A DNA stretch of 64,000 nt, taken from NCBI GenBank assembly GCA_016584305.1, contig JACEEZ010020231.1, forward strand, positions 158,501-222,500, read 5' to 3'. The first letter of the stretch is position 1. The number at the start of each line of letters is the position of its first letter. This document shows, one piece after another, positions 1 through 64,000 of the stretch. A program made the position numbers and the translations under genes. The stretch comes from Chionoecetes opilio. Lineage: Eukaryota > Arthropoda > Malacostraca > Decapoda > Majidae. The notes below the pieces were generated by a model. The model saw only the letters and a program-made list of their open reading frames with translations, was not told the DNA's origin and searched no databases.

Positions 1-211
1 TCGTATGCAAAGTTTGACCTCAATCGGTTGATATTTAGGGGTGGCGGATTACAACTTTGTTATTTACCCTTATGCACTGGCCTATTAAGGAGGGGATGTC
101 ATCTCTTGAAAGCGGACAAGCCGGACATCCCTTCCCCAGCAGGGCTGCTGGTCCCCCTCTTGGTGAGTATTAGCCCCTCGGTGGGGGGGGTATCATGGGG
201 AGCCACCCCAC

Positions 212-727
212 TCATTGTGGCCGGCTTGGCCGGGGAAGGGAAGCCTTCGAGGTCCCGGGCTGTTGATGGCGATGGGCCTCCACAACTTGGAGGAGGAACT
301 GGCGCTGTTCCTCGTCTTTGGTCAGCCGGAGGTTGAAGGACTGGATGAGCGCCACTCCTCGCTCGGCTGTGTCGTTGACGACGCGAAGTCCCTCGATTCG
401 GCGGCAGGCCTCGAAGTACAATTCCTCTTCCTGCCACTTCCGAGGGTTGGCGGACAGGAAGTCGGTCTTGATATCAAGAGCTTCGAAGAGGCGGAGGGAA
501 TTTTTTGTGGCGAAGGAGGGCAGTGTTGCCGCAGGAACTTGTGATGATGGGAGGTTTATTCGCTTGGCGGGTTCCTCGGCTCCTTCATCGTAGAGAATGG
601 CCTGTACAATTGCTTGTTTGTCGGAGACAGGGAGACGTGAGTCGAACAGTGACAGGCCAATGAGATCTTCGCTCAAGTACCAGAAATGGCGGCTCAGAGT
701 GGTGAAGCAGGCCTTCCGAATACATTC
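212..727 (-). pseudogene. C-terminal part of divergent hAT-like transposase (broken)
   Basis: The minus frame matches the C-terminus of the gene at 12695-14905. It has the motif LSRHFWYLSEDLIGL against LSRHLWYLSEDLIVL in the sister. Further on it has VVNDTAERGVALIQSF and a terminal RQFLLQVVEAHR pattern, shared with the sister as VVNDSAER and RQYLLRVVKHHR. It stops at 212. It was separated from its N-terminal half by the LINE at 728-1649. The WxxxE-type motif is a candidate for the third acidic residue of a DDE transposase, but this is inference from family position. Confidence 0.6.
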
Positions 728-1649
728 GTTTACATCTGTTTTTACGGCTGAAATAAGTGCTATTTTATATGCTCTCATGATTATTTTTACCCTTCCGGAT
801 GTTTCTTTTACAATTTTTAGTGATTCTTGTAGTGCTCTTCAATCACTATGTAATTTTAACTCTCCCCATCCGCTGGTCAATGCCATCCTAGAATGGCTTT
901 ATCTGCTCAAGAGGCGAGGCCGGACGGTCAGCTTTTGTTGGGTACCGGCACATGTGGGTGTTGCCGGTAATGAGGAAGCTGATGCCTTGGCAAAATCTGC
1001 AGCTAAAAGACCAGCTCTATCACATTTTGCAGTGCCGGCTACGGACCTACGCTCGGCAATCCATAGATCAGTTCACAACAGTTGGCAAGAACGTTGGATT
1101 ACTATAGGGCAAAATAAACTGCGCACCATCCGCCAAAGTATCGAGGACTGGAGCTACTGCGGTCTCCCGGAGATGGGAGACTGCCTTGGCACGATTGCGT
1201 ATTGGTCACACTTTATATACTCATGGGTTCCTCATGGAGGGGGCCACCCTCCTTACTGTGATGATTGTTTGGTCCCCTTAACTGTGCGGCACTTGCTGGT
1301 CGAGTGTCCCAGTCTAGGGGACCTACGTGTGCAATTTTTGTCCCGGTGTCGCGGGTCGGACGGTGCTTACCGTCTCTCCCTGGCATTGGGAGAGAGGTGT
1401 TTCTCTCCGGGACATGAAGTCCATACATTTATTGAGAAGGCTGGCCTTCTCAACAAGTTATATGTTTTTAATATTAACTTATGATTGTTTTTAATGTACT
1501 CATGTTCTTTTATGTATTTCGTAATTTTCAATATTTTTATTTTATCTTAAATTTAGTTTTTTAGTTTTACTTTACATGCATCTTTTGTAAGCAGGCGTCA
1601 ATAACCCCGCAGTTGCGGCGCCTTAAAACTTTAATCAATCAATCAATCC
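728..1649 (+). mobile_element. 5'-truncated LINE with RNase H domain
   Basis: An open + frame through 1484 encodes an RNase H domain and a C-terminal zinc-knuckle-like region. Readable motifs are TAEISAILYAL, a FSDSCSAL segment, WVPAHVGVAGNEEADALAK (the final RNase H Asp/His block) and a CDDC...HLLVEC pattern. This arrangement is typical of the 3' half of ORF2 in I-group and related LINEs. The 3' untranslated region ends in a short AATC repeat at about 1632-1649, the expected kind of LINE tail. The upstream boundary near 728 is where the hAT-like protein similarity ends. It is a dead 5'-truncated copy; endonuclease and reverse transcriptase are missing. Confidence 0.8.
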
Positions 1650-2145
1650 ACCATCTCTTCTCCTTTTGGCGTCTGTTGACGGCTACGTGAGAGAGAGCTT
1701 TCACGTCGGCAAACCGATTCTTTCAGCTTCTTGTCCAGACCAGCCATCGAACCCCGCCTCCCCTTCTCCCGCTGGGCAAGAAGGAATTCCTTGTCTTCAG
1801 GAATGGTCATCAGAGTGAGGGCGTCGGAGTGGGCGATGTCCAAAAGGTCTGGGAGACTTTCTTGGAAGGTCTTCTGTTTTTCGGCAGGTGTGACTCCAGA
1901 GTTATTCTTGCTTTTGCTCAGGATCTTCCACTTGTCGAAAAGTCCAGTAATCTTCCTCCTCACGCTAGTTTCTGCGATGGTGGGGATCCTAGCTCGTGTC
2001 CAGAAGTCGAGGACCTCTTTTGCAGCCTCAGCTGCACTCTGCTGCACCGTCTTCTTCTCTTCCTTGTGTGCGTAGAAAAATCGTCATAAAACATCTCCAC
2101 GGCTGGGAAGTTTTGCTTCTGTGATAGTAGGAACACTATGGCCAA
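1643..2145 (-). pseudogene. N-terminal part of divergent hAT-like transposase (broken)
   Basis: Two overlapping minus frames (from about 2145 and from 2047) join with one frameshift near 2060. The protein resembles the N-terminal third of the gene at 12695-14905. Both have a hydrophobic start, then a Trp-Lys-rich basic helical region, then a segment with LPDLLDIAHSDAL here and LEDLFDISSADVL there. In both this is followed by an EDKxFL-QRE stretch and a Ser-Met-Ala-Gly motif. The reading ends at a stop just beyond the LINE junction. The central catalytic region of the family is absent from this copy, lost or replaced around the LINE insertion. The function (transposition) is inferred from the sister element. 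Confidence 0.6.
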
Positions 2146-2352
2146 GAAGCCAAACTTCAGTTTGCTTTCTCGTGGTCATGACCTGAGGGCGAAAAGAGGA
2201 AATGTTCAAGATCGATCCGCCACCTCTAAATATCAACCGATTAGCCTGAAACTTTGCACACGACAGTTTCTAAGTACAAGGCAGAATACCACAAAAGTAC
2301 ATGAAAAAATATTGACTTTGAAAAATTACCTCTATGCGCTATTGGCACCCTA

Positions 2353-2762
2353 ATATACACCCAACACCTCCAATAGACTCACACCCCTGCTACCTGGTTA
2401 GCAACAGCCTTCCCGTCAACCATAGGTCGCTGAGCACTGGACACAGGTACGACGGCAGATGGGAAGGGTAGTTGACCTGGGCAGCAGGGGACGATGAAGT
2501 GTACACAGCAGAGGTGGAGAGATAGAGCAACTCCCCGTGTTGCATCGGGAACTCTTCTCCCGGGACAGCCGGCACCAAGCGCCTCGTAACCTCTGCTCCA
2601 AACCAGAGGGTGTCGAGGCTTCATGAGGAAGCAGAGGTCGGGATGTAGCGAAGACCTATACTGGTGATCGAACCAGTCTTTCTCGAATCCACAAACAGGA
2701 AACCAGGGGTTGAAAGAAGGAACTGTTGCTCGAATGCCTGCAGGTGGTGGTTCGCCCTTACA
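2353..2762 (-). repeat. LTR, truncated copy
   Basis: Direct repeat of 3399-3806, ending in CCCTTACA. About 190 bp present in the sister LTR (3206-3398) is missing on the left because the hAT-like element inserted at ATATACAC. The rest should lie on the other side of that element, beyond the window. Confidence 0.75.
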
Positions 2763-3205
2763 GCTCCCCCATCAAGAGTCTACCTACGGTAGACTTGAGA
2801 ACACCGCCTGTTGTAAGAGACATATATACAATACATACATATAAAAAACTAGTGTGAAAGCATCACTGCTCGTTTGAGAGACTACAGGGACTTTGCGTCC
2901 CACAATTTACACGTGGTCCACACTTAGGGAACCACTGTCTGGCAGACGGGAAGGACATGGCATCCTGAACACCCTAAGCTGGCACCACACCGAAAGACTC
3001 GGTTAACCAGCTGAAAGTCTTGCTTAGCGGCTGCTTGCCCACAGCCTGGAGCAAGGGGAGGTTAGAAGGCACATTAGCCCGCACCTAACCCACGCTCGAA
3101 TGAGACGAGCGAAAAAACTGTACACACTGACGCACCACAGCGCTTCCACTACAACACCGCCTTACGGCACACTACTCGGCTCCGGTATCCTGGCAAGGTC
3201 GCCAC

Positions 3206-3806
3206 TGTAAGGGAAACGAGCGCGATTTAATCACAAACTCGCTAGCCCAAGGATTCCAGGATACGCCGAAACTGAGATAGGGGGAGGACCGTAAGGGTGA
3301 TGTAAACACAAGACTTAAAATTGTGGAGATTTACTGGTGTCTCGCTCAAACTACAAGTATACAAGCAACTATGTACAAACAAGTATTTACAATCACGTAT
3401 ATACACCCAACACCTCCAATAGACTCACGCCCCTGCTACCTGGTTGGCAACAGCCTTCCCGTCAACCGTAGATCGCTGAGCACTGGACACAGGGACGACG
3501 GCAGACGGGAAGGGTAGTATACCTGGGCTGCAGGGGACGATGAAATGTACATAGCAGAGGTGGAGAGAGAGCAACTCCCCGTGTTGCGTTGGGAACTCTT
3601 CTCCCAGGACAGCCGGCACCAAGCGCCTCGTAACCTCTGCTCCAAACCAGAGGGTGTTGAGGCTTCATGAGGAAGCAGAGGTCGGGATGTAGCGGAGACC
3701 TATACTGGTGATCGAACCAGTCTTTCTTGAATCCACGAACAGGAAACCAGGGGTTGAAAGAAGGAACTGTTGCTCGAACGCCTGCAGGTGGTGGTTCGCC
3801 CTTACA
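3206..3806 (-). repeat. LTR, complete copy (601 bp)
   Basis: Starts TGTAAGGG and ends CCCTTACA, an 8-bp inverted terminus typical of TG...CA LTR ends. The right-hand 400 bp repeats at 2353-2762 with scattered differences. Confidence 0.75.
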
Positions 3807-3887
3807 GTGGCGATCCTCCAGGCTTATTATGCCAGTGATATATACCACTACCTTGTGAGCTTGAAAAGTATATTCAATCACTCTACC

Positions 3888-5057
3888 AAAGACTACTATA
3901 TACTGGACTTGCTACTCAGTTTGGGCCATTTCCAGTGGAGGCCAGTTTTGCGATTCCTGACATTTTCGAACATCACTCCTATCTCCCTTCCTATGGTTTA
4001 TCAGTATAAATGATATACCGTTATCTTCGTAAATGTTTGTTTTATAATATTATCAAATAAAAAACATTAAAATACACTAAAGAAATGCCATTATGAGAGA
4101 ATGAAGAAATATGCATGAACTTAAACTCTTCGCCATTTAATATTTTGCGAGAAAACATTTTACATAATACATATCAATAGAAGCGGAATATTATTAGCTT
4201 TCCATTGATATATTTCGTATTCTGATAAATGAATTAGTACTATTCATAAATTAGCGTTAACTAATTAAATAACCTCATCAAGCGGGAAAATTACCCGATT
4301 GATCATGTAATTGTTTTAGTTAACGCTAATTTATGCATAGTTCTAATTAATTTATCAGAAAACGAAATATATCAATGGAAAGCTAATAAAATTCCGCTTT
4401 TATTGATATGCGTCATGTAAAAAGTTTTCACGGAAAATATTAAATGGCGAAAAGTTAAGTTAATATTAAGTTCATGCATATTTCTTCAGAGTCTCATAAT
4501 GGCATTTCTTTAGTGCATTTCACAGTTTTTTATTTGATAATATTATAGAACAAACATTTACGAAGATAACAGTGTGTCATTTATACTGATAAACCATAGT
4601 TTACTGTATTCATGGAACACTTTTTTACTTGCCGATCTGATTGATGATGTTATATTTTTAGTTAACGCTAATTTATGCATGGTTTTAATTCATTTATCAG
4701 AAAACGAAATATGTCAATGGAAAGCTAATGAAAATCCGCTTCTATTGTTATGTTTCATGTAAAAAGTTTGCTCGCAAAATATTAAATGGCGAAGAGTTTA
4801 AGTGAATATTGAGTTCATGCCTATTTCTTCACTCTCTCATAATGACATTTCTTTAGTGTATTTTACTGTTTTTTATTTGATGATATTATAGAACAAACAT
4901 TTACGAAGATAACGGTATATCATTTATACTGATAAACCATAGGAAGGGAGATAGGAGTGATGTTCGAAAATGTCAGGAATCGCAAAACTGGCCTCCACTG
5001 GTCATGGGCGGGTTGGCGCAGGGCACGAGTAGCAAGTCCAGTATACAGTAGTCTTTG
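3888..5057. mobile_element. Foldback DNA element, copy A (hAT-type target duplication)
   Basis: The two halves are long imperfect reverse complements. Left features such as AAAGACTACTATATACTGG and the TATGGTTTATCAGTATAAAT block recur inverted near 4930-5057. No coding capacity. ACTCTACC occurs immediately left (3880-3887) and immediately right (5058-5065), an 8-bp target duplication. The CAAAG-like terminus fits the hAT YARNG rule if one C was lost at the left edge. A second family member is at 56294-58449. Confidence 0.8.
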
Positions 5058-5553
5058 ACTCTACCCATGTCTACAATTCTTAAAGACTAGTCAATTCGCA
5101 CTGCAGTTTAATACACAGCTTAAGCACTGCAAACGTAGTAATAATAATGAGCTGTAGCTACTACTGTGTGCGTGAGAGGAACGGTGACAGTGGTGTGCGG
5201 TAGCGGAGGTCGTCGGAGAGAGTCTCGCCCAGTTGCTTACACAATCAGTGAGTACTGAGGGTGGCGCGCCTGCTTATACGCCGATTGATGATGATATTTA
5301 TTTAATTAACGCTAATTTATGCATGGTGCTAATTCATTTATCAGAAAACTAAATATATCAATGGAAAGCTAATCCAATTTCGCCTCTACTAATGCAGCCC
5401 ATTAACTCTTATAAAAATCCTGCTTGCGCCACCACGGGCTAGCGTGAAACTCGAGAGGGTACTGTATTTCCGACCTTTTCCGTGTATAATAAACTTTGCT
5501 CGCTCCATTAGATGAAAGTTTGTATACCTACTTACTTGCAGCCATCACAAATT
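5058..5553. other. Mosaic of small TE fragments, no gene
   Basis: Mostly unassigned sequence. About 5283-5385 repeats an interior stretch of the foldback family (GCTAATTTATGCATGGT...). About 5397-5440 is a scrap of the SINE-B body (CCTGCTTGCGCCACCACGGG). About 5441-5467 is the inverted end of the Tigger family seen at 58573-60041 (CGAGAGGGTACTGTA). No coding evidence. Confidence 0.5.
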
Positions 5554-5689
5554 CTGTATTTTACGGCTTATAAGACGCACTTTTTCCCCTAAAAAATGCC
5601 CTGAAAAATACTTATGCGTCCTCCAAGACCAATGTTGTAGGATTTTAACTTAGGTAGCTATTCAATTCAGCCTGTTATATGATGTAACC

Positions 5690-5910
5690 TCAGTACTTTC
5701 CTGTTACAAGTAGTCAACCCTCGATTTAACGGACTAAAAGGGGGTGCTTATTGTGCTTATACGGTGCTTATACATGCTTATTATCATGACTATTGCTCAT
5801 TATTATATATATTGTATGGTTGTGATGAGCTGTTCTATACACGTGTCACTATTTAGGTCAGTGTAGCACCGTGTGTCACCTTAAATAAGGGTGATTTAAG
5901 GTGTTGAGGT
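5690..5910 (-). repeat. Interspersed repeat: empty-site copy of the target of the 12330-15110 hAT-like element
   Basis: The reverse complement matches 12240-12329 and resumes with 15111-15145: the CACCCTTATTTAAGGTGACA block, then the CGTGTATA target, then the AACAGCTCA block. Here these are contiguous, whereas at 12.3-15.1 kb they are split by the transposon. The copy gives independent evidence for the insertion boundaries. Confidence 0.7.
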
Positions 5911-6425
5911 GACAGGGAGACAGTCTTGCAGCGACCACCCCATAACACTAATAATCTCTATTTTAAACAATACACACCTTCTACCACTAAATCACTAGCA
6001 ACACAGGCTCCTGCCTTATATATCTTAATATATGATAAATCAAAACTCCTTAAAACCCAAGCATTCCAAAATAAAATGAGAACATAATAAATTATGTTGA
6101 GTTGACAATTCGAGCTGCGATAAGCGGTCTGCCATGTCATTCTTGCCCGCAAATTTGTCACGCAAATGGAGTCCGTTAAATCCGAAGTCCGTTAAACCGA
6201 GGTCCATTAAATATAGGCTCGACTTTATTTCAAATACCATAAGACATTCAAATCAACTAATCTGTCCTCACGCTGTGATGTTTACTACGGTACTGATGGG
6301 AGCCGTTCCGCCTCAGCAGATTGGCTCCGGCAGTGCCAACTATCGTCTGCTTGTGTTGATGTATTATTTACCACCAGGTTGTCACACGTATCACAAGCTT
6401 TTTTCAGTCCTGGAAATTATCACCC

Positions 6426-6548
6426 ATGGGGAATTCATCAAAACGATTTACTTATACTATCGCATACAAGCTAGAAGTTGTACGATACGCCAAAGAACAT
6501 GGGAACAGAGCAGCAGAAAGACACTATGGACCACCGCCTACCGAGAAA
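6426..6548 (+). pseudogene. pogo/Tigger transposase N-terminal fragment
   Basis: About 40 codons encode a helix-turn-helix-like segment: FTYTIAYKLEVVRYAKEHG followed by NRAAERHYG. This is the typical start of the DNA-binding domain in pogo/Tigger proteins (xxYxxxFKLxxVxxAxxxGNRAAxRxFG). It loses similarity after GPPPTEK, where the sequence goes directly to the right terminal repeat. The remaining CENP-B and DDE domains are missing, so the element is an internally deleted derivative. Confidence 0.6.
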
Positions 6549-6689
6549 ATTGGTAGATTTTACTACCGCCTACAGGTAGAAAATCTGTTTTTTATATTTT
6601 TTTCTTAGAAATTTCTTTAAAAAATCAAGATGCGTCTTCCAAGATGCGGCGTCTTATAAGCCATAAAATACGGTACTACACGCAGCAGG

Positions 6690-6936
6690 GAAATTAAAAC
6701 AAAACTTACTTACTGGCCCACCGTCACCAGCTATACTAGCGCACCGCCCACTCAGCTTTGTTTCCACTGCCACCAACCGAGCTTCATGTACATGTTCGGC
6801 CGGCCCACCACCGAACTGAACCCCACATTTACTGAACTTATTCGGTAAATTCCCGCATATACCAGACTGGCAGAAAAAGTTTGTTAAAGCTGAAATTCAT
6901 TATATAGAGGTCCGTAAAAGCGAGGGTTTACTGTAC
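6690..6936 (-). repeat. Tigger-family end fragment (CAGTAAACCCTCGC family)
   Basis: The reverse complement matches the right-hand part of the Tigger host at 28906-29330 (ATTTCAGCTTTAACAAAC, then the GGCCGAACATGTACA region). It ends in GCGAGGGTTTACTGTA at 6921-6936. Only one end is convincingly present. Confidence 0.5.
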
Positions 6937-7250
6937 TGAATATATTGATGTACATCTAATACTGGGAATTATCACTCGCCAGCCAACTCAGATAATGTAG
7001 AAAATATTACCTATGGCATAGAGAACGCAGTGGTAATTTGGCAAATTTCAGCATCAAATTTAATTAAGGGGGAAAAAATGCATCTATAAAAATAGGGTAG
7101 AACAAAGGCCATACAATCAAAATTTAAGTGGGTTAGTGGATGACTACTGATATTTTCAATACAGCAATTATAATTTTTGTCAACCTTGAAAAAAATACAG
7201 GATTGTATGCAAAAAATGGTTTTATTAAAAAATGTTTTTTCCATCCACAG

Positions 7251-7447
7251 GTGGGGAATAGCATTTAGAGATGCCTTTTCTTTCCGGTCTAGTCACTACT
7301 TTGTGTCATACCTGAGTGAGGCTTCATCCCAGCTGTCTGGCCTGGATGTCAGAGAAGTAACCAGACCAGCATATATTGAAATTCCTCGTTCCTTAGTGGA
7401 AGTGGTTGTATACTGGAATAAGCCTATGCACCACTGGCTGAAAACAT
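7251..7447 (+). CDS. por: porcupine (Wnt O-palmitoleoyltransferase), internal coding exon
   Basis: Porcupine is an ER membrane MBOAT enzyme that attaches palmitoleate to a Wnt serine before secretion. The exon encodes WGIAFRDAFSFRSSHYF, a SEASSQL segment, IEIPRSLVEVVVYWNKPM and HHWLKT. This matches the PORCN region around the family pattern (E)xPRSxVEVVxxWNxPMxxWL. The MBOAT-conserved Asn is the AAT codon at 7417-7419. The acceptor is TTTTTTCCATCCACAG ending at 7250 and the donor is T|GTAAGT after 7447. The exon starts at the third base of a codon and ends one base into the next. Splicing to 26555 gives T+AT, a Tyr, continuing HWLKT-Y-IFK exactly as in vertebrate HWLNT-Y-VFK. Upstream exons are not seen here. 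Confidence 0.9.
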
Positions 7448-7780
7448 GTAAGTTATTTGGATTTACCACCTTAAGAATGAGTGATGACTGTCAATTTCTT
7501 GCACCATGCTCACCTACTCAGTTCTTTAATAGAGTAAAACCTCTCGGATTCGGACCCTCATTATTCGGACCTCGACAGTATTCGGACCTCCTCCTTCCCT
7601 TTTTTTTTTTCTCCTATATATATATTTTTTTTTTTTTTTTTTTTTTAGGTTAGGTTAGGGTAAGTAGGGTGTCATGATGTGAGTCAGTGAGGTTAGAGGC
7701 CCAGGTAGCCAGGCAGAGCTTTCATGATCCATCACAGAACATATAGTTTGTATACTGTAATTGTGGTTTCTTTGTGTGTC

Positions 7781-7835
<55 letters not shown>

Positions 7836-7950
7836 TCACAAAGGACTGGCCAAGGGCACAACAAAAATGGGTAACACAAAGCCCGCTTAGTTTCCAGTCC
7901 CTATAAAGAAGACAGTAAGAGAATAAAATAAAAAAGAGGGGTGAGCCAAT

Positions 7951-10150
7951 TTAGTTCGGGAGGTGTCTTGTTATTCTTCTTTTGAAAAGATTTAAGTCAT
8001 AGGAAAGTGGAAAAATAGAAACAGGAAGAGAGTTCCAGAGTTTACCAGTGAAAGGGATGAAAAAGTAAAGATACTGATTAACTCTTGCATTAGGAAGATG
8101 GACAGAATAGGGATGAGAATGAGTAGAAAGTTTTGTGCAGCGAGGCCGCGGGAGGGGGGGAGGCATGCAGTTAGCAAGTTCAGAAGAGCAGTGAGCATGA
8201 AAATAACGGTAGAAGAGAGCAAGAGAAGCAACATTGCGGCGGTGATTTAAAGATTGAAGACAGTCAGTCAGAAGAGAGGAGTTGATGAGACGAAAAGCTT
8301 TTGACTCGACCCTGCTTAGGAGAGCTGTATGAGTGGATCCTCCCCAAACATGTGAGACATACTCCATACATGGGCGGATAAGGCCCCTGTAGAGAGCAAG
8401 CAATTGGGAGGGAGAAAAAAAAGGACGCCGACGCCACAGGACACCTAACTTCTTAGAAGCTGTTTTAGCAAGAGATGAGATGTGAGATTTCCAGTTCAGA
8501 TTTTTAGGAAAGGATAGTCCTGGAATGTTCATTGTAGAAGAAGGAGACAGTTGAGTGTCATTGAAGAAGAGGGGATAGTTATCTGGTAGGTTTTGTCGAG
8601 TAGATAGGTGAAGAAATTGGGTTTTTGAGGCATTGAACAAAACAAGGTTTGCTTTGCCCCAATCAGAAATTATAGAAAGATCAGAAGTTAGGCACTCGGT
8701 GGCATCTCTCCGTGAATCACTTAGTTCCTGTTGAGTTGGACGTCTAATAAACGACGTTGAAAAATGCAGGGTAGAATCATCAGCGTAGGAGTGGATAGGG
8801 CTTTGAGTTAGACTTAGAAGATCATTAATGAATAATAGAAAGAGAGTGGGTGATAGAACAGAACCCTGGGGAACACCACTATTGATAGATTTAGGAGAAG
8901 AACAATGTCTGTCTACAGTAGCTGCAATAGAATGGTTTGAAAGGAAACTTAAGATGAAGGTACAGAGAGAAGGATAGAAAGCGAATGAGGGTAGTTTGGA
9001 AATTAAAGATTTGTGCCAGACTCTATCAAAAGCTTTTGATATTTGTTTGTTTGTTTGTTTGTTTGTTTGTTTTGTTTAGGGGATAATTCCTCAGAGCCAT
9101 AGTGATCTACCGCTGCAGCTTAGTGTTGGCCGAAGCCACCACCCCGGGAGGGGGGTCACAAACCCCCTAGATAGGGGGTTTGTGACCCCGGCTAACACCC
9201 GGTACCCATTCACTGCTGGGTGGACAGGGGCTCGGGTTTTAAGTAAGACCACCCATCTATCTTCGCTCCTCCAGGGGATCGAACCCGGGAGTTCTCGGTT
9301 GTGAGCCGAGCGTGCTAACCACTACACTATGGAGTACTCTGATATGTCAAGGGCAACAGCAAAAGTTTCACCGAAACCCCTAAAGGAGGATGACCAAGAT
9401 TCAGTGAGGAAAGCTAGAAGATCGCCAGTAGATCACCCTTTACGGAAACCGTACTGACGATCAGATAGAAGATTGTGAGCAGATAGATGCTTAAGAATCT
9501 TCTTATTAAGTATAGATTCAAAAACTTTAGAAAGGCAGGAAGTCAAAGCTATAGGACGGTAGTTTGAAGGATTAGAACGGTCACCCTTCCTAGGAACAGG
9601 TTGGATGTGAGCAAACTTCCAGCAAGAAGGAAAGGTGGAAGTAGATAGACAAAGACGGAAAATTTTGACCAGACAGGGTGCAAGCACAGAAGCACAGTTT
9701 TTGAGAACGATAGGAGGGACTCCGTCTGGACCGTAAACCTTCCGAGGATCTAGGCCAGAAAGGGCAAAGAAAACATCATTACGAAGGATCTTAATGACAG
9801 GCATAATATAGTCAGAGGGTGGAGGAGAAGGAGGAACAAGCCCTTCTTCAACCAGAGTGGAATTTTTAGCAAAGGTTTGAGCGAAGAGTTCAGCTTTAGA
9901 AGTAGATGAGGCAGCTGTGGAGCCATCTGGGTGAAGCATAGGAGGGAAAGATGAAGAAGAAAAATTGTTAGAGATGTTATTTGCTAGATGCCAGAAGTCA
10001 CGAGAGGAATTTGATTCAGAAAGATTTTGACATTTTCTATGAATGAAAGAGTTTTTGGTAAGTTGAAGTAAAGATTTGACATGATTACGGGCAGAAATGT
10101 AAAGGGCATGAGTTTCAGGAGATGGATGCTTAAATGTTGTATTGGCAAGT
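7951..10150 (-). pseudogene. LINE ORF2 reverse transcriptase (broken)
   Basis: Two clean minus-strand frames are 9433-10188 and 7951-8640, with a disrupted part between. The first has the RT fingers and palm (GPDGVPPIVLKNCAS, then NPSNYRPIALTSCLSKVFE and RQYGFRKG). The middle retains SYADDST, the catalytic YADD, at 8776-8787. The second has the thumb and C-terminal region (LNWKSHISSLAKTASKKLG, LIRPCMEYVSHVWGG). The ALDISKAFD motif is split by the SINE at 9044-9345. The closest described types are the jockey-like LINEs abundant in decapods; the exact clade was not determined. The N-terminal endonuclease is missing. Confidence 0.8.
9044..9345 (-). mobile_element. tRNA-derived SINE, family A
   Basis: Read on the minus strand it starts at the complement of 9345. 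A-box-like TAGTGTAGTGGTTAGC and B-box-like GGTTCGATCCC mark a tRNA-derived pol III promoter. It ends in a TTTG/CAAA simple repeat at 9044-9075. GATAT flanks both sides, consistent with a short target duplication inside the LINE codons ALDISKAFD. A plus-strand copy is at 17923-18153 and a fragment at 59583-59680. Its body contains a palindrome around CCCCCTAGATAGGGGG. Confidence 0.8.
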
Positions 10151-10466
10151 GATCTGAGGCCATTGAGCCTTGGGCCCAGATCCAGCAACGGAGGTGGTAT
10201 CTCCAGCTACCACCCGGTCTCCCACCACCTAGATACTACCTGCCCTTACTACTGTATCCAGCAAGCTCCCTCGGTAGGTAGTAAACAGGTAGGAAGGCCC
10301 TGACTGGCTTGGGCGATTAATGACGTAATCAAACTTGTCATCAGTCACCAGCCAATGACAAACTGTTTCTAAAACTTTTCGACCAATCACAAGCTAACAA
10401 GATATGTGATACGGCCTTTAAGGGGGGCGGCTGGTCAAAAATGGGAGAAAAAAAAAGAAAAATTAA

Positions 10467-10705
10467 TAAAATTCCTGGAGCTGCGTACGGCAATCAACGG
10501 TATGAATGTGGAGTATTTAATCAAAATTCGCTTTAGTTTCGTATTTATGGAAAATTACACCCCCCCCCCCCCCCATGGCTGGTCAAGAATTGGGAAAAAA
10601 ACTAAATATGTAATAAAATTCCTGGAACTGCGTACGGCAATCGACAGTCTGGAGTATTTAATCAAAATTCGCCTTAGTTTCGTAGTTATCGGGATTAACC
10701 CCCCC
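10467..10705. repeat. Two-unit tandem duplication with C-rich spacers
   Basis: The block TAAAATTCCTGGAGCTGCGT followed by 'acggcaatc' and a 'gtatttaatcaaaattcgc' stretch occurs at about 10467-10558 and again at about 10613-10695. Each copy is followed by a run of C. It is not coding despite an open frame. Confidence 0.6.
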
Positions 10706-10868
10706 ACCCCTCATGGGGGGGACCAGGAACCTGAAGACAGAGGATTATTTGCCTGGGCATCAACATATATGATTCAATAAGAAGAAATATTATTCTATAT
10801 GTTATAAATACTCAAGACTTCAAAATAAATACAAATACCATGATATCACCTACTTATGGATCATAATA

Positions 10869-10967
10869 CAGGAGAACCTCGTTTTTCCGGCACCCTCGGG
10901 GGGGAGCGCATGCCGGATGACTCATTTTGCCGTTGTTTTGAGAGTTACTCTTATGGAATCGCCCAAA

Positions 10968-11039
<72 letters not shown>

Positions 11040-11625
11040 GAACTGGCCAAGGGCACAACAAAAATGGGTAACACAAAGCCCGCTTAGTTGCCAGTCCCTA
11101 TAAAGAAGACAGTAAGAGAATAAAATAAAAAAGAGGGGTGAGCCAATTTAGTTCGGGAGGTGTCTTGTTACTCCTCTCTTGAAAAGATGTAAGTCATAGG
11201 AAAGTGGAAAACTAGAAACAGGAAGAGAGTTCCAGAGTTTACCAGTGAAAGGGATGAAAGGGTTGCCAACCCTGCGTACCCCACCAAATTTGAACTAAAT
11301 TTCTGCCGATTTTCTCAGTTTTTGAAATAATTATACCTAATTACTGCCTGGGTTATCCTGCTGAGTGCCCCTTTCTACCCCGCACTCCTCGTCAGGATGG
11401 ATAAGCCAGTCCTCGTGTCGCACGCCAGCACCACGAACACTCTCCTCTCTTTTTTCACAGGATCTCTCTGACGGGCTCAAGCTAGCCCGTGGTCCTCCCT
11501 GCTGGAGGCCTGGAGAAAAAGGGGGGGAAAAAAAAAAAAAAAAAAAAAAAATGCCTGGGTCGATTAGTGCCAATTAGTGATTAGGCTGCCATTGTTTTAA
11601 ATGCCGGTTAAATGAGGTTCTCCTG
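10869..11625. mobile_element. Tigger MITE (CAGGAGAACCTCG family), copy 1
   Basis: TA precedes CAGGAGAACCTCG (10869) and TA follows CGAGGTTCTCCTG-type inverse GAGGTTCTCCTG (ends 11625). This is the pogo/Tigger pattern with TA duplication. The interior matches copy 2 at 15476-16507 on both sides of the respective LINE inserts (GGAATCGCCCAAAATCC and TTTCTGCCGATTTTCTCAG). Confidence 0.75.
10974..11258 (-). mobile_element. LINE 3' end (same family as 7783-10150), severely truncated
   Basis: A T run at 10974-11037 (poly(A) tail on the minus strand) is followed by 3' UTR and the last codons. These are nearly identical to 7833-8060. The similarity stops at about 11258 (CCAGTGAAAGGGATGAAA). It is inserted in Tigger MITE copy 1. 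Confidence 0.75.
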
Positions 11626-12486
11626 TATAGGAGTTCAAAGTCAACGAAAACTTTAGCGGCCCATATCTCAAAACGCAAGTTTTCAACCTTCAAACTGAAA
11701 CTACTCCTTCATTTTTTTAAATATTTCAATGAAAATTCACATGTAACATGCCTAAACCTGCCTGATTGCTTCTATAGAGAGTTTTTATCGATAACTGTAA
11801 AGGTTGAATTTTGTCCCTTTTTTTTCCTCTTTCGGGGGTTCACGCCAGAGCTGAAAATTAAAAAAATTCATATTCTTTAAACAAGTGATTTTCACTACGA
11901 TTTATCTGTATAGGTTTGAAGGGCTGAACAAGGTCCTTGTACCATATTAATTTCATGCCTGTTGAGCAATTATTATAGAAGTAGTAGCCATTTGAATTTT
12001 TCTTATATTTTCTGAAAGGGGTGAAAGGGTAAAAAATAAAACGGTCGCAGAATGGGTTTATTGGGCTAGAATTCATGTACATATATGGTTTCCCTAACTC
12101 CTGGTGTAAATATTATAGCAATAACCCAATAAATAAAGTGGTTTTTTTTTACCAGCCGCCCCCCTTAAAGGTCATGTCACACGGACACTTTTTCCGTTAG
12201 TGTTACGAGGTTGCCGTGGCAAGAATGTTTCCCCCGTCACTGCCTACCCCGTCACCTCAACACCTTTAAATCACCCTTATTTAAGGTGACATGCGGTGCT
12301 ACACTGACCTAATAATGACGCGTGTATAATAGGGTGTTCCATATTTACTAGGGAAAAATAAAAGTTCAGATACTTCGCCATATCGACTTTGCCCTGTTTT
12401 ATTATTTAAAATGGATGCGATTGATACCTCTTTCAACAAAATAAAATAAAATTTACAGGTCGCGCACATGACTGCCGTAGCACTCA

Positions 12487-12690
12487 GAGGGAGGAGGCCG
12501 AGCAGGCGGCCTTGGTCCGCTTGGGAACCTCGCTGCGGTAGTGCTTGTCGACGTGCAGGAGGTACTGGAGCTGGCCCTCATCCTTTACAGCGCCGTCATT
12601 GACCACCTTCAGAGCCCTGACGCGGTTCTTCAGTGCCTCGTCGATCGACACACTGATCGGAACTCTGATTACACTGACGCACCTCTGATC
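12487..12690 (-). repeat. Partial tandem duplication of transposase C-terminus
   Basis: The block CTCAGAGGGAGGAGGCCGAG with the following CTTGGTCCGCTTGGGAACCT stretch repeats the gene end at 12695-12870 with deletions. It would encode a second degenerate copy of the last roughly 60 residues, downstream of the stop. Confidence 0.7.
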
Positions 12691-12694
12691 ACAC

Positions 12695-14905
12695 TCAGAG
12701 GGAGAAGGACGAGCAGGCGGCCTTGGTCCGCTTGGGAACCTCGCTGCGGTGGTGCTTGACGACGCGCAGGAGGTACTGGCGCTGGCCCTTGTCCTTTACA
12801 GCGCCGGCGAACTGCTTGATGAGGGTGATCGCACGCTCAGCGCTGTCATTGACCACCTTTAGAGCCCTGACGCGGTTCTTCAGTGCTTCGTCCGCGAGTA
12901 GGTTCTGGGGGTGTTCTTTCTGATCCGTCAGCAGCTCGAACAGCCGCTTGCTGCGACTGGTGACGAAGCCGCTCAGGGTCAGGGTAGTTGGTCACTCTCA
13001 ACCCTTTCCCCTCGAGCCTCTTCAATGCCTTCTTGGACGCAGGCCTTACCAGGTTCTCCAGCATCCGCTTTTTCACCCCATCCTCGACTCTGTCGTCGAA
13101 GAAAGCCAGCACGATCAGGTCTTCTGAAAGATACCAGAGGTGGCGAGAAAGAGCCCTGGTACCCTCTGCGCCGACTTCCTTGTCAGGATACTCGTTGAGG
13201 GCCTGCAGGAGCTCCAGATCGTTCCTTGGAGCGTACTCCGGAATCAGTGCCTCGTGCCAGTGTTTGATGTACAAGAGGCTGACGAACAGCGCCACTTGAT
13301 GGAGGCCTCGTTGAATGCGAGCTGGCAGCTCCAACTGGTCGGCGAAGAGCGTCATCTTGACGGCGTATATGGCCTTGGCCATCCACCTTGCTTGGTGGTA
13401 GGCACCGGGAGCTCGAAATCGGATCTGTCCCTTGCTTCCTCCGAGGAACAGGAGGCACAGTCAGAGGAGTTCATCGTAGTCCTCTCGTGGGTTGCTTCCG
13501 TCATGGAGAACTGTTTGCAGGAACGTAACCATCTGTACGCAGGGCAGCTCAAGGGCATTCTCCAGTGGCTCCTGTCATTCAATGTGCGGTACGATCCATG
13601 ATCAAGGGATTCCCAGCGTGACTGGAAGCGCTTGAAGGTTGGGATCTCGGGACCAGTGGAAGGGCCGCAGCACTTTTCAAAGACGTGCTTCTGGACAACC
13701 TCCAGTACGTGGTGCTGGCATGCCAGCCAGAGCAGGGAGCGACCGAGGAGATTTTCCAGGTGTACACAGGCGCCTGTGAGCATGCCGCTGTTCGAGGCTG
13801 TCGTATCGAAAGAAAGGCCAATGATCTGCTCCCTGGCACCGACTCGCTCGACCTCCTGGAAAACCGTCCTTGCAACTTCTTGTCCAGTTCCATCTTGTGC
13901 GACGGGGACTCCCAGGATCTCCTCGAAGTTCTGCCCGGTCGCAACCATGGCAATGTGGTCCTCTGAAGCCCATTTCGAAGTCGCTTTCGGTAGTAGTTTG
14001 CCGTCCCAGTGGAGAACCAACGGAGGAGGATCCTTGAAGGCCTCCCTTTCCAGTTGAATGGCAAGTGTCTCCCTGTTCCTGGTCTTTGAACGATGGACAG
14101 TGCTCGGCGAAATGACAAGCTGACTGACATCGTGGCCCAAGTCCTTCGCTGTCGCGATGTAAGCGCTCGAGGCCTGATGCACGGACAGCCCTTCTCGGTC
14201 CCAGGCCGACGTTAGCTCGATATTTAGGGACAGCTTGTTTGTTGGTGCTCGCCGGGGTAATTTTGTTGCCGGTGCCTTGAAGTCGCCGTCCTCATCTTCC
14301 GACGATGTAGTAGACGATGAGGAAAGGCCCGATCGCGGATAGGGGACCTTCTCCAGTAGGCGTTCCGTTTCAGCCTCCTGCTTCCGCTTGCAGTTTTCCA
14401 ACTTCTTAGCGGCTTCCTTTTTCTTCTTTTCTTTCACCACTTCGACGACATCGACGCCGGCCATGGACGAACTGGAACGATCTTCTCTCTGCGAAATGAG
14501 GAAGCTTTTGTCCTCATCCAAGATATCCCTCCTTTCAAGAACGTCTGCGCTGGAGATGTCGAAAAGATCTTCCAGGTCGCCCTTCCAAATCTTCCGCTTC
14601 AGCTCGGCCCCGTCAGTTATCCTGTTCCGATCCTTCTTCAGGGCTTGGTACTCCTCGAACAGATTTTTGACGTTCTTCCTAATGTTCGCGCCGGTTTTCG
14701 TTGTCAGCTTCGCCTTGCCCCAGATGGCCTTCAGCTTCTCACTCGTTGCCGACACGGAATCAGGGACAGTTTTCTTGAATACGTGGTGCTGATACATGAA
14801 GAAAAGGAACACTTGCTCCCGCAAGGGCAAGCGAGCACCAAGGATGTCTGGTTCTGAAGCTTTGTCGAGCAACCACATCTGCGAAGACTTTCTAGTAGCT
14901 GCCAT
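12695..14905 (-). pseudogene. Divergent hAT-like transposase, nearly intact with frameshifts
   Basis: The start ATG at 14905 gives MAATRKSSQMWLL and about 500 codons, then a frameshift near 13375 moves to the MAKAIYAVKM frame. A further frameshift near 12985 restores a C-terminus ending in SSFSL and a stop at 12695-12697. An N-terminal basic and helical region is followed by a Lys/Glu coiled segment and an acidic Ser-rich linker. Candidate catalytic residues are Asp in LVLHWDGKLLP (GAC complement at 14003-14005) and Asp in LSFDTTASNSG (13805-13807). A CxxH motif, ACQHHVLE (about 13700-13727), follows, as after D2 in hAT enzymes. A WYLSED motif near the C-terminus may supply the Glu. Sequence similarity to classical hAT proteins is weak, so assignment rests on motifs, TIR and 8-bp duplication. 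Confidence 0.7.
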
Positions 14906-15176
14906 TTTACCTAGGAAAGAAAGAAAAAATGTATTTCAAAAAGGGATTTCACGGAATTGACTGCAGCCCGATATACGGGCGAAAGTGCGCGACCCCTAAA
15001 CCCTAATGGAATGAGCTGAAATTTGGCACGACACTTCACCAGCATATATACTACACGGGCAGCATCGATATGAACCAAAACTATCGACTTCGACAAAATG
15101 AAACACCCTAGTGTATAATGTATATAACAGCTCACCATAATCACTATGATGTATAATAACGAGTAATAAGACGTAA

Positions 15177-15390
15177 AACCCTGCCCACCCTGCTGGCGAG
15201 CAGCCTGCTCCGCCCGACGCCCTGCCTACCTCTCAGGACAACACGCCGTCATCTGCCTCACCTGTGTTTTCCTGAAGAAGACAGGTCAGCTACCATGCCT
15301 GTGATAGCATCATAGGATATCACCAGGGATCATAGGACTCCTCAAGGGGTCCTCATAGCCCTACAAACAACACTAAGAAGGAGGAGGAAA
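15177..15390 (+). mobile_element. I-group-like LINE 3' end fragment
   Basis: Degenerate sequence parallels the 3' end of the LINE at 22410-22655. Both carry the CACGCCGTCATCTGCCTCAC stretch and a GACAGGTCAGCTACC phrase, then GATAGCATCATAGGA and a CCCTACAAACAACA-type tail. The fragment is non-coding by itself. Confidence 0.6.
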
Positions 15391-15475
15391 TCTCCGCCAT
15401 CATAATACTGCTGCCGGCTGCCGCTGCCAGTCGTAAGACTGACAGTACTGTACACTACACCTGTACAGTATGGTA

Positions 15476-16507
15476 CAGGAGAACCTCGTTTATCCGGCAC
15501 CCTCGGGGGGGAGCGCATGCCGGATAACTCATTTTGCCGTTGTTTTGAGAGTTACTCTTATGGAATCGCCCAAAATCCCAATAAATACTGTGGTTTCTGG
15601 AGGTTGTTGTTGTTATTGTTTTTAGGGCTGCGAGGATCCCTTGGGGAACACTATGAGCCCTGGTGATGTCCTATGATGCTATCACAGGCGCGGTAGTTGA
15701 CCTGTCTTCCTCAGGAAGGCACAGGTGAGGCGGATGACGGCGTGTTGCCGAGAGGGGGGAACGCCAGCCGCCGCCAGCAGGGTGGGCAGGTCAAAGGTGG
15801 TGACATTCAGGGCGAGGAGTTGAGACTGTAGCACTACACGGTGTGAGTGGAAGTGCGGACACTGCAGCAGAAAGTGTTCAATAGTCTCCGGAAAATTCAT
15901 GCACCAAGGGCAGTGGGGGTCAGGGGACAGACGGAGGCGATGCAGGTGAGCTGTGAGTGTCGTGTGCCCCAGGCGGAAGCGGGTGAGAGTGACATCCAGG
16001 ACGCGGAATTTTTCCATATCCACGGCTGGGGGGAAGAGTCACTGCGGTATTGGCCCATGGAGGTGATGCGGAGGGCATCGCCGAGTGTGTTATTCCAGGT
16101 GGGGCGGCAGACCCAGGAGATCAGGCGTTTGGCCGCGGAGAGCGGCAGAGGGAAGGGTGTCGTGTTTACATCTGTTAAGGCCATCCTGGCAGCAGAATCA
16201 GCCACCTCGTTGCCTGGGATACCAGCGTGGGAGGGAACCCACTGGAAGGCGATCTCCCACCCCTCGTTGGTAAGGTGAAGGGCCCTCTGGATGGTGTGGA
16301 CGAGGGACGTAGAGGATCGTGGATGGCGGGAGAGGAGGAGGTGGAGTGAGGAGAGGGAGTCTGTGTAGACCACAGCCTTGCCCAACTAAATTTCTGCCGA
16401 TTTTCTCAGTTTTTGAAATAATTATACTTAATTAATGCCTGGGTCGATTAGTGCCGTTGTTTTGAGGCTGCCGTTGTTTTAAATGCCGGTTAAATGAGGT
16501 TCTCCTG
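15476..16507. mobile_element. Tigger MITE (CAGGAGAACCTCG family), copy 2
   Basis: TA|CAGGAGAACCTCG begins at 15476 and GAGGTTCTCCTG|TA ends at 16507. The outer parts match copy 1 (10869-11625). A LINE fragment (about 15600-16385) occupies the centre. Confidence 0.75.
15600..16385 (-). pseudogene. LINE RNase H and C-terminal region (I-group-like), one frameshift
   Basis: Minus frames 15897-16385 and 15682-16023 together encode the RNase H end. Readable motifs are VVYTDSLSSLHLLLSRHP, FQWVPSHAGIPGNEVADSAA and the terminal LGHTTLTAHLHRLRLSPDP. A zinc-knuckle-like PWC...ETIEHFLLQCPHFHSH motif and the stop after LRKTGQLPRL follow. It is the same family as the long LINE at 37713-42862 and the donor-type sequence for the minisatellites in the Tigger MITEs at 19722, 21938, 56529 and 62437. 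RT and endonuclease are absent. Confidence 0.8.
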
Positions 16508-16509
16508 TA

Positions 16510-16825
16510 TTGTGTCTTTTTACTGAAGATTTATTTATTTACATGATTTAACTTATGTTTATTGATATTTGCCTGACTTAGAAATGTTCTGTATTCACCT
16601 AGAATTATGTTTAAACTTTTTTTTGTTTTTGTTTTGTTTTATGTAATCCCCCCATTTTTCGGATCCTTCCATTACCCGAACCACTCCTTGGCCCAATTAG
16701 TCCGAATATGAGAGGTTTTACTGTATATACTAACCCTTTGCCCCATCCTTTTTGGTCATCCCCATCTCATATAAGCTGCTTACATATCCTATTATGTTTG
16801 CCATGCTTATGCTGTAAACATAAAC
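16510..16825. other. No gene recognised
   Basis: A-T-rich sequence containing the right end of the dispersed Tigger element (16702-16724) and otherwise nothing assignable. Confidence 0.5.
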
Positions 16826-17742
16826 ATTGGATAGTGGGATTAGTAGTGATATCAGCAAGTTTGCAGATGATACTAAGGTAGGTAGGATTATTAGATCACA
16901 GTCTGATGTAAATATTTTGCAAGGAGACTTAGATAAATTAAATGAGTGGGTAGATAGATGGCAGATGGAATTTAATATTGATAAGTGTAGCGTAATGAAT
17001 GTTGGTAGAAAAAATCCTGGTAATAGGTACACCATACGCAATGTATCGCTGAAAAGATCTGGGAGTGCGGGTAAGCTCAGACCTCCGTCCTAGGAATCAA
17101 TGTATTGAGGCTAGAAATCGAGCCAACAGGGTGTTAGGATTTATTGCCAGGAGTGTTAAAAGTAGAAGTACTGAGGTTATTCTAAAGCTTTATTTGGCTC
17201 TAGTCAGACCGACCTCACCTAGACTATGCGGTTCAGTTTTGGTCTCCGTATTACAGGATGGATATTGCCTTGTTAGAATCAGTGCAGAGAAGGATGACCA
17301 AAATTATTCATGTGATGCGTAACTTTAGTTATGAGAAAAGATTGAAACTATTGAATTTACACTCACTCGAGACGGGTAGAGTAAGGGGCGATCTGATACA
17401 AGTTTTTAGTGGATAATAGGATACAATATAGGCGATGTAGGAAAAGTTCTTATGGCTAGTAAGCAGGGTAGAACAAGAAGTGACGGATTCAAGCTGGAAA
17501 AGCGTAGATTTAAAAAGGAAATAGAGAGAAACTGGTTCACAAATAGGGTGGTGAATGATTAGAATGGACTAAGTCATCAGGTGGTCAATTTCGGAGTCTA
17601 TTGGGGTCTTTAAAAGGAGTCTGGATAAATTCATGGATGCGGAAGAGAGGTGCATATAGGTAGAGTTAAGTTACAGGAACTACCTCGTGTAGGTCTCACG
17701 GCCTCTTGTACCTTCCTTATTTTCTTATGTTCTTATGTTCTA
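16826..17742 (+). pseudogene. CR1/L2-like LINE ORF2 fragment
   Basis: The + strand encodes GISSDISKFADDTKVGRII (the RT FADD catalytic motif), then LDKLNEWVDRWQMEFNIDKC and VMNVGRKNPGNRYTI. A frameshift near 17055 is followed by CIEARNRANRVLGFIARSVK. Beyond this are broken frames matching the C-terminus seen in the other copies at 18392-19022 and 30005-32767 (-). The 3' end has GCCTCTTGTACCTTCCTTAT followed by a TTCTTATG repeat tail. The copy is 5'-truncated just before the FADD motif. Confidence 0.8.
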
Positions 17743-17754
17743 AACCTCGAAGTA

Positions 17755-17895
17755 TGAACACACATACAAACGCCAGATAAGGAAGTAGAAAATGCCATGA
17801 ATATTCACGATTTCAAAGCCAAGCTGGATAATAGTAGTTTTGGTAAAGGGACACTACGAGCTTAGCTCTTTCTATAAATCACAACTAGGTGAATA
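17755..17895 (+). mobile_element. Small LINE 3'-end fragment
   Basis: The frame reads MNIHDFKAKLDNSSFGKG, resembling the FKxxLDxxL ending common at LINE ORF2 C-termini of the CR1/L2 type. The sequence ends in an AGGTGAATACAC phrase next to a SINE. Weak evidence. Confidence 0.4.
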
Positions 17896-17922
17896 CACCG
17901 GTACTCCGGGTACTTTGGGTAC

Positions 17923-18153
17923 TCCATAGTGTAGTGGTTAGCACGCCCGGTTCACAACCAAGAAATCCCGGGTTCGATCCCCGGGCGGTGCAGAGAAAGA
18001 TGGGAGGTCTCCTTAAAACCCGACCCCCTGTCCACCCAGCAGTGAATGGGTATCGGGTGTTTCTGGAGGGACCACCCTCCACTCGCTTTTTTGCTCTTGT
18101 CCTTATCGTCACCTGGCTTCCTCGAGCCACCACCACCACCAGTACTTGTAGAT
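17923..18153 (+). mobile_element. tRNA-derived SINE, family A
   Basis: The A-box TAGTGTAGTGGTTAGC and B-box GGGTTCGATCCCC lie about 35 bp apart, then a body (CCACCCAGCAGTGAATGGGT) shared in inverse with 9044-9345. The tail region carries CCACCACCACCACC. It is not a functional tRNA: there is no recognisable full cloverleaf and the body continues far beyond. Confidence 0.75.
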
Positions 18154-18164
18154 GCCATAGTCTT

Positions 18165-18391
18165 ATCGTGAAACGCCAAAGGTACCGTCACTTGGAGCAA
18201 AAAACAGCGCAGTCGTCAAGATTGCTGCCGGGAAGATAACAAACACCAACATGGACGCTTGCGGGCAGTGCATTCTGGGCCGAAGTTATTCCGTGATGTC
18301 AGCGCGCGTCTCGCCAAAAGTGATTTTGAAGTGCCAAATTGTGATTCCGGTACCATATCTAACCTATCGCCAAACTCGAGGGACCACTGTA
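18165..18391. mobile_element. Tigger-like MITE fragment
   Basis: The sequence ends in CGCCAAACTCGAGGGACCACTG|TA, whose inverse (CAGTGGTCCCTCGAG) is a Tigger-style terminus. It abuts LINE codons IEARNRANRVLG at 18392. The left end is not clearly defined. Confidence 0.4.
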
Positions 18392-19022
18392 TTGAGGCTA
18401 GAAATAGAGCTAATAGGGTCTTAGGAATCATTACCAGGATTGTTAAAAGTAGAAGTGCTGAGGTTATTCTAAAGCTTTATTTGGCTCTAGTCAGACCTCA
18501 CCGAGACTATGCGGTTCAGTTTTGGTCTCCGTATTACAGGATGGATATAGCCTTGTTAGAAACAGTGCACAGAAGGATGACCAAAATGATACATGGTATG
18601 CATAAGTTTAGTTATGAGAAGAGATTAAAGCTATTAAATTTACACTCACTCAAGAGGCGTAGAGTAAGGGGCGATCTGATAGAAGTTTTTAAGTGGATAA
18701 AGGGATACAATAAAGGGCATGTAGGAAAAGTTCTTACAGCTAGTAACCAGGGTAGAACAAGAAGTAACGGATTCAAGCTGGAATAGCATAGATTTAAAAA
18801 AGAAATAGGGAAAAACTGGTTCACAAATAGGGTGGTAAATGATTGGAATGGACTCAGTAGACAGGTAGTTAGTGCGGAGTCATCAGGGAGCTTTAAAAGG
18901 AGGCTTGATAATTTCATGGATGGGAATGAAAGGTGGATGTAGGTAGTGTTAAATAACAGGAACTACCTCGTGTAGGTTTCACGGCCTCTTGTAGCTTCCT
19001 TATTTTCTTATGTTCTTATGTA
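18392..19022 (+). pseudogene. CR1/L2-like LINE ORF2 C-terminal fragment
   Basis: The + frame gives IEARNRANRVLGIITRIVK, then LYLALVRPHRDYAVQFWSPY, the Met-rich MTKMIHGMHKFSYEKRLKLL and GRTRSNGFKLE. A stop at about 18784 interrupts a C-terminus that continues in frame to the MDGNERWM end. The 3' UTR and TTCTTATG tail follow at about 18990-19020. A younger relative of 16826-17742. Confidence 0.8.
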
Positions 19023-19029
19023 ATGAAAT

Positions 19030-19480
19030 GCCACTCCAATATTCTTCAACGTCCTGTACGTATCTCCAAATAGTTTCTCTATATGTTTTATAGGTTGTAG
19101 GTTATTCTGCATTATCTCTCCCAGGTCCTTCTCTTCATAAACTTTTGTAATTGTTTCTTCATCTCCCATTTTTATGGCCATTTGAATCTCTTAGCTTTTT
19201 CCAATTTCCATCACATGACACTTATTCACATAAAATTCCATTTCCCATCTTCTGCTCCATTCATAGATTTTGTTCAGGTGATTTTGTAGTGTTTCACAAT
19301 CTTTATAACTTTTTATTTTGCTTAGTAGTTTTGCATCATCCGCAAACAAACTTATGTAACTTTAAATTTTATCAGTCATGTCATTGATGTAAATCATGAA
19401 CATTATTTGTATCAAACTGATCCTTGTGGTACCCCACTAAATACCTTTCTCCATTCAAATCTTTCATCCTTTACTACAGT
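19030..19480 (-). pseudogene. LINE reverse transcriptase fragment (second CR1/L2-like family)
   Basis: Read on the minus strand, broken frames give pieces of RT: a GVPQGS-like segment near 19430, LFADDAKLL-like codons near 19335-19350, and a WEMEFYVNKCHVMEIGKS-like stretch near 19190-19250. An ITKVYEEKDLG-like stretch follows near 19130. No long frame survives. A similar protein type (ELGVMFQDDLSPEKHI) is at 63340-64000. Confidence 0.6.
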
Positions 19481-19721
19481 AGCCGTGGATGAAATTAGGA
19501 TTATATTTTTAGATCTTATTTTCATTCCATTTTTACTTTTTACTTTGTAAATAAACCAATGAAGGATGGAAACAGAACATCTTTTATACATTTCATTTCT
19601 TTTATTTAGTGTTTAGACATTTACCATGGTTTTTCTGTACAAAATCAATTCTTTTTGGCATAGAATACGCAAGAGTACGTAAATATTCTTAAATATATAC
19701 TCGTTTTACCCAGATGAATAT
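19481..19721 (-). other. Unassigned; possible Tc1-like C-terminal remnant
   Basis: The minus strand of about 19600-19680 can be read as a short tail (LCQKELILYRKTMVNV) of the kind found at Tc1-like protein ends. The MITE at 19722-20949 could have split it from the HTH piece at 20950-21050. Weak. Confidence 0.25.
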
Positions 19722-20826
19722 ACACACAAACCTCGTTTTCCCAGACTAATAGGGGGTAGCACTGGTCCGGGAACCGCAAAAGTCCGGGAATCGCAACAGT
19801 CCAGGAATTATCCTAAAAAAAATAAAAAAACGATGCCATTACCCACCCCCGGACGTTTATCCTACTCTAGTATTTACTGTCCGGCAACTGCCAATATCAA
19901 CTACCCCGCCGCGGACTTTACGTCCGCTGAGCATGCTGCCACCTGGCGGGAGGCAGCAGAAAGTGTTCAATAGTCTCAAGAGACGTTCCTGCACCAGGGG
20001 CAGTGGGGGTCAGGGGACTAACGGAGGTGGTGCAGGTGAACCGTGAGTGTCGTGTGCCCAAATGTAAACAATACGACCGCTGAGCAATAACCTGAGCATG
20101 CTGCCACCTGGCGGGAGGCAGCAGAAAGTATTCAATAGTCTGAAGAGACGTTCCTGCACCAGGGGCAGTGGGGGTCAGGGGACTAACGGAGGCAGTGCAG
20201 GTGAACTGTGAGTGTCGTGTGCCCAACTGTAAACAATACGACCGCTGAGCATGCTGCCACCTGGCGGGAGGCAGCAGAAAGTGTTCAATAGTCTCAAGAG
20301 ACGTTCCTGCACCAGGGGCAGTGGGGGTCAGGGGACTAACGGAGGCTGTGCTGGTGAACTGTGAGTGTCGTGTGCCCAAATGTAAACAATACGACCGCTG
20401 AGCATGCTGCCACCTGGCGGGAGGCAACAGAAGGAGTTCAATAGTCTCTAGAGACATTCCTGCACCAGGGGCAGTGGGGGTCAGGGGACTAACGGAGGCC
20501 GTGCAGGTGAACCGTGAGTGTCGTGTGTCCAAATGTAAACAATACGACCGCTGAGGATGCTGCCACCTGGCGGGAGGCAGCAGAAAGCGTTCAATAGTCT
20601 CAGAGATGTTTCTGTACCAGGGGCAGTGGGAGTCAGGGGACTGACGGAGGCCGTGCAGGTGAAACATGAGTGTCGTGTGCCCAAATGTAAACAATACGAC
20701 CGCTGAGCAATAACCTGAGCATGCTGCCACCTGGCGGGAGGCGTGAACACTGACCAGGGATGACAGGAGATGCTCAGACCGGCGGACAACTTTGTCAATT
20801 TACGAACAGGACCAGGCGTTTCAACG

Positions 20827-20872
<46 letters not shown>

Positions 20873-20949
20873 TCTGGGACTGACATACTGTCCGGATTTC
20901 GGATTTTGTCCGGCAAATCCGATATCCGGGAAATTGAGGTTTGTGTGTA
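19722..20949. mobile_element. Tigger MITE carrying a LINE-derived minisatellite, copy 1
   Basis: The ends ACACACAAACCTCGTTTTCC and the inverse GGGAAATTGAGGTTTGTGTG (to 20949) flank the TA-type target. Near each end is a shared 'tccggac' region (CCGGAAC.../...CCGGCAAATCCGATATCC). The interior holds about five tandem units of roughly 152 bp (19929-20735) and an A run (20830-20870). Relatives: 21938-22837, 56529-57498 and 62437-63102. Confidence 0.8.
19929..20735. repeat. Minisatellite of about 152-bp units containing LINE ORF2 sequence
   Basis: GAGCATGCTGCCACCTGGCG starts at 19929, 20095, 20248, 20400, 20553 (GAGGATG variant) and 20717. The spacing is 166, 153, 152, 153 and 164. Each unit joins a MITE-derived block (CTGCCACCTGGCGGGAGGC) to the inverse of LINE codons for the HLHxLxxSPDxxxPW...ETIEHFLL region. 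The long minus-strand reading frame is a by-product of unit length divisible by three in places, not a gene. Confidence 0.85.
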
Positions 20950-21050
20950 GTGTTTTTGGATATGTTTAGACGTCGCCCTATCTCTGCTAGTGACACTCCA
21001 TTTTCATGAAGTGTCACAATTATTACTCTCCATCATGTCCAAGTGTTTTT
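20950..21050 (-). pseudogene. Tc1/mariner-like helix-turn-helix fragment
   Basis: The minus strand reads VTLHENGVSLAEIGRRLNIS followed by KNT, a typical Tc1-type paired-like HTH (xxLxxxGxSxxEIxxRLxxS). The reading stops at the edge of the MITE at 20949, which seems to have inserted into it. No DDE region was identified. Confidence 0.55.
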
Positions 21051-21230
21051 TCCTCATGGTAGGTAGGTTTTGGCGTGTGCATAAAATGCCCGTGAAACAG
21101 TGCATAAGAGGGGGGAGAGAAAGCCACCCAACACACCTAGTGTAATGTGTGCTGGATTGATGGCATGCCTATGACACAGAGTTGACAACACTTTGTAGAG
21201 TTGATGTATATCGCTAGAAACTCAACCGTA

Positions 21231-21794
21231 CAGTAAAAGCCTTATAACTCGGCACTGTATAACTCGGAATTTGATATAACTCGGCATGGCAAAGACAGTG
21301 TTTTTTTTTTGTTTTTTTTTTTTTTGTTTTTTTTTAAATATATATATATATATATTTTAATATACACCTATGCCTATAGCAGTGTAGGCAGTGAGCTCCA
21401 TGGGTGGGATGGTAGGCCCTGGAGGCTCACTCGAGGGCTGTGATGGTTGGCCCTCGCCCATTGGTGGCGCAGGCAGGATTGTTATAGTGACGCCTGTGAT
21501 CAGAGGCTCATGCCGCCCCCTGTGTCCTCCCATGCACTCGCAGTCGAAGGTAGAGTTAATGGACAGGGCATAGTGTTGCAGTAATCAAGTGCTCAAGTGA
21601 TGTAAAATTAAGTTGTACAGGTACAGTACTGTATACAATACAGTACAGAGTTGTGATTAAAGTGATACCAGTGTTAAAATGCGACTGAGTCCCCCTAACA
21701 TCTTCTACATGTTACAACAAGGCTCCCCTCTCCTTGGATTACATGCCTGCTGCTACCCGTTCATTGGTAAGTGTAGTTTTTATGCTTTTACGGT

Positions 21795-21833
<39 letters not shown>

Positions 21834-21909
21834 CCATATCAGAGGAGGACATTGCATAACTCGGCAAGGGCCAGAGCCCCTATCGTGCCGAGTTATAAGG
21901 CTTTTACTG
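21231..21909. mobile_element. Tigger MITE (CAGTAAAAGCCTTATAACTCGG family)
   Basis: TA|CAGTAAAAGCCTTATAACTC starts at 21231 and GAGTTATAAGGCTTTTACTG|TA ends at 21909: perfect-looking 20-bp TIR and TA duplication. It contains a SINE-B fragment (21372-21562), a CATACAGTACTG-type stretch and T runs. The related longer element with CENP-B coding is 61268-62388. Confidence 0.8.
21372..21562 (-). mobile_element. tRNA-derived SINE, family B (fragment)
   Basis: Reverse complement of the SINE-B 3' body: GTAGGCAGTGAGCTCC, GGTTGGCCCTCGCC and a GAGGCTCATGCCGCCCCC phrase. It ends at GGTAGAGTTAATGGACAGGG. The tRNA-like promoter part is missing. Confidence 0.7.
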
Positions 21910-21937
21910 TAAGGTAATCGGGACCCAGATTGGAATA

Positions 21938-22837
21938 CACACAACCCTCATTTTCCCAGACCTCCATTTCCCGGATATCGGATTTGCTGGACAAAATCCG
22001 AGGTCCGGGGATATGTCAGAGTCCCGGACAAATGCCTGGTCCAGTCCGTAAGTCAACAAAGTTGTCCAGCGGTCCGAGCCTCTCCTGTCACCCCTGGTCA
22101 GTGTCCGCGCCTCCCGCCAGGTGGCAGCATGCTCAGCTGTCGTATAGTTTACATTTGGGCACACGACACTGCCGGTTCACCTGCACCGCCTCCGTCAGTC
22201 CCCTGACCCCTGGTGCAGGAACGTCTCTTGAGACTATTGAACACTTTCTGCTGCCTCCCGCCAGGTGGCAGCATGCTCAGCGGTCGTATAGTTTACATTT
22301 GGGCACAGGACACTCACGGTTCATCTGCACCGCCTCCGTTAGTCCCCTGACCCCCACTGCCCCTGATGCAGGAACGTCTCTGAGACTATTGAACACTTTC
22401 TGCTGCAGTGTCCGCTCTTCCACTCCCACCGTGTAGTGCTACACTCTCAACTCCTCGCCTTGAACGTCACCACCTGTGACCTGCCTACCCTGCTGGCGGC
22501 GGCTGGCGTCCACCCCTCCCGGCAACACGCTGTCATCCGCCTCACCTGTGCCTTCCTGATAAAGACAGGTCAACTACAGCACCTGTGATAGCATCATAGG
22601 ACATCACCATGGCTCATAGTGTTCCCCAAGGGATCCTTGCAGCCCTAAATACAACAACAAAGTGACGTAAAAGTCCGCAGCGGGGTAGTTGATATTGGCG
22701 GTTGCCAGACAGTAAATACTAGAGTAGGATAAACGTCCGGGGGTGGGTAATGGCCTCGGACTGTTGCGAATCCCGGACTTTTGCGGTTCCCGGAACAGTG
22801 CTCCCTCTTATTAGTCCGGGAAAATGAGGGTTATGTG
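21938..22837 (+). mobile_element. Tigger MITE with captured LINE 3' end, copy 2
   Basis: The termini ACACACAACCCTCATTTTCC (21938) and GGGAAAATGAGGGTTATGTG (to 22837) are flanked by TA. The interior has two tandem units like those at 19929 but in the opposite orientation. These are followed by an uninterrupted LINE 3' end (about 22370-22660) with the codons ETIEHFLLQCPLFHSHRVVL, then AAAGVHPSRQHAVIRLTCAF, the stop and 3' UTR ending CCCTAAATACAACAACAAAG. This copy shows the LINE-into-MITE junction from which the minisatellite arose. Confidence 0.8.
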
Positions 22838-23300
22838 TAATTTCGGTTTGGGGCACTAAAAAAAATAATAATAATAATTACATCATTGTGTAATCTTTTC
22901 ATCCTGCTTACTTTGAGCCCCATTTCCCATGGTGCAATTAAAAAATAATGGTGATGCACATACTGCCGAAAATTTACAGTTAATAAGCATTAATAAACGT
23001 TAATCATGCTTACCTCATTAAACATGCGTTGGATGTCAGCATTAAGAGTACCTTTGTCAATTGCAGCAAGAATTTGCTGTTTCATATCGTTGTTGTACTT
23101 ACATTTCTTAACCCCCTTTCGGTAGTCACGCTTCAACCTCGTTTTCCCATTATGTTCTCTGGTTTATGCCCCCCCCCCACTTTATCACTGTTTCCGCTAC
23201 TACCTGGCATACTTGAACCACCAACAGCCCCATTAGCAGCAACAGATGACATAATCAAGTCAAACTCAAGTAGAAACCACAAGAGTTACATACAATTTAG
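22838..23300 (-). other. Unassigned region with a possible HTH remnant
   Basis: On the minus strand about 23145-23012 reads KYNNDMKQQILAAIDKGTLN followed by ADIQRMFNE. This looks like a psq/pogo-type helix-turn-helix, preceded by an SSVAANGAVGGSS-type low-complexity start. The frame is interrupted and no further domains follow. The sequence also has a C run at 23168-23178. Confidence 0.35.
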
Positions 23301-23725
23301 GTACTCACACCCTCACAGAGTGAGTGAGTGAGTGTAAACACTCTGTATTGTATAGACAAACGTTTGGTTTAATCTTGATCTTGAGTTGGGAGTCACCTAG
23401 CGAAGGCTGCTAGTGAAACCTTTGGTTCGGCGTCTTCCACTACATATACCTGTCGGAAGAAGCAAAAGAGAAAAGTAAAACTAGGGGTTCCATTTTCTCC
23501 TCCTACCTCTACAAGCACCACATGGTGCACTGCACTGCACGGTAACTGCCGAAGACCCATCGCTGTGTGACTCCCAACTCAAGATCAAGTTGAATTTGTG
23601 GTGGAGGACGCCGAACCAAAGGTTTCACCAACAGCCGTCGCAAGGTAACTCCAACTCAAGATCAAGATCAAACCAAACGTTTGTTTATACAATACAGTGT
23701 GTGTTTACACTCACTCTGTGAGAAT
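23300..23725. repeat. Foldback made of LINE 3' tails
   Basis: AAACGTTTGGTTTAATCTTG with CTTGATCTTGAGTTGGGAGT at 23358-23400 recurs inverted at about 23645-23690. The outer GTGTAAACACTCTGTATTGT near 23330 also recurs inverted near 23690-23710. Between the arms are sequences matching the 3' UTR of the LINE at 23819-25048. Confidence 0.6.
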
Positions 23726-23818
23726 CTGCATAACTTGATCTTGAGTTGGGAGTCACCCAGCAATGGGTCTTCGGCAGTTACCGTGCTGTGTAGTGCACCA
23801 TGTGGTGTTTGTAAAATG

Positions 23819-25048
23819 ATCTTGATCTTGATCTTGATTTGGGAGTCACCCAGCAGATGCTGTCAGTGAAGCCTTTGGTCCGGCGTTCTCCCACACATGT
23901 AATCTGTTGGGAGAGAAGCAAAAGGGGGAAGCAAAACTAGGGATTTCTTTTTCCCCTCCTTCCTCTCTCTGCATCACATTCATACGGGGTCCCCCATCAC
24001 TGAGGGGCCCCCTGCCTCTCATGCTCTCTCCTACGTGCTCTCCAAGAGTTCTCCAAGAATTCTTTTACACTCTCAATCACACGACTGTCACTCCTCCACT
24101 CAGCACACAACCCCAGCAGGTACTCCATCTCCACTCTCCTGTCTCTCATCTCTCGCCATTCTTCCACTCCGACCTCTCCTACCACTACCTCCAACATCTG
24201 TGTTCTAGCATACTCATACCGTTCACATTCCAGCATCAAGTGCTCCACGGTTTCATCCACTCCTGTCACACACATCTCACACACCTTGCTGCCATCATTC
24301 TTCCATCTGTACATACGACTATTTACCTCCAGCGACTTTGTCCTGGCTCTGAAGAGTAGGTCCCCTCCATAGCCACCATCATAGAACCTTTCATACCGTG
24401 GCTGGTCCTTTCTCCTGTACCATTCCAGTGTTGATTTCTCACTCATTCCCCTCAGCCATTCTTCTTTCCCTTTCTCTTCCACTCTCCTATTTATTTCCTT
24501 TTTGCATACAGCCATACTCCCATGTCTCATCACTCCTGTCACAAACATTCCCAGTTCACCTGTCCATCTTTCCACTTTTACTGAGTCTTTCATCCACTTC
24601 CCATACATATTCCAGTCCCAAACCTTGCTTGCCCATTTGCTGTCCTCCATTCGTTGCAGTCTAGCTCTGTACCTCAGTCCTGCCTTTGCTATCCTCTCTC
24701 TGAACGTGCTCCATCCCATGTCTCCTCTAATCGCTTCCACTGCCACATACCTATTGGCTCCTAATGCTATTCTGCCTGCTTTGTTCTGTGTTACTTCCAA
24801 TCTGTCCAACTCCTTCCTAGACCACACCATTGGCCATACATAATGCTAGGGACTGCCACACCCTTCCATAGTCCTCTCACCACTTCATACTTGTTGGCCC
24901 GACATTTTGCCACACTGCCTAGCCTTCCAACCCACTGGTTGGCTCTAGCTATCCTCTCATGTTTAGTTTTCTCACAGCCTTTATCATCCAACCAAATACC
25001 CAGATAGTAGGAGGGAAAAATAGAGCTTGATCTTGAGTTGAGATTCAC
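23819..25048 (-). pseudogene. LINE ORF2 C-terminal region and 3' UTR (zinc-finger type)
   Basis: The minus strand from 25048 encodes YYLGIWLDDKGCEKTKHERI and ARANQWVGRLGSVAKCRANK, then, after a frameshift near 24830, KELDRLEVTQNKAGRIALGA. Further on are RGDMGWSTFRERIAKAGLRY and a zinc-knuckle-like CEMCVTGVDETVEHLMLEC. The frame closes at 23997 after EHERQGAPQ. The 3' UTR ends in ATCAAGATCAAGATCA at 23819-23847 (minus), a six-base repeat tail. This is the connection/C-terminal part of a LINE ORF2; the clade is not determined. A related fragment is at 60208-60640. Confidence 0.75.
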
Positions 25049-25249
25049 CCAGCGATGGGTCTTTCTTTGGGTTTCACTGTGCTGTGCAGTGCACTATGTG
25101 GTACTTGTAGAGGTATGAGGAGAAAATTGAACCTTTAGTTGCCTAGGTTACTCAGGAACCCTAGGCATCGCGATATCGATAAATCTAACCACTTGACCGC
25201 GAAACTTTGTGTATATATGCGCGAAACTTGAAATGGTAAATATTTAGAG

Positions 25250-25340
25250 GTACCGTAAAACCTTTTATACGCGAACCAAGACTCTGCGAAACTTAGTGCA
25301 CCATTGTAGCCAAAAAAAATCGCAAGTATGACTACAAATT
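25250..25340. repeat. Tigger-like terminus fragment
   Basis: ACCGTAAAACCTTTTATACG followed by CGAACCAAGACTCTGCG is a Tigger-style end of a family not otherwise seen in the window. No matching right end was found. Confidence 0.35.
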
Positions 25341-25360
25341 TAAGTTTTTTGTTTTGTTTT

Positions 25361-25715
25361 TTTACATCTGTGCCTATAGCGCCTGTAGGCAGTGGTCACC
25401 CAGGGCTCGGATGGTAGGCTCTGGAGGTTCCCTTGAGGGCTGTGATGGTTGGCCCTCGCCCGTGGTGGCACAGGCAGGATTTTTATAGTGACTCCTGTGA
25501 TTGCCTCATGCCGCCCCATGGCATGACGCCTCATGCCGCCCCCCTGTATCCTCCGATGCACTCGCAATCGAAGGTAGAGTTAATAGGCAGGGCATGTGGG
25601 TGTTCTTAGGCCACTCGACGGTACAGAAAGGCTTTGGTTTTCGTCGGGGATCGAACTCGGGTCACCGAGAACGCCAGTCGGAGACGCTAACCACTCTGCT
25701 ACCGCCTCCCCATGT
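25361..25715 (-). mobile_element. tRNA-derived SINE, family B
   Basis: Reading the minus strand from 25715: GGTAGCAGAGTGGTTAGCGT (A box), a B-box-like GAGTTCGATCCC, then a body ending TACAGGCGCTATAGGCACAG and an A-rich tail. It contains a small internal duplication of the CATGCCGCCCC phrase (25507-25545). Confidence 0.8.
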
Positions 25716-26554
25716 GTGTAGCGTGTAGCCTTCATAAGTAGCCCGATCCCCTGCTTTTTGCCCGATCAGGCAACTCTGCTGCCTTCTGCTACATGTGTAT
25801 GTGTATGTGGGGACTGTGACGTCACCACCTTTATATACATTACAACTTAATTTTTCATATTACCTTTCTAACTGGTAATAATTATACATTTATCCCTTTG
25901 GATTATTACTTTATATCTTGCTCAATAACTACCCTACTGAATTAAGCTGATTTACAAAATATCCAGCGAGTATAAAGCTAGTGTATAGTTGGAACATGAA
26001 AAATTCCAGTTACCCTGCATCCCATGCTTTCACATGCTATGGTAATGTGGAGGTACCAATTAACCGTGGGATGCAAAAATGTGTAGTACAGAGTTATTAA
26101 GACTTGGTATAAAATGAACATCATGAGATGATAAAGGCTCCCTAATGTCATTCAATAATATATTCTTGAAATGTTGATTTTCAGTGAAGGATTGTAGAAT
26201 ATTCTTGAGAATGATACAAAATATGGAAGTGCTAAATGATATTTAAGGCAAACCAATACATTATAAGGTTATATTAACTCAGTAGGTGGAAAAGGAATTT
26301 CTAAGGGTTATCCCTTTCCAGTTAAAAAAACAAAAATCTGGATGTCTTGTTTATGTGCAACTCCTAAGGATTTATGTAGTTTCTTTTAGGATGGCAGTTT
26401 TTCTAGCAATGAGAAATTCAGTCAAGAACATAGGAATGGATAGGAATTTTGTGTGAGATCATCAATAATTATTTATCACATCAATTTTATAATTTTGCAG
26501 TGTTTTTGTCTTTATTCCAAAACAACCAAATATATATTTTCTTCTATTTTTCAG
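25716..26554. other. Intron sequence without recognisable features
   Basis: A-T-rich, no repeats or coding evidence seen until the por acceptor at 26544-26554. Confidence 0.6.
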
Positions 26555-26782
26555 ATATTTTCAAAACTGCAGGAAACTGGTTTGGAACATTCTGGGCCAT
26601 ACTGTTCACCTACGGCATGTCATCTCTCTTCCATGGACTTAACTTCCAGCTAGCAGCAGTGCTTTTATCACTTGGGTTTTATACCTACGTAGAACACTCA
26701 TTGAGGGTCAAGCTAGCAAATATATTTGATGCTTGTATCCTTGCTAGACCATGTTCAGAAAAGTGCCATCATCAACACAAAA
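26555..26782 (+). CDS. por: porcupine, following coding exon with catalytic His
   Basis: The exon encodes IFKTAGNWFGTFWAILFTYG, then MSSLFHGLNFQLAAVLLSLG, then a YTYVEHSLRVKL segment and CSEKCHHQHK. This matches PORCN, where the AxxLHGFxFHLAAVLLSL stretch carries the invariant MBOAT His (CAT codon 26632-26634). The preceding hydrophobic stretches fit transmembrane or re-entrant helices. The acceptor is CTATTTTTCAG before 26555 and the donor is A|GTAAGC after 26782; the next intron is phase 1. The final exon(s), which in known porcupines encode the last membrane segments, were not found in 26783-64000. They are either beyond the window or too diverged to see by eye. Confidence 0.9.
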
Positions 26783-26920
26783 GTAAGCATGAGAACAGCA
26801 ATATTATATTGAAGAATACATGTTTACATACAGATCGATATAAGTACAGTAAACTCATTACATTGGGGCTAAACTCATTACATCTCATTACAGTAAGCCC
26901 TCGCTTTTAAGGACCTCTAT

Positions 26921-27232
26921 TAGGGTACGCCGTAGGTCCAATGAAAAGTGAAATATAGATTATTTCGAATTTGGCAGGGTGTTTTCTTATGTAAAATTGA
27001 ATTTTAAGGGTGGTTTGTCCACTTCAACTTTTGGGTTTGAGCACTTCTTGCTATGCAAAAATGGACTTTTATATTTATATGCAAAACATAGCTTAAAGTG
27101 CGATTTTGCATAGTAAGAATTGCTCAAATGCAAAAAAGGAACATATTAAAATCGTCTTAGAATTCCATTTTACATACGAAATTGGCATGCCAAAGTTGAG
27201 AAAAAGAATTTTTGTTATATGGCGTACCCTAA
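26921..27232. repeat. Complete MITE-like unit at left end of the hAT-like element
   Basis: Starts TAGGGTACGCC and ends GGCGTACCCTA at 27232, so both TIRs are present within 312 bp. About 27095-27232 repeats directly at 28760-28897 with few differences (ATAGTAAGAATTGCTCAAAT is shared). Confidence 0.75.
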
Positions 27233-28618
27233 CCAGGGTACCAAAATAGTTGGATTGGGTTACGATGGGAGGAAGGACAAGACCAGGGCGATGGTGCCCA
27301 ACAGCTATGGGAAACTGCACCCAAGGTTGATCAGGGAGGAGCATCTGTCAGTGACAGGAGCCATCTGGAAGGTACCTTTGGCACTTTGTACCAGAGGACC
27401 CGGTGCCACCTGAGGAGCCTGCGTTCAAGGTGGCTCAGGCTCTCTATGATCTGCTGGTGACATACGACTCCACCAACTCACTGATTGTACTGCAAGGTGA
27501 CTCAACTAGGGCCAACACGGGGTGGAAGGGTGGTACTCACGCCCATTTGGAGAAGATGATGGGACGCAAGCTCTTCTGGAGTATATGCGTGTTGCACACA
27601 AACGAGTTGCCCCTGCGCCATCTTATCACCAGCATCGACGGGCCTACCTCATCTGACACTGGCTTCACGGGTCCAGTGTGCAGTCTGCTGTCCAGCGTGA
27701 ATGAAATGCAGTACAACGCAGAGTTCAGAAGAGTGCCAGGCGGTGAAGATCTCACGGAGATACCGGAGTATATCCTGGTCAACATGTCCACTGACCAGCA
27801 GGTTTCCTACCAGCTGGTCCAGGCTGTGAAGCGGGGCGTTCTCCCGTCCGAGCTGCAGGAGATCAAGTGTGGCAAGGTGTCCCACTCCAGATGGCTCACC
27901 ACAGCCCAGTAGCTCGTGTACATGTGGACCAGAAAGTATGGACTGACTGGCAAAGAACTGAACACCCTGGAAATCCTAGTCAAGTACTGCCTGCAGGTGT
28001 ACTTCAAACTCTACTACGACATCAAGGTTCACCACAGACTAGAGGACGGCCCCAAGCACATCCTCACGCTGCTCAGAGTGATGAGGTCGCAGCCCAAGAA
28101 GGTCCAAACAGCTGTGACCTTCTACGTGCGGACAGGAGCATGGTTCGCACACTCAGAATGTGTCCTCCTCTCGCTGATGGCGAGTCAGAGTGAGGATGAC
28201 CGCAGGTTCGCCGTGACCCAGATTTTGAAGCTGAGGGCTGGCGAGGAGTATGGGGACACCAGTGTAAGACCTCGCAGCACTCCCAAGCTGAACTTGTCAG
28301 CCACCAGCTTGCAGACACTGATCAGCTGGCAGCCTGGCCAGGTTTCACGAGCCGGCCCTTCACCTGTTCACTGTCCGGGGATCAGATCCAGGAGATCCTG
28401 ATCAAGCCGTACGAGGTTCCGGAGTTCTCTATCCACACTCAGAGCACCGAAAGAGTCGTGAAGCAGGTGACAGAGGCTGCGGCAGCAGTGGTGGGGCAGC
28501 AGGCCAGAGACGGGTTCATCCGGGCTCGGGCCCACCACCGGGAGACCATGCCCTGCTTCAGGTCTAAGAAGGACATGATGGACACGTTCGAGGCCAACGT
28601 AGAGGCTGTGACACTGTG
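27219..28618 (+). pseudogene. Uncharacterised transposase-like gene of the second hAT-like family
   Basis: The first frame gives GYDGRKDKTRAMVPNSYGKL and a PRLIREEHLSVTG segment. A frameshift near 27400 leads to the 27403-27912 frame with LIVLQGDSTRANTGWKGGTH, FWSICVLHTNELPLRHLI and a GPTSSDTGFTGPVCSLL segment. An in-frame TAG at 27910-27912 interrupts WLTTAQ-xVYMWTRKYGLTG. The frame then continues with TFYVRTGAWFAHSECVLLSL and YGDTSVRPRSTPKLNLSATS. After a frameshift near 28330 come IHTQSTERVVKQVTEAAAAV and a stop at 28616-28618. Asp in QGDSTRANTG (GAC 27499-27501) followed by CVLH resembles the D2/CxxH arrangement of the gene at 12695-14905. I recognise a widespread uncharacterised multicopy family but no established function. 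Confidence 0.65.
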
Positions 28619-29330
28619 ATGTAGTGCCTGATGAACCAACTGATCAGAAAGAGCTTACCACGCTAGTCATTTGGAACTCATATTGGTGCATGATGCAATA
28701 CACAGGACCAACCAGACACTGCGTACTCATTTAAGCATTATTCGATAAAGGTGCAATATAAAAGTGCGATTTTGCATAGTAAGAATTGCTCAAATGCAAA
28801 AATGGAAGCAGATAAAATCGTCTTAGAATTCCACTTTACATAGGAAATTGGCATGCCAAAGTTGAGAAAAAGAATTTTTGTTATATGGCGTACCCTAACC
28901 TCTATATATTGAATTTCGGCTTTAACAAACTTTTTCTACCAGCAGTTCGATATATGCGGGAATTTATTGAATAAGTTTGATAAATGCGTGGTTTGGTTCA
29001 ATTGTGGGCTGGCCGAACATGTACACGCAGGTCGGTCGGTGGCTCTAAAAATAAAGCAGAGCGGGCGGTACGCGGCTGTGCGCCGATCAGTCTAGCTTTG
29101 TCTGCCCGACTGCAAACACTTCCTCTCACGTCCTCCCTCACCACGTTGCCTGCCTCCCGTGTCTCACCACGTTGTCTGACACGGAAATTGTCGTAAATAG
29201 CGAACTTTCACCTCATATAACAAACAAAGTTTGTTAAATGCGAAAAGTTTGTATCCCTCGGATATAACGGACTTTCAGATATAACATTACCCCCTTCCCC
29301 CAATTGGTTCGTTAAAGTAAGGGTTTACAG

Positions 29331-29859
29331 TACTTTCATTACATTAGACATGTCTCTTTTATGGCCAAACCTGGCCATTTCTTATTCCATATGATGAGAG
29401 CCTCCAAAAAAGTTTGGGTAACACTTCCATACCAGGTGTGGGAATTTATGTCACATACTTATTTAATATGAGGTCTTACCTAATCAATCAAACCCATGTC
29501 TATCTCATCCCGACACAATACCCCAGCTAATCAACTAACTAGGATACTTATCGGTGGATAGTGGGTTGAAATGGCTGTAGGCTTGTATTAATACTGCATG
29601 ACGTGTGATCCGAAGTGGTCAGCGCGTGATCAGGCCACCCGTGAAGTTCAGAAGCGGAGGGCTGGAGACTAGTGTTTCAATATGGGCGTCAGAAGGGTTT
29701 TCATAACCCAGTTATCCATGACGCGGCGGATTGTTATCTGAGTCGCTAAGACAAGTCCTATTGGTTTATCACTTATATGTACAATTAACGTATGTACAAA
29801 TCTCTTCTTTATAAATCAGAGAAGAGATATTAACTTGATGGGAGCTGGTAGTGTACTTG
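29331..29859. other. No feature recognised
   Basis: Unique-looking sequence with no coding signal or terminal repeats. Confidence 0.5.
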
Positions 29860-30004
29860 TACTTGTATTTATAGACAAGCACGTATATTAGATGTTACTC
29901 CTGGAAGGGTCTAGAGTGTACTTGTACTTGTACTTATAGACAAGCACGTATATTTAATAAGATGTTAACTCGATAGAGGTGTGGAGTGAACTGTACTTGT
30001 ACTT
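29860..30004. repeat. Short tandem array, unit about 65-75 bp
   Basis: TTATAGACAAGCACGTATAT with the flanking GTACTTGTACTT occurs at about 29870 and 29933. It occurs a third time at 32768-32805 on the other side of the LINE that split the array. Confidence 0.65.
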
Positions 30005-30079
30005 AAGAACATAAGAAAATAAGGAAGCTACAAGAGGCCGCGAGGCCTACACGTGGTAGTTCCTGTCACCTAACACTAC

Positions 30080-32767
30080 CTACATCCACCTTTCATCCCC
30101 ATCCATGAACCTATCCAGCTCCCCTTTAAAGCTCCCCAATGACTCAGCACTAACTACCTGTCTACTGAGACCATTCCACTCATTCACCACCCTATTTGTG
30201 AGCCAGTTTTTCCCTATTTCCTTTCTAAATCTACACTTTTCCAGCTTGAATCCGTTACTTCTTGTTCTACCCTGGTTAAAAGCCGTAAGAACTTTTCCTA
30301 CCTCTCCTTTATTAAATCCCTTTATCCACTTAAAAACTTCTATCAGATCGCCCCTTACTCTGCATCTCTCGAGTGAGTGTAATTTTAATAACTTCAATCT
30401 CCTCTCATAACTAAAGTTACGCATCCCTTATATCATTTTGGTCATCCTTCTCTGCACTTTTTCTAACAACACTATATCTATCCTGTAATATGGAGACCAA
30501 AACTGAACTGCATAGTCTAGGTGAGGCCTGACTAGAGCCAGATAAAGCTTTAGAATAACTTCCGCACTTCTACTTTTAACACTTTTGGTAATGAATCCTA
30601 ATACAGGGAGGTCCCGAAGATACGAGCAGTTAGGTTCCACCTGGCATACTCGTAAAGCGAAATCTCGTATAACGAAACATATAACTACAGGGAGGTCCCG
30701 TTATACGAGCATTCGGTATACGAGAATCCGATGATACGAGATGTGTAAATTAGGGTCTATTTTCAATATACGAGATTGAAAATCCAATGATACGACATTC
30801 AAACTGGGGTGAGTAAAATTATCAAGTTGAAAATGCGCGCCCTACCACTCCAGGGCTGGACAAAGGGGGATTTGGTTGACCCCAGTGAGGTCACCCCTAG
30901 CAAGCCCTGACCTGAAGGGTAATTAAGCATATGGCGCGGCCTGACATTTAGGGGTAATTAGCAGGTGTGCGGGCCCAACCTTGGAACTGCAGTCAGGTCA
31001 CCCCTAGCAAAGCGTGACCTGAAGGGTAATTAAGCATATGGCACGGCCTGACCTTTAGGGGTAATTAGCAGGTGTGCGGGCCCAACCTTGGGACCATTAC
31101 ACTACCTTCTCTTGTATCACGTGGCGTCCCCTACATTACAACATCTTTTTTGCTTGTTATGCATGTTTTATGTTTAATTAATGTGCAGTTATGTTATTTT
31201 GTGTGCTATTTTCTCTTGCAGAATGCTTTTTCTACAGAATAGGTAGTACAGTGTGGGTAATATAGACGCTGTGTGTTTGTTGTGTTTGCTATAGTTTATT
31301 TTAGCTTGAAAAACATGTCTTTTTTTTTTATTTATTTTTTATTGATGGGGTCCTGGAACCAAACCTATATTTTACCATTAGTTATGTGTTTCGTTATACG
31401 AGATTTCGCTTTACGAGTATGCCAGGTGGAACCTAACTGCTCGTATCTTCGGGACCTCCCTGTAATGGTAAAATATAGGTTTGGTTCCAGGACCCCATCA
31501 ATTTTTAAAAAAAAAAGAGAAAAAAAAAGACATGTTTTTCAAGCTAAAATAAACTATAGCAAACACAACAAACACACAGCGTCTATACTACCCACACTGT
31601 ACTACCTATTCTGTAGAAAAAGCATTCTGAAAGAGAAAATAGCACCCAAAATAAAATAAACTGCACATTAATTAAACATAAAACATGCATAACAAACAAA
31701 AAAGACGTTGTAATGTAGGGGACGCCACGTGATACAAGAGAAGGTAGTGTAGCGGTCCCAAGGTTGGGGCCGCACACCTGCTAATTACCCCTAAAGGTCA
31801 GGCCTTGCCATACATATGCTTAATTACCCTTCAGGTCAAGCCTTGCTGGGGGTGACCTGACTGCAGTCCCAAGGTTGGGGCCGCACACCTGCTAATTACC
31901 CCTAAATGTCAGGCCGTGCCATATGCTTAATTACCCTTCAGGTCACGGCTTGCTAGGGGTGACCTCACTGGGGTCAACCAAATCCCCCTTTGTCCAGCCC
32001 GGGAGTGGTAGGGCGCGCATTTTGAGCTTGATAATTTTACTTACCCCAGTTTGAATGTCGTATCATTGGATTTTCGATCTCGTATATTGAAAATAGACCC
32101 TAATTTACACATCTCGTATCATCGGATTCTCGTATACCGAATGCTCGTATAACGGGACCTCCCTGTACTCTATTAGCTCTATTTCTGGCCTCAATACATT
32201 GTTTCCTAGGTCGGAGGTCTGGGCTCACCCTCACTCCAAGATCTTTTTCACCTTCTGATCTTTTCAGCGATACATTGCTTATGGTGTATCTATTACCAGG
32301 GTTTTTTCTACCAACATTCATAACGCTACATTTATCAATATTAAATTCCATCTGCCATCTGACTGCCCACTCGTTAAGTTTATCTAAGTCTTCCTGCAAT
32401 ATGTTTACGTCAGACTGTGATCCAATAATCCTACCTAACTTAGTATCATCAGCAAACTTGCTGATATCACTGCTAATCCCACTATCCAAGTCGTTGATGT
32501 AAATCAAAAATAGTAATGGGCCCAAAACAGACCCTTGTGGAACTCCACTTGTCACCAGTTCCCATTCAGATTTGGAACCATTAATTGTAACCCTTTGTTG
32601 CCTATTACTTAGCCAAGCTCTGATCCAATGAAGAACCTTCCCATCTATACCATGAGCCCTAACCTTATTTAAGAGTCGCTCGTGTGGTACTTTGTCAAAT
32701 GCCTTACTAAAGTCCAGATATATTATATCATAATCCTTATCATTATCTGCCGTCTCATAAACTCATA
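30080..32767 (-). pseudogene. LINE reverse transcriptase (interrupted by foldback at 30604-32165)
   Basis: From 32767 the minus strand encodes YDIIYLDFSKAFDKVPHERL (RT A motif), then TSGVPQGSVLGPLLFLIYIN (B motif), SKFADDTKLGRIIGS (C motif, FADD) and WQMEFNIDKCSVMNVGRKNP. It continues through CIEARNRANRV, is interrupted by the foldback, and resumes LGFITKSVKSRSAEVILKLY. The end is FMDGDERWM with the stop at 30080. One frameshift lies near 30430. Skipping the foldback and one TA rejoins the codons for NRV-LGF in frame. Endonuclease is absent. Confidence 0.85.
30604..32165. mobile_element. Composite Tigger foldback (CAGGGAGGTCCCG family)
   Basis: The outer ends CAGGGAGGTCCCG (30604) and CGGGACCTCCCTG (to 32165) are flanked by TA. 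The arms, about 30690-31380 and 31465-32165, are near-perfect inverse copies (ATACGAGCATTCGGTATACG; GGTGTGCGGGCCCAACCTTG). An 85-bp block with ACGAGCAGTTAGGTTCCACC is present at 30604-30688 and in inverse at 31380-31463. The structure is therefore A-arm-A'-arm', overlapping two possible elements. No transposase. Confidence 0.85.
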
Positions 32768-32805
32768 GTACTTGTACTTATAGACAAACACGTATATTAG
32801 ATGTT

Positions 32806-33633
32806 ACTCTCACGGATGGCTGGAGTGTACTGATTCTTCGAGAGTGGGCGGTGAGCCACCGCTACCAATATCTAGCCACGTGTATACATTTCAGTGGCGA
32901 GAATCTAATGGGCAGCAGCCAATGACTGCGCTTCTAACCAAGGTCCTAATTATAAGGTGCAAATGCTTAATATTACTGGAAATGTTAATTCAAATTATCC
33001 CCAGTACTTATCATTTACTTAAATTACCTTAATTATACCCATTACCATTTAAATTATATATATACATCCCTATTCACCCCTATGACGAGCAGACAATAAC
33101 TCCCTCACTAGGGGGGGGGGGGGGAAACAAACCACCACTCTACCAATTATGAGAGGGTGTTTGGTGGATAATTTCCACACCAGGTACGTTTTTTCTGTAC
33201 AGCCTATTTCTGTACAATATGTGATGAAGTTTGACGTTTTTAGGCCAGAATGGCAAAATTGAGGTTTTATAGAATATAACACTAGCAGACAGCCTTAGAC
33301 TCAAATGTTACATTTATTTATCATGTTTAGATATAACTAACACATTTTTAGCATGGTTCAATGTCATAACTTGTGTTTTAAGCCACAGAAATGCCTTATT
33401 TTACCACATTTTGCCCAAAAATCGCTTTCAGTAAGAAAGTCACTCAAACTTTGATAGCCTCCTATATATCTATTATTTCAGATAAAGTAACCAGAATAGG
33501 TAAAAAATATCCTTATAGTCTTTTCATCAAAACACACTTCATATTCATTATTCGGTGCAGTATATGGTGACAGTGAGGGTAAATATGAACAAAGGTAACC
33601 CCTACCCTGAACCTACATCGCCAATATGCTAAT
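32806..33633. other. No gene recognised; G run
   Basis: Unassigned sequence with a run of 12 or more G at about 33111-33123 and A-T-rich stretches. Confidence 0.5.
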
Positions 33634-33819
33634 GTGATGAAGACAACACATGAGACATACATTTACCATCAATCATCTCAAGCCACAACAGACCGAAAAG
33701 AGTCACACATTCAGGGCATGATGAAATTATTGAAGATAAAGGGTCTCCTCTCTGTTGGTGCTTCTCCAACGCTGCAAAATTTTGTGACAAAAGAGGTCAT
33801 GTCCGACGACATCAGGAAT
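33634..33819 (+). pseudogene. XPG/FEN1-like family gene B, first surviving piece
   Basis: The frame encodes MKTTHETYIYHQSSQATTDR, then a GMMKLLKIKGLLSVG segment and LQNFVTKEVMSDDIRN, ending exactly at the AAT target duplication of the inserted element. The continuation is at 37361. This N-terminal region aligns by eye with the corresponding region of the inserted element's own gene (LTTVLSRKVVPDKMVDAL). Both therefore belong to one uncharacterised family. No known domain in this part. The start codon is uncertain; upstream is non-coding. Confidence 0.55.
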
Positions 33820-34429
33820 TAGTAGGGTCACTTAGGGCGATTCGCTTCACATTAGGTGAAGGAAGTATTTTGAGGGTCTTATCCTAAGCATTTTGTGCCG
33901 CTGAATCCGAAAATCGTAGTTGGGTCACTCGTTAGCGGTAAGTTTTCGCGCAATTTGCAATTTGGCAATTTGGCAATAAAATTGGCAATTACAAATTGCA
34001 GAATGAGAACCAGACGTCGTAGAGACCTCGTTTTGGACTCAAATTGAAGCTTATTAAGAGTGCATAAAATGTTATTTAGTACTCCGTGGTTGTATCTGTT
34101 CGCATTACTGAACTATAATGGAAATTAGAGATAAGTGGAAAAAAATGGAAAAAAATATAAAAGGAATAATTTTGGCCTTAATTTCACATCAAAAGTCATG
34201 AAATGTTTCTGGCTGTATCTGTTCTCATAAAGGCACTACCGTCTGATTAATAGAAAATGGTAACTTTTCTCTGACTGTCCCCTCATGGTCGTATTTTATG
34301 ACATACGGTAATGAAATTTCGCAAATAAATGTAAAATTTCATTGGCTATAATTTTAGAAATTAGCTATAAACCCGTAAATAAAATAAATTCATTTATTAT
34401 ATCGCACATTTTCCTTCCCAGGTCTCGCA

Positions 34430-36624
34430 ATGAAATCGTGTGTCATTTGCGGTGCAACTAACGGAGATGTGGTCCTTCGACCTCGGACGCCCAAGGAGGA
34501 TGTTCGGAGTATGCTGGCCAAGTGAGCTTCGAAAGGCGAATTCGTAGAGGCCCACAGGAGGTCCTCTAGAAGGGACGATTGGTCGTGGCACCGACCAGTG
34601 CATTGCTAAAATCCAGCCCCACAAATTCGTCCTGGGTCCTGGGTCCTGGGTCCCACTGGGTCGTTCGTAAGTCGTTGGTACCTTTCACGTCCCTTGGCTG
34701 CGACCATGCCTTGGAACAGGTGAACCGGACTCTGAAAGGTGACGGTGGGCTTGTAGGGATCACGAAAAATCCCTCGACGAGGACCAAGTTCTTCTTGATC
34801 CAAGACGACTCTTGGCAATCAAGGCCAAATCATTCGGAAGTTCTGCTAACGGCATCAAAGCACCACAAGGACAGCCCAGCGGTCACGAAGAAGACACACG
34901 AGATGACCAAAGAGGTTGCTGGTCTTCTTCGCCAGCATAACCCCTTCACATCGCGAGAAAGCCCAACTCACCACCGTCCTTTCCCGCAAGGTTGTTCCAG
35001 ATAAGATGGTGGACGCACTGACAAGAATCGAGGAGACTGGCAAGGAAGCTCTCTTGAAGTACAAAGAGGGAAGGATCAGACTGCGCAGCAAAGTCCATGG
35101 GAGGTCCTGCATCGTCAGCCTACCAATACATTCAAAACGCTGGGCAAGAAAGCCAAAGTTTCAATCGGAGGGAAGCAGGTGATTGTCACGGGATCCTCAG
35201 ACTTCACTCGGCGCCTGCTGCCTCGCCCTCCAACTCGACAGCAGTCTGGACCTTCGCACCATCATCTCCAACTATGAGCTCTCCCTGTTCCCTCTTGCCC
35301 TCTTTGACGACCAAGGCCACCCGCGGGTCACGACAAAAGTGCCCTTCTCAGGGTTCTGGAGAAGATGAACGCGGCGGTCTCCACGGCCTCGCAAACCCCT
35401 TCATCCTCTCGCGTGCTGGTCCTCGACGGGATGGCTATCCTTCAGCAGCACCCCGTTTCCGGCTCAGCAAACTTTAAGGACCTGGTTGGATCCCTCCTGC
35501 AGAGAGTTGCCCAACTGGGTGTTGGCTACGGGGAGTTGCACCTTGTCTTTGACAGGTACGACATCGGCGCGTCCCTCAAAGACAAGACGAGGGAACAGCG
35601 AGCCCGAGGTGGAGATACGATATCGACATCCAAGCAGCGACGAGGATCAAAGCTGGAATGACCATGGCTAACATCTTGTCCACCAAAAGCAACAAGACTG
35701 CTATGACCTCTCTCATTGCCTCCCAATCTAGCACCATTCATGGGGATTACGCGTCGTCTGCGCGTGGCGCGACAAAGCCGTGGCAACTTCTGGACCGGAC
35801 GGAACCAAGTTCGCTTCAGAACAAGAGGAAGCGGACGCTAAGATGATATATCATCTCTCCATGCTCGACAAAGATGTGGAGGCAACCGTAGTTTCTTCCC
35901 GGACACTGACGTCCTCGTCCTCCTCCTCCGACACTTCCCCAAGATACCTCCCAACACGTGCCTCCAGCTTGGCAAGCGACTTTCAACGTTCAGCTCATCC
36001 ACGATGAACTGGGCTCTCACGCGGATGTGATCACGTCCTTCCATGCTCTGACTGGTTGCGACACCACTTGCGCCCTCTTCAGGAAAGGCAAGTTGCAAGC
36101 TTGGCCTGTGTTCCAGGCGGCCGACCAGGCAACCCTCGACGCTTTGGTACACTCCGAAGCCCTGGTCCGCTGACGCAAGAGAGCCTGGATGTGCTGTGCC
36201 GATTCGTGAGCAGAATTTACGGATATACCTGCTCTCTGCCGCAGGCGAGGTGGAACGGCACTTCAGAAGAAGAAGGTTGGAGCAGCACTGGCCCCTCCGA
36301 CAGTCAACGCCAACACCCAGCACATTATGCGAGCCCAGCTACAGGCCGTCGTCTGGGAGGGGGCTGTGAAGAAGGAGTTGGTGACCCTCGACCCGACCAG
36401 TACGGCTACGGACCAAACCTGGTGCCTATCCCTTCCACCCTGCCTCCCGCCCCGCAAAGTATCATGGATGGGATGCAGTGCGGATGCAAGACGAACTGCT
36501 CGACCATCGCTGCCGCTGTCAACGCCTGCAGACTCCTTGTTCGGAGCTTTGAGATTGCTCCCCCGAGATGTGCATCAACGACGAGGAAGATGGGCATGAG
36601 GACGTCGATGGCGTAGACGACTAG
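34430..36624 (+). pseudogene. XPG/FEN1-like nuclease-family protein encoded by the TIR element (broken)
   Basis: It starts MKSCVICGATNGDVVL after a possible acceptor (CCTTCCCAG). Frames alternate with several frameshifts. In order: a DHALEQVNRTLKGDGGLVGI stretch; LTTVLSRKVVPDKM; LVLDGMAILQQHP (Asp at 35425-35427); LHLVFDRYDIGASL with basic KTREQR (Asp at 35551-35553); QEEADAKMIYHLSML (Glu-Glu-Ala-Asp at 35825-35836); PDTDVLVLLLRHFPK (35902-35910); HALTGCDTTCALFRKG (Asp at 36060-36062); and a PPAP...CGCKTNCS Cys-rich tail to the stop at 36622-36624. The spacing mimics the five acidic regions of FEN1/XPG nucleases. I recognise this as a multicopy uncharacterised family of aquatic invertebrates. 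Nuclease activity and a role in transposition are inferences. Confidence 0.6.
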
Positions 36625-36761
36625 ATATTTCGATTTTTTTCAACTTGTGAATGCTCGCTATCGCAAGTAAGGGATTTTTTTTGTGTTCTAATTGTTATTT
36701 TCCAAAATACGCGGAGGAGACTCGTTTCGTTGTTTGAAATTTTGTGTTCTGGATTAATACT

Positions 36762-36850
36762 CGGGTCACTTCGGGCGGAAAAAAGGCTTTCTGCTTCACC
36801 TTAGGTGAAGGAAGTATTTTTGAGGGTCTTATCCTAAGCATTTTTCAGTT
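36762..36850 (+). repeat. Internal direct copy of the left TIR
   Basis: CTCGGGTCACTTCGGGCGG followed by CACCTTAGGTGAAGGAAGTA and GAGGGTCTTATCCTAAGCAT repeats the left terminus (33824-33905). With the right TIR at 37060-37360 it delimits a 600-bp MITE-like unit inside the element's right end. Confidence 0.7.
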
Positions 36851-37360
36851 GAAATACCCTGTTCTACGCAATAATTGTACCCACCCTTGCACAAATTCGT
36901 TAATTAAATGTGTCCTAAGAACAATTGTTTTGTTATTTTACTTTTTTTACTAATTAAAATTTAGTTTTTAATTATTAGAACTCAGGCTTTAAGGCCAAAA
37001 TTATTCCTTTTATATTTTTCCCAATTTTTTTCCACTTATCTCTAATTTCCATTATAGATCAGTAATCCGAACAGATACAACCACGGAGTACTCAATAACA
37101 TTTTATGCACTCTTAATAAGCTTCAATTTGAGTCCAAAACGAGGTCTCTACGACGTCTGGTTCTCATTCTGCAATTTGTAATTGCCAATTTTATTGCCAA
37201 ATTGCCAAATTGCAAATTGCGCGAAAACTTACCGCTAACGAGTGACCCAACTACGATTTTCGGATTCAGCGGCACAAAATGCTTAGGATAAGACCCTCAA
37301 AATACTTCCTTCACCTAAGGTGAAGCGAAAGCCTTTTTTCCGCCCTAAGTGACCCGACTA

Positions 37361-37712
37361 AATGACATGCTGAATGCTTTCACGAAAGGGAAAGAAAAGT
37401 ACCTGACATTCAGGAAAGAGAAGTTTCTCCACAAAATGTCACGAATCAGTAACTGCATTCAGCGTTCAAGTTTGAAAAGAATGTTAACTATCCATAATAA
37501 ACCACAGAAGACAATCAGAAAGACAGTGAAGGAGATGAATTTAACAGAGAGAAGCATTGAAATTGCTCGGGAGCGTGGCCTCTCGACTGAACACCTGCTA
37601 AAATATGATGTTGTTCCATCCCCACTGTTGGTTGATGTTGAAGAAATGATGACAAAGCCAGCAAAGTGTCAGTTATCAAGGAGTTGGAGGTACATTTCCA
37701 ACCTGGTTTTTC
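37361..37712 (+). pseudogene. XPG/FEN1-like family gene B, second piece
   Basis: Continues in frame from 33819 as RN-DMLNAFTKGKEKYLTFRK when the insert and one AAT are ignored. It goes on with VKEMNLTERSIEIARERGLS, the TEHLLKYDVVPSPLL stretch and MTKPAK. A frameshift near 37665 leads to VIKELEVHFQP, after which the LINE begins. The EMNLTERSI..ARERGLSTEHLLKYDVVPSPL pattern is the region that precedes the nuclease-like domain in this family (family knowledge, recalled). Confidence 0.6.
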
Positions 37713-37739
37713 CTTGAAGGCGCCATGGCGAGCAGACGT

Positions 37740-38562
37740 GTGTTGTTGTGTTCCGCCTCCTGCTCCTTCCAGTGATCAGTGGTCGTGCCTTCCTCCACTT
37801 TCGTCATTGTGCAGGGATGACATTCTTTCTCGCTCCAGTACAGGCCCTTCCATTGCAGTGTGGCGGGCCTCATGGCCCAAGATCAGGGTACTGCCCTACA
37901 ACCGTGAGGCCCAGCAGCTTTACACTACTCTAGCCCAGGACAATAAGCCACTGCATGATATAAACAAAGCTCTGCAACAACTACAACTTCCGAGCCTTAA
38001 GGGCCCCATACCTCCGTCCTCTTCTGTCAGGACGTCCCCTTCTGCTTCTCCTCCACGAGCTGTACGCCCCGACATCCCATACTCTGCACTCGTAACGGTC
38101 AACAGATTTGATGTATTGCAGAGCCTGCAGGATGATGATGCGCCCACACAGATCCCTATTCTTCCTTCTCCAGCTGCTTCTCAACCCAGGAGACACATCC
38201 GCCCACGGCAGATGCCTCACATGACGCCTTCCCCAACAACGGTCCTTTTAGAGTGCAAAGTTCCTGCACCTCCACCTACTGATTTGACCCACTCCACAAT
38301 AGAAGTAAAGATTCACCATTCACAAGTCGGCTCAAACTCCAATCACACCGGTGTCGCACCTATCCCAGCTGCTCCTTGGCCCCGCCATCCCCGGGTGCCT
38401 CACGTGCCACCAACCCATCCACCACCTCCATCCTCTCCTCCTGCCAGCCCACCTTCTCTGCAAAAGCACGAGACCATCTCCAAGCTTCTCAACCTCCTCT
38501 GGGAGGCCTGCCTCCTTTACCAACAAGGTAATACAGTACCTATCATTATTGCAGCCCTGTGA
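37740..38562 (+). pseudogene. LINE ORF1 (Pro-rich)
   Basis: An open frame to the stop at 38560-38562 has a moderately conserved start (WRASWPKIRVLPYNREAQQL, HDINKALQQLQLP). A long Pro/Ser-rich tail follows (PPSSSVRTSPSASPP and HPPPPSSPPASPP). The C-terminal part resembles the RNA-binding, low-complexity ORF1 proteins of I/jockey-type LINEs only in position and composition. No CCHC knuckle was seen. The upstream edge is uncertain because the gene-B reading runs into the LINE 5' region in the same frame. Confidence 0.5.
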
Positions 38563-38599
38563 CCTTCCCTCGCCGACGTTCTGCTTCGCCTCATCCAGT

Positions 38600-41500
38600 G
38601 ATGGCCCTCTCCTTCCTTTTCTGGAATTCCAGGTGGTCTCCTTTGCGAGTCCCAGGGGTTCCAGTCCCACCTGCGTGACACTCTCCCTTCAATTGTTGGG
38701 TTGTGTGAGACGTGGCTCTCCCCCCACCCCTTTCTCAGATTCCCAGGCTACTCGATTATGTGACAGGACAGACCCCAAGGGCATGCAGGTGGAGTCCTTC
38801 TCACCTTTTGCGATACCCTTACTTACTCCCCACTGCTCTTCCACAGTGGCACCAAAGACGTCTAGAGGTGATCGCTGCCAAGGTTACTACGACCAACGGT
38901 GAGCTAACTGTGGGAATCTGCTATAACCCTGATGGTTCCACCTCACACCCCGAAATTGATCACTATCTTTCCCAGCTTCCTCCTCCAGTCATCCTCATGG
39001 GTAATTTTAATACTCATCATCGCTCCTGGGAACCTGACCTGCCCCTCCACCTCACCAACACCTCTGGAAGAGCATTATTCCAAACACTGATAGATGCACC
39101 TCGGCTGTCACTGCTTACCCCTCCAGGACCCTCAACACGCTTCCATCCCCATATTACTACTGGCTCTGTCTTGGACCTCTTGGTGGGAGATCCACTCTTC
39201 AGCTCCATAGTCATCTCCACAGGTCCATATATGGGAAGTGACCACCTCCCTGTTTCGGTTTCGATACCAGGCGTCATTCCCAGAACTTCCTCTGGATGTT
39301 TGCCCCGCTGCAAACTTTTTCCTTCCAACTGGGCAAAGTACGCAGAGGCTTTAGAACATGCTTCTGACATATCCTCCTTCCATCTTGAGGATGCAGCAGA
39401 GTCACTGTCCAATAGACTCCTGGACGCTGGAAAGGCTACTTTCCCACTCACAACACATCGCACGCCTCATTGCCCTGGTAAACCATGGTGGGATAGTGAA
39501 TGCTCCCAAGCTATCCAGGCCCGTCGGCACGCTTGGAACCAGTGGAGGAAGAAAACCACCCTACAGCTCAGGGCTGCCTACCGTCGTCTTGAAGCAGTCT
39601 GTGACAGGACCATACTACGCCACTACGGGCCAAGAGGTAGACTTGGGGTTCCCACTGCTCCTCCCTTTCCTGCTCCTCCTCAGTCAAATGAACCTGGGAT
39701 TTTCTCCATTCCATGGAGGGTACCAAGAGGCCTCCATCTATACCCTTACATGACGGCACCGATTCTCTCCCTGAAAACCCTCGGAAAGCAGCACTTCTTG
39801 CCTCCAGTTTCCATGCAAAAGTTGGACACCTACCAGCTCTCCAGCCACTCCCTGAGCTTAGGGATTCTGTCATTAAGGCCATGACTTCACCTGGTATACC
39901 TGCACTCATACAACCCTTTACCACTGAGGAACTGGAGCGAGCCATATCTACCTTAAAGCCTGGGAAGACTGCGGGACAAGACTGCATTCCCAATGAATTC
40001 CTTCTCCACCTTCCCTCTCCTTGGAAGGAAACTGTCCTCATAATTTACAACACCAGCTGGCTCACAGGACGTTTCCCAACATGCTGGAGGTCTTCTACTT
40101 TAATACCCCCATACCTAAACCAGGAAAAGACCTAACGTGGCCCTCAGGATACCGTCCTATTGCTCTCCTCTCTTGTGTTGGAAAGCTGCTAGAGCACTTA
40201 GCGAGCAATCGTTTTACCTGGTAGCTTGAGGAATACCATCTCCTGAAGGAGCAGTGTGGCTTTCGGCCTCACCGAAGTACTCTTGACGTCCTGGCCCAAC
40301 TTGAATACCACATTTGTGACATATACAGGAAGAAGGAAGTCATGGCGGCACTCTTCATTGACCTGGAGGGGGCCTTCGACTCTGCCTCCCACCACGGCAT
40401 CCTTTATAAATTGGCAGCCATGGGATTTTCAGGGGCCACACTCGCCTGGCTGGAGAGCTTCCTTACAGGCAGAACCTACCAAGTAGCAGTGGGTGCCTCT
40501 ATGTCACCCCCACACTCTATCCGGAGAGGTGTGCCACAGAGATCAATGCTCGGTCCTCTACTATTTAACATCCTGCTCTCTGACCTTGATATTCCATCCC
40601 ACTCCCATCTCCTCTTGTATGCTGATAATATCACTCTCCTTAGCAGAGCTTCAACACAGCATTAGGCACAACATAACGTCCATGAGGCAGCATCAGCATT
40701 AGAAAACTGAGTGAACACATGGGGACTTACCATCAGTGCTCCAAAGAGCACCCTCATGTGCTTCACTCGTAAACCTATTCACTCACCACCTACTGTCAAT
40801 CTGTGTGGCTCCTCTGTCCCCTACTCTAGGTGGCACAACTTCTTGGGTCTACGACTAGACGGTCCCCATCTCACCTGGTCGGTCCATGTGGAACATCTTC
40901 GCATCTCCTGCCAAAAGCGGCTCGCAGTAATGAAGCGGATAGCAGGAGTCCGCTGGGGTGCTAGTCGTGAACTCCTGCTACAATACTTCACCGCCTCCAG
41001 TAGATCTAAGCTTTTGTATGGCAGCTGTATTTATGGCTCCACTGCCTCCACCTTACAAAAGCTTGATGTCCTCCAGAATGCTGCCCTACGGATCGCCTAG
41101 GGGGCAGTGAAATCCATCCTATCATCTCTCTTATCATCTCTATCAACTCAGGAAACAGATACTCTGTCATCAATTCCTCAGAATATTGGGTCTGCCATCT
41201 TCCCATCCCTTCCAATTACTTTGCATCAACTCTGGAGTGAACTGGCATGTGCCGGTTTAGTTACCTGGTGCCCGACAACCCCTCCTCGTGCGAGCTTTCC
41301 TGGCATTTGTTGTCCTCAGAGTGCCCCTCCCAACACACCAGCCAACCAGCCCACACTCCCCAATCCCACCCTGGATGGATATCACACACAGGTTTGCTCT
41401 GCACATCCCAGACCTTCCACCTAAACACTCTGCTGGTCCCCTGGCAGCTGTGTTGTTCTGTCAACTAGACCAAACGCTCTACCTAAATCACCAAAAACTC

Positions 41501-42862
41501 TACACTGATGGTTCCCACTCCCCACTTACACTTGCCACGGCGTCTGCTATCTATGATCCAGGTGCCAGTATTAGCAAAACGTGGAGGTTGACTGCAGAAC
41601 TGTTTGCTATCCGTGAAGCACTCTCCTACCTTATCATCACATACAGGAACAAGGCCGTGTTCTACACTGACTCCCTTTCTTCTTTGCATCTCCTGCTCTC
41701 CCGTCACCTGCCGTCATCAACTTCCCTTGTGCATGATATTCAACAAACTCTCCTACATCTACACACTAATGGCTGGGAGGTCATCATCCTTCAGTGGGTC
41801 CCATCTCACTCAAACATCTGTGGCAACGAGATATCGTAAATCGGGGCGTACAAATCGACTCTTTTAGCCTGAAAAAATCTCTCCATAACTAGGGGTCGAC
41901 TTATACGGCAAGGATAAAATGCAAACCTTTACCACCGAGTGCCAAACAAGTGGAACAGTATTACTAACAATCGCTGTACACCAACTACCGTAACTCCAGT
42001 CAGACAACTACAATATGCGCCACTTCCAGAGCAAAGGCGACAACTGGAAAAGACGTTTAGCAGCATTTCCACCCACAGCTGATGGAAACAGCTGATACAC
42101 AAAATGTAAACAGTAGCGAATGCAAATGGCGTAGGGCACCGGTACGTGCAGTCCAGTCTTAGGTATTACCGTGTTTTACTATAATATACAGTATGTAGCG
42201 GTACTATCAGGGGACTATGGTGTTTTTCAAGTGAAAACAAGAGGCGGACCTATAGTAAAGATTCATATCTTCATATAAGTGGTGTGGTGTTATGTGTTTT
42301 TGCGACAGGTTACCGTATACCATACCGTAGCCAATCCACATGCAAGCTTTGGCCTACCAGTAGCCTACCGTATTTTTGGGGCAGACTTATACGGCATGTA
42401 TAGGCCTAACCCGTAATCTTGAGCTAATAATCTTGGGGTCGACTTGTATGCCTGGTCGACTTATACACCGCCATTTACGGTAGTAGATGCTGCTGCCAAG
42501 ATGGCCCTCTCCAACGTAAACAACATCACCCCTCTCCCGCTGCCCCTCTCCACGGCCAAACGTCTGACTACTCGGGTCTGCCGCTCCTCCTGGGATACCT
42601 CGCTAGGCGACGCCCTTCGTGCTACCACCATGGTTCTATACTGCACAGACTCTACCCCACAACCATGGATACGACAAACATCCTGCATCCTAGACGTAAC
42701 TCTCACCTGCCTCCGCCTGGGCCACACAACACTTACGTCTCACCTGCACCGCCTGCATTTGTCCCCTGACTGCCCATGGTGTAGGAACGTCCCAGCGACC
42801 ATTGAACACTTCCTGCTCCAGTGTCCATGCTTCCACTCCCACCGGACTCTCCTACATAGCCA
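38600..42862 (+). pseudogene. LINE ORF2: endonuclease, reverse transcriptase, RNase H (dead copy)
   Basis: ORF2 begins MALSFLFWNSR at 38600. The APE-type endonuclease has ELTVGICYNPDG, then MGNFNTHHRSWEPD at 38999-39038, where the usual GDFN is GNFN, and MGSDHLPVSVSIP near 39230. RT pieces include ISTLKPGKTAGQDCIPNEFL, SGYRPIALLSCVGKLLEHL, ALFIDLEGAFDSASHHG and RRGVPQRSMLGPLLFNILLS. The catalytic box reads YADN (40618-40629) instead of YADD. RNase H has LYTDGSHSPLTLATAS, FAIREALSYL, VFYTDSLSSLHLLLSRH and WVPSHSNICGNEI-VDAAAKM; the last is split by the MITE at 41834-42480. The C-terminus has CPWCRNVPATIEHFLLQCP. Many frameshifts make it inactive. Confidence 0.8.
41834..42480. mobile_element. 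Tc1/mariner-type MITE (CGTAAAT termini), 647 bp
   Basis: TA precedes TCGTAAATCGGGGCGTACAA (41834) and TA follows the inverse ...CACCGCCATTTACGG (42480). Removing the insert with one TA joins GGCAACGAGATA to GTAGATGCT, restoring the RNase H motif GNEIVDAAAKM. The interior repeats GGGTCGACTTATACGGC-type phrases. Non-coding. Confidence 0.85.
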
Positions 42863-44254
42863 AGAGTATGTGTTGTCATTTCCAATCATACAGATGTAAT
42901 TGTTGCCCTGCTTTACCACATGCCTGTCTTTCTCCTGTCCCATTCTGGGACTGAGAGTGCTGTGAAGTGTGGGGCAGGTGTATCCAGCTTCTTTCCTGTG
43001 AATACAGGAGTGAGGCAGGGGTGCGTCCTTGCCCCATCACTTTTCAACGCTTGTATGGACTGGGTATTGGACAAGGTTGTAGATCAAAGTGATTGTGGAG
43101 CATCCGTCGGCAACACCAAGATCACTGATCTTGTTTTTGCCGATGATGCAGTAATCTTTGCTGAGTCGCTGGAGGTCCTGGTGATGGCTCTCGAGGCGCT
43201 GCACGAGGAGGCAAAGCCTTTGGGACTTGAGGTCTCCTGGCTCAAGACCAAGGTCCAGGTATTTGGAGACTTACTAGATGAAGCAGTACAGTCTGTTCAT
43301 GCGTGTGGCGAGGACATTGAGATCTTGGAAAGTTTTACATACCTTGGTAGCGCAGTCCATAATGACGGCGGGTCACGTCAAGAAGTCTTACGACGGACTG
43401 GCATAGCCCACGGTGTTATGGACTCGCTCAGCGGGAGTATTTGGCGTTGTCGGTACCTGTGCAGGAGGACAAAGATCCGGATCTTCAAGTCGCTTGTGAT
43501 CCCTGTCTTACTCTATGGTTGTGAGACATGGACACTAAATAGTGACTTGAAGAGACGAATCAATGCCTTTGGTAATAAGTGTCTTCGCAGAATCATGGGG
43601 TATCGCTGGGATGATTACGTGTCAAATCAGCGATTGCACCGTGAGACTGAATCGAGGCCTATTACCTACATAGTCCGTCAGCGCCAACTTCGGCTATATG
43701 GGCATGTGGCACGCTACCCTGAAACCGATCCTTCCCATCGGGTTGTATCTGTAAGAGACAATCCGGCGTGGAGGAGGCCAAGGGGGCGCCCACAAGGCTC
43801 GTGGCTGGGGCAAGTTAATGTTTCTTGTCGAGAGCTGCTTGGTATGGGAAAGGAGCCTGCATGGGAACTCGCGCGTGGTGACCCCCGGGAGTGGCGTCGT
43901 AGGGTGGGCGAGGCGACGCGCCCCCCGGCGTATGCCCCCAATGATTGATTGATTGTCTTTCTCCAGCATAACCTAAAGGAGCTGTGGGTACGAGCTGGAG
44001 TTGTAGACACCACTTGGTATGTGCCCCTTCATTCTCTCTTTTATTTGAGCGGCTTGGATGTCACCCCTGTACAATCCTTCCAGTGCAACCCTACTGGATG
44101 TGACATTACCAGCAAAGTTGGGACTAAAAAGGCCACTTTAACCCGTAAATTGCTGTACGCCCCTCAGGCAGTTGGTAGGGAAACTGCTCAGCGACTCATG
44201 AAAGCCAGAGTTTCACAATGCTTCCAGAAAGTTGCTGAGGCTTGTATAAACTAA
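42863..44254 (+). pseudogene. XPG/FEN1-like family gene B, third piece (split by a LINE)
   Basis: After the LINE end, 42863-42935 reads VVISNHTDVIVALLYHMPVF in broken frame. After the LINE at 42936-43953 the coding resumes as LQHNLKELWVRAGV, then DTTWYVPLHSLF and LTGCD-like PTGCDITSKVGTKKATLTRK (to about 44145). NHTDV corresponds to the DTDV acidic motif (first Asp changed to His or Asn) and GCDIT to the GCDTT motif of the sister gene at 34430-36624. The part that should carry the first three acidic motifs is missing, lost around the 37713-42862 LINE. The final roughly 35 residues to the stop at 44252 are unlike the family. Confidence 0.55.
42936..43953 (+). pseudogene. LINE ORF2 fragment (RT to C-terminus), AATGATTGATT tail
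   Basis: One uninterrupted frame from 42920 to 43948: FPVNTGVRQGCVLAPSLFNA (RT B motif), ITDLVFADDAVIFAESLEVL (FADD intact), WLKTKVQVFGDLLDEAVQSV, FTYLGSAVHNDGGSRQEVL, LLYGCETWTLNSDLKRRINA and RIMGYRWDDYVSNQRLHRET. It ends RGRPQGSWLGQVNVSCRELL and PPAYAPND. TGTCTTTCTCC flanks both sides (42925-42935 and 43954-43964), an 11-bp target duplication, and the tail is a GATT repeat. The open frame and clean duplication make it one of the youngest insertions here. RTE-like in general appearance; the clade is not determined. The 5' half is truncated. Confidence 0.85.
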
Positions 44255-44763
44255 AATTCTTGTAAGTGGTTGGCAGAACCTCTCCTATTGATAATAGCAC
44301 CACAATCAAGTGGATCTTGTCAATTGTTTGTCATCATTGATGAGAGATAAAGAAATTGGTATCGCAAGTCTATCGGATGACGAAAGTGATGCTCCTACTC
44401 ATCTTCTCCACTTCTGTGGCAGAAAAGAAGGCTTCTATTATATTGGAAATATACATATAAACACAATGATAGCAAAGTAAAAAAAAGATAAGAAACAAAA
44501 GAAGCGAGAAAAAAACAAAACTGTAAGGAATTCAGAAGCAGAGGGAAGGGAGACGCACTGACTGTTTACACATTGGCAACACTTCCATGAATCATGCTCA
44601 CGGTGTGGTCAAGTTCTTTGGCATTTTCTATTATAAAACATGGGAGACAGTATCAGAAGTATTGGTTCCTTGTCCATGTCAGCTGCTTTGAGTTAAAGTG
44701 AAGATGGAATGTAGCAAGTGAAAGCAAATGGAAGGAAAGTCCTATCACTTCAATAAGGTCAGG
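44255..44763. other. No gene recognised
   Basis: A-T-rich, non-coding sequence between the broken gene and the minisatellite. Confidence 0.5.
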
Positions 44764-45937
44764 CCTCCACAACCACGAGTGCACCAAGCACCTCCACAAC
44801 CACGAGTGCACCAAGCACCTCCACAACCACGAGTGCACCAAGCACCTCCACAACCACGAGTGCACCAAGCACCTCCACAACCACGAGTGCACCAAGCACC
44901 TCCACAACCACGAGTGCACCAAGCACCTCCACAACCACGAGTGCACCAAGCACCTCCACAACCATGAGCGCACTAAGCACCTCCACAACCACAAGTGCAC
45001 CAAGCACCTCCACAACCATGAGTGCACTAAGCACCTCCACAACCACGAGTGCACCAAGCACCTCCACAACCATGAGTGCACTAAGCACCTCCACAACCAC
45101 GAGTGCACCAAGCACCTCCACAACCATGAGCGCACCAAGCACCTCCACAACCACGAGTGCACCAAGCACCTCCACAACCACGAGTGCACTAAGCACCTCC
45201 ACAACCACGAGTGCACTAAGCACCTCCACAACCACGAGTGCACCAAGCACCTCCACAACCATGAGCGCACCAAGCACCTCCACAACCATGAGCGCACCAA
45301 GCACCTCCACAACCATGAGCGCACCAAGCACCTCCACAACCATGAGCGCACCAAGCACCTCCACAACTATGAGTGCACCAAGCACCTCCACAACCATGAG
45401 CGCACCAAGCACCTCCACAACCATGAGCGCACCAAGCACCTCCACAACCATGAGTGCACCAAGCACCTCCACAACCATGAGCGCACCAAGCACCTCCACA
45501 ACCATGAGTGCACCAAGCACCTCCACAACCATGAGTGCACCAAGCACCTCCACAACCATGAGCGCACTAAGCACCTCCACAACCATGAGTGCACTAAACA
45601 CCTCCACAACCATGAGCGCACCAAGCACCTCCACAACCATGAGCGCACCAAGCACCTCCACAACCGTGAGTGCACCAAGCACCTCCACAACCATGAGTGC
45701 ACTAAGCACCTCCACAACCATGAGTGCACCAAGCACCTCCACAACCACGAGCGCACCAAGCACCTCCACAACCATGAGTGCACCAAGCACCTCCACAACC
45801 ACGAGCGCACCAAGCACCTCCACAACCAGGAGCGCACCAAGCACCTCCACAACCACGAGCGCACCAAGCACCTCCACAACCATGAGCGCACCAAGCACCT
45901 CCACAACCATGAGTGCACCAAGTACCTCCACAACTAT
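44764..45937. repeat. 27-bp minisatellite, about 43 units
   Basis: The unit CACCAAGCACCTCCACAACC plus 'acgagtg' is repeated with few substitutions (ACGAG/ATGAG, GTGCACC/GCGCACC, ACCAAG/ACTAAG). The unit length is divisible by three and lacks stops in several frames. Long Thr/Ser/Pro (+) and Leu/Val-rich (-) readings therefore result on both strands. The variants are clustered: the first seven units are identical, and later ACGAG and ATGAG alternate. Confidence 0.95.
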
Positions 45938-47302
45938 GGGCCGATTTCTTAGTCGTCCCCTTTCGTTGGGGTCCTTACCAATGAGCGGCCATTTCCATCC
46001 CCAACAACAAATCCGATTTCTTAGTCGTCTTTTGCGCCGCTGTTGGTTTGTATCGATACCATAGATTGGAACCTTTGGTAACACCGAGTTGGGCAGCCTA
46101 GTGCCTCCCCAACGATGCTTACTAATGCAATTATTTATCAAATACAGGTTGAAGTTCCCAAACTCGTCAACCTCGGGACCAGCGCCGAGCCGAGTAATGG
46201 AATTTTCCGACTTTTAGAACGTAGATATATTAAGGGGAAAAAAAGCATGAAATGGTCAATTTTCTCAGAAATAGTTAACACATTGTTCTTCCTTTACTTT
46301 TCACTTCCACCAGTAGGTGTTCCTGGACGTTTGGGAGCCATAATACCAATAACAGACCTGTAGAAGTACATATAGAAGTATATACTATATAGAAGTACAC
46401 AAAATAACAGTGTACACAACTCTACAGTCACAACACCACTGAACAATAACAACAAACAAATCGGCGGGAGAAACCAAGCGGCCTAGTGTGGTGGCACCTA
46501 GCGGCCGACCCAGCAACTATGCGCCGGGTTTTGGGTGTTCTGCCGTGTTTTGGAAAATCCGGAACCATAGCCGAGTTTTGGGTGTTGCCGAGTCTTGGGA
46601 TGCCGAGTTTGGGAACTTCAACCTGTACCACTAATTCCTACTTCCAGTTGGTTATATTTTCTTCTGAAAAAGATGTACAAAATTAACAGATAATGCATCA
46701 ACACGTTTGAGGGTTATAATGAAAGAAGAAGAAAAGTTTTAAAAGAACTTGGACGACCGCGGTGAATGCACGTCACCAGCTGTCAAGCAGACGATATATT
46801 TTTCACGGCCATCTGCCTTAATTAATTATTTTATCTGTCATGCTATATTTTTCCATACTTCAGTAATATTGTAGGTACATATGCGTAATATATACAAAAG
46901 GGGTTATAGGTGAACTTGTTATAAATAAAAGTAATAATTATAAATAAAAATAAAATTGTATATAATTTAATATAATATAATTTATATAATCAAATATAAC
47001 ACAATATAATTTATAAATTAAAGTAGAATATTATAAATAATCGTTGTTATTATTTATATGTGTGTAAATAGTAATTATTTACTGACTTTGGATGGAATGT
47101 TTACATTTTCCGCCACTCAGGCATACCAACAGTACCGAATCTGCCGTCTTTTTTTCGTTGGGATCCTTACCATGTTGGGGAGCTCCGAGTTCAGAGAACA
47201 GCGACTGAGAAATCGGATCTCTTTCTTAGTAAGGACTGTTACCAGGTTGGTAAGGCTTTTGGTTAGGGAGCTTACCAAAGGACTGAGAAATCGGCCCTAT
47301 GA
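45938..47302. other. Spacer between the two minisatellites with inverted flanks
   Basis: GGCCGATTTCTTAGTCGTCC and GTTGGGGTCCTTACCAATG just right of array 1 recur inverted or rearranged just left of array 2 (AAATCGGATCTCTTTCTTAG; GACTGAGAAATCGGCCCTAT; TCGTTGGGATCCTTACCATG). This suggests that arrays and flanks belong to one palindromic or duplicated unit. 46626-47050 is A-T-rich without features. Confidence 0.5.
46145..46625. mobile_element. Tigger MITE (CAGGTTGAAGTTCCC family)
   Basis: TA|CAGGTTGAAGTTCCCAAACTC starts at 46145 and GAGTTTGGGAACTTCAACCTG|TA ends at 46625: TIRs of about 21 bp with TA duplication. 481 bp, non-coding. Confidence 0.85.
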
Positions 47303-48171
47303 AAGCACCAAGCAACTCCACAACCACGAGCGCACCAAGCACCTCCACAACCACGAGCACACCAAGCACCTCCACAACTATGAGCGCACTAAGCACCTCC
47401 ACAACCACGAGCACACCAAGCACCTCCACAATTATGAGCGCACTAAGCACCTCCACAACCACGAGCACACCAAGCACCTCCACAACTATGAGAGCACCAA
47501 GCAACTCCACAACTATGAGAGCACCAAGCACCTCCACAACTATGAGAGCACCAAGCACCTCCACAACTATGAGAGCACTAAGCACATCCACAACCACGAG
47601 AGCACCTCCACAACCACGAGCACACCAAGCACCTCCACAACTATGAGAGCACCAAGCAACTCCACAACCACAAGAGCACCAAGCACCTCCACAACCACGA
47701 GAGCACCAAGCACCTCCACAACTATGAGAGCACCAAGCACCTCCACAACTACAAGAGCACCAAGCACCTCCACAACCTCGAGCACACCAAGCACCTCCAC
47801 AACCACGAGCGCACCAAGCACCTCCACAACCACGAGCGCACCAAGCACCTCCACAACTACGAGCGCACCAAGCACCTCCACAACCACGAGCGCACCAAGC
47901 ACCTCCACAACCACGAGGGCATCAAGCACCTCCACAATCACGAGCGCACTAAGCACCTCCACAACCACGAGCACACCAAGCACCTCCACAACCACGCACT
48001 CACCAAACACCTCAACAAATACGCACTCACCAAGCACCTTTACAACCACGCACTCACCAAGCACCTCTACAACCACGGACTCACCAAGCACCTCCATCAC
48101 CGTGTGAGCACCAAGCACCTCCATCACCATGATAGCACCAAGATCCTCCACAACAACGTACTCACCAAGCA
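47303..48171. repeat. 27-bp minisatellite, second array, about 32 units, more diverged
   Basis: Same unit as array 1 (AGCACCTCCACAACCACGAG plus 'cgcacca') with more variants: GAGCACACC, AACTATGAGAG and, at the end, ACGCACTCACC. The right end degenerates through CACCATGATAGCACCAAGAT to about 48171. Confidence 0.9.
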
Positions 48172-48226
48172 CAATAAAGCTGAGTAAAAAAATTAATTCC
48201 GTAGGCTTATTATTATATTATATATA

Positions 48227-49150
48227 CAGTAAACCCTCTCTAATTTGAACTAATTGGGGGGAGACCTGGGTCGAATTAGTCGAAAGTCCGAATTATCTGA
48301 TGGTTACCTCTAGCCCCTCCGCACAATAAGAACTCACTAAAACGTGCCAAAACAGCACATATTGTATTACTTGCACTCACCAAAACATGGCTAATACTGA
48401 AGTCTTGAAATGCAGTACTACTGTACACTGAGCACTCGGGCATCACTGATAGCGTCTTCAGGCAAGGGCTGCATTCAGTAAGGCAATACGAACAACCCTG
48501 CGAGGTGGATTGCTACTGAGTAGCCAGCTCGCGCCACAATAAGGGTATGTAAACAAAGGGCAAAGAAAAACTCCTCTTCGCTCTCCTCTTCTTGCCTCGT
48601 TAATATTTCATTTCCTGCTGCTATAACTTCTGCTGCATCAAATACAGGGTCATCAGCAAGTTATTCTTCAAAAATAAGAATAGCCACAGATTAATTTTGG
48701 CATCTGCTATCTTGGTAGCAATGTAAATTGTGAAGCGTTCAGTATCGTTCAGTAGAGAGGGTGCGGGGGGGACCGTACTGAACGCAGCCCTGGCAAGTGC
48801 CATTCTGGAGCAGCGTTTCTCAACCTTTTTACCCTTGTGGAACCCTTGCAATAATTTTCATGTCTCAGGGAACCCCTACATAAAAACTCGTACAAATAAT
48901 TATTAATATCTTTCTTTCTCTTTTATAAACTTAAAGTTCATAAGGAAAACAATATATATTTTCCCTCTGATAACTGGTTTAAGCAATAAATAAGTTACGT
49001 TTTTCTTCAGTTTATTCACAATGAAAAAAAATAAAAATTACATAACTGAAATCAAACTATTTGTTCAAGAGACCTCATACGGAGGTTTCATTCACAAACA
49101 AAAAAATCAACCATATCTGTAAACACAAAAAATTAACATAAATAACCAAT
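48227..49150. other. Tigger-like left end plus unassigned sequence
   Basis: TA|CAGTAAACCCTCTCTAATTTG at 48227 is a Tigger-style terminus without a visible partner. CAGCGTTTCTCAACCTTTTT at 48811 resembles a hAT/Charlie MITE terminus but no inverse was found. The rest is unassigned. Confidence 0.4.
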
Positions 49151-49177
49151 ATCATCTATAATAATATAAGCGAAAGT

Positions 49178-49178
<1 letters not shown>

Positions 49179-49240
<62 letters not shown>
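49179..49240. repeat. (GT)n microsatellite
   Basis: 31 uninterrupted GT dinucleotides. Confidence 0.95.
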
Positions 49241-49242
<2 letters not shown>

Positions 49243-49431
49243 GCGATAGGTACCGCCCCCCGTGCCCCAATCCCATCATATGGCACAGTTTTGGAACCAG
49301 CTCGACCAGGGGCAACTTTTAAGCCCACTGATGAGATGATCCGATCACTTTTTTCTTTTTCTTTTTAGCAGCCTATTAGCGAGAATTGTGAAAAAAAAAA
49401 GTGGGTTGCGAGAATTGAGGAAACCTTGATG

Positions 49432-49680
49432 TAGGGTGATGGGTAATGGGTGAGTGAATGGGTGGGGTGATGGGTAATGGGTGTGGGGTGATGGGTAATG
49501 GGTGTGGGGTGATGGGTAATGGGTGTGGGGTGATGGGTGAGTGAATGGGTGGGGGGTGATGGGTGAGGGAATAGGTGGGGGGTGATGGGTAATGGGTGAG
49601 TGAATGGGTGTGTGGTGATGGGTAATGGGTGGAGGGTGATTGGTAATGGGTGAGTGAATGGGTGGGGGGTGATGGGTAAG
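49432..49680. repeat. Minisatellite, GGGTGATGGGTAATGGGTGTG-type unit
   Basis: Units of about 20-22 bp built from GGGTGATGGGTAATGGGT and GAGTGAATGGGTGGGG, with variable order. G-rich strand on +. Confidence 0.85.
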
Positions 49681-49750
49681 GCGTTAATACATACATTTCT
49701 ACATCCATGATTTCAGGAAAGTTAGAAGGGGCTATCTGGAGAGTCTGTGT

Positions 49751-49773
49751 TTGGTGGGCCGAAGGCCCACCAA
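49751..49773. repeat. Perfect 10-bp hairpin with GAA loop
   Basis: TTGGTGGGCC, a GAA loop, then GGCCCACCAA. Confidence 0.9.
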
Positions 49774-49999
49774 TAGCCCTCCGCAGGAGCTAGCCAAAAA
49801 GTCCGCCCGGAGGGCGGCTTTGCGGCGTGTAACACATAAAGAAAACGAAAACAGATAATAACTACTACAATAACTTAATCGTTTATTGATAATGTTGAAA
49901 AGGCATACGATAAATGAAGGCAAAATGTCATATGAACAAATATATGGGTCAAGGAAATGTTATTTTTGAAGCCAATTTAGATAATGAAATTTGTTTCTC

Positions 50000-51058
50000 T
50001 TTCTATTATTCATTAATGATCTAAGTCTAACTCAAAGCCATATCCACTCCTACGCTGATGATTCTACCCTGCATTTTTCAACGTCATTTATTAGACGTCC
50101 AACTCATCAGGAACTACTCATCAGGAACTAAGTGATTCACGGAGAGATGCCACCGAGCGCCTAACTTCTGATCTTTCTATAATTTCTGATTGGGCCAAGC
50201 AAACCTTGTTTTGTTCAATGCCTCAAAAACCCAATTTCTTCACCTATCTACTCAACAAAACCTACCAGGTAACTAACTATCCCCTCTTCTTCAATGACAC
50301 TCAACTATCTCTTTCTACTACAATGAACATTCTTGGACTGTTCTTTACTAAAAATCTGAACTGGAAATCTCACATATCTTCTCTTGCTAAAACAGCTTCT
50401 AAGAAGTTAGGTGTCCTGTGGCATCTGTGTCTATTTTTTTCTCCCTCCCTCCTAGTTGCTTGCTCTGTACAGGGGTCTTATCCGCCCATGTATGGAGTAT
50501 GTCTCACATATTTGGGGGGATCCACTCATACAGCTCTCTAAACAGGGTTGAGTCAAAAGCTTTTCGTCTCATCAAGTCGTCCCCTCTTCTGACTGATCGT
50601 CTTCAATCTTTAAATCACCGCCGCAATGTTGCTTCTCTTGCTATCTTCTACCGTTATTTTCATGCTCACTGCTCTTTTGAACTTGCTAACTGCATGCCTA
50701 TCCCCCTCCCGTGGCCTCGCTGCCCAAGACTTTCTACTCATTCTCATCCCTATTCTGTCCATCTTCCTAATGCAAGAGTTAATCAGTATCTTTACTCTTT
50801 CATCCCTTTCACTGGTAAACTCTGGAACTCTCTTCCTGTTTCTATTTTTCCACCTTCCTACGACTTAAATATTTTCAAGAGAAGAGTGACAAGAAACCTC
50901 TCGAACTAAATTGGCCCAACCCCCTTTCTTTATTCTCTTACTGTCTTCTATATAGGATCTGGCAACTAAGCGGGCTTTGTGTTACCTCTTTTTGTTATGC
51001 CCTTGGCCAGTCCTTTGTGATGTAAAAAAATAAAAAAAATAAAAAATAAAATAAAAAG
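50000..51058 (+). pseudogene. LINE RT C-terminal region and 3' end (family of 7783-10150)
   Basis: The plus strand encodes SYADDSTL (YADD at 50051-50062), then LNWKSHISSLAKTASKKLG, RVESKAFRLIKSSPLLTD and a NHRRNVASLAIFYRYFHAHC segment. It ends FKRRVTRNLSN with the stop at 50909. Frameshifts at about 50120, 50205 and 50440-50540. The 3' UTR matches 7833-7950 in inverse and ends in an A-rich tail (AATAAAAAAAATAAAAAAT) at about 51020-51058. Confidence 0.8.
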
Positions 51059-51059
51059 T

Positions 51060-51470
51060 CACCAGCTGTCGAATGATGTCAACACGGCAGCGGATCAACA
51101 TCTCTCCGTGCGCCTTGGTCCAAAGTCGTGCGCGGCCACTTAGTGCATCATCGTCAATCCAGCAATGGACAGCCGCAGAGTCCTTATGCAGCTCAATGGT
51201 CCGCATGCCCCATGCGATGGCCAGATTGACGCAACGGACCGCATCGTCCAACTCCGCCATGTTGATGTGTGAGCCGTCGTCCCGCCGCAGCCAGCACGCA
51301 TCCTCAATGGCATAACCTTGTGACGTTTCCACAACAACCCCGGCAGCTAGAGTGCTGGCGTCAGTCCACACAACTGCCCGGTCGCTGTGCACGCACCAGA
51401 GGCCATGACAATGGATCCTCCCTGACCAGTCGCGTCGCCACACACTCCATTTGCTTATGCAGAGAGTCAT
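51060..51470 (-). pseudogene. gypsy-like RNase H
   Basis: AVVWTDASTLAAGVVVETSQ (first Asp), then HINMAELDDAVRCVNLAIAW (Glu) and IELHKDSAAVHCWIDDDALS (Asp). It is truncated at the LINE boundary before the final His/Asp motif. Confidence 0.7.
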
Positions 51471-51505
51471 CCTTCACGACGTCATCCCAGCCACATATCA
51501 GTGTG

Positions 51506-52277
51506 TTAGCCCAGCGGTTCAGCTATGCAGCTGCTGGTCGGAGCCAGCTGCCCACTGGCAGATGCATGACCAACCGACCTCACCATGCAAAAAATAGAAC
51601 GGCGCGTCACTCTTGTCAGTAGTAAGTTGACTGGGGTGTCACATGTCCACTGCAACTGGCCGCGGGCTGACTGCACACGCAGCTGCGCCCCGTCCACCGC
51701 ACGGTCCGGCTGCTTGCACTCCAACCCGAAGGCAGCGAAATGCGCAGCGACACACTTTACACTGACCAGGTCCTCGTCCACCAACAAGTCGTCAACGTAT
51801 GGAAGAACTGCACACTCAATCTCCGGGTCTTGAGCCAGAATGGTCTTGACGACGGCCTTCATAACCAATGGAGCTATGTTGAGGCCGAATCCAAGACGAG
51901 TCAGGTGGTATCGCTGACCTCGCACTATCACTGTCTGAAACGGCCATAGCTGCTTATCAACACAAGAGCTGCAGATAGGCCTTGCGGAGGTCAAGGACAG
52001 CCACATTTACTCCAAGTCGATGCCACTTGCGCAGCTGATAGGCACAAATGTCACTATCGGCAGTGTAGGCGGTCACGTGGTCGTTGAGCTCACGGTAGTC
52101 GAGCACGGGCTGCACCTTACTACCGTTGTTTTGACTAACTGCCCTCGCGAACCCTCGCGTCACCCCGTGCTGCTGTTCGTTGTAAGGCACCAGCCAACCG
52201 TTCACGATCCATGTCTCTAGTTCGTCGTTGAACTCCTGGCGCATGGACGGTGTGCAAACAGTCTGGCGCCGCTTCAT
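51506..52277 (-). pseudogene. gypsy-like reverse transcriptase
   Basis: Two minus frames join by a frameshift near 51965. The first has WIVNGWLVPYNEQQHG, VQPVLDYRELNDHVTAYTAD and VAVLDLRKAYLQL (A motif). The second has FQTVIVRGQRYHLTRLGFGL and LPYVDDLLV (catalytic YVDD, about 51788-51799). The VLDYRELN and YVDDLLV motifs and the order after protease indicate a Ty3/gypsy-type RT. Confidence 0.75.
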
Positions 52278-52292
52278 TTGTCCATTTCCACA

Positions 52293-52661
52293 TCACTGTC
52301 CATGTCGTGGACGGTGTGTGGGGTGCCTCATCGATCTGTACACTGAAATTAGGCACTGGGCCGAGGCTTCACACAGCCGCCTTGTGCCACAAAAGTGGAC
52401 TTCTGACGACGATTTCACGACAACGCCACCAAGTGCAGAGATACCAGCGATGCCAAGCACATCGTCCACACCAGAGGCTGCTAGCTTGCCACCAGCGCAT
52501 GTACCTTGGCACGCTGGCCAATAGGAGTCTCCACCGTTACGCTGCCGACCCCGGTGCATTGGAAAGTCTCCACTAATTGTTGTAATGGTGGTCGTCCGTG
52601 GTTTCCACTGTCCACAACACTTAACACGCACGATGGTGTCTGTGCAGCCAGTGTCGACCAA
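52293..52661 (-). pseudogene. gypsy-like aspartic protease
   Basis: The frame begins VDTGCTDTIVRV, with the Asp-Thr-Gly active-site triad near 52650-52658. About 70 residues later comes VDDVLGIAGISALGGVVV, the hydrophobic flap/ILG-type motif of retropepsins. It lies between gag and RT in the expected order. Confidence 0.65.
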
Positions 52662-52718
52662 AACTTGACACCACCGACCATCAACGAGCAGCTAGCTGCA
52701 CCACCTGAAGAGCGCCAC

Positions 52719-53487
52719 CTACTGGTTTCCGGGAGAGGACGCTGGCGCTGATTCGTCCTCTCTGAAGTAGTTTCCCGTCCACGGGCACGCTGCGGCAAGA
52801 TGTCCTGGTTGGCCCCAGATCCAGAAACGACAAGGCCGCCGTGCCCCCCGCCGCGGTTGTTCGTCCAGCCGGTCTCGTGATGGTTTTGGTGATGGTTCCC
52901 TCAGTGGTGTTGGTGCGTAAATCCGCAATGTTGAGGCTCCACCAGCGGCAACACGCTTATCGATAAGAACTGCGCGCCCCCGTGCCAACACACTAGTCAG
53001 GTTGAGTCCCTCAGCTCTGGATCCGGCGCGGATGGTGCGGCGAACTTCGTCAGGCAGCCCAGCCACAAACGCACATGCCAGGGCGCGCTCAGGAATGCCT
53101 CCAAACAAGGCCGCCAGCGATCAGCCAGAATGACGTCGACAGACTCACTCGGCCTTAGCTGACGCGATGAGAAAGCTTCATACGCTGCGTATTGATCCAG
53201 GGCGAACACAGCGTACAATGCGTCACGCATGATTGTCAGCGAACAGCAGCCGGCAGCCGGCAGCTAAGACCACACGGCGAATGCCCCACCAGTCAGACGC
53301 AGAGGCAGCATTGACTCGAGGGCAACACCAAGAAGCTGACACAACATCTCCGCTCGCATCACGCATTCCACAACGTCCGTCGTGCCATCATATTCCGGGA
53401 TCAACCTGGCATTGAATGGTACTGGGATCATGTCAGCAGGTCGCACCACCGGGTCTGTAGCAGCAGGCGGGGCCCCTTTCATCTCCA
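52719..53487 (-). pseudogene. gypsy-like gag (frameshifted)
   Basis: Begins MEMKGAPPAATDPVVRPADM and continues IPEYDGTTDVVECVMRAEML, a capsid-like start. Shifted frames carry RDALYAVFALDQYAAYEAFS and RALACAFVAGLPDEVRRTIR. The degenerate zinc knuckle is WGQPGHLAAAC, in which the first one or two Cys positions appear replaced by Phe/Trp. The nucleocapsid motif is therefore damaged. Confidence 0.65.
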
Positions 53488-53730
53488 TGGTGCCTCGATA
53501 GCTTGTAGTGTACAACAAAAAATCACTTGCTCCGGTGTACTGCTTTATTGTGCTGTACACGAGATGGCAATAGTGGCTGTGGACGTCAGGGCGGCTCGCG
53601 AGGTTAGAGTGAACTGAACTGCCCCGCCTCGCTGGTTGTCCTACCTCACCCCAGCCATTGATGTCACAACTACCTTGTTTTAACAAGGGTACAGGTACTC
53701 CACTCACACACTAGTTAACATTCTCGTTAC

Positions 53731-54195
53731 CTACATACACACGCATACATGCAGGTACATTACAAACTGGGCGAGAAGTTCCGTCCTTTTTTGGGATGAA
53801 GAACAAAAGACTGTTCCATGGTGAGCATGAGTGTTGAATAACTCCTGCTCCAACATTTCCTCTACAACTACATATGTATATACTAAAGCCTGTTGGCTGT
53901 GAGGTAGCCTGTAAGCAGGAATGTAGATCGGTTTGGTCCCTGGACTGAGTTTAATGTGATGCTCTGCTTTATCGGTAGCACCACGAGTTTCACTGGGGAG
54001 TGCAATGACATCTCGGTACTGACCCAAGAGCTCCAAGAGCGAGTGCTTTAGCTCCGGGTAGTCCACGACGTTGACAAGCGAACTTAGGGTTGGATTCAGA
54101 TCCCGCACGATGTCAACGGCGGACTTCTGCACTGTAGCGACACAAGCAGTAGGCAACTCCAATGGTTCAGGTACCACTTTTCGGTCATTCACCAA
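53731..54195 (-). pseudogene. Second Ty3/gypsy fragment: pre-RT and RT start
   Basis: The minus frame reads LLELLGQYRDVIALPSETRG, then TDKAEHHIKLSPGTKPIYIP and AYRLPHSQQA. This is the standard linker between protease and RT in gypsy elements (HxIxLxxGxxPIxxxxYRLP). It breaks up after EEMLEQELFNTHAHHGTVF, where the first RT motifs should begin. A different family from 51060-53720; it lies immediately upstream of that element's LTR and may be the host of its insertion. Confidence 0.7.
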
Positions 54196-54199
54196 CCCT

Positions 54200-54998
54200 T
54201 CCCCAAAGAAAACTCCATGTTAACTCGCACTGGTCCACCCTTGGTGTTTACAACCAATGCTGATGTGACATGTCCTGCGCTGACAATGCTAAGTGTCGTC
54301 TACGGCTAATCGTTTAACTTAACCAGGGTCAGCGAGACATACGTCACTGTCTATAGGTGGATCAGAAAACGCCACTGGAATCGCCATCCGATTGGAAATT
54401 TCATGATCACTGACAAGCGTGGCTATCACGAGTTTCCAGCCCGCAGTGGTATTTATATCACAGTAAATGTTACAGCACTGATAAAAGTATTCATGCCACC
54501 AGCTGCCACCAAAATGTTCTGGTTATTCCTTTTTGTGAGTAAATCTACTCGCATACTCATTCTGAGTTGCCGGGAATGAGTAAGGTCCTTGAACACACGT
54601 TTCAGTCACTGTATACGCTGGAAAGTAATATGTGTGATTTCGTGAGGAAGGAGAGATATGCCAGGGTAATTGAGGTAGTATAATTGTGTAAATCTACACA
54701 TATATTATATACAATTCGTGATGAAATGACAGAGGAGACCCTGAATCAATCTCCGTCCCTCTTACCCTGACTCTGGTTATCACCTCTCTGTGTCAGGAGC
54801 CGGCGATGAAGCCGCCGCTCCCTTCTGTGACATGCAGGTGTCAATTACTAGTTTATCATCACACATTTACATCTGCCCCTCTACTAAGCATATAGTAAGG
54901 AGCAAGTAATGTTTTTATTATTGAATAAACTAATTATATAAATATCTAATGTAAATATCCATTACGTTACCATCTATTTATAAGAGATGGAAATAAAT
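54200..54998. other. Probable gypsy upstream remnant, then unassigned sequence
   Basis: About 54200-54420 may continue the protease region of the same gypsy fragment on the minus strand, but frames are broken. 54420-54998 has no recognisable feature. Confidence 0.35.
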
Positions 54999-55000
54999 TA

Positions 55001-55836
55001 TCATATTTTACGGCTCATAAGACGCTGCATCTTGGAAGACGCACCCTGATTTTTGAAAGAAATTTCTAAGAAAAAAAAAAAAAAAAAAATATTCTAATAA
55101 AATCTACAGATTTTTGACCTACCGATCGTTTTGACGAATTCCCTATGGGTGATAACTTCTAGGATTGAAAAGAGCTTGTGATACGTGTGACAGTCTGGTG
55201 GTAAATGCTGCATCAACACATTGACATTGCATTGCATTGCAGAAAAAATTTCAATGCAAAAAAATTTAAAAACAGATTTTTTACCGGTAGGTGGTGGTAA
55301 AATCTACCAATTTTTTCAGCAGGCGCTAGCGGTGGTCCGGAGTGTCTTTCTGCTGCCCTGTTCCCATGTTATTTGGCGTACCGTACAACTTTTAGCTTGT
55401 ATGCGATAGTATCAGTAAATCGTTTTGATGAATTCGCCATGGGTGATAATTTTCAGGACTGAAAAAAGCTTGTGATACGTGTGATAGCCTGGCGGTAAAT
55501 GATACATCAACACTAGCAGACGATAGGTGGCATTGTTGACGCCAATCTGCCGAGGTGGAAATTGTCGCAGAACGGCTCCCGCCAGTCTTGGTGGCAGACT
55601 CATATAGAGTCTTATCTTGTGATATATGTGACAACCTGGTGGTAAATGATACATCAACACTAGCAGACGATAGGTGGTGGTGTTGGTGCCAATCTGCCGA
55701 GGTGGAAGTTGCCGCGGAACGGCTCCCGCCAGTCTTGGCGGCAGTCTCATTCCAACATTCGTCTTGGAAGACGCATGAGTATTTTTCAGGATATTTTTTA
55801 GGAAAAAAAGTGCGTCTTATAAGCCGTAAAATACGG
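55001..55836. mobile_element. Tigger-like MITE (TATTTTACGGCTTATAAGACGC family)
   Basis: TA precedes TCATATTTTACGGCTCATAA (55001) and TA follows CTTATAAGCCGTAAAATACGG (to 55836). The interior holds a tandem duplication of about 150 bp (ATGATACATCAACACTAGCA at 55499 and 55648; TGCCGAGGTGGAA twice). The same block appears at 6290-6440 in the related element. Confidence 0.8.
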
Positions 55837-55896
55837 TAATGAAATCCTCAACAACCCTATAGACGTCTCAACAATCGCTGACCCAACAGTAATGCA

Positions 55897-56220
55897 ATTA
55901 GAGGAGGCGGTAGCAGAGTGGTTAGCGTCTCCGAGTGGCGTTCTCGGTGACCAGAGTTCGATCCCCGACGAAAGACAAAATCTTTCTGCACCATCGAGTG
56001 GCCTAAGAACACCCACATGCCCTGCCCATTAACTCTACCTTCGGATGCGAGTGCATCGGAGGACACAGGGGGATGGCATGAGCCTCTAATCACAGGTGTC
56101 TCTATAAAAATCCTGCCTGCGCCACCACGGGCGAGGGCCAACCATCACACCCCTCAAATGAACCTCCAGAGCCTTCCATCCGAGCCCTGGGTCACTCCCT
56201 ACAGGCGCTATAGGCACAAA

Positions 56221-56262
<42 letters not shown>
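55897..56262 (+). mobile_element. tRNA-derived SINE, family B, full-length with poly(A)
   Basis: GAGGCGGTAGCAGAGTGGTT (A box) and GAGTTCGATCCCC (B box) are followed by a body of about 260 bp (CCTAAGAACACCCACATGCC; GCCACCACGGGCGAGGGCC) and an A run at 56222-56260. Best preserved of the five family members (also 21372 -, 25361 -, 58715 -, 62015 +). Confidence 0.85.
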
Positions 56263-56263
<1 letters not shown>

Positions 56264-56293
56264 TATAAAGCCGGTAATACAATGTGCCCCACC

Positions 56294-58449
56294 AAAGACT
56301 ACTGTATACTGGACTTGCTACTCGTGCCCCGCGCCAAACCGCCCATGGCCATTGGAGGCCAGTTTTGCGATTCCTGACATTTTTGAACATCACTCCCATC
56401 TCCCTTCCTACGGTTTATCAGTATAAATGATATACCGTTATCTTCGGAAATGTTTGTTCTGTAATATTATCAAATAAAGAACGGCAACATACACTAAAGA
56501 AATGTCATTATGAGAGAGTGAAGAAGTACACACAAACCTCGTTTTCCCGGACTAATTAGGGGGAGCACTGGTCCGGGAACCGCAAAAGTCCGAGAATCGC
56601 AACAGTCCGATGCCATTACCCACCCCCGGACGTTTATCCTACTCTAGTATTTACTGTCCGGCAACCACCAATATCAACTACCCCGCCGCAGACTTTTACG
56701 TCCGCTGAGCATGCTGCCACCTCCTGGCGGGAGGCAGCAGAAAGTGTTCAATAATCTCCAGAGACGTTCCTGCACCAGGGGCAGTGGAGGTCAGGGGACT
56801 AACGGAAGCTGTGCAGGTGAACCGTGATTGTCGTGTGCCCAAATGTAAACAATACGACCGCTGAGCATGCTGCCACCTGGCGGGAGGCAGCAGAAAGTAT
56901 TCAATAGTCTCAAGAGACGTTCCTGCACCAGGGGCAGTGGGGGTCAGGGGACTAACGGAGGCTGTGCAGGTGAACCGTGAGTGTCGTGTGCCCAAATGTA
57001 AACAATACAACCGCTGAGCATGCTGCCACCTGGTGGGAGGCAGCAGAAAGTGTTCAATAGTCTCAAGAGACGTTCCAGCACCAGGGGCAGTGGGGGTCAG
57101 GGGACTAACGGAGGCGGTGCAGGTGAACCGTGAGTGTCGTGTGTTCAAATGTAAACAATACATCCGCTGAGCATGCTGCCACCTGGTGGGAGGCAGCAGA
57201 AAGTGTTCAATAGTCTCAGAGATGTTCTTGCACCAGGGCCAGTGGGAGTCAGGGGACTAACGGAGGCCGTGCAGGTGAACTGTGAGTGTCGTGTGCCTAA
57301 ATGTAAACAATACGACCGCTGAGCATGCTGCCACCTGGCGGAAGGCGCGGACACTGACCAGGGGTGACAGGAGACGCTCGAAAAAAAAAAAAAAAAAAAA
57401 AAAAAATTGTCCGGGACTGACATATCCCCGGACCTCGGATTTTGTCCGGCAAATCCGATATCCGGGAAATGGAGATCCGGGAAATCGAGGTTTGTGTGTA
57501 TGCATGAACATGAACAATATTCACTTAAACTCTTTGCCATTTAATATTTTGCGAGAAAACTTTTTACATGAAACATTGCAATAGAAGTGGATTTTCATTA
57601 GCTTTCCATTGATATATTTCGTTTTCTGATAAATGAATTAGAACCATGCATAAATTAGCGTTAACTAAAAATATAACATCATCAATCGGATCGGCAAGTA
57701 AAAAAAGTGTTCCATGAATACAGTAGATTATGGTTTATCAGTATAAATGATACACTGTTATCCTCGTAAATGTTTGTTCTATAATATTATCAAATAAAAA
57801 ACTGTGAAATACACTAAAGAAATGCCATTATGAGACTGAAGAAATATGCATGAACTTAATATTCACTTAACTCTTCACCATTTCATATTTTGCGTGAAAA
57901 CTTTTTACATGAAACATATTAATAAAAGCGGAATTTTATTAGCTTTCCATTGCTATATTTCGTTTTCTGATAAATAAAATAGAACCATGCATAAATTAGC
58001 ATTAACTAAAACAATTACATCATCAATCGAGTAATTTTCCCGATTGATGAGGTTATTTATTTAGTTAACGCTAATTTATGAATAGTACTAATTCATTTAT
58101 CAGAAAACTAAATATATCAATGTAAAGCTAATAACATTCCGCTTCTATTTATGTGTTTCATGTAAAAAAAATTGTCGCAAAATATTTAATGGCGAAGAGT
58201 TTAAGTGAATATTAAGTTCATGTATATTTCTTCACTCTCACATAATGGCATTTCTTTAGTATATTTTATTGTTTTATATTTGATAATATTATAGAACAAA
58301 CATTTACGAAGATAATGGTATATCATTTATACTGATAAACCATAGGAAGGGAGATGGGAGTGATGTTCGAAAATGTCAGGAATCGCAAAACTGGCCTCCA
58401 CTGGAAATAGCCCAAACTGAGTAGCAAGTCTAGTATACAGTAGTCTTTA
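56294..58449. mobile_element. Foldback DNA element, copy B, interrupted by a Tigger MITE
   Basis: AAAGACTACTGTATACTGGA (56294) and the inverse to TAGTCTTT (58448) match copy A at 3888-5057. The flanks GCCCCACC and GCCACACC are 8-bp duplications with one mismatch. The MITE 56529-57498 interrupts the sequence GAAGAA-TA-TGCATGAAC. Confidence 0.75.
56529..57498. mobile_element. Tigger MITE with LINE-derived minisatellite, copy 3
   Basis: TA|CACACAAACCTCGTTTTCCC at 56529 and GAAATCGAGGTTTGTGTG|TA to 57498. About four tandem units (CTGAGCATGCTGCCACC at about 56704, 56861, 57015 and 57168) and a partial fifth near 57318. An A run at 57379-57406. Confidence 0.8.
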
Positions 58450-58714
58450 GCCACACCCATACCTATAGTAGGGTCAAGCATAGAACGTGTTCGCATAAAA
58501 CGTTTCCCTTATAGAACGAACGACCGAAAATATTATTAATTTTTTTTTGTTAGGAACGAATGTGATCATATACACTACCCTCCCGAGTTTCACGCTATGC
58601 GAGTTTCGCGATCCTCGAGTTTCGCGCCGAGTCCTAAATTCTTATCATCCCGACTTTCGCGCATTATATCCCAGAGTTTCGCTTTTTTTTTTTTTTTTTT
58701 TTCTTTTTCTTTTT

Positions 58715-59140
58715 TTGGTGTGTGTGTGCCTACAGCGCCGTTAGGCAGTGACCTCCAGGAGTGGGATGGTAGGCCCTGGAGATTAACTTGAGGGCTGTGA
58801 TGCTTGGCCCTCGCCCGTGGTGGCGCAGACAGAATTTCTATAGTGACGCCTGTGATTAGAGGCTCATGCCGCCCCCAGTATCCTCCGATGCACTCGCAAT
58901 CGAAGGTAGAGCTAATGGGCAGCATGTGGGTGTTCTTAGGCCACTCAACAGTGCAGAGAAAGATTTTAAGTGGATTTTACAGCCCTCATCAAGGATCGAA
59001 CTCGGATCACCGAGAACGCCACTCGGAGACTTCTTCTTCTTGTGACCTTTTCTGCTTAGTATCACTTTGTAGGTCGTCTGTCAAGCTCGTGTTCGAGCTT
59101 GACATATATCTTGATGCTACCCACTCTGCTACCGCCTAGC
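58715..59140 (-). mobile_element. tRNA-derived SINE, family B, split by a LINE tail
   Basis: On the minus strand the SINE body runs from 59030 down to 58715. The promoter part (GGCGGTAGCAGAGTGGGTAG) is at about 59118-59138. The 59031-59117 insert (TCTTCTTCTTGTGACCTTTT) is the inverse of 60690-60772, a LINE 3' tail with an AAG repeat. A CTTTTTC-rich run is at 58684-58716. Confidence 0.7.
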
Positions 59141-59582
59141 TCCCATAAGAGACGTACAGGACACATCTTCCTTCCTTCCTGCTTAGTATAGTATTATAAT
59201 AGGCTTAGTATAGCTTGTATGTAGTTTTGCTTTATTTTTTTCCATTTGTTTGTGTTTTTCTCTACAGGAACAGCCGGTGTCACATAAGATAGGTAACACC
59301 TCGAAATAAGTAGCACCTTACCTTACTATTTACCTCAAAATACTCCTTTATAAGTGATTAACCATGACGTGTGTGGTACTGTGGTTTCTGGTGGTACTGG
59401 AGGAGACAGGAGAGAAGAGAGGAAGGCATTGTGACAGTGTTATTGTCGTATAACACTGTCACACAACCATCAGCTGACAAGATATGTGTCAAGCTCACTC
59501 ACTCAGACCAAAGCAGCATCCGCTGGGTGACTCCCAACTCAAGCTCAATCTCAAGCTCCTCTCCTCCTTCCTCTTCTCTACG

Positions 59583-59680
59583 TAGTGTTGGCTGAAGCCA
59601 CCACCCCGGGAAGCGGGTCACAAACCCTAGGCTAACACCCAGTACCCATTCACTGCTGGGTGGACAGGGGCTTGGGGCAT
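59583..59680 (-). mobile_element. SINE-A fragment
   Basis: GTTGGCTGAAGCCACCACCC and CCCATTCACTGCTGGGTGGA match 9123-9230. Confidence 0.65.
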
Positions 59681-59809
59681 TTTCAGGATATTTTTTGGGG
59701 GAAAAAGTGAGTCTTATAAGCTGTAAAATACGGTAGGTACACAGCCCTCAAGTTAACCTCCAGGGCCTACCATCCCACCCCTAGAGGTCACTGCCTAACG
59801 GCGCTGTAG

Positions 59810-59928
<119 letters not shown>

Positions 59929-60172
59929 AAAACGGACTAAATAAGCATTTTTACAGGGTTTATAATACCCGAGTTTCGCGATCCGCGAGTTTCGCGCTAT
60001 GCCTCCGGAAGAAAGCAAGCGCGAAACTCGGGAGGGTACTGTAGAACGATTCTGCCATCAAAGTAGCGCAAATCCGAGGAGTTCTCATATAAAGCGCCGA
60101 AATATCGTACACCAACAACACTGACGCACAACTGTAATAGTAATACTAGTAACTATAGTAGTAGTAGTAGTA

Positions 60173-60887
60173 AGGTTGACCATCACTAATCCGGCAACCA
60201 CTGGACCTTAGGACTGCCGGATTTTCGAAAATTCCGGATTATTGATGTTTTGTCCCCTGACTCTATAAATCCCGTCTTTCTGCTCTAGTCTCTTGTCCCA
60301 CTCCTCTCTGCCTAGGACTGTTACTATTGACACTATAAGCCTTTCCCTCTGACTCCTATACTTGTTGCATTCCACAATGACATGTTCTATGGTTTCTTTC
60401 TCTCCTACCCTGCAGGTACAATTCTGGTTCTCCAGTTCCCTGTTCCTTCCGTTGACTTCCAAGGTGCCTGTCCTTGCTTTATAGAGTAACTTACTCCCCC
60501 AGTCTCCTACATGCCAGGTCACCCCCTCTGGTTTCTGTTTCCACCTGTACCACTGCAACGTTGATTTCCTGTCGGAAGGTGAGCATACAGCTGATTCTGG
60601 GTACAGCGCCATCAAAACAAACGGCGCCAGGGAACAGGCGCCTTCCATTGGCGGGGAAAGAAAAGGCTACAGAGTGGCAAAGAAGGAAGATATGTGTCAA
60701 GCTCGAGCACGAGCTTGACAGATGACCTACAAAACGAAACTAAGCAGAAAAGGTCACAAGAAGAAGAAGAAACCTCCCGAAAACAGTGGCGCAGGAACCC
60801 GGGAAATTTGAAACTGCGCTCCGAAATTCATGCCGGAAAACTGATGGAACCGGAATATTGATTGCCGGATTAGTGATGGTCAACCTG
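60173..60887. mobile_element. Tigger-like element (AGGTTGACCATCACTAATCCGG family)
   Basis: TA|AGGTTGACCATCACTAATCC at 60173 and GGATTAGTGATGGTCAACCTG|TA to 60887, inside a (TAG)n tract. The terminus resembles known Tigger CAGGTTGAxxATCCxTxATCCG ends. It holds a LINE fragment and a LINE 3' tail. Confidence 0.75.
60208..60640 (-). pseudogene. LINE ORF2 C-terminal zinc-finger fragment
   Basis: The minus frame reads RKSTLQWYRWKQKPEGVTWH, then GSKLLYKARTGTLEVNGRNR and CTCRVGEKETIEHVIVECNK. It is related to the LINE at 23819-25048 (STLEWYRRKDQPRYE...CEMCVTGVDETVEHLMLEC). It continues to about 60250 before the Tigger terminus. Confidence 0.65.
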
Positions 60888-60904
60888 TAGTAGTAGTAGT
60901 AGTA

Positions 60905-61027
60905 GTCTAACCTTCCACTACGTCTGTTCCTCCTCCTCCTCTTCTTCCAACCACCACCGCCACACAGTCTAACCATCCACTACGTCTGTTCCTCCTCCTC
61001 CTCTTCTTCCAACCACCACCGCCACAC
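60905..61027. repeat. 62-bp direct duplication
   Basis: GTCTAACCTTCCACTACGTC through CCAACCACCACCGCCACACA occurs twice in tandem with one difference. Confidence 0.9.
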
Positions 61028-61267
61028 ATCTATCCTCATATCTCCTCATTCATCATATCCACCCCACCTCCCTCCTTCGCTACACACGCCAGGATAACTG
61101 TAACACATAATTAAAGGCCAAAGAGTGCATGGAATAATGGAATAAAGGAGAAATAAGGGTAAATAAGAAAGAGAGTGAGGCAGCCATACTGATGTAACTT
61201 TCAGCAGCTGACGTGTAGGTAAAAGGGATCATTCATATAAATGTTTATATCAGTTTTATACTACTTA
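61028..61267. other. No feature recognised
   Basis: Unassigned sequence between the duplication and the next Tigger element. Confidence 0.5.
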
Positions 61268-61439
61268 CAGTAAAACCCTTATAACTCGGCACGATAGGGG
61301 CTCTGGCTCTTGCCGAGTTATTCAATGTGCCGAGTTATGCAATGTCCTTCTCTGATATGGGTAAAAAAAAAAAAAATTGTAAATACAGTACTGTAAAAGC
61401 ATAAAAACTACACTTACCAGTGAACGGGTAGAATGTGCT

Positions 61440-61588
61440 GGATTTTATATCAAACTCAGCACAAATAGCACGCATGGATGCACCTGCATCCATCCTTGCC
61501 AGCACTTTCACCTTTTCCTGCAGGCTCAGGCTCTTCAATTTCATTCCCTTCCTGCTGGAGACACCCTTGCGTGATGGAGCTGACATCT
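61440..61588 (-). pseudogene. pogo/Tigger transposase N-terminal DNA-binding domain
   Basis: MSAPSRKGVSSRKGMKLKSL then SLQEKVKVLARMDAGASMRA and ICAEFDIKSSTFY. This is the CENP-B N-terminal type of helix-turn-helix (KVKVLxxxxxGxSxxxICxExxIxxSTxY). The coding ends at the element's inner sequence; CENP-B HTH2 and DDE regions are missing. Confidence 0.7.
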
Positions 61589-61758
61589 TGAAATACAGTA
61601 CTGTATGATGTAATCCCAAAACACGTAAAATAGGTGGCAAAGTACCCGACCTTTGCTTTACTTTGCCATCTATTTTACGTGTTTTGGGGTTACCTTTGAT
61701 TTACTTTGCCATCTATTTTACGTGTTTTGGGGTTACATCATACAGTACTGTATTTCAA

Positions 61759-61900
61759 GATGTCAGCTCCATCACGCAAGGGTGTCTCCAGCAGGAAGGG
61801 AATGAAATTGAAGAGCCTGAGCCTACAGGAAAGGGTCAAAAGGACAAAAACACGACTTTATGCAACTGAGGATATGCCGAGTGTAAGCAAAGAGATGCAG
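61759..61900 (+). pseudogene. Inverted second copy of the same transposase start
   Basis: MSAPSRKGVSSRKGMKLKSL then SLQERVKRTK on the plus strand, diverging head to head from 61588. The copies share upstream sequence (CATACAGTACTGTATTTCAA), so the duplication includes the promoter side. After SLQERVK the frame is degenerate. Confidence 0.7.
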
Positions 61901-62014
61901 TTATAACAGCAATATGCCGAGATACATTATTTTTTGTCGACTTCCTGTTTACATGTTCACACAAGAGGTTGTGAGGGAATGATATGCCGAGTGAAAACCA
62001 AGAGATGCAGTTTA

Positions 62015-62330
62015 GGGGAGGCGGTAGCAGAGTGGTTAGCGTCACCGAGTGGCGTTCTCGAAGACCCGAGTTCGATCCCGAGTGAGACCCATAAATCCAC
62101 TTGAAATCTTTCTGCACCATCGAGTGGCCTAAGAACACCCACATGCCCTGTCCATTAACTCTACCTTTGACTGCGAGTGCATGGGAGGACACAGGGGGGC
62201 GGCATGAGCCTCTAATTACAGGCGTCACTATAAGAATCCTGCCTGCGCCACCACGGGCGAGGGCCAACCATCACAGCCCTCGAGTGAGCCTCCAGGGCCT
62301 ACCATCCCACCCCTGGAGCTCACTGCCTGC
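62015..62330 (+). mobile_element. tRNA-derived SINE, family B
   Basis: GAGGCGGTAGCAGAGTGGTT and CGAGTTCGATCCCGA are followed by the standard body to CCCACCCCTGGAGCTCACTG. There is no poly(A); it runs into the Tigger right part. Confidence 0.8.
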
Positions 62331-62436
62331 CTTGCCGAGTTATATCAAATTCCGAGTTATACAGTGCCGAGTTATAAGGGTTTTACTGTATATATTTATT
62401 TAACATTATTTTGGCCTATAATTCATCTGTTAATTA

Positions 62437-63102
62437 CACACAACCCTCATTTTCCCGGACTAATAGGGGGGAGCACTGGTCCGGGAACCGCAACAGTCCG
62501 AGGCCATTACCCACCCCCGGACGTTTATCCTACTCTAGTATTTACTGTCCGGCAACCGCCAATATCAACTACCACGGCGCGGACTTTTATGTCCGCTGAG
62601 CATGCTGCCACCTCCTGGCGGGAGGCAGCAGAAAGTGTTCAATAGTCTCAAGAGACATTCCTGCACCAGGGCAGTGGGGGTCAGGGGACTAACAGAGGCG
62701 GTGCAGGTGAACCGTGAGTGTCGTGTGCCCAAATGTAAACAATACGACCGCTCAGCATGCTGCCACCTGGTGGGAGGCAGCAGAAAGTGTTCAATAGTCT
62801 CAGAGACGTTCCTGCACCAGGGATAGTGGGGGTCAGGAAGACTGACGGAGGTGGTGCAGGTGAACCGTGAGTGTCGTGTGCCCAAATGTAAACAATACGA
62901 CCGCTGAGCATGCTGCCACTTGGCGGGAGGCGCAGACACTGACCAGGGGTGACAGGAGACGCTCGGACCGCCGGACAACTTTATCAATTTACGGACTGGA
63001 CCAGGCATTTGTCTGGGACTCTGACATATCGCCGGACCTCGGATTTTGTCCGGCAAATACGATATCCGGGAAATGGAGGTCCAGGAAAAAGAGGGTTGTG
63101 TG
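62437..63102. mobile_element. Tigger MITE with LINE-derived minisatellite, copy 4
   Basis: TA|CACACAACCCTCATTTTCCC at 62437 and GAAAAAGAGGGTTGTGTG|TA to 63102. Two full tandem units (CATGCTGCCACC at 62602, 62756 and 62909) and the 'gccggacctcggattttgtccgg' subterminal region. Confidence 0.8.
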
Positions 63103-63151
63103 TATTTATATACATATTTTATAGTACGGGACGGGAGGCCCGATCGACCAA

Positions 63152-63228
63152 TATCAATTTTTCCCATAGGTTATGTATTTACAACTACCTAGGCAACTAG
63201 GTAAATACATAACCTATGGGAAAAATTA
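63152..63228. repeat. Large near-perfect hairpin
   Basis: TTTTTCCCATAGGTTATGTA at about 63157 is inverted at about 63204-63224 (TACATAACCTATGGGAAAAA), with a short loop AACTACCTAGGCAACTA. Possibly paired subterminal repeats of a short MITE. Confidence 0.8.
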
Positions 63229-63339
63229 ATATTTACATAGAATTCACATAGAACGACCTCATTTATCGACCAATTTCTCGTTCTATGTGGGACCCTAGTG
63301 TACCTTAACAAGCATTTGATAATTAAGGTACCCCCAAAA

Positions 63340-64000
63340 AAATTGTTGTGGAAACTGGAATACGAAGGAGGATTGGATGGGAATGTCCTGAAATGGATGA
63401 AGGACTACCTGAAAGGGAGACAGATGAGAACCGTAATAAAAGACTGTGCGTCAGGGTGAAGAAGTGTGTGTGTTAAGCGGAGAACCTCAAGGCTCAGTAT
63501 TAGCACCTGTTATCTTCCTGATTTGTTAGTGACAAGGTGTCTGATTTGAAAATTTTGTGAGCTTGTATGCAGATGATATGAAAATTATGAAGAGGGTTAA
63601 AAAGGAGGAGGATTGCAGACTCCTACAGGAATATTTGGATAGAATATATGAATGAGTCAAAAATGGTAAATGGAATTTAATGCAAATATGTGCAAAATAT
63701 TATAATTTGGTAAGAGTGCGAAAAGAATAAGATGGAATTAAAAAATGGGAAGTGAGACAATCAATAAAGCAAGTGAAGAAAAGGAACTTGGAGTAATGTT
63801 TCAGGATGACTTATCACCAGAGAAACACATAAATAAAATTGTTGGTGTTACATATCTTCTAACAAACATCAGATCGGCCTTTGTCTATATGGATGAGAAC
63901 ATGAAGAAGAAATTGATTGTGGCCATGATACGCCCTAGACTGGAGTACACAGTAGAAGTGGAGCCACAGTAGCTTGGTCTCCGCACAAGTGAGTGTGCTT
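63340..64000 (+). pseudogene. LINE reverse transcriptase fragment (second CR1/L2-like family)
   Basis: Broken + frames: VETGIRRRIGWECPEMDEGL-type start, then SLYADDMKIM-like codons near 63555-63590 (YADD box), a QEYLDRIYE segment and the open stretch 63745-63972. That stretch carries EEKELGVMFQDDLSPEKHIN, VTYLLTNIRSAFVYMDENMK and MIRPRLEYTVE. This is the RT thumb and C-terminal region, running off the window end. Similar in type to 19030-19480 (-). Confidence 0.7.

Follow-up and report, generated by a model that had tools for sequence, protein, structure and literature searches.

The feature at positions 33820-37360 of the window, the 64,000-nucleotide stretch of DNA that was analysed, belongs with a probability of roughly 0.9 to a young family of cut-and-paste transposons best filed under Academ, lineage AcademX, as a non-autonomous copy with an internal deletion. 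As predicted from a full-length relative, transposase and nuclease are parts of one protein of about 1400 aa, and the window copy has lost most of the former while keeping the latter. What appeared to be a transposon without a transposase is settled as an internal deletion in an element of a known kind.

Boundaries and termini of the element

The outer limits of the window copy are exact, being fixed by the repeat ends and the flanking AAT trinucleotides, and they coincide with those given by the initial annotation of this DNA (Table 1). The terminal inverted repeats (TIRs) that it described are present, although they exceed the 280-300 bp that it gave: the arms measure 341 nt (33841-34181 and 36989-37329) at 98% complementarity, and the outermost 21 nt of the two ends pair at 95%. 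The terminal letters are TAGTAGGGTCACTT and AAGTGACCCGACTA. The AAT target-site duplication (TSD) that had been proposed is seen on both sides of the copy and agrees with empty sites. Fusing the flanks with one AAT restores a single open frame of 194 codons, and the fused 237-nt flank sequence was matched across the junction at three genomic places with 87-90% identity; besides the ends themselves, empty sites therefore also support the boundaries and the 3-bp duplication. The open frame that the element splits (33589-33819 plus 37364-37717) is itself repeated and has relatives at other genomic places; Pfam returned weak matches only for it (best E 0.014).

The right end of the window copy, 36758-37360, constitutes a 603-bp unit whose inner boundary is the terminal sequence again, present there for the third time and inverted (36758-36844). 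We considered whether this inner copy was a nested insertion and rejected that reading, because it has a matching position in three further copies (L031, L032 and L033) and so belongs to the family. The 603-bp foldback unit is also found solo in the genome, and one such unit (L077) carries its own 3-bp duplication, GTA, from which it follows that the family also has a MITE-like form. Around another solo unit (L074) the flanks themselves form an inverted repeat of 200 bp, possibly a fold-back assembly artefact.

Table 1. Features of the transposon copy, in window coordinates
Feature	Position	Strand	Evidence
Left TSD copy (AAT)	33817..33819		Flank reading, duplication test, joined flanks
Left TIR, outermost TAGTAGGGTCACTT	33820..34181	+	Self-comparison; genome matches over 362 bp
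First coding block, remnant (MKSCVICG..., cysteine-containing start)	34430..34629	+	Frame translation; alignment to L033
Deletion junction, 24 bp of repeated filler replacing about 2.6 kb	34630..34653		Alignment to L033
C-terminal part of the DDE+XPG protein, P0001 740-1396 plus stop	34654..36624	+	Frameshift-tolerant reading
XPG/FEN1/EXO1-like nuclease domain, about P0001 966-1320 (predicted)	35331..36395	+	End points estimated from model range
CxC cysteine-rich C-terminal tail	36452..36624	+	Homologue alignment, read-through; Pfam TCR/CXC in 3/21 homologues, E <= 0.1
Inner inverted copy of terminal sequence	36758..36844	+	Self-comparison; 603-bp unit with right end
Right TIR	36989..37360	-	Self-comparison
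Right TSD copy (AAT)	37361..37363		Flank reading, duplication test, joined flanks

Copies in the genome and target-site duplications

Copies were sought in the 1.94-Gb assembly that contains the window. Among the best 40 of 1658 candidates for the left repeat, 38 are identical over 362 bp, the window copy included. All copy numbers given here are lower bounds, as the best 40 of 1658, 42 of 14098 and 40 of 751 candidates were scored; the left-end sample is biased towards perfect left repeats, and the right-end sample consists of the 30 loci made from the 40 candidates scored of 751.

Duplications of 2-12 bp were looked for in 23 copies, comprising 19 of the 30 left-end loci, together with the window copy, L031, L032 and L033. 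All 16 copies with an exact right end have a 3-bp duplication (shuffled mean 1.5), none of the 16 has one of 4 bp and none one of 9-10 bp; L023, which sits inside a TC repeat, matches over 5 bp besides 3 bp. The reading of the feature as a DNA transposon with a 3-bp TSD is hence borne out. Over the whole sample the count is 20 of 23, including four copies with slightly altered right ends in which the 3 bp were read by eye: L002, L018 and L019, with TTA at what is apparently one duplicated site, and L028, which shares its site with L001 (ACC). A duplication was not found by eye in L024, and the right end was not found at its predicted place in L012 and L027. The annotation had proposed looking for AAT-like duplications at other copies, and those found are mostly A/T-rich and variable in sequence, with ACC, ATC, ATG, TCA, AGA, CTA, TCT and TAG among them.

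The window's own insertion appears in the assembly a second time, in a version full of errors, at G000:C19805:34112-38020 (its ends being L093 and L094). An independent insertion into the same target was considered and discarded, 562 bases of the ends being the same element on a corrupted contig. A plasmid search by DNA gave no match to the element, and the 63 pattern matches obtained from viral contigs included no relative.

A full-length copy and the internal deletions

One complete copy, L033, was seen; it spans 6120 bp, has inverted repeats of about 370 bp and carries one gene. It contains the sequence of the window copy except for the 24-bp repeated filler at the deletion (TCCTGGGTCCTGGGTCCTGGGTCC), plus 2.6 kb that the window copy has lost. 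The lost segment encodes the N-terminal region with zinc-finger-like motifs, recognised by eye, and the transposase acids D359 and D527.

Measured against this single 6.1-kb form, every one of 22 mapped sites has its own internal deletion, of 1648-3603 bp, and at several sites the junction holds short repeated filler, as in the window copy. The junction list comprises 23 copies and is counted as 22 sites, L018 repeating the site of L002. Among the 30 left-end loci, L019 likewise shares the site of L002, and L028 that of L001; the window corresponds to L011, L032 to L021, L031 to L030 and the full-length L033 to L022. For L005, L009, L014 and L025 there is no assigned junction, since the contig ends or the locus holds no second segment. 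One or more DDE acids are deleted at 21 of the 22 sites and the start of the nuclease is retained at 19. The tracts left of the deletion (median 593, range 366-2582) are far shorter than those right of it (median 2555, range 1163-3880; Wilcoxon p about 1e-4), and at 18 of the 22 left-end sites the DDE acids are lost and the nuclease kept, as against a mean of 7.8 and a maximum of 18 in 20,000 uniform placements.

In the right-end sample, the right tract still measures at least about 2 kb at 21 of 30 loci; the nuclease region is cut or lost in seven, and two are solo 600-bp units. A rule that deletion copies always keep the nuclease is ruled out by these seven loci, and its retention is a bias at most. 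A protein search of 40 loci, which are rows among the best 42 of 14098 candidates, found some nuclease core in 39, all three DDE acids in five, no match over D1 or D2 in 31, and D1 and D2 without nuclease in none; frameshifts can hide parts in this search, and a residue without a match is not thereby shown to be lost. Aborted repair of the gap left by excision is known to produce such internal deletions in cut-and-paste elements and, given the separate deletions with filler seen here, we infer that it produced these.

A transposase and a nuclease in one predicted protein

A majority reading was made from 30 loci and its frames were joined; as the query it found 21 homologues, three at 82-88% identity and 18 at 23-33%, and three of the latter bear coral or anemone names. 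The lengths admitted by the search were 0.55-1.75 times that of the query, a range that excludes short nuclease-only or transposase-only relatives. The majority protein aligns to P0001, a homologue of 1396 aa in the closer group, at 88% in a plain alignment and at 96.2% in a frameshift-tolerant one, a difference accounted for by at least one wrongly framed stretch. The product would run from N-terminal zinc-finger-like motifs through a DDE domain, interrupted by a long helical insertion, and a FEN1/EXO1/XPG-like nuclease to a CxC tail. Eight Pfam families were hit over the 21 homologues, including DUF6589 in ten (best E 1.2e-12, P0001 itself reaching only E 0.086) and the CXC domain in three; on single open frames of the window and the loci Pfam gave nothing usable, because the gene is broken into frames.

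Among the columns invariant in the alignment are D756, E760, D997, D1039, Y1041, K1048, R1052, K1087, A1133, D1134, D1156 and D1158. In rows with letters, D359 is kept in 18 of 18, E760 in 21 of 21 and D527 in 20 of 20, although the alignment of the P0013 row is poor near the last of these. Model comparison predicts for this half an RNase H-like DDE core in which a helical insertion precedes the final E, and its best fold matches are DDE transposases, namely those of the P element, Hermes (a hAT element), Transib and RAG1. The DDE enzymes were set apart from other folds by the second structure aligner only, and Foldseek gave no match at E <= 0.001. The likeness to these four enzymes lies in the modelled core and helical insertion, with just 7-10% identity over the aligned parts. 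To our knowledge none of these enzymes has an attached nuclease domain, and their elements make duplications of lengths other than 3 bp.

The initial annotation had the nuclease-like protein in place of a recognisable transposase. That view fails, as the DDE domain lies in the same gene of L033, with D359, D527 and E760 conserved, and the window copy lost two of these acids by deletion. The annotation had also named, as an outcome that would overturn it, full-length members with a DDE transposase in which the nuclease gene was host DNA: one full-length member with a DDE domain, L033, was indeed seen, whereas the nuclease belongs to the same protein and not to the host. The family thus has a DDD/E transposase, and the window copy retains the E760 block alone (codon at 34714); with two of three catalytic acids missing it is not expected to supply a working enzyme.

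The nuclease half is predicted to adopt a fold of the FEN1/EXO1/XPG type. Here D997, D1039, K1048, R1052, D1134, D1156 and D1158 are invariant in all 21 homologues, and E1131, E1132 and D1209 are kept in at least 90% of them. It shares with FEN1, EXO1 and XPG the predicted fold, the order of acids and the conserved K and R after the second acid, and differs in following a DDE domain within a transposon-encoded protein. The conserved acids and the structure prediction that the annotation had called for both favour its identification of an XPG/FEN1-like protein. In the window, the motifs that it listed (LDGMA, VFDRYD, EEAD, DTDV, GCDTT and the CxC tail) are present over several frames, the acids being encoded at 35425 (D997), 35551 (D1039), 35834 (D1134), 35902 (D1156) and 36060 (D1209); read with tolerance of frameshifts, the window aligns to P0001 740-1396 at 94.7% identity with 14 frameshifts and one stop. 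Pfam XPG_N and XPG_I had no match in the window pieces, the locus pieces or the 21 homologues, 5_3_exonuc_N was touched by one homologue (E 0.049), and a PDB sequence search gave no significant match. Both enzymes of the pair are accordingly placed by predicted folds, with Pfam naming neither.

A second, distinct gene of DDE+XPG type, most similar to P0021 (E 1e-65), was noticed at about 853-3552 of L035 (G000:C16245), with a truncated left end on one side of it and a second copy of the present family on the other.

Classification

The assignment draws on three tested features, namely the 3-bp TSD, the DDE transposase and the nuclease, which in AcademX is of XPG type. PIF/Harbinger elements duplicate a 3-bp TWA, and the duplications found here are not bound to it (ACC, ATC, ATG, TCA, AGA and TCT, for example); Kolobok elements duplicate TTAA, and no 4-bp duplication was seen in the 16 copies with exact right ends. 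Both superfamilies were rejected.

According to the available parts of the papers cited here, Academ has a TSD of 3 bp (PMC5199201) and counts among the superfamilies with a DDD/E transposase (PMC9587614). AcademX and AcademH are lineages of it, the former credited to Repbase (Kojima 2020, as cited in the available part of PMC10045372), with duplications of 3-4 bp in AcademX and 9-10 bp in AcademH, a difference that the author suggests is related to the nuclease of the one and the helicase of the other. As described in that part, AcademX shares nuclease, 3-4 bp TSD and DDD/E transposase with the present family (XPG-like, 3 bp, DDE); at the level of descriptions no difference was found, the window copy itself being without most of the transposase. 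AcademH, within the same superfamily, was rejected, for it has a helicase and 9-10 bp duplications (PMC10045372, in part), of which the latter occurred in 0 of 16 copies, and no helicase was found among the eight Pfam families in the 21 homologues. The placement is one by described features, and on these terms the family fits AcademX. An uncharacterised transposon class, as initially supposed, is not what we see, since AcademX, with its nuclease and 3-4 bp duplications, already appears in the available part of PMC10045372. A description of the Academ XPG domain was not found in the limited collection of papers searched.

The 6.1 kb of L033 is not far from the mean of 5565 bp for 100 curated Academ elements of bivalves (PMC10294476, available in part). 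KolobokE and KolobokP, in the accessible part of PMC9587614, likewise combine a transposase with an accessory nuclease and have a terminal unit that is also found solo, but their nucleases (lambda-exonuclease-like and His-Me finger) are of other types than the XPG-like one here, and KolobokP has direct terminal repeats as opposed to inverted ones.

Gene breakage, mechanism and alternative explanations

The gene is heavily frameshifted, and it is unlikely, though deserving of some weight, that this reflects real decay in an extinct family. Against P0001, L033 has 27 frameshifts and the majority reading 13, and some indels are common to several copies, as decay would have it. Yet L033 has no in-frame stop in 1358 codons, stop-free frames of 781 and 765 aa exist in some copies (best 42 of 14098 candidates), and 38 of the 40 scored left repeats are identical. 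Distinct indels exceed or approach distinct substitutions in three well-covered coding bins (42 against 10, 52 against 25, 54 against 58) and are mostly 1-bp singletons, unlike ordinary decay; the two left-end bins give 9 against 11 and 26 against 22. In the C19805 copy of the window's insertion, homopolymers are grossly stretched. From the indel excess, the stop-free reading, the long open frames and these homopolymers we infer that assembly error accounts for much of the breakage, and the family may accordingly be active.

An intact DDE protein supplied in trans would cut and join the transposon 3' ends, while the nuclease, acting in excision or in joining, may trim or nick flaps or the 5' strand; the gap left behind would be repaired from the sister chromatid, and aborted repair would leave internal deletions such as that of the window copy. 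A narrower proposal, by analogy with TnsA, is that the XPG-like nuclease serves as the separate-strand cutter of the transpososome and shapes end repair, the DDE domain making the 3' ends and the XPG domain the 5' cut or flap. This would explain the lopsided deletions of the left-end sample, with short left tracts, long right tracts and loss of DDE acids but not of the nuclease at 18 of 22 sites, and we regard it as doubtful. Somewhat better odds, still well short of even, attach to the nuclease being a passenger that serves, for instance, repair of the excision site while the DDE enzyme alone moves the element. The gene-less foldback unit of about 600 bp has moved (L077), so the gene is not needed in cis, and the nuclease region, cut or lost at seven right-end loci, points the same way; against this, each of the 21 homologues found within the length limits of the search has the five nuclease acids unchanged and the DDE E760 block as well, 18 of them at only 23-33% identity to the query, and the suggestion in the available part of PMC10045372 ties TSD length to nuclease or helicase. 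The young, multi-copy family offers natural copies without transposase that keep the nuclease, which could help to test its role.

That the XPG/FEN1-like protein is the sole mobility enzyme of a new transposon class, as initially envisaged, is very improbable. The window copy does lack D359 and D527, and 31 of the 40 protein-search loci have no match over D1 or D2, some of which frameshifts could hide; but 22 sites each carry their own deletion from one 6.1-kb parent form, and that parent encodes the DDE acids, which the homologues conserve. The chance that the feature is host DNA with a fortuitous or unrelated inverted repeat is negligible: we found no points in its support, and it is opposed by the 98% pairing of the 341-nt arms, by the exact duplications of 3 bp, and by the occurrence of empty sites and of many copies. 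The internally deleted Academ copy is the reading that we retain.

Other features of the window

A 153-bp tandem repeat unit, apparently the same each time, forms three arrays (19919-20709, 56697-57346 and 62593-62936), and a 27-bp unit forms two arrays that are open in several frames (44764-45938 and 47305-48172). Two sequences resembling tRNA-Val(CAC), at 9264-9337 on the minus strand and 17919-17992 on the plus strand, score modestly in Rfam and are perhaps tRNA-derived repeats.
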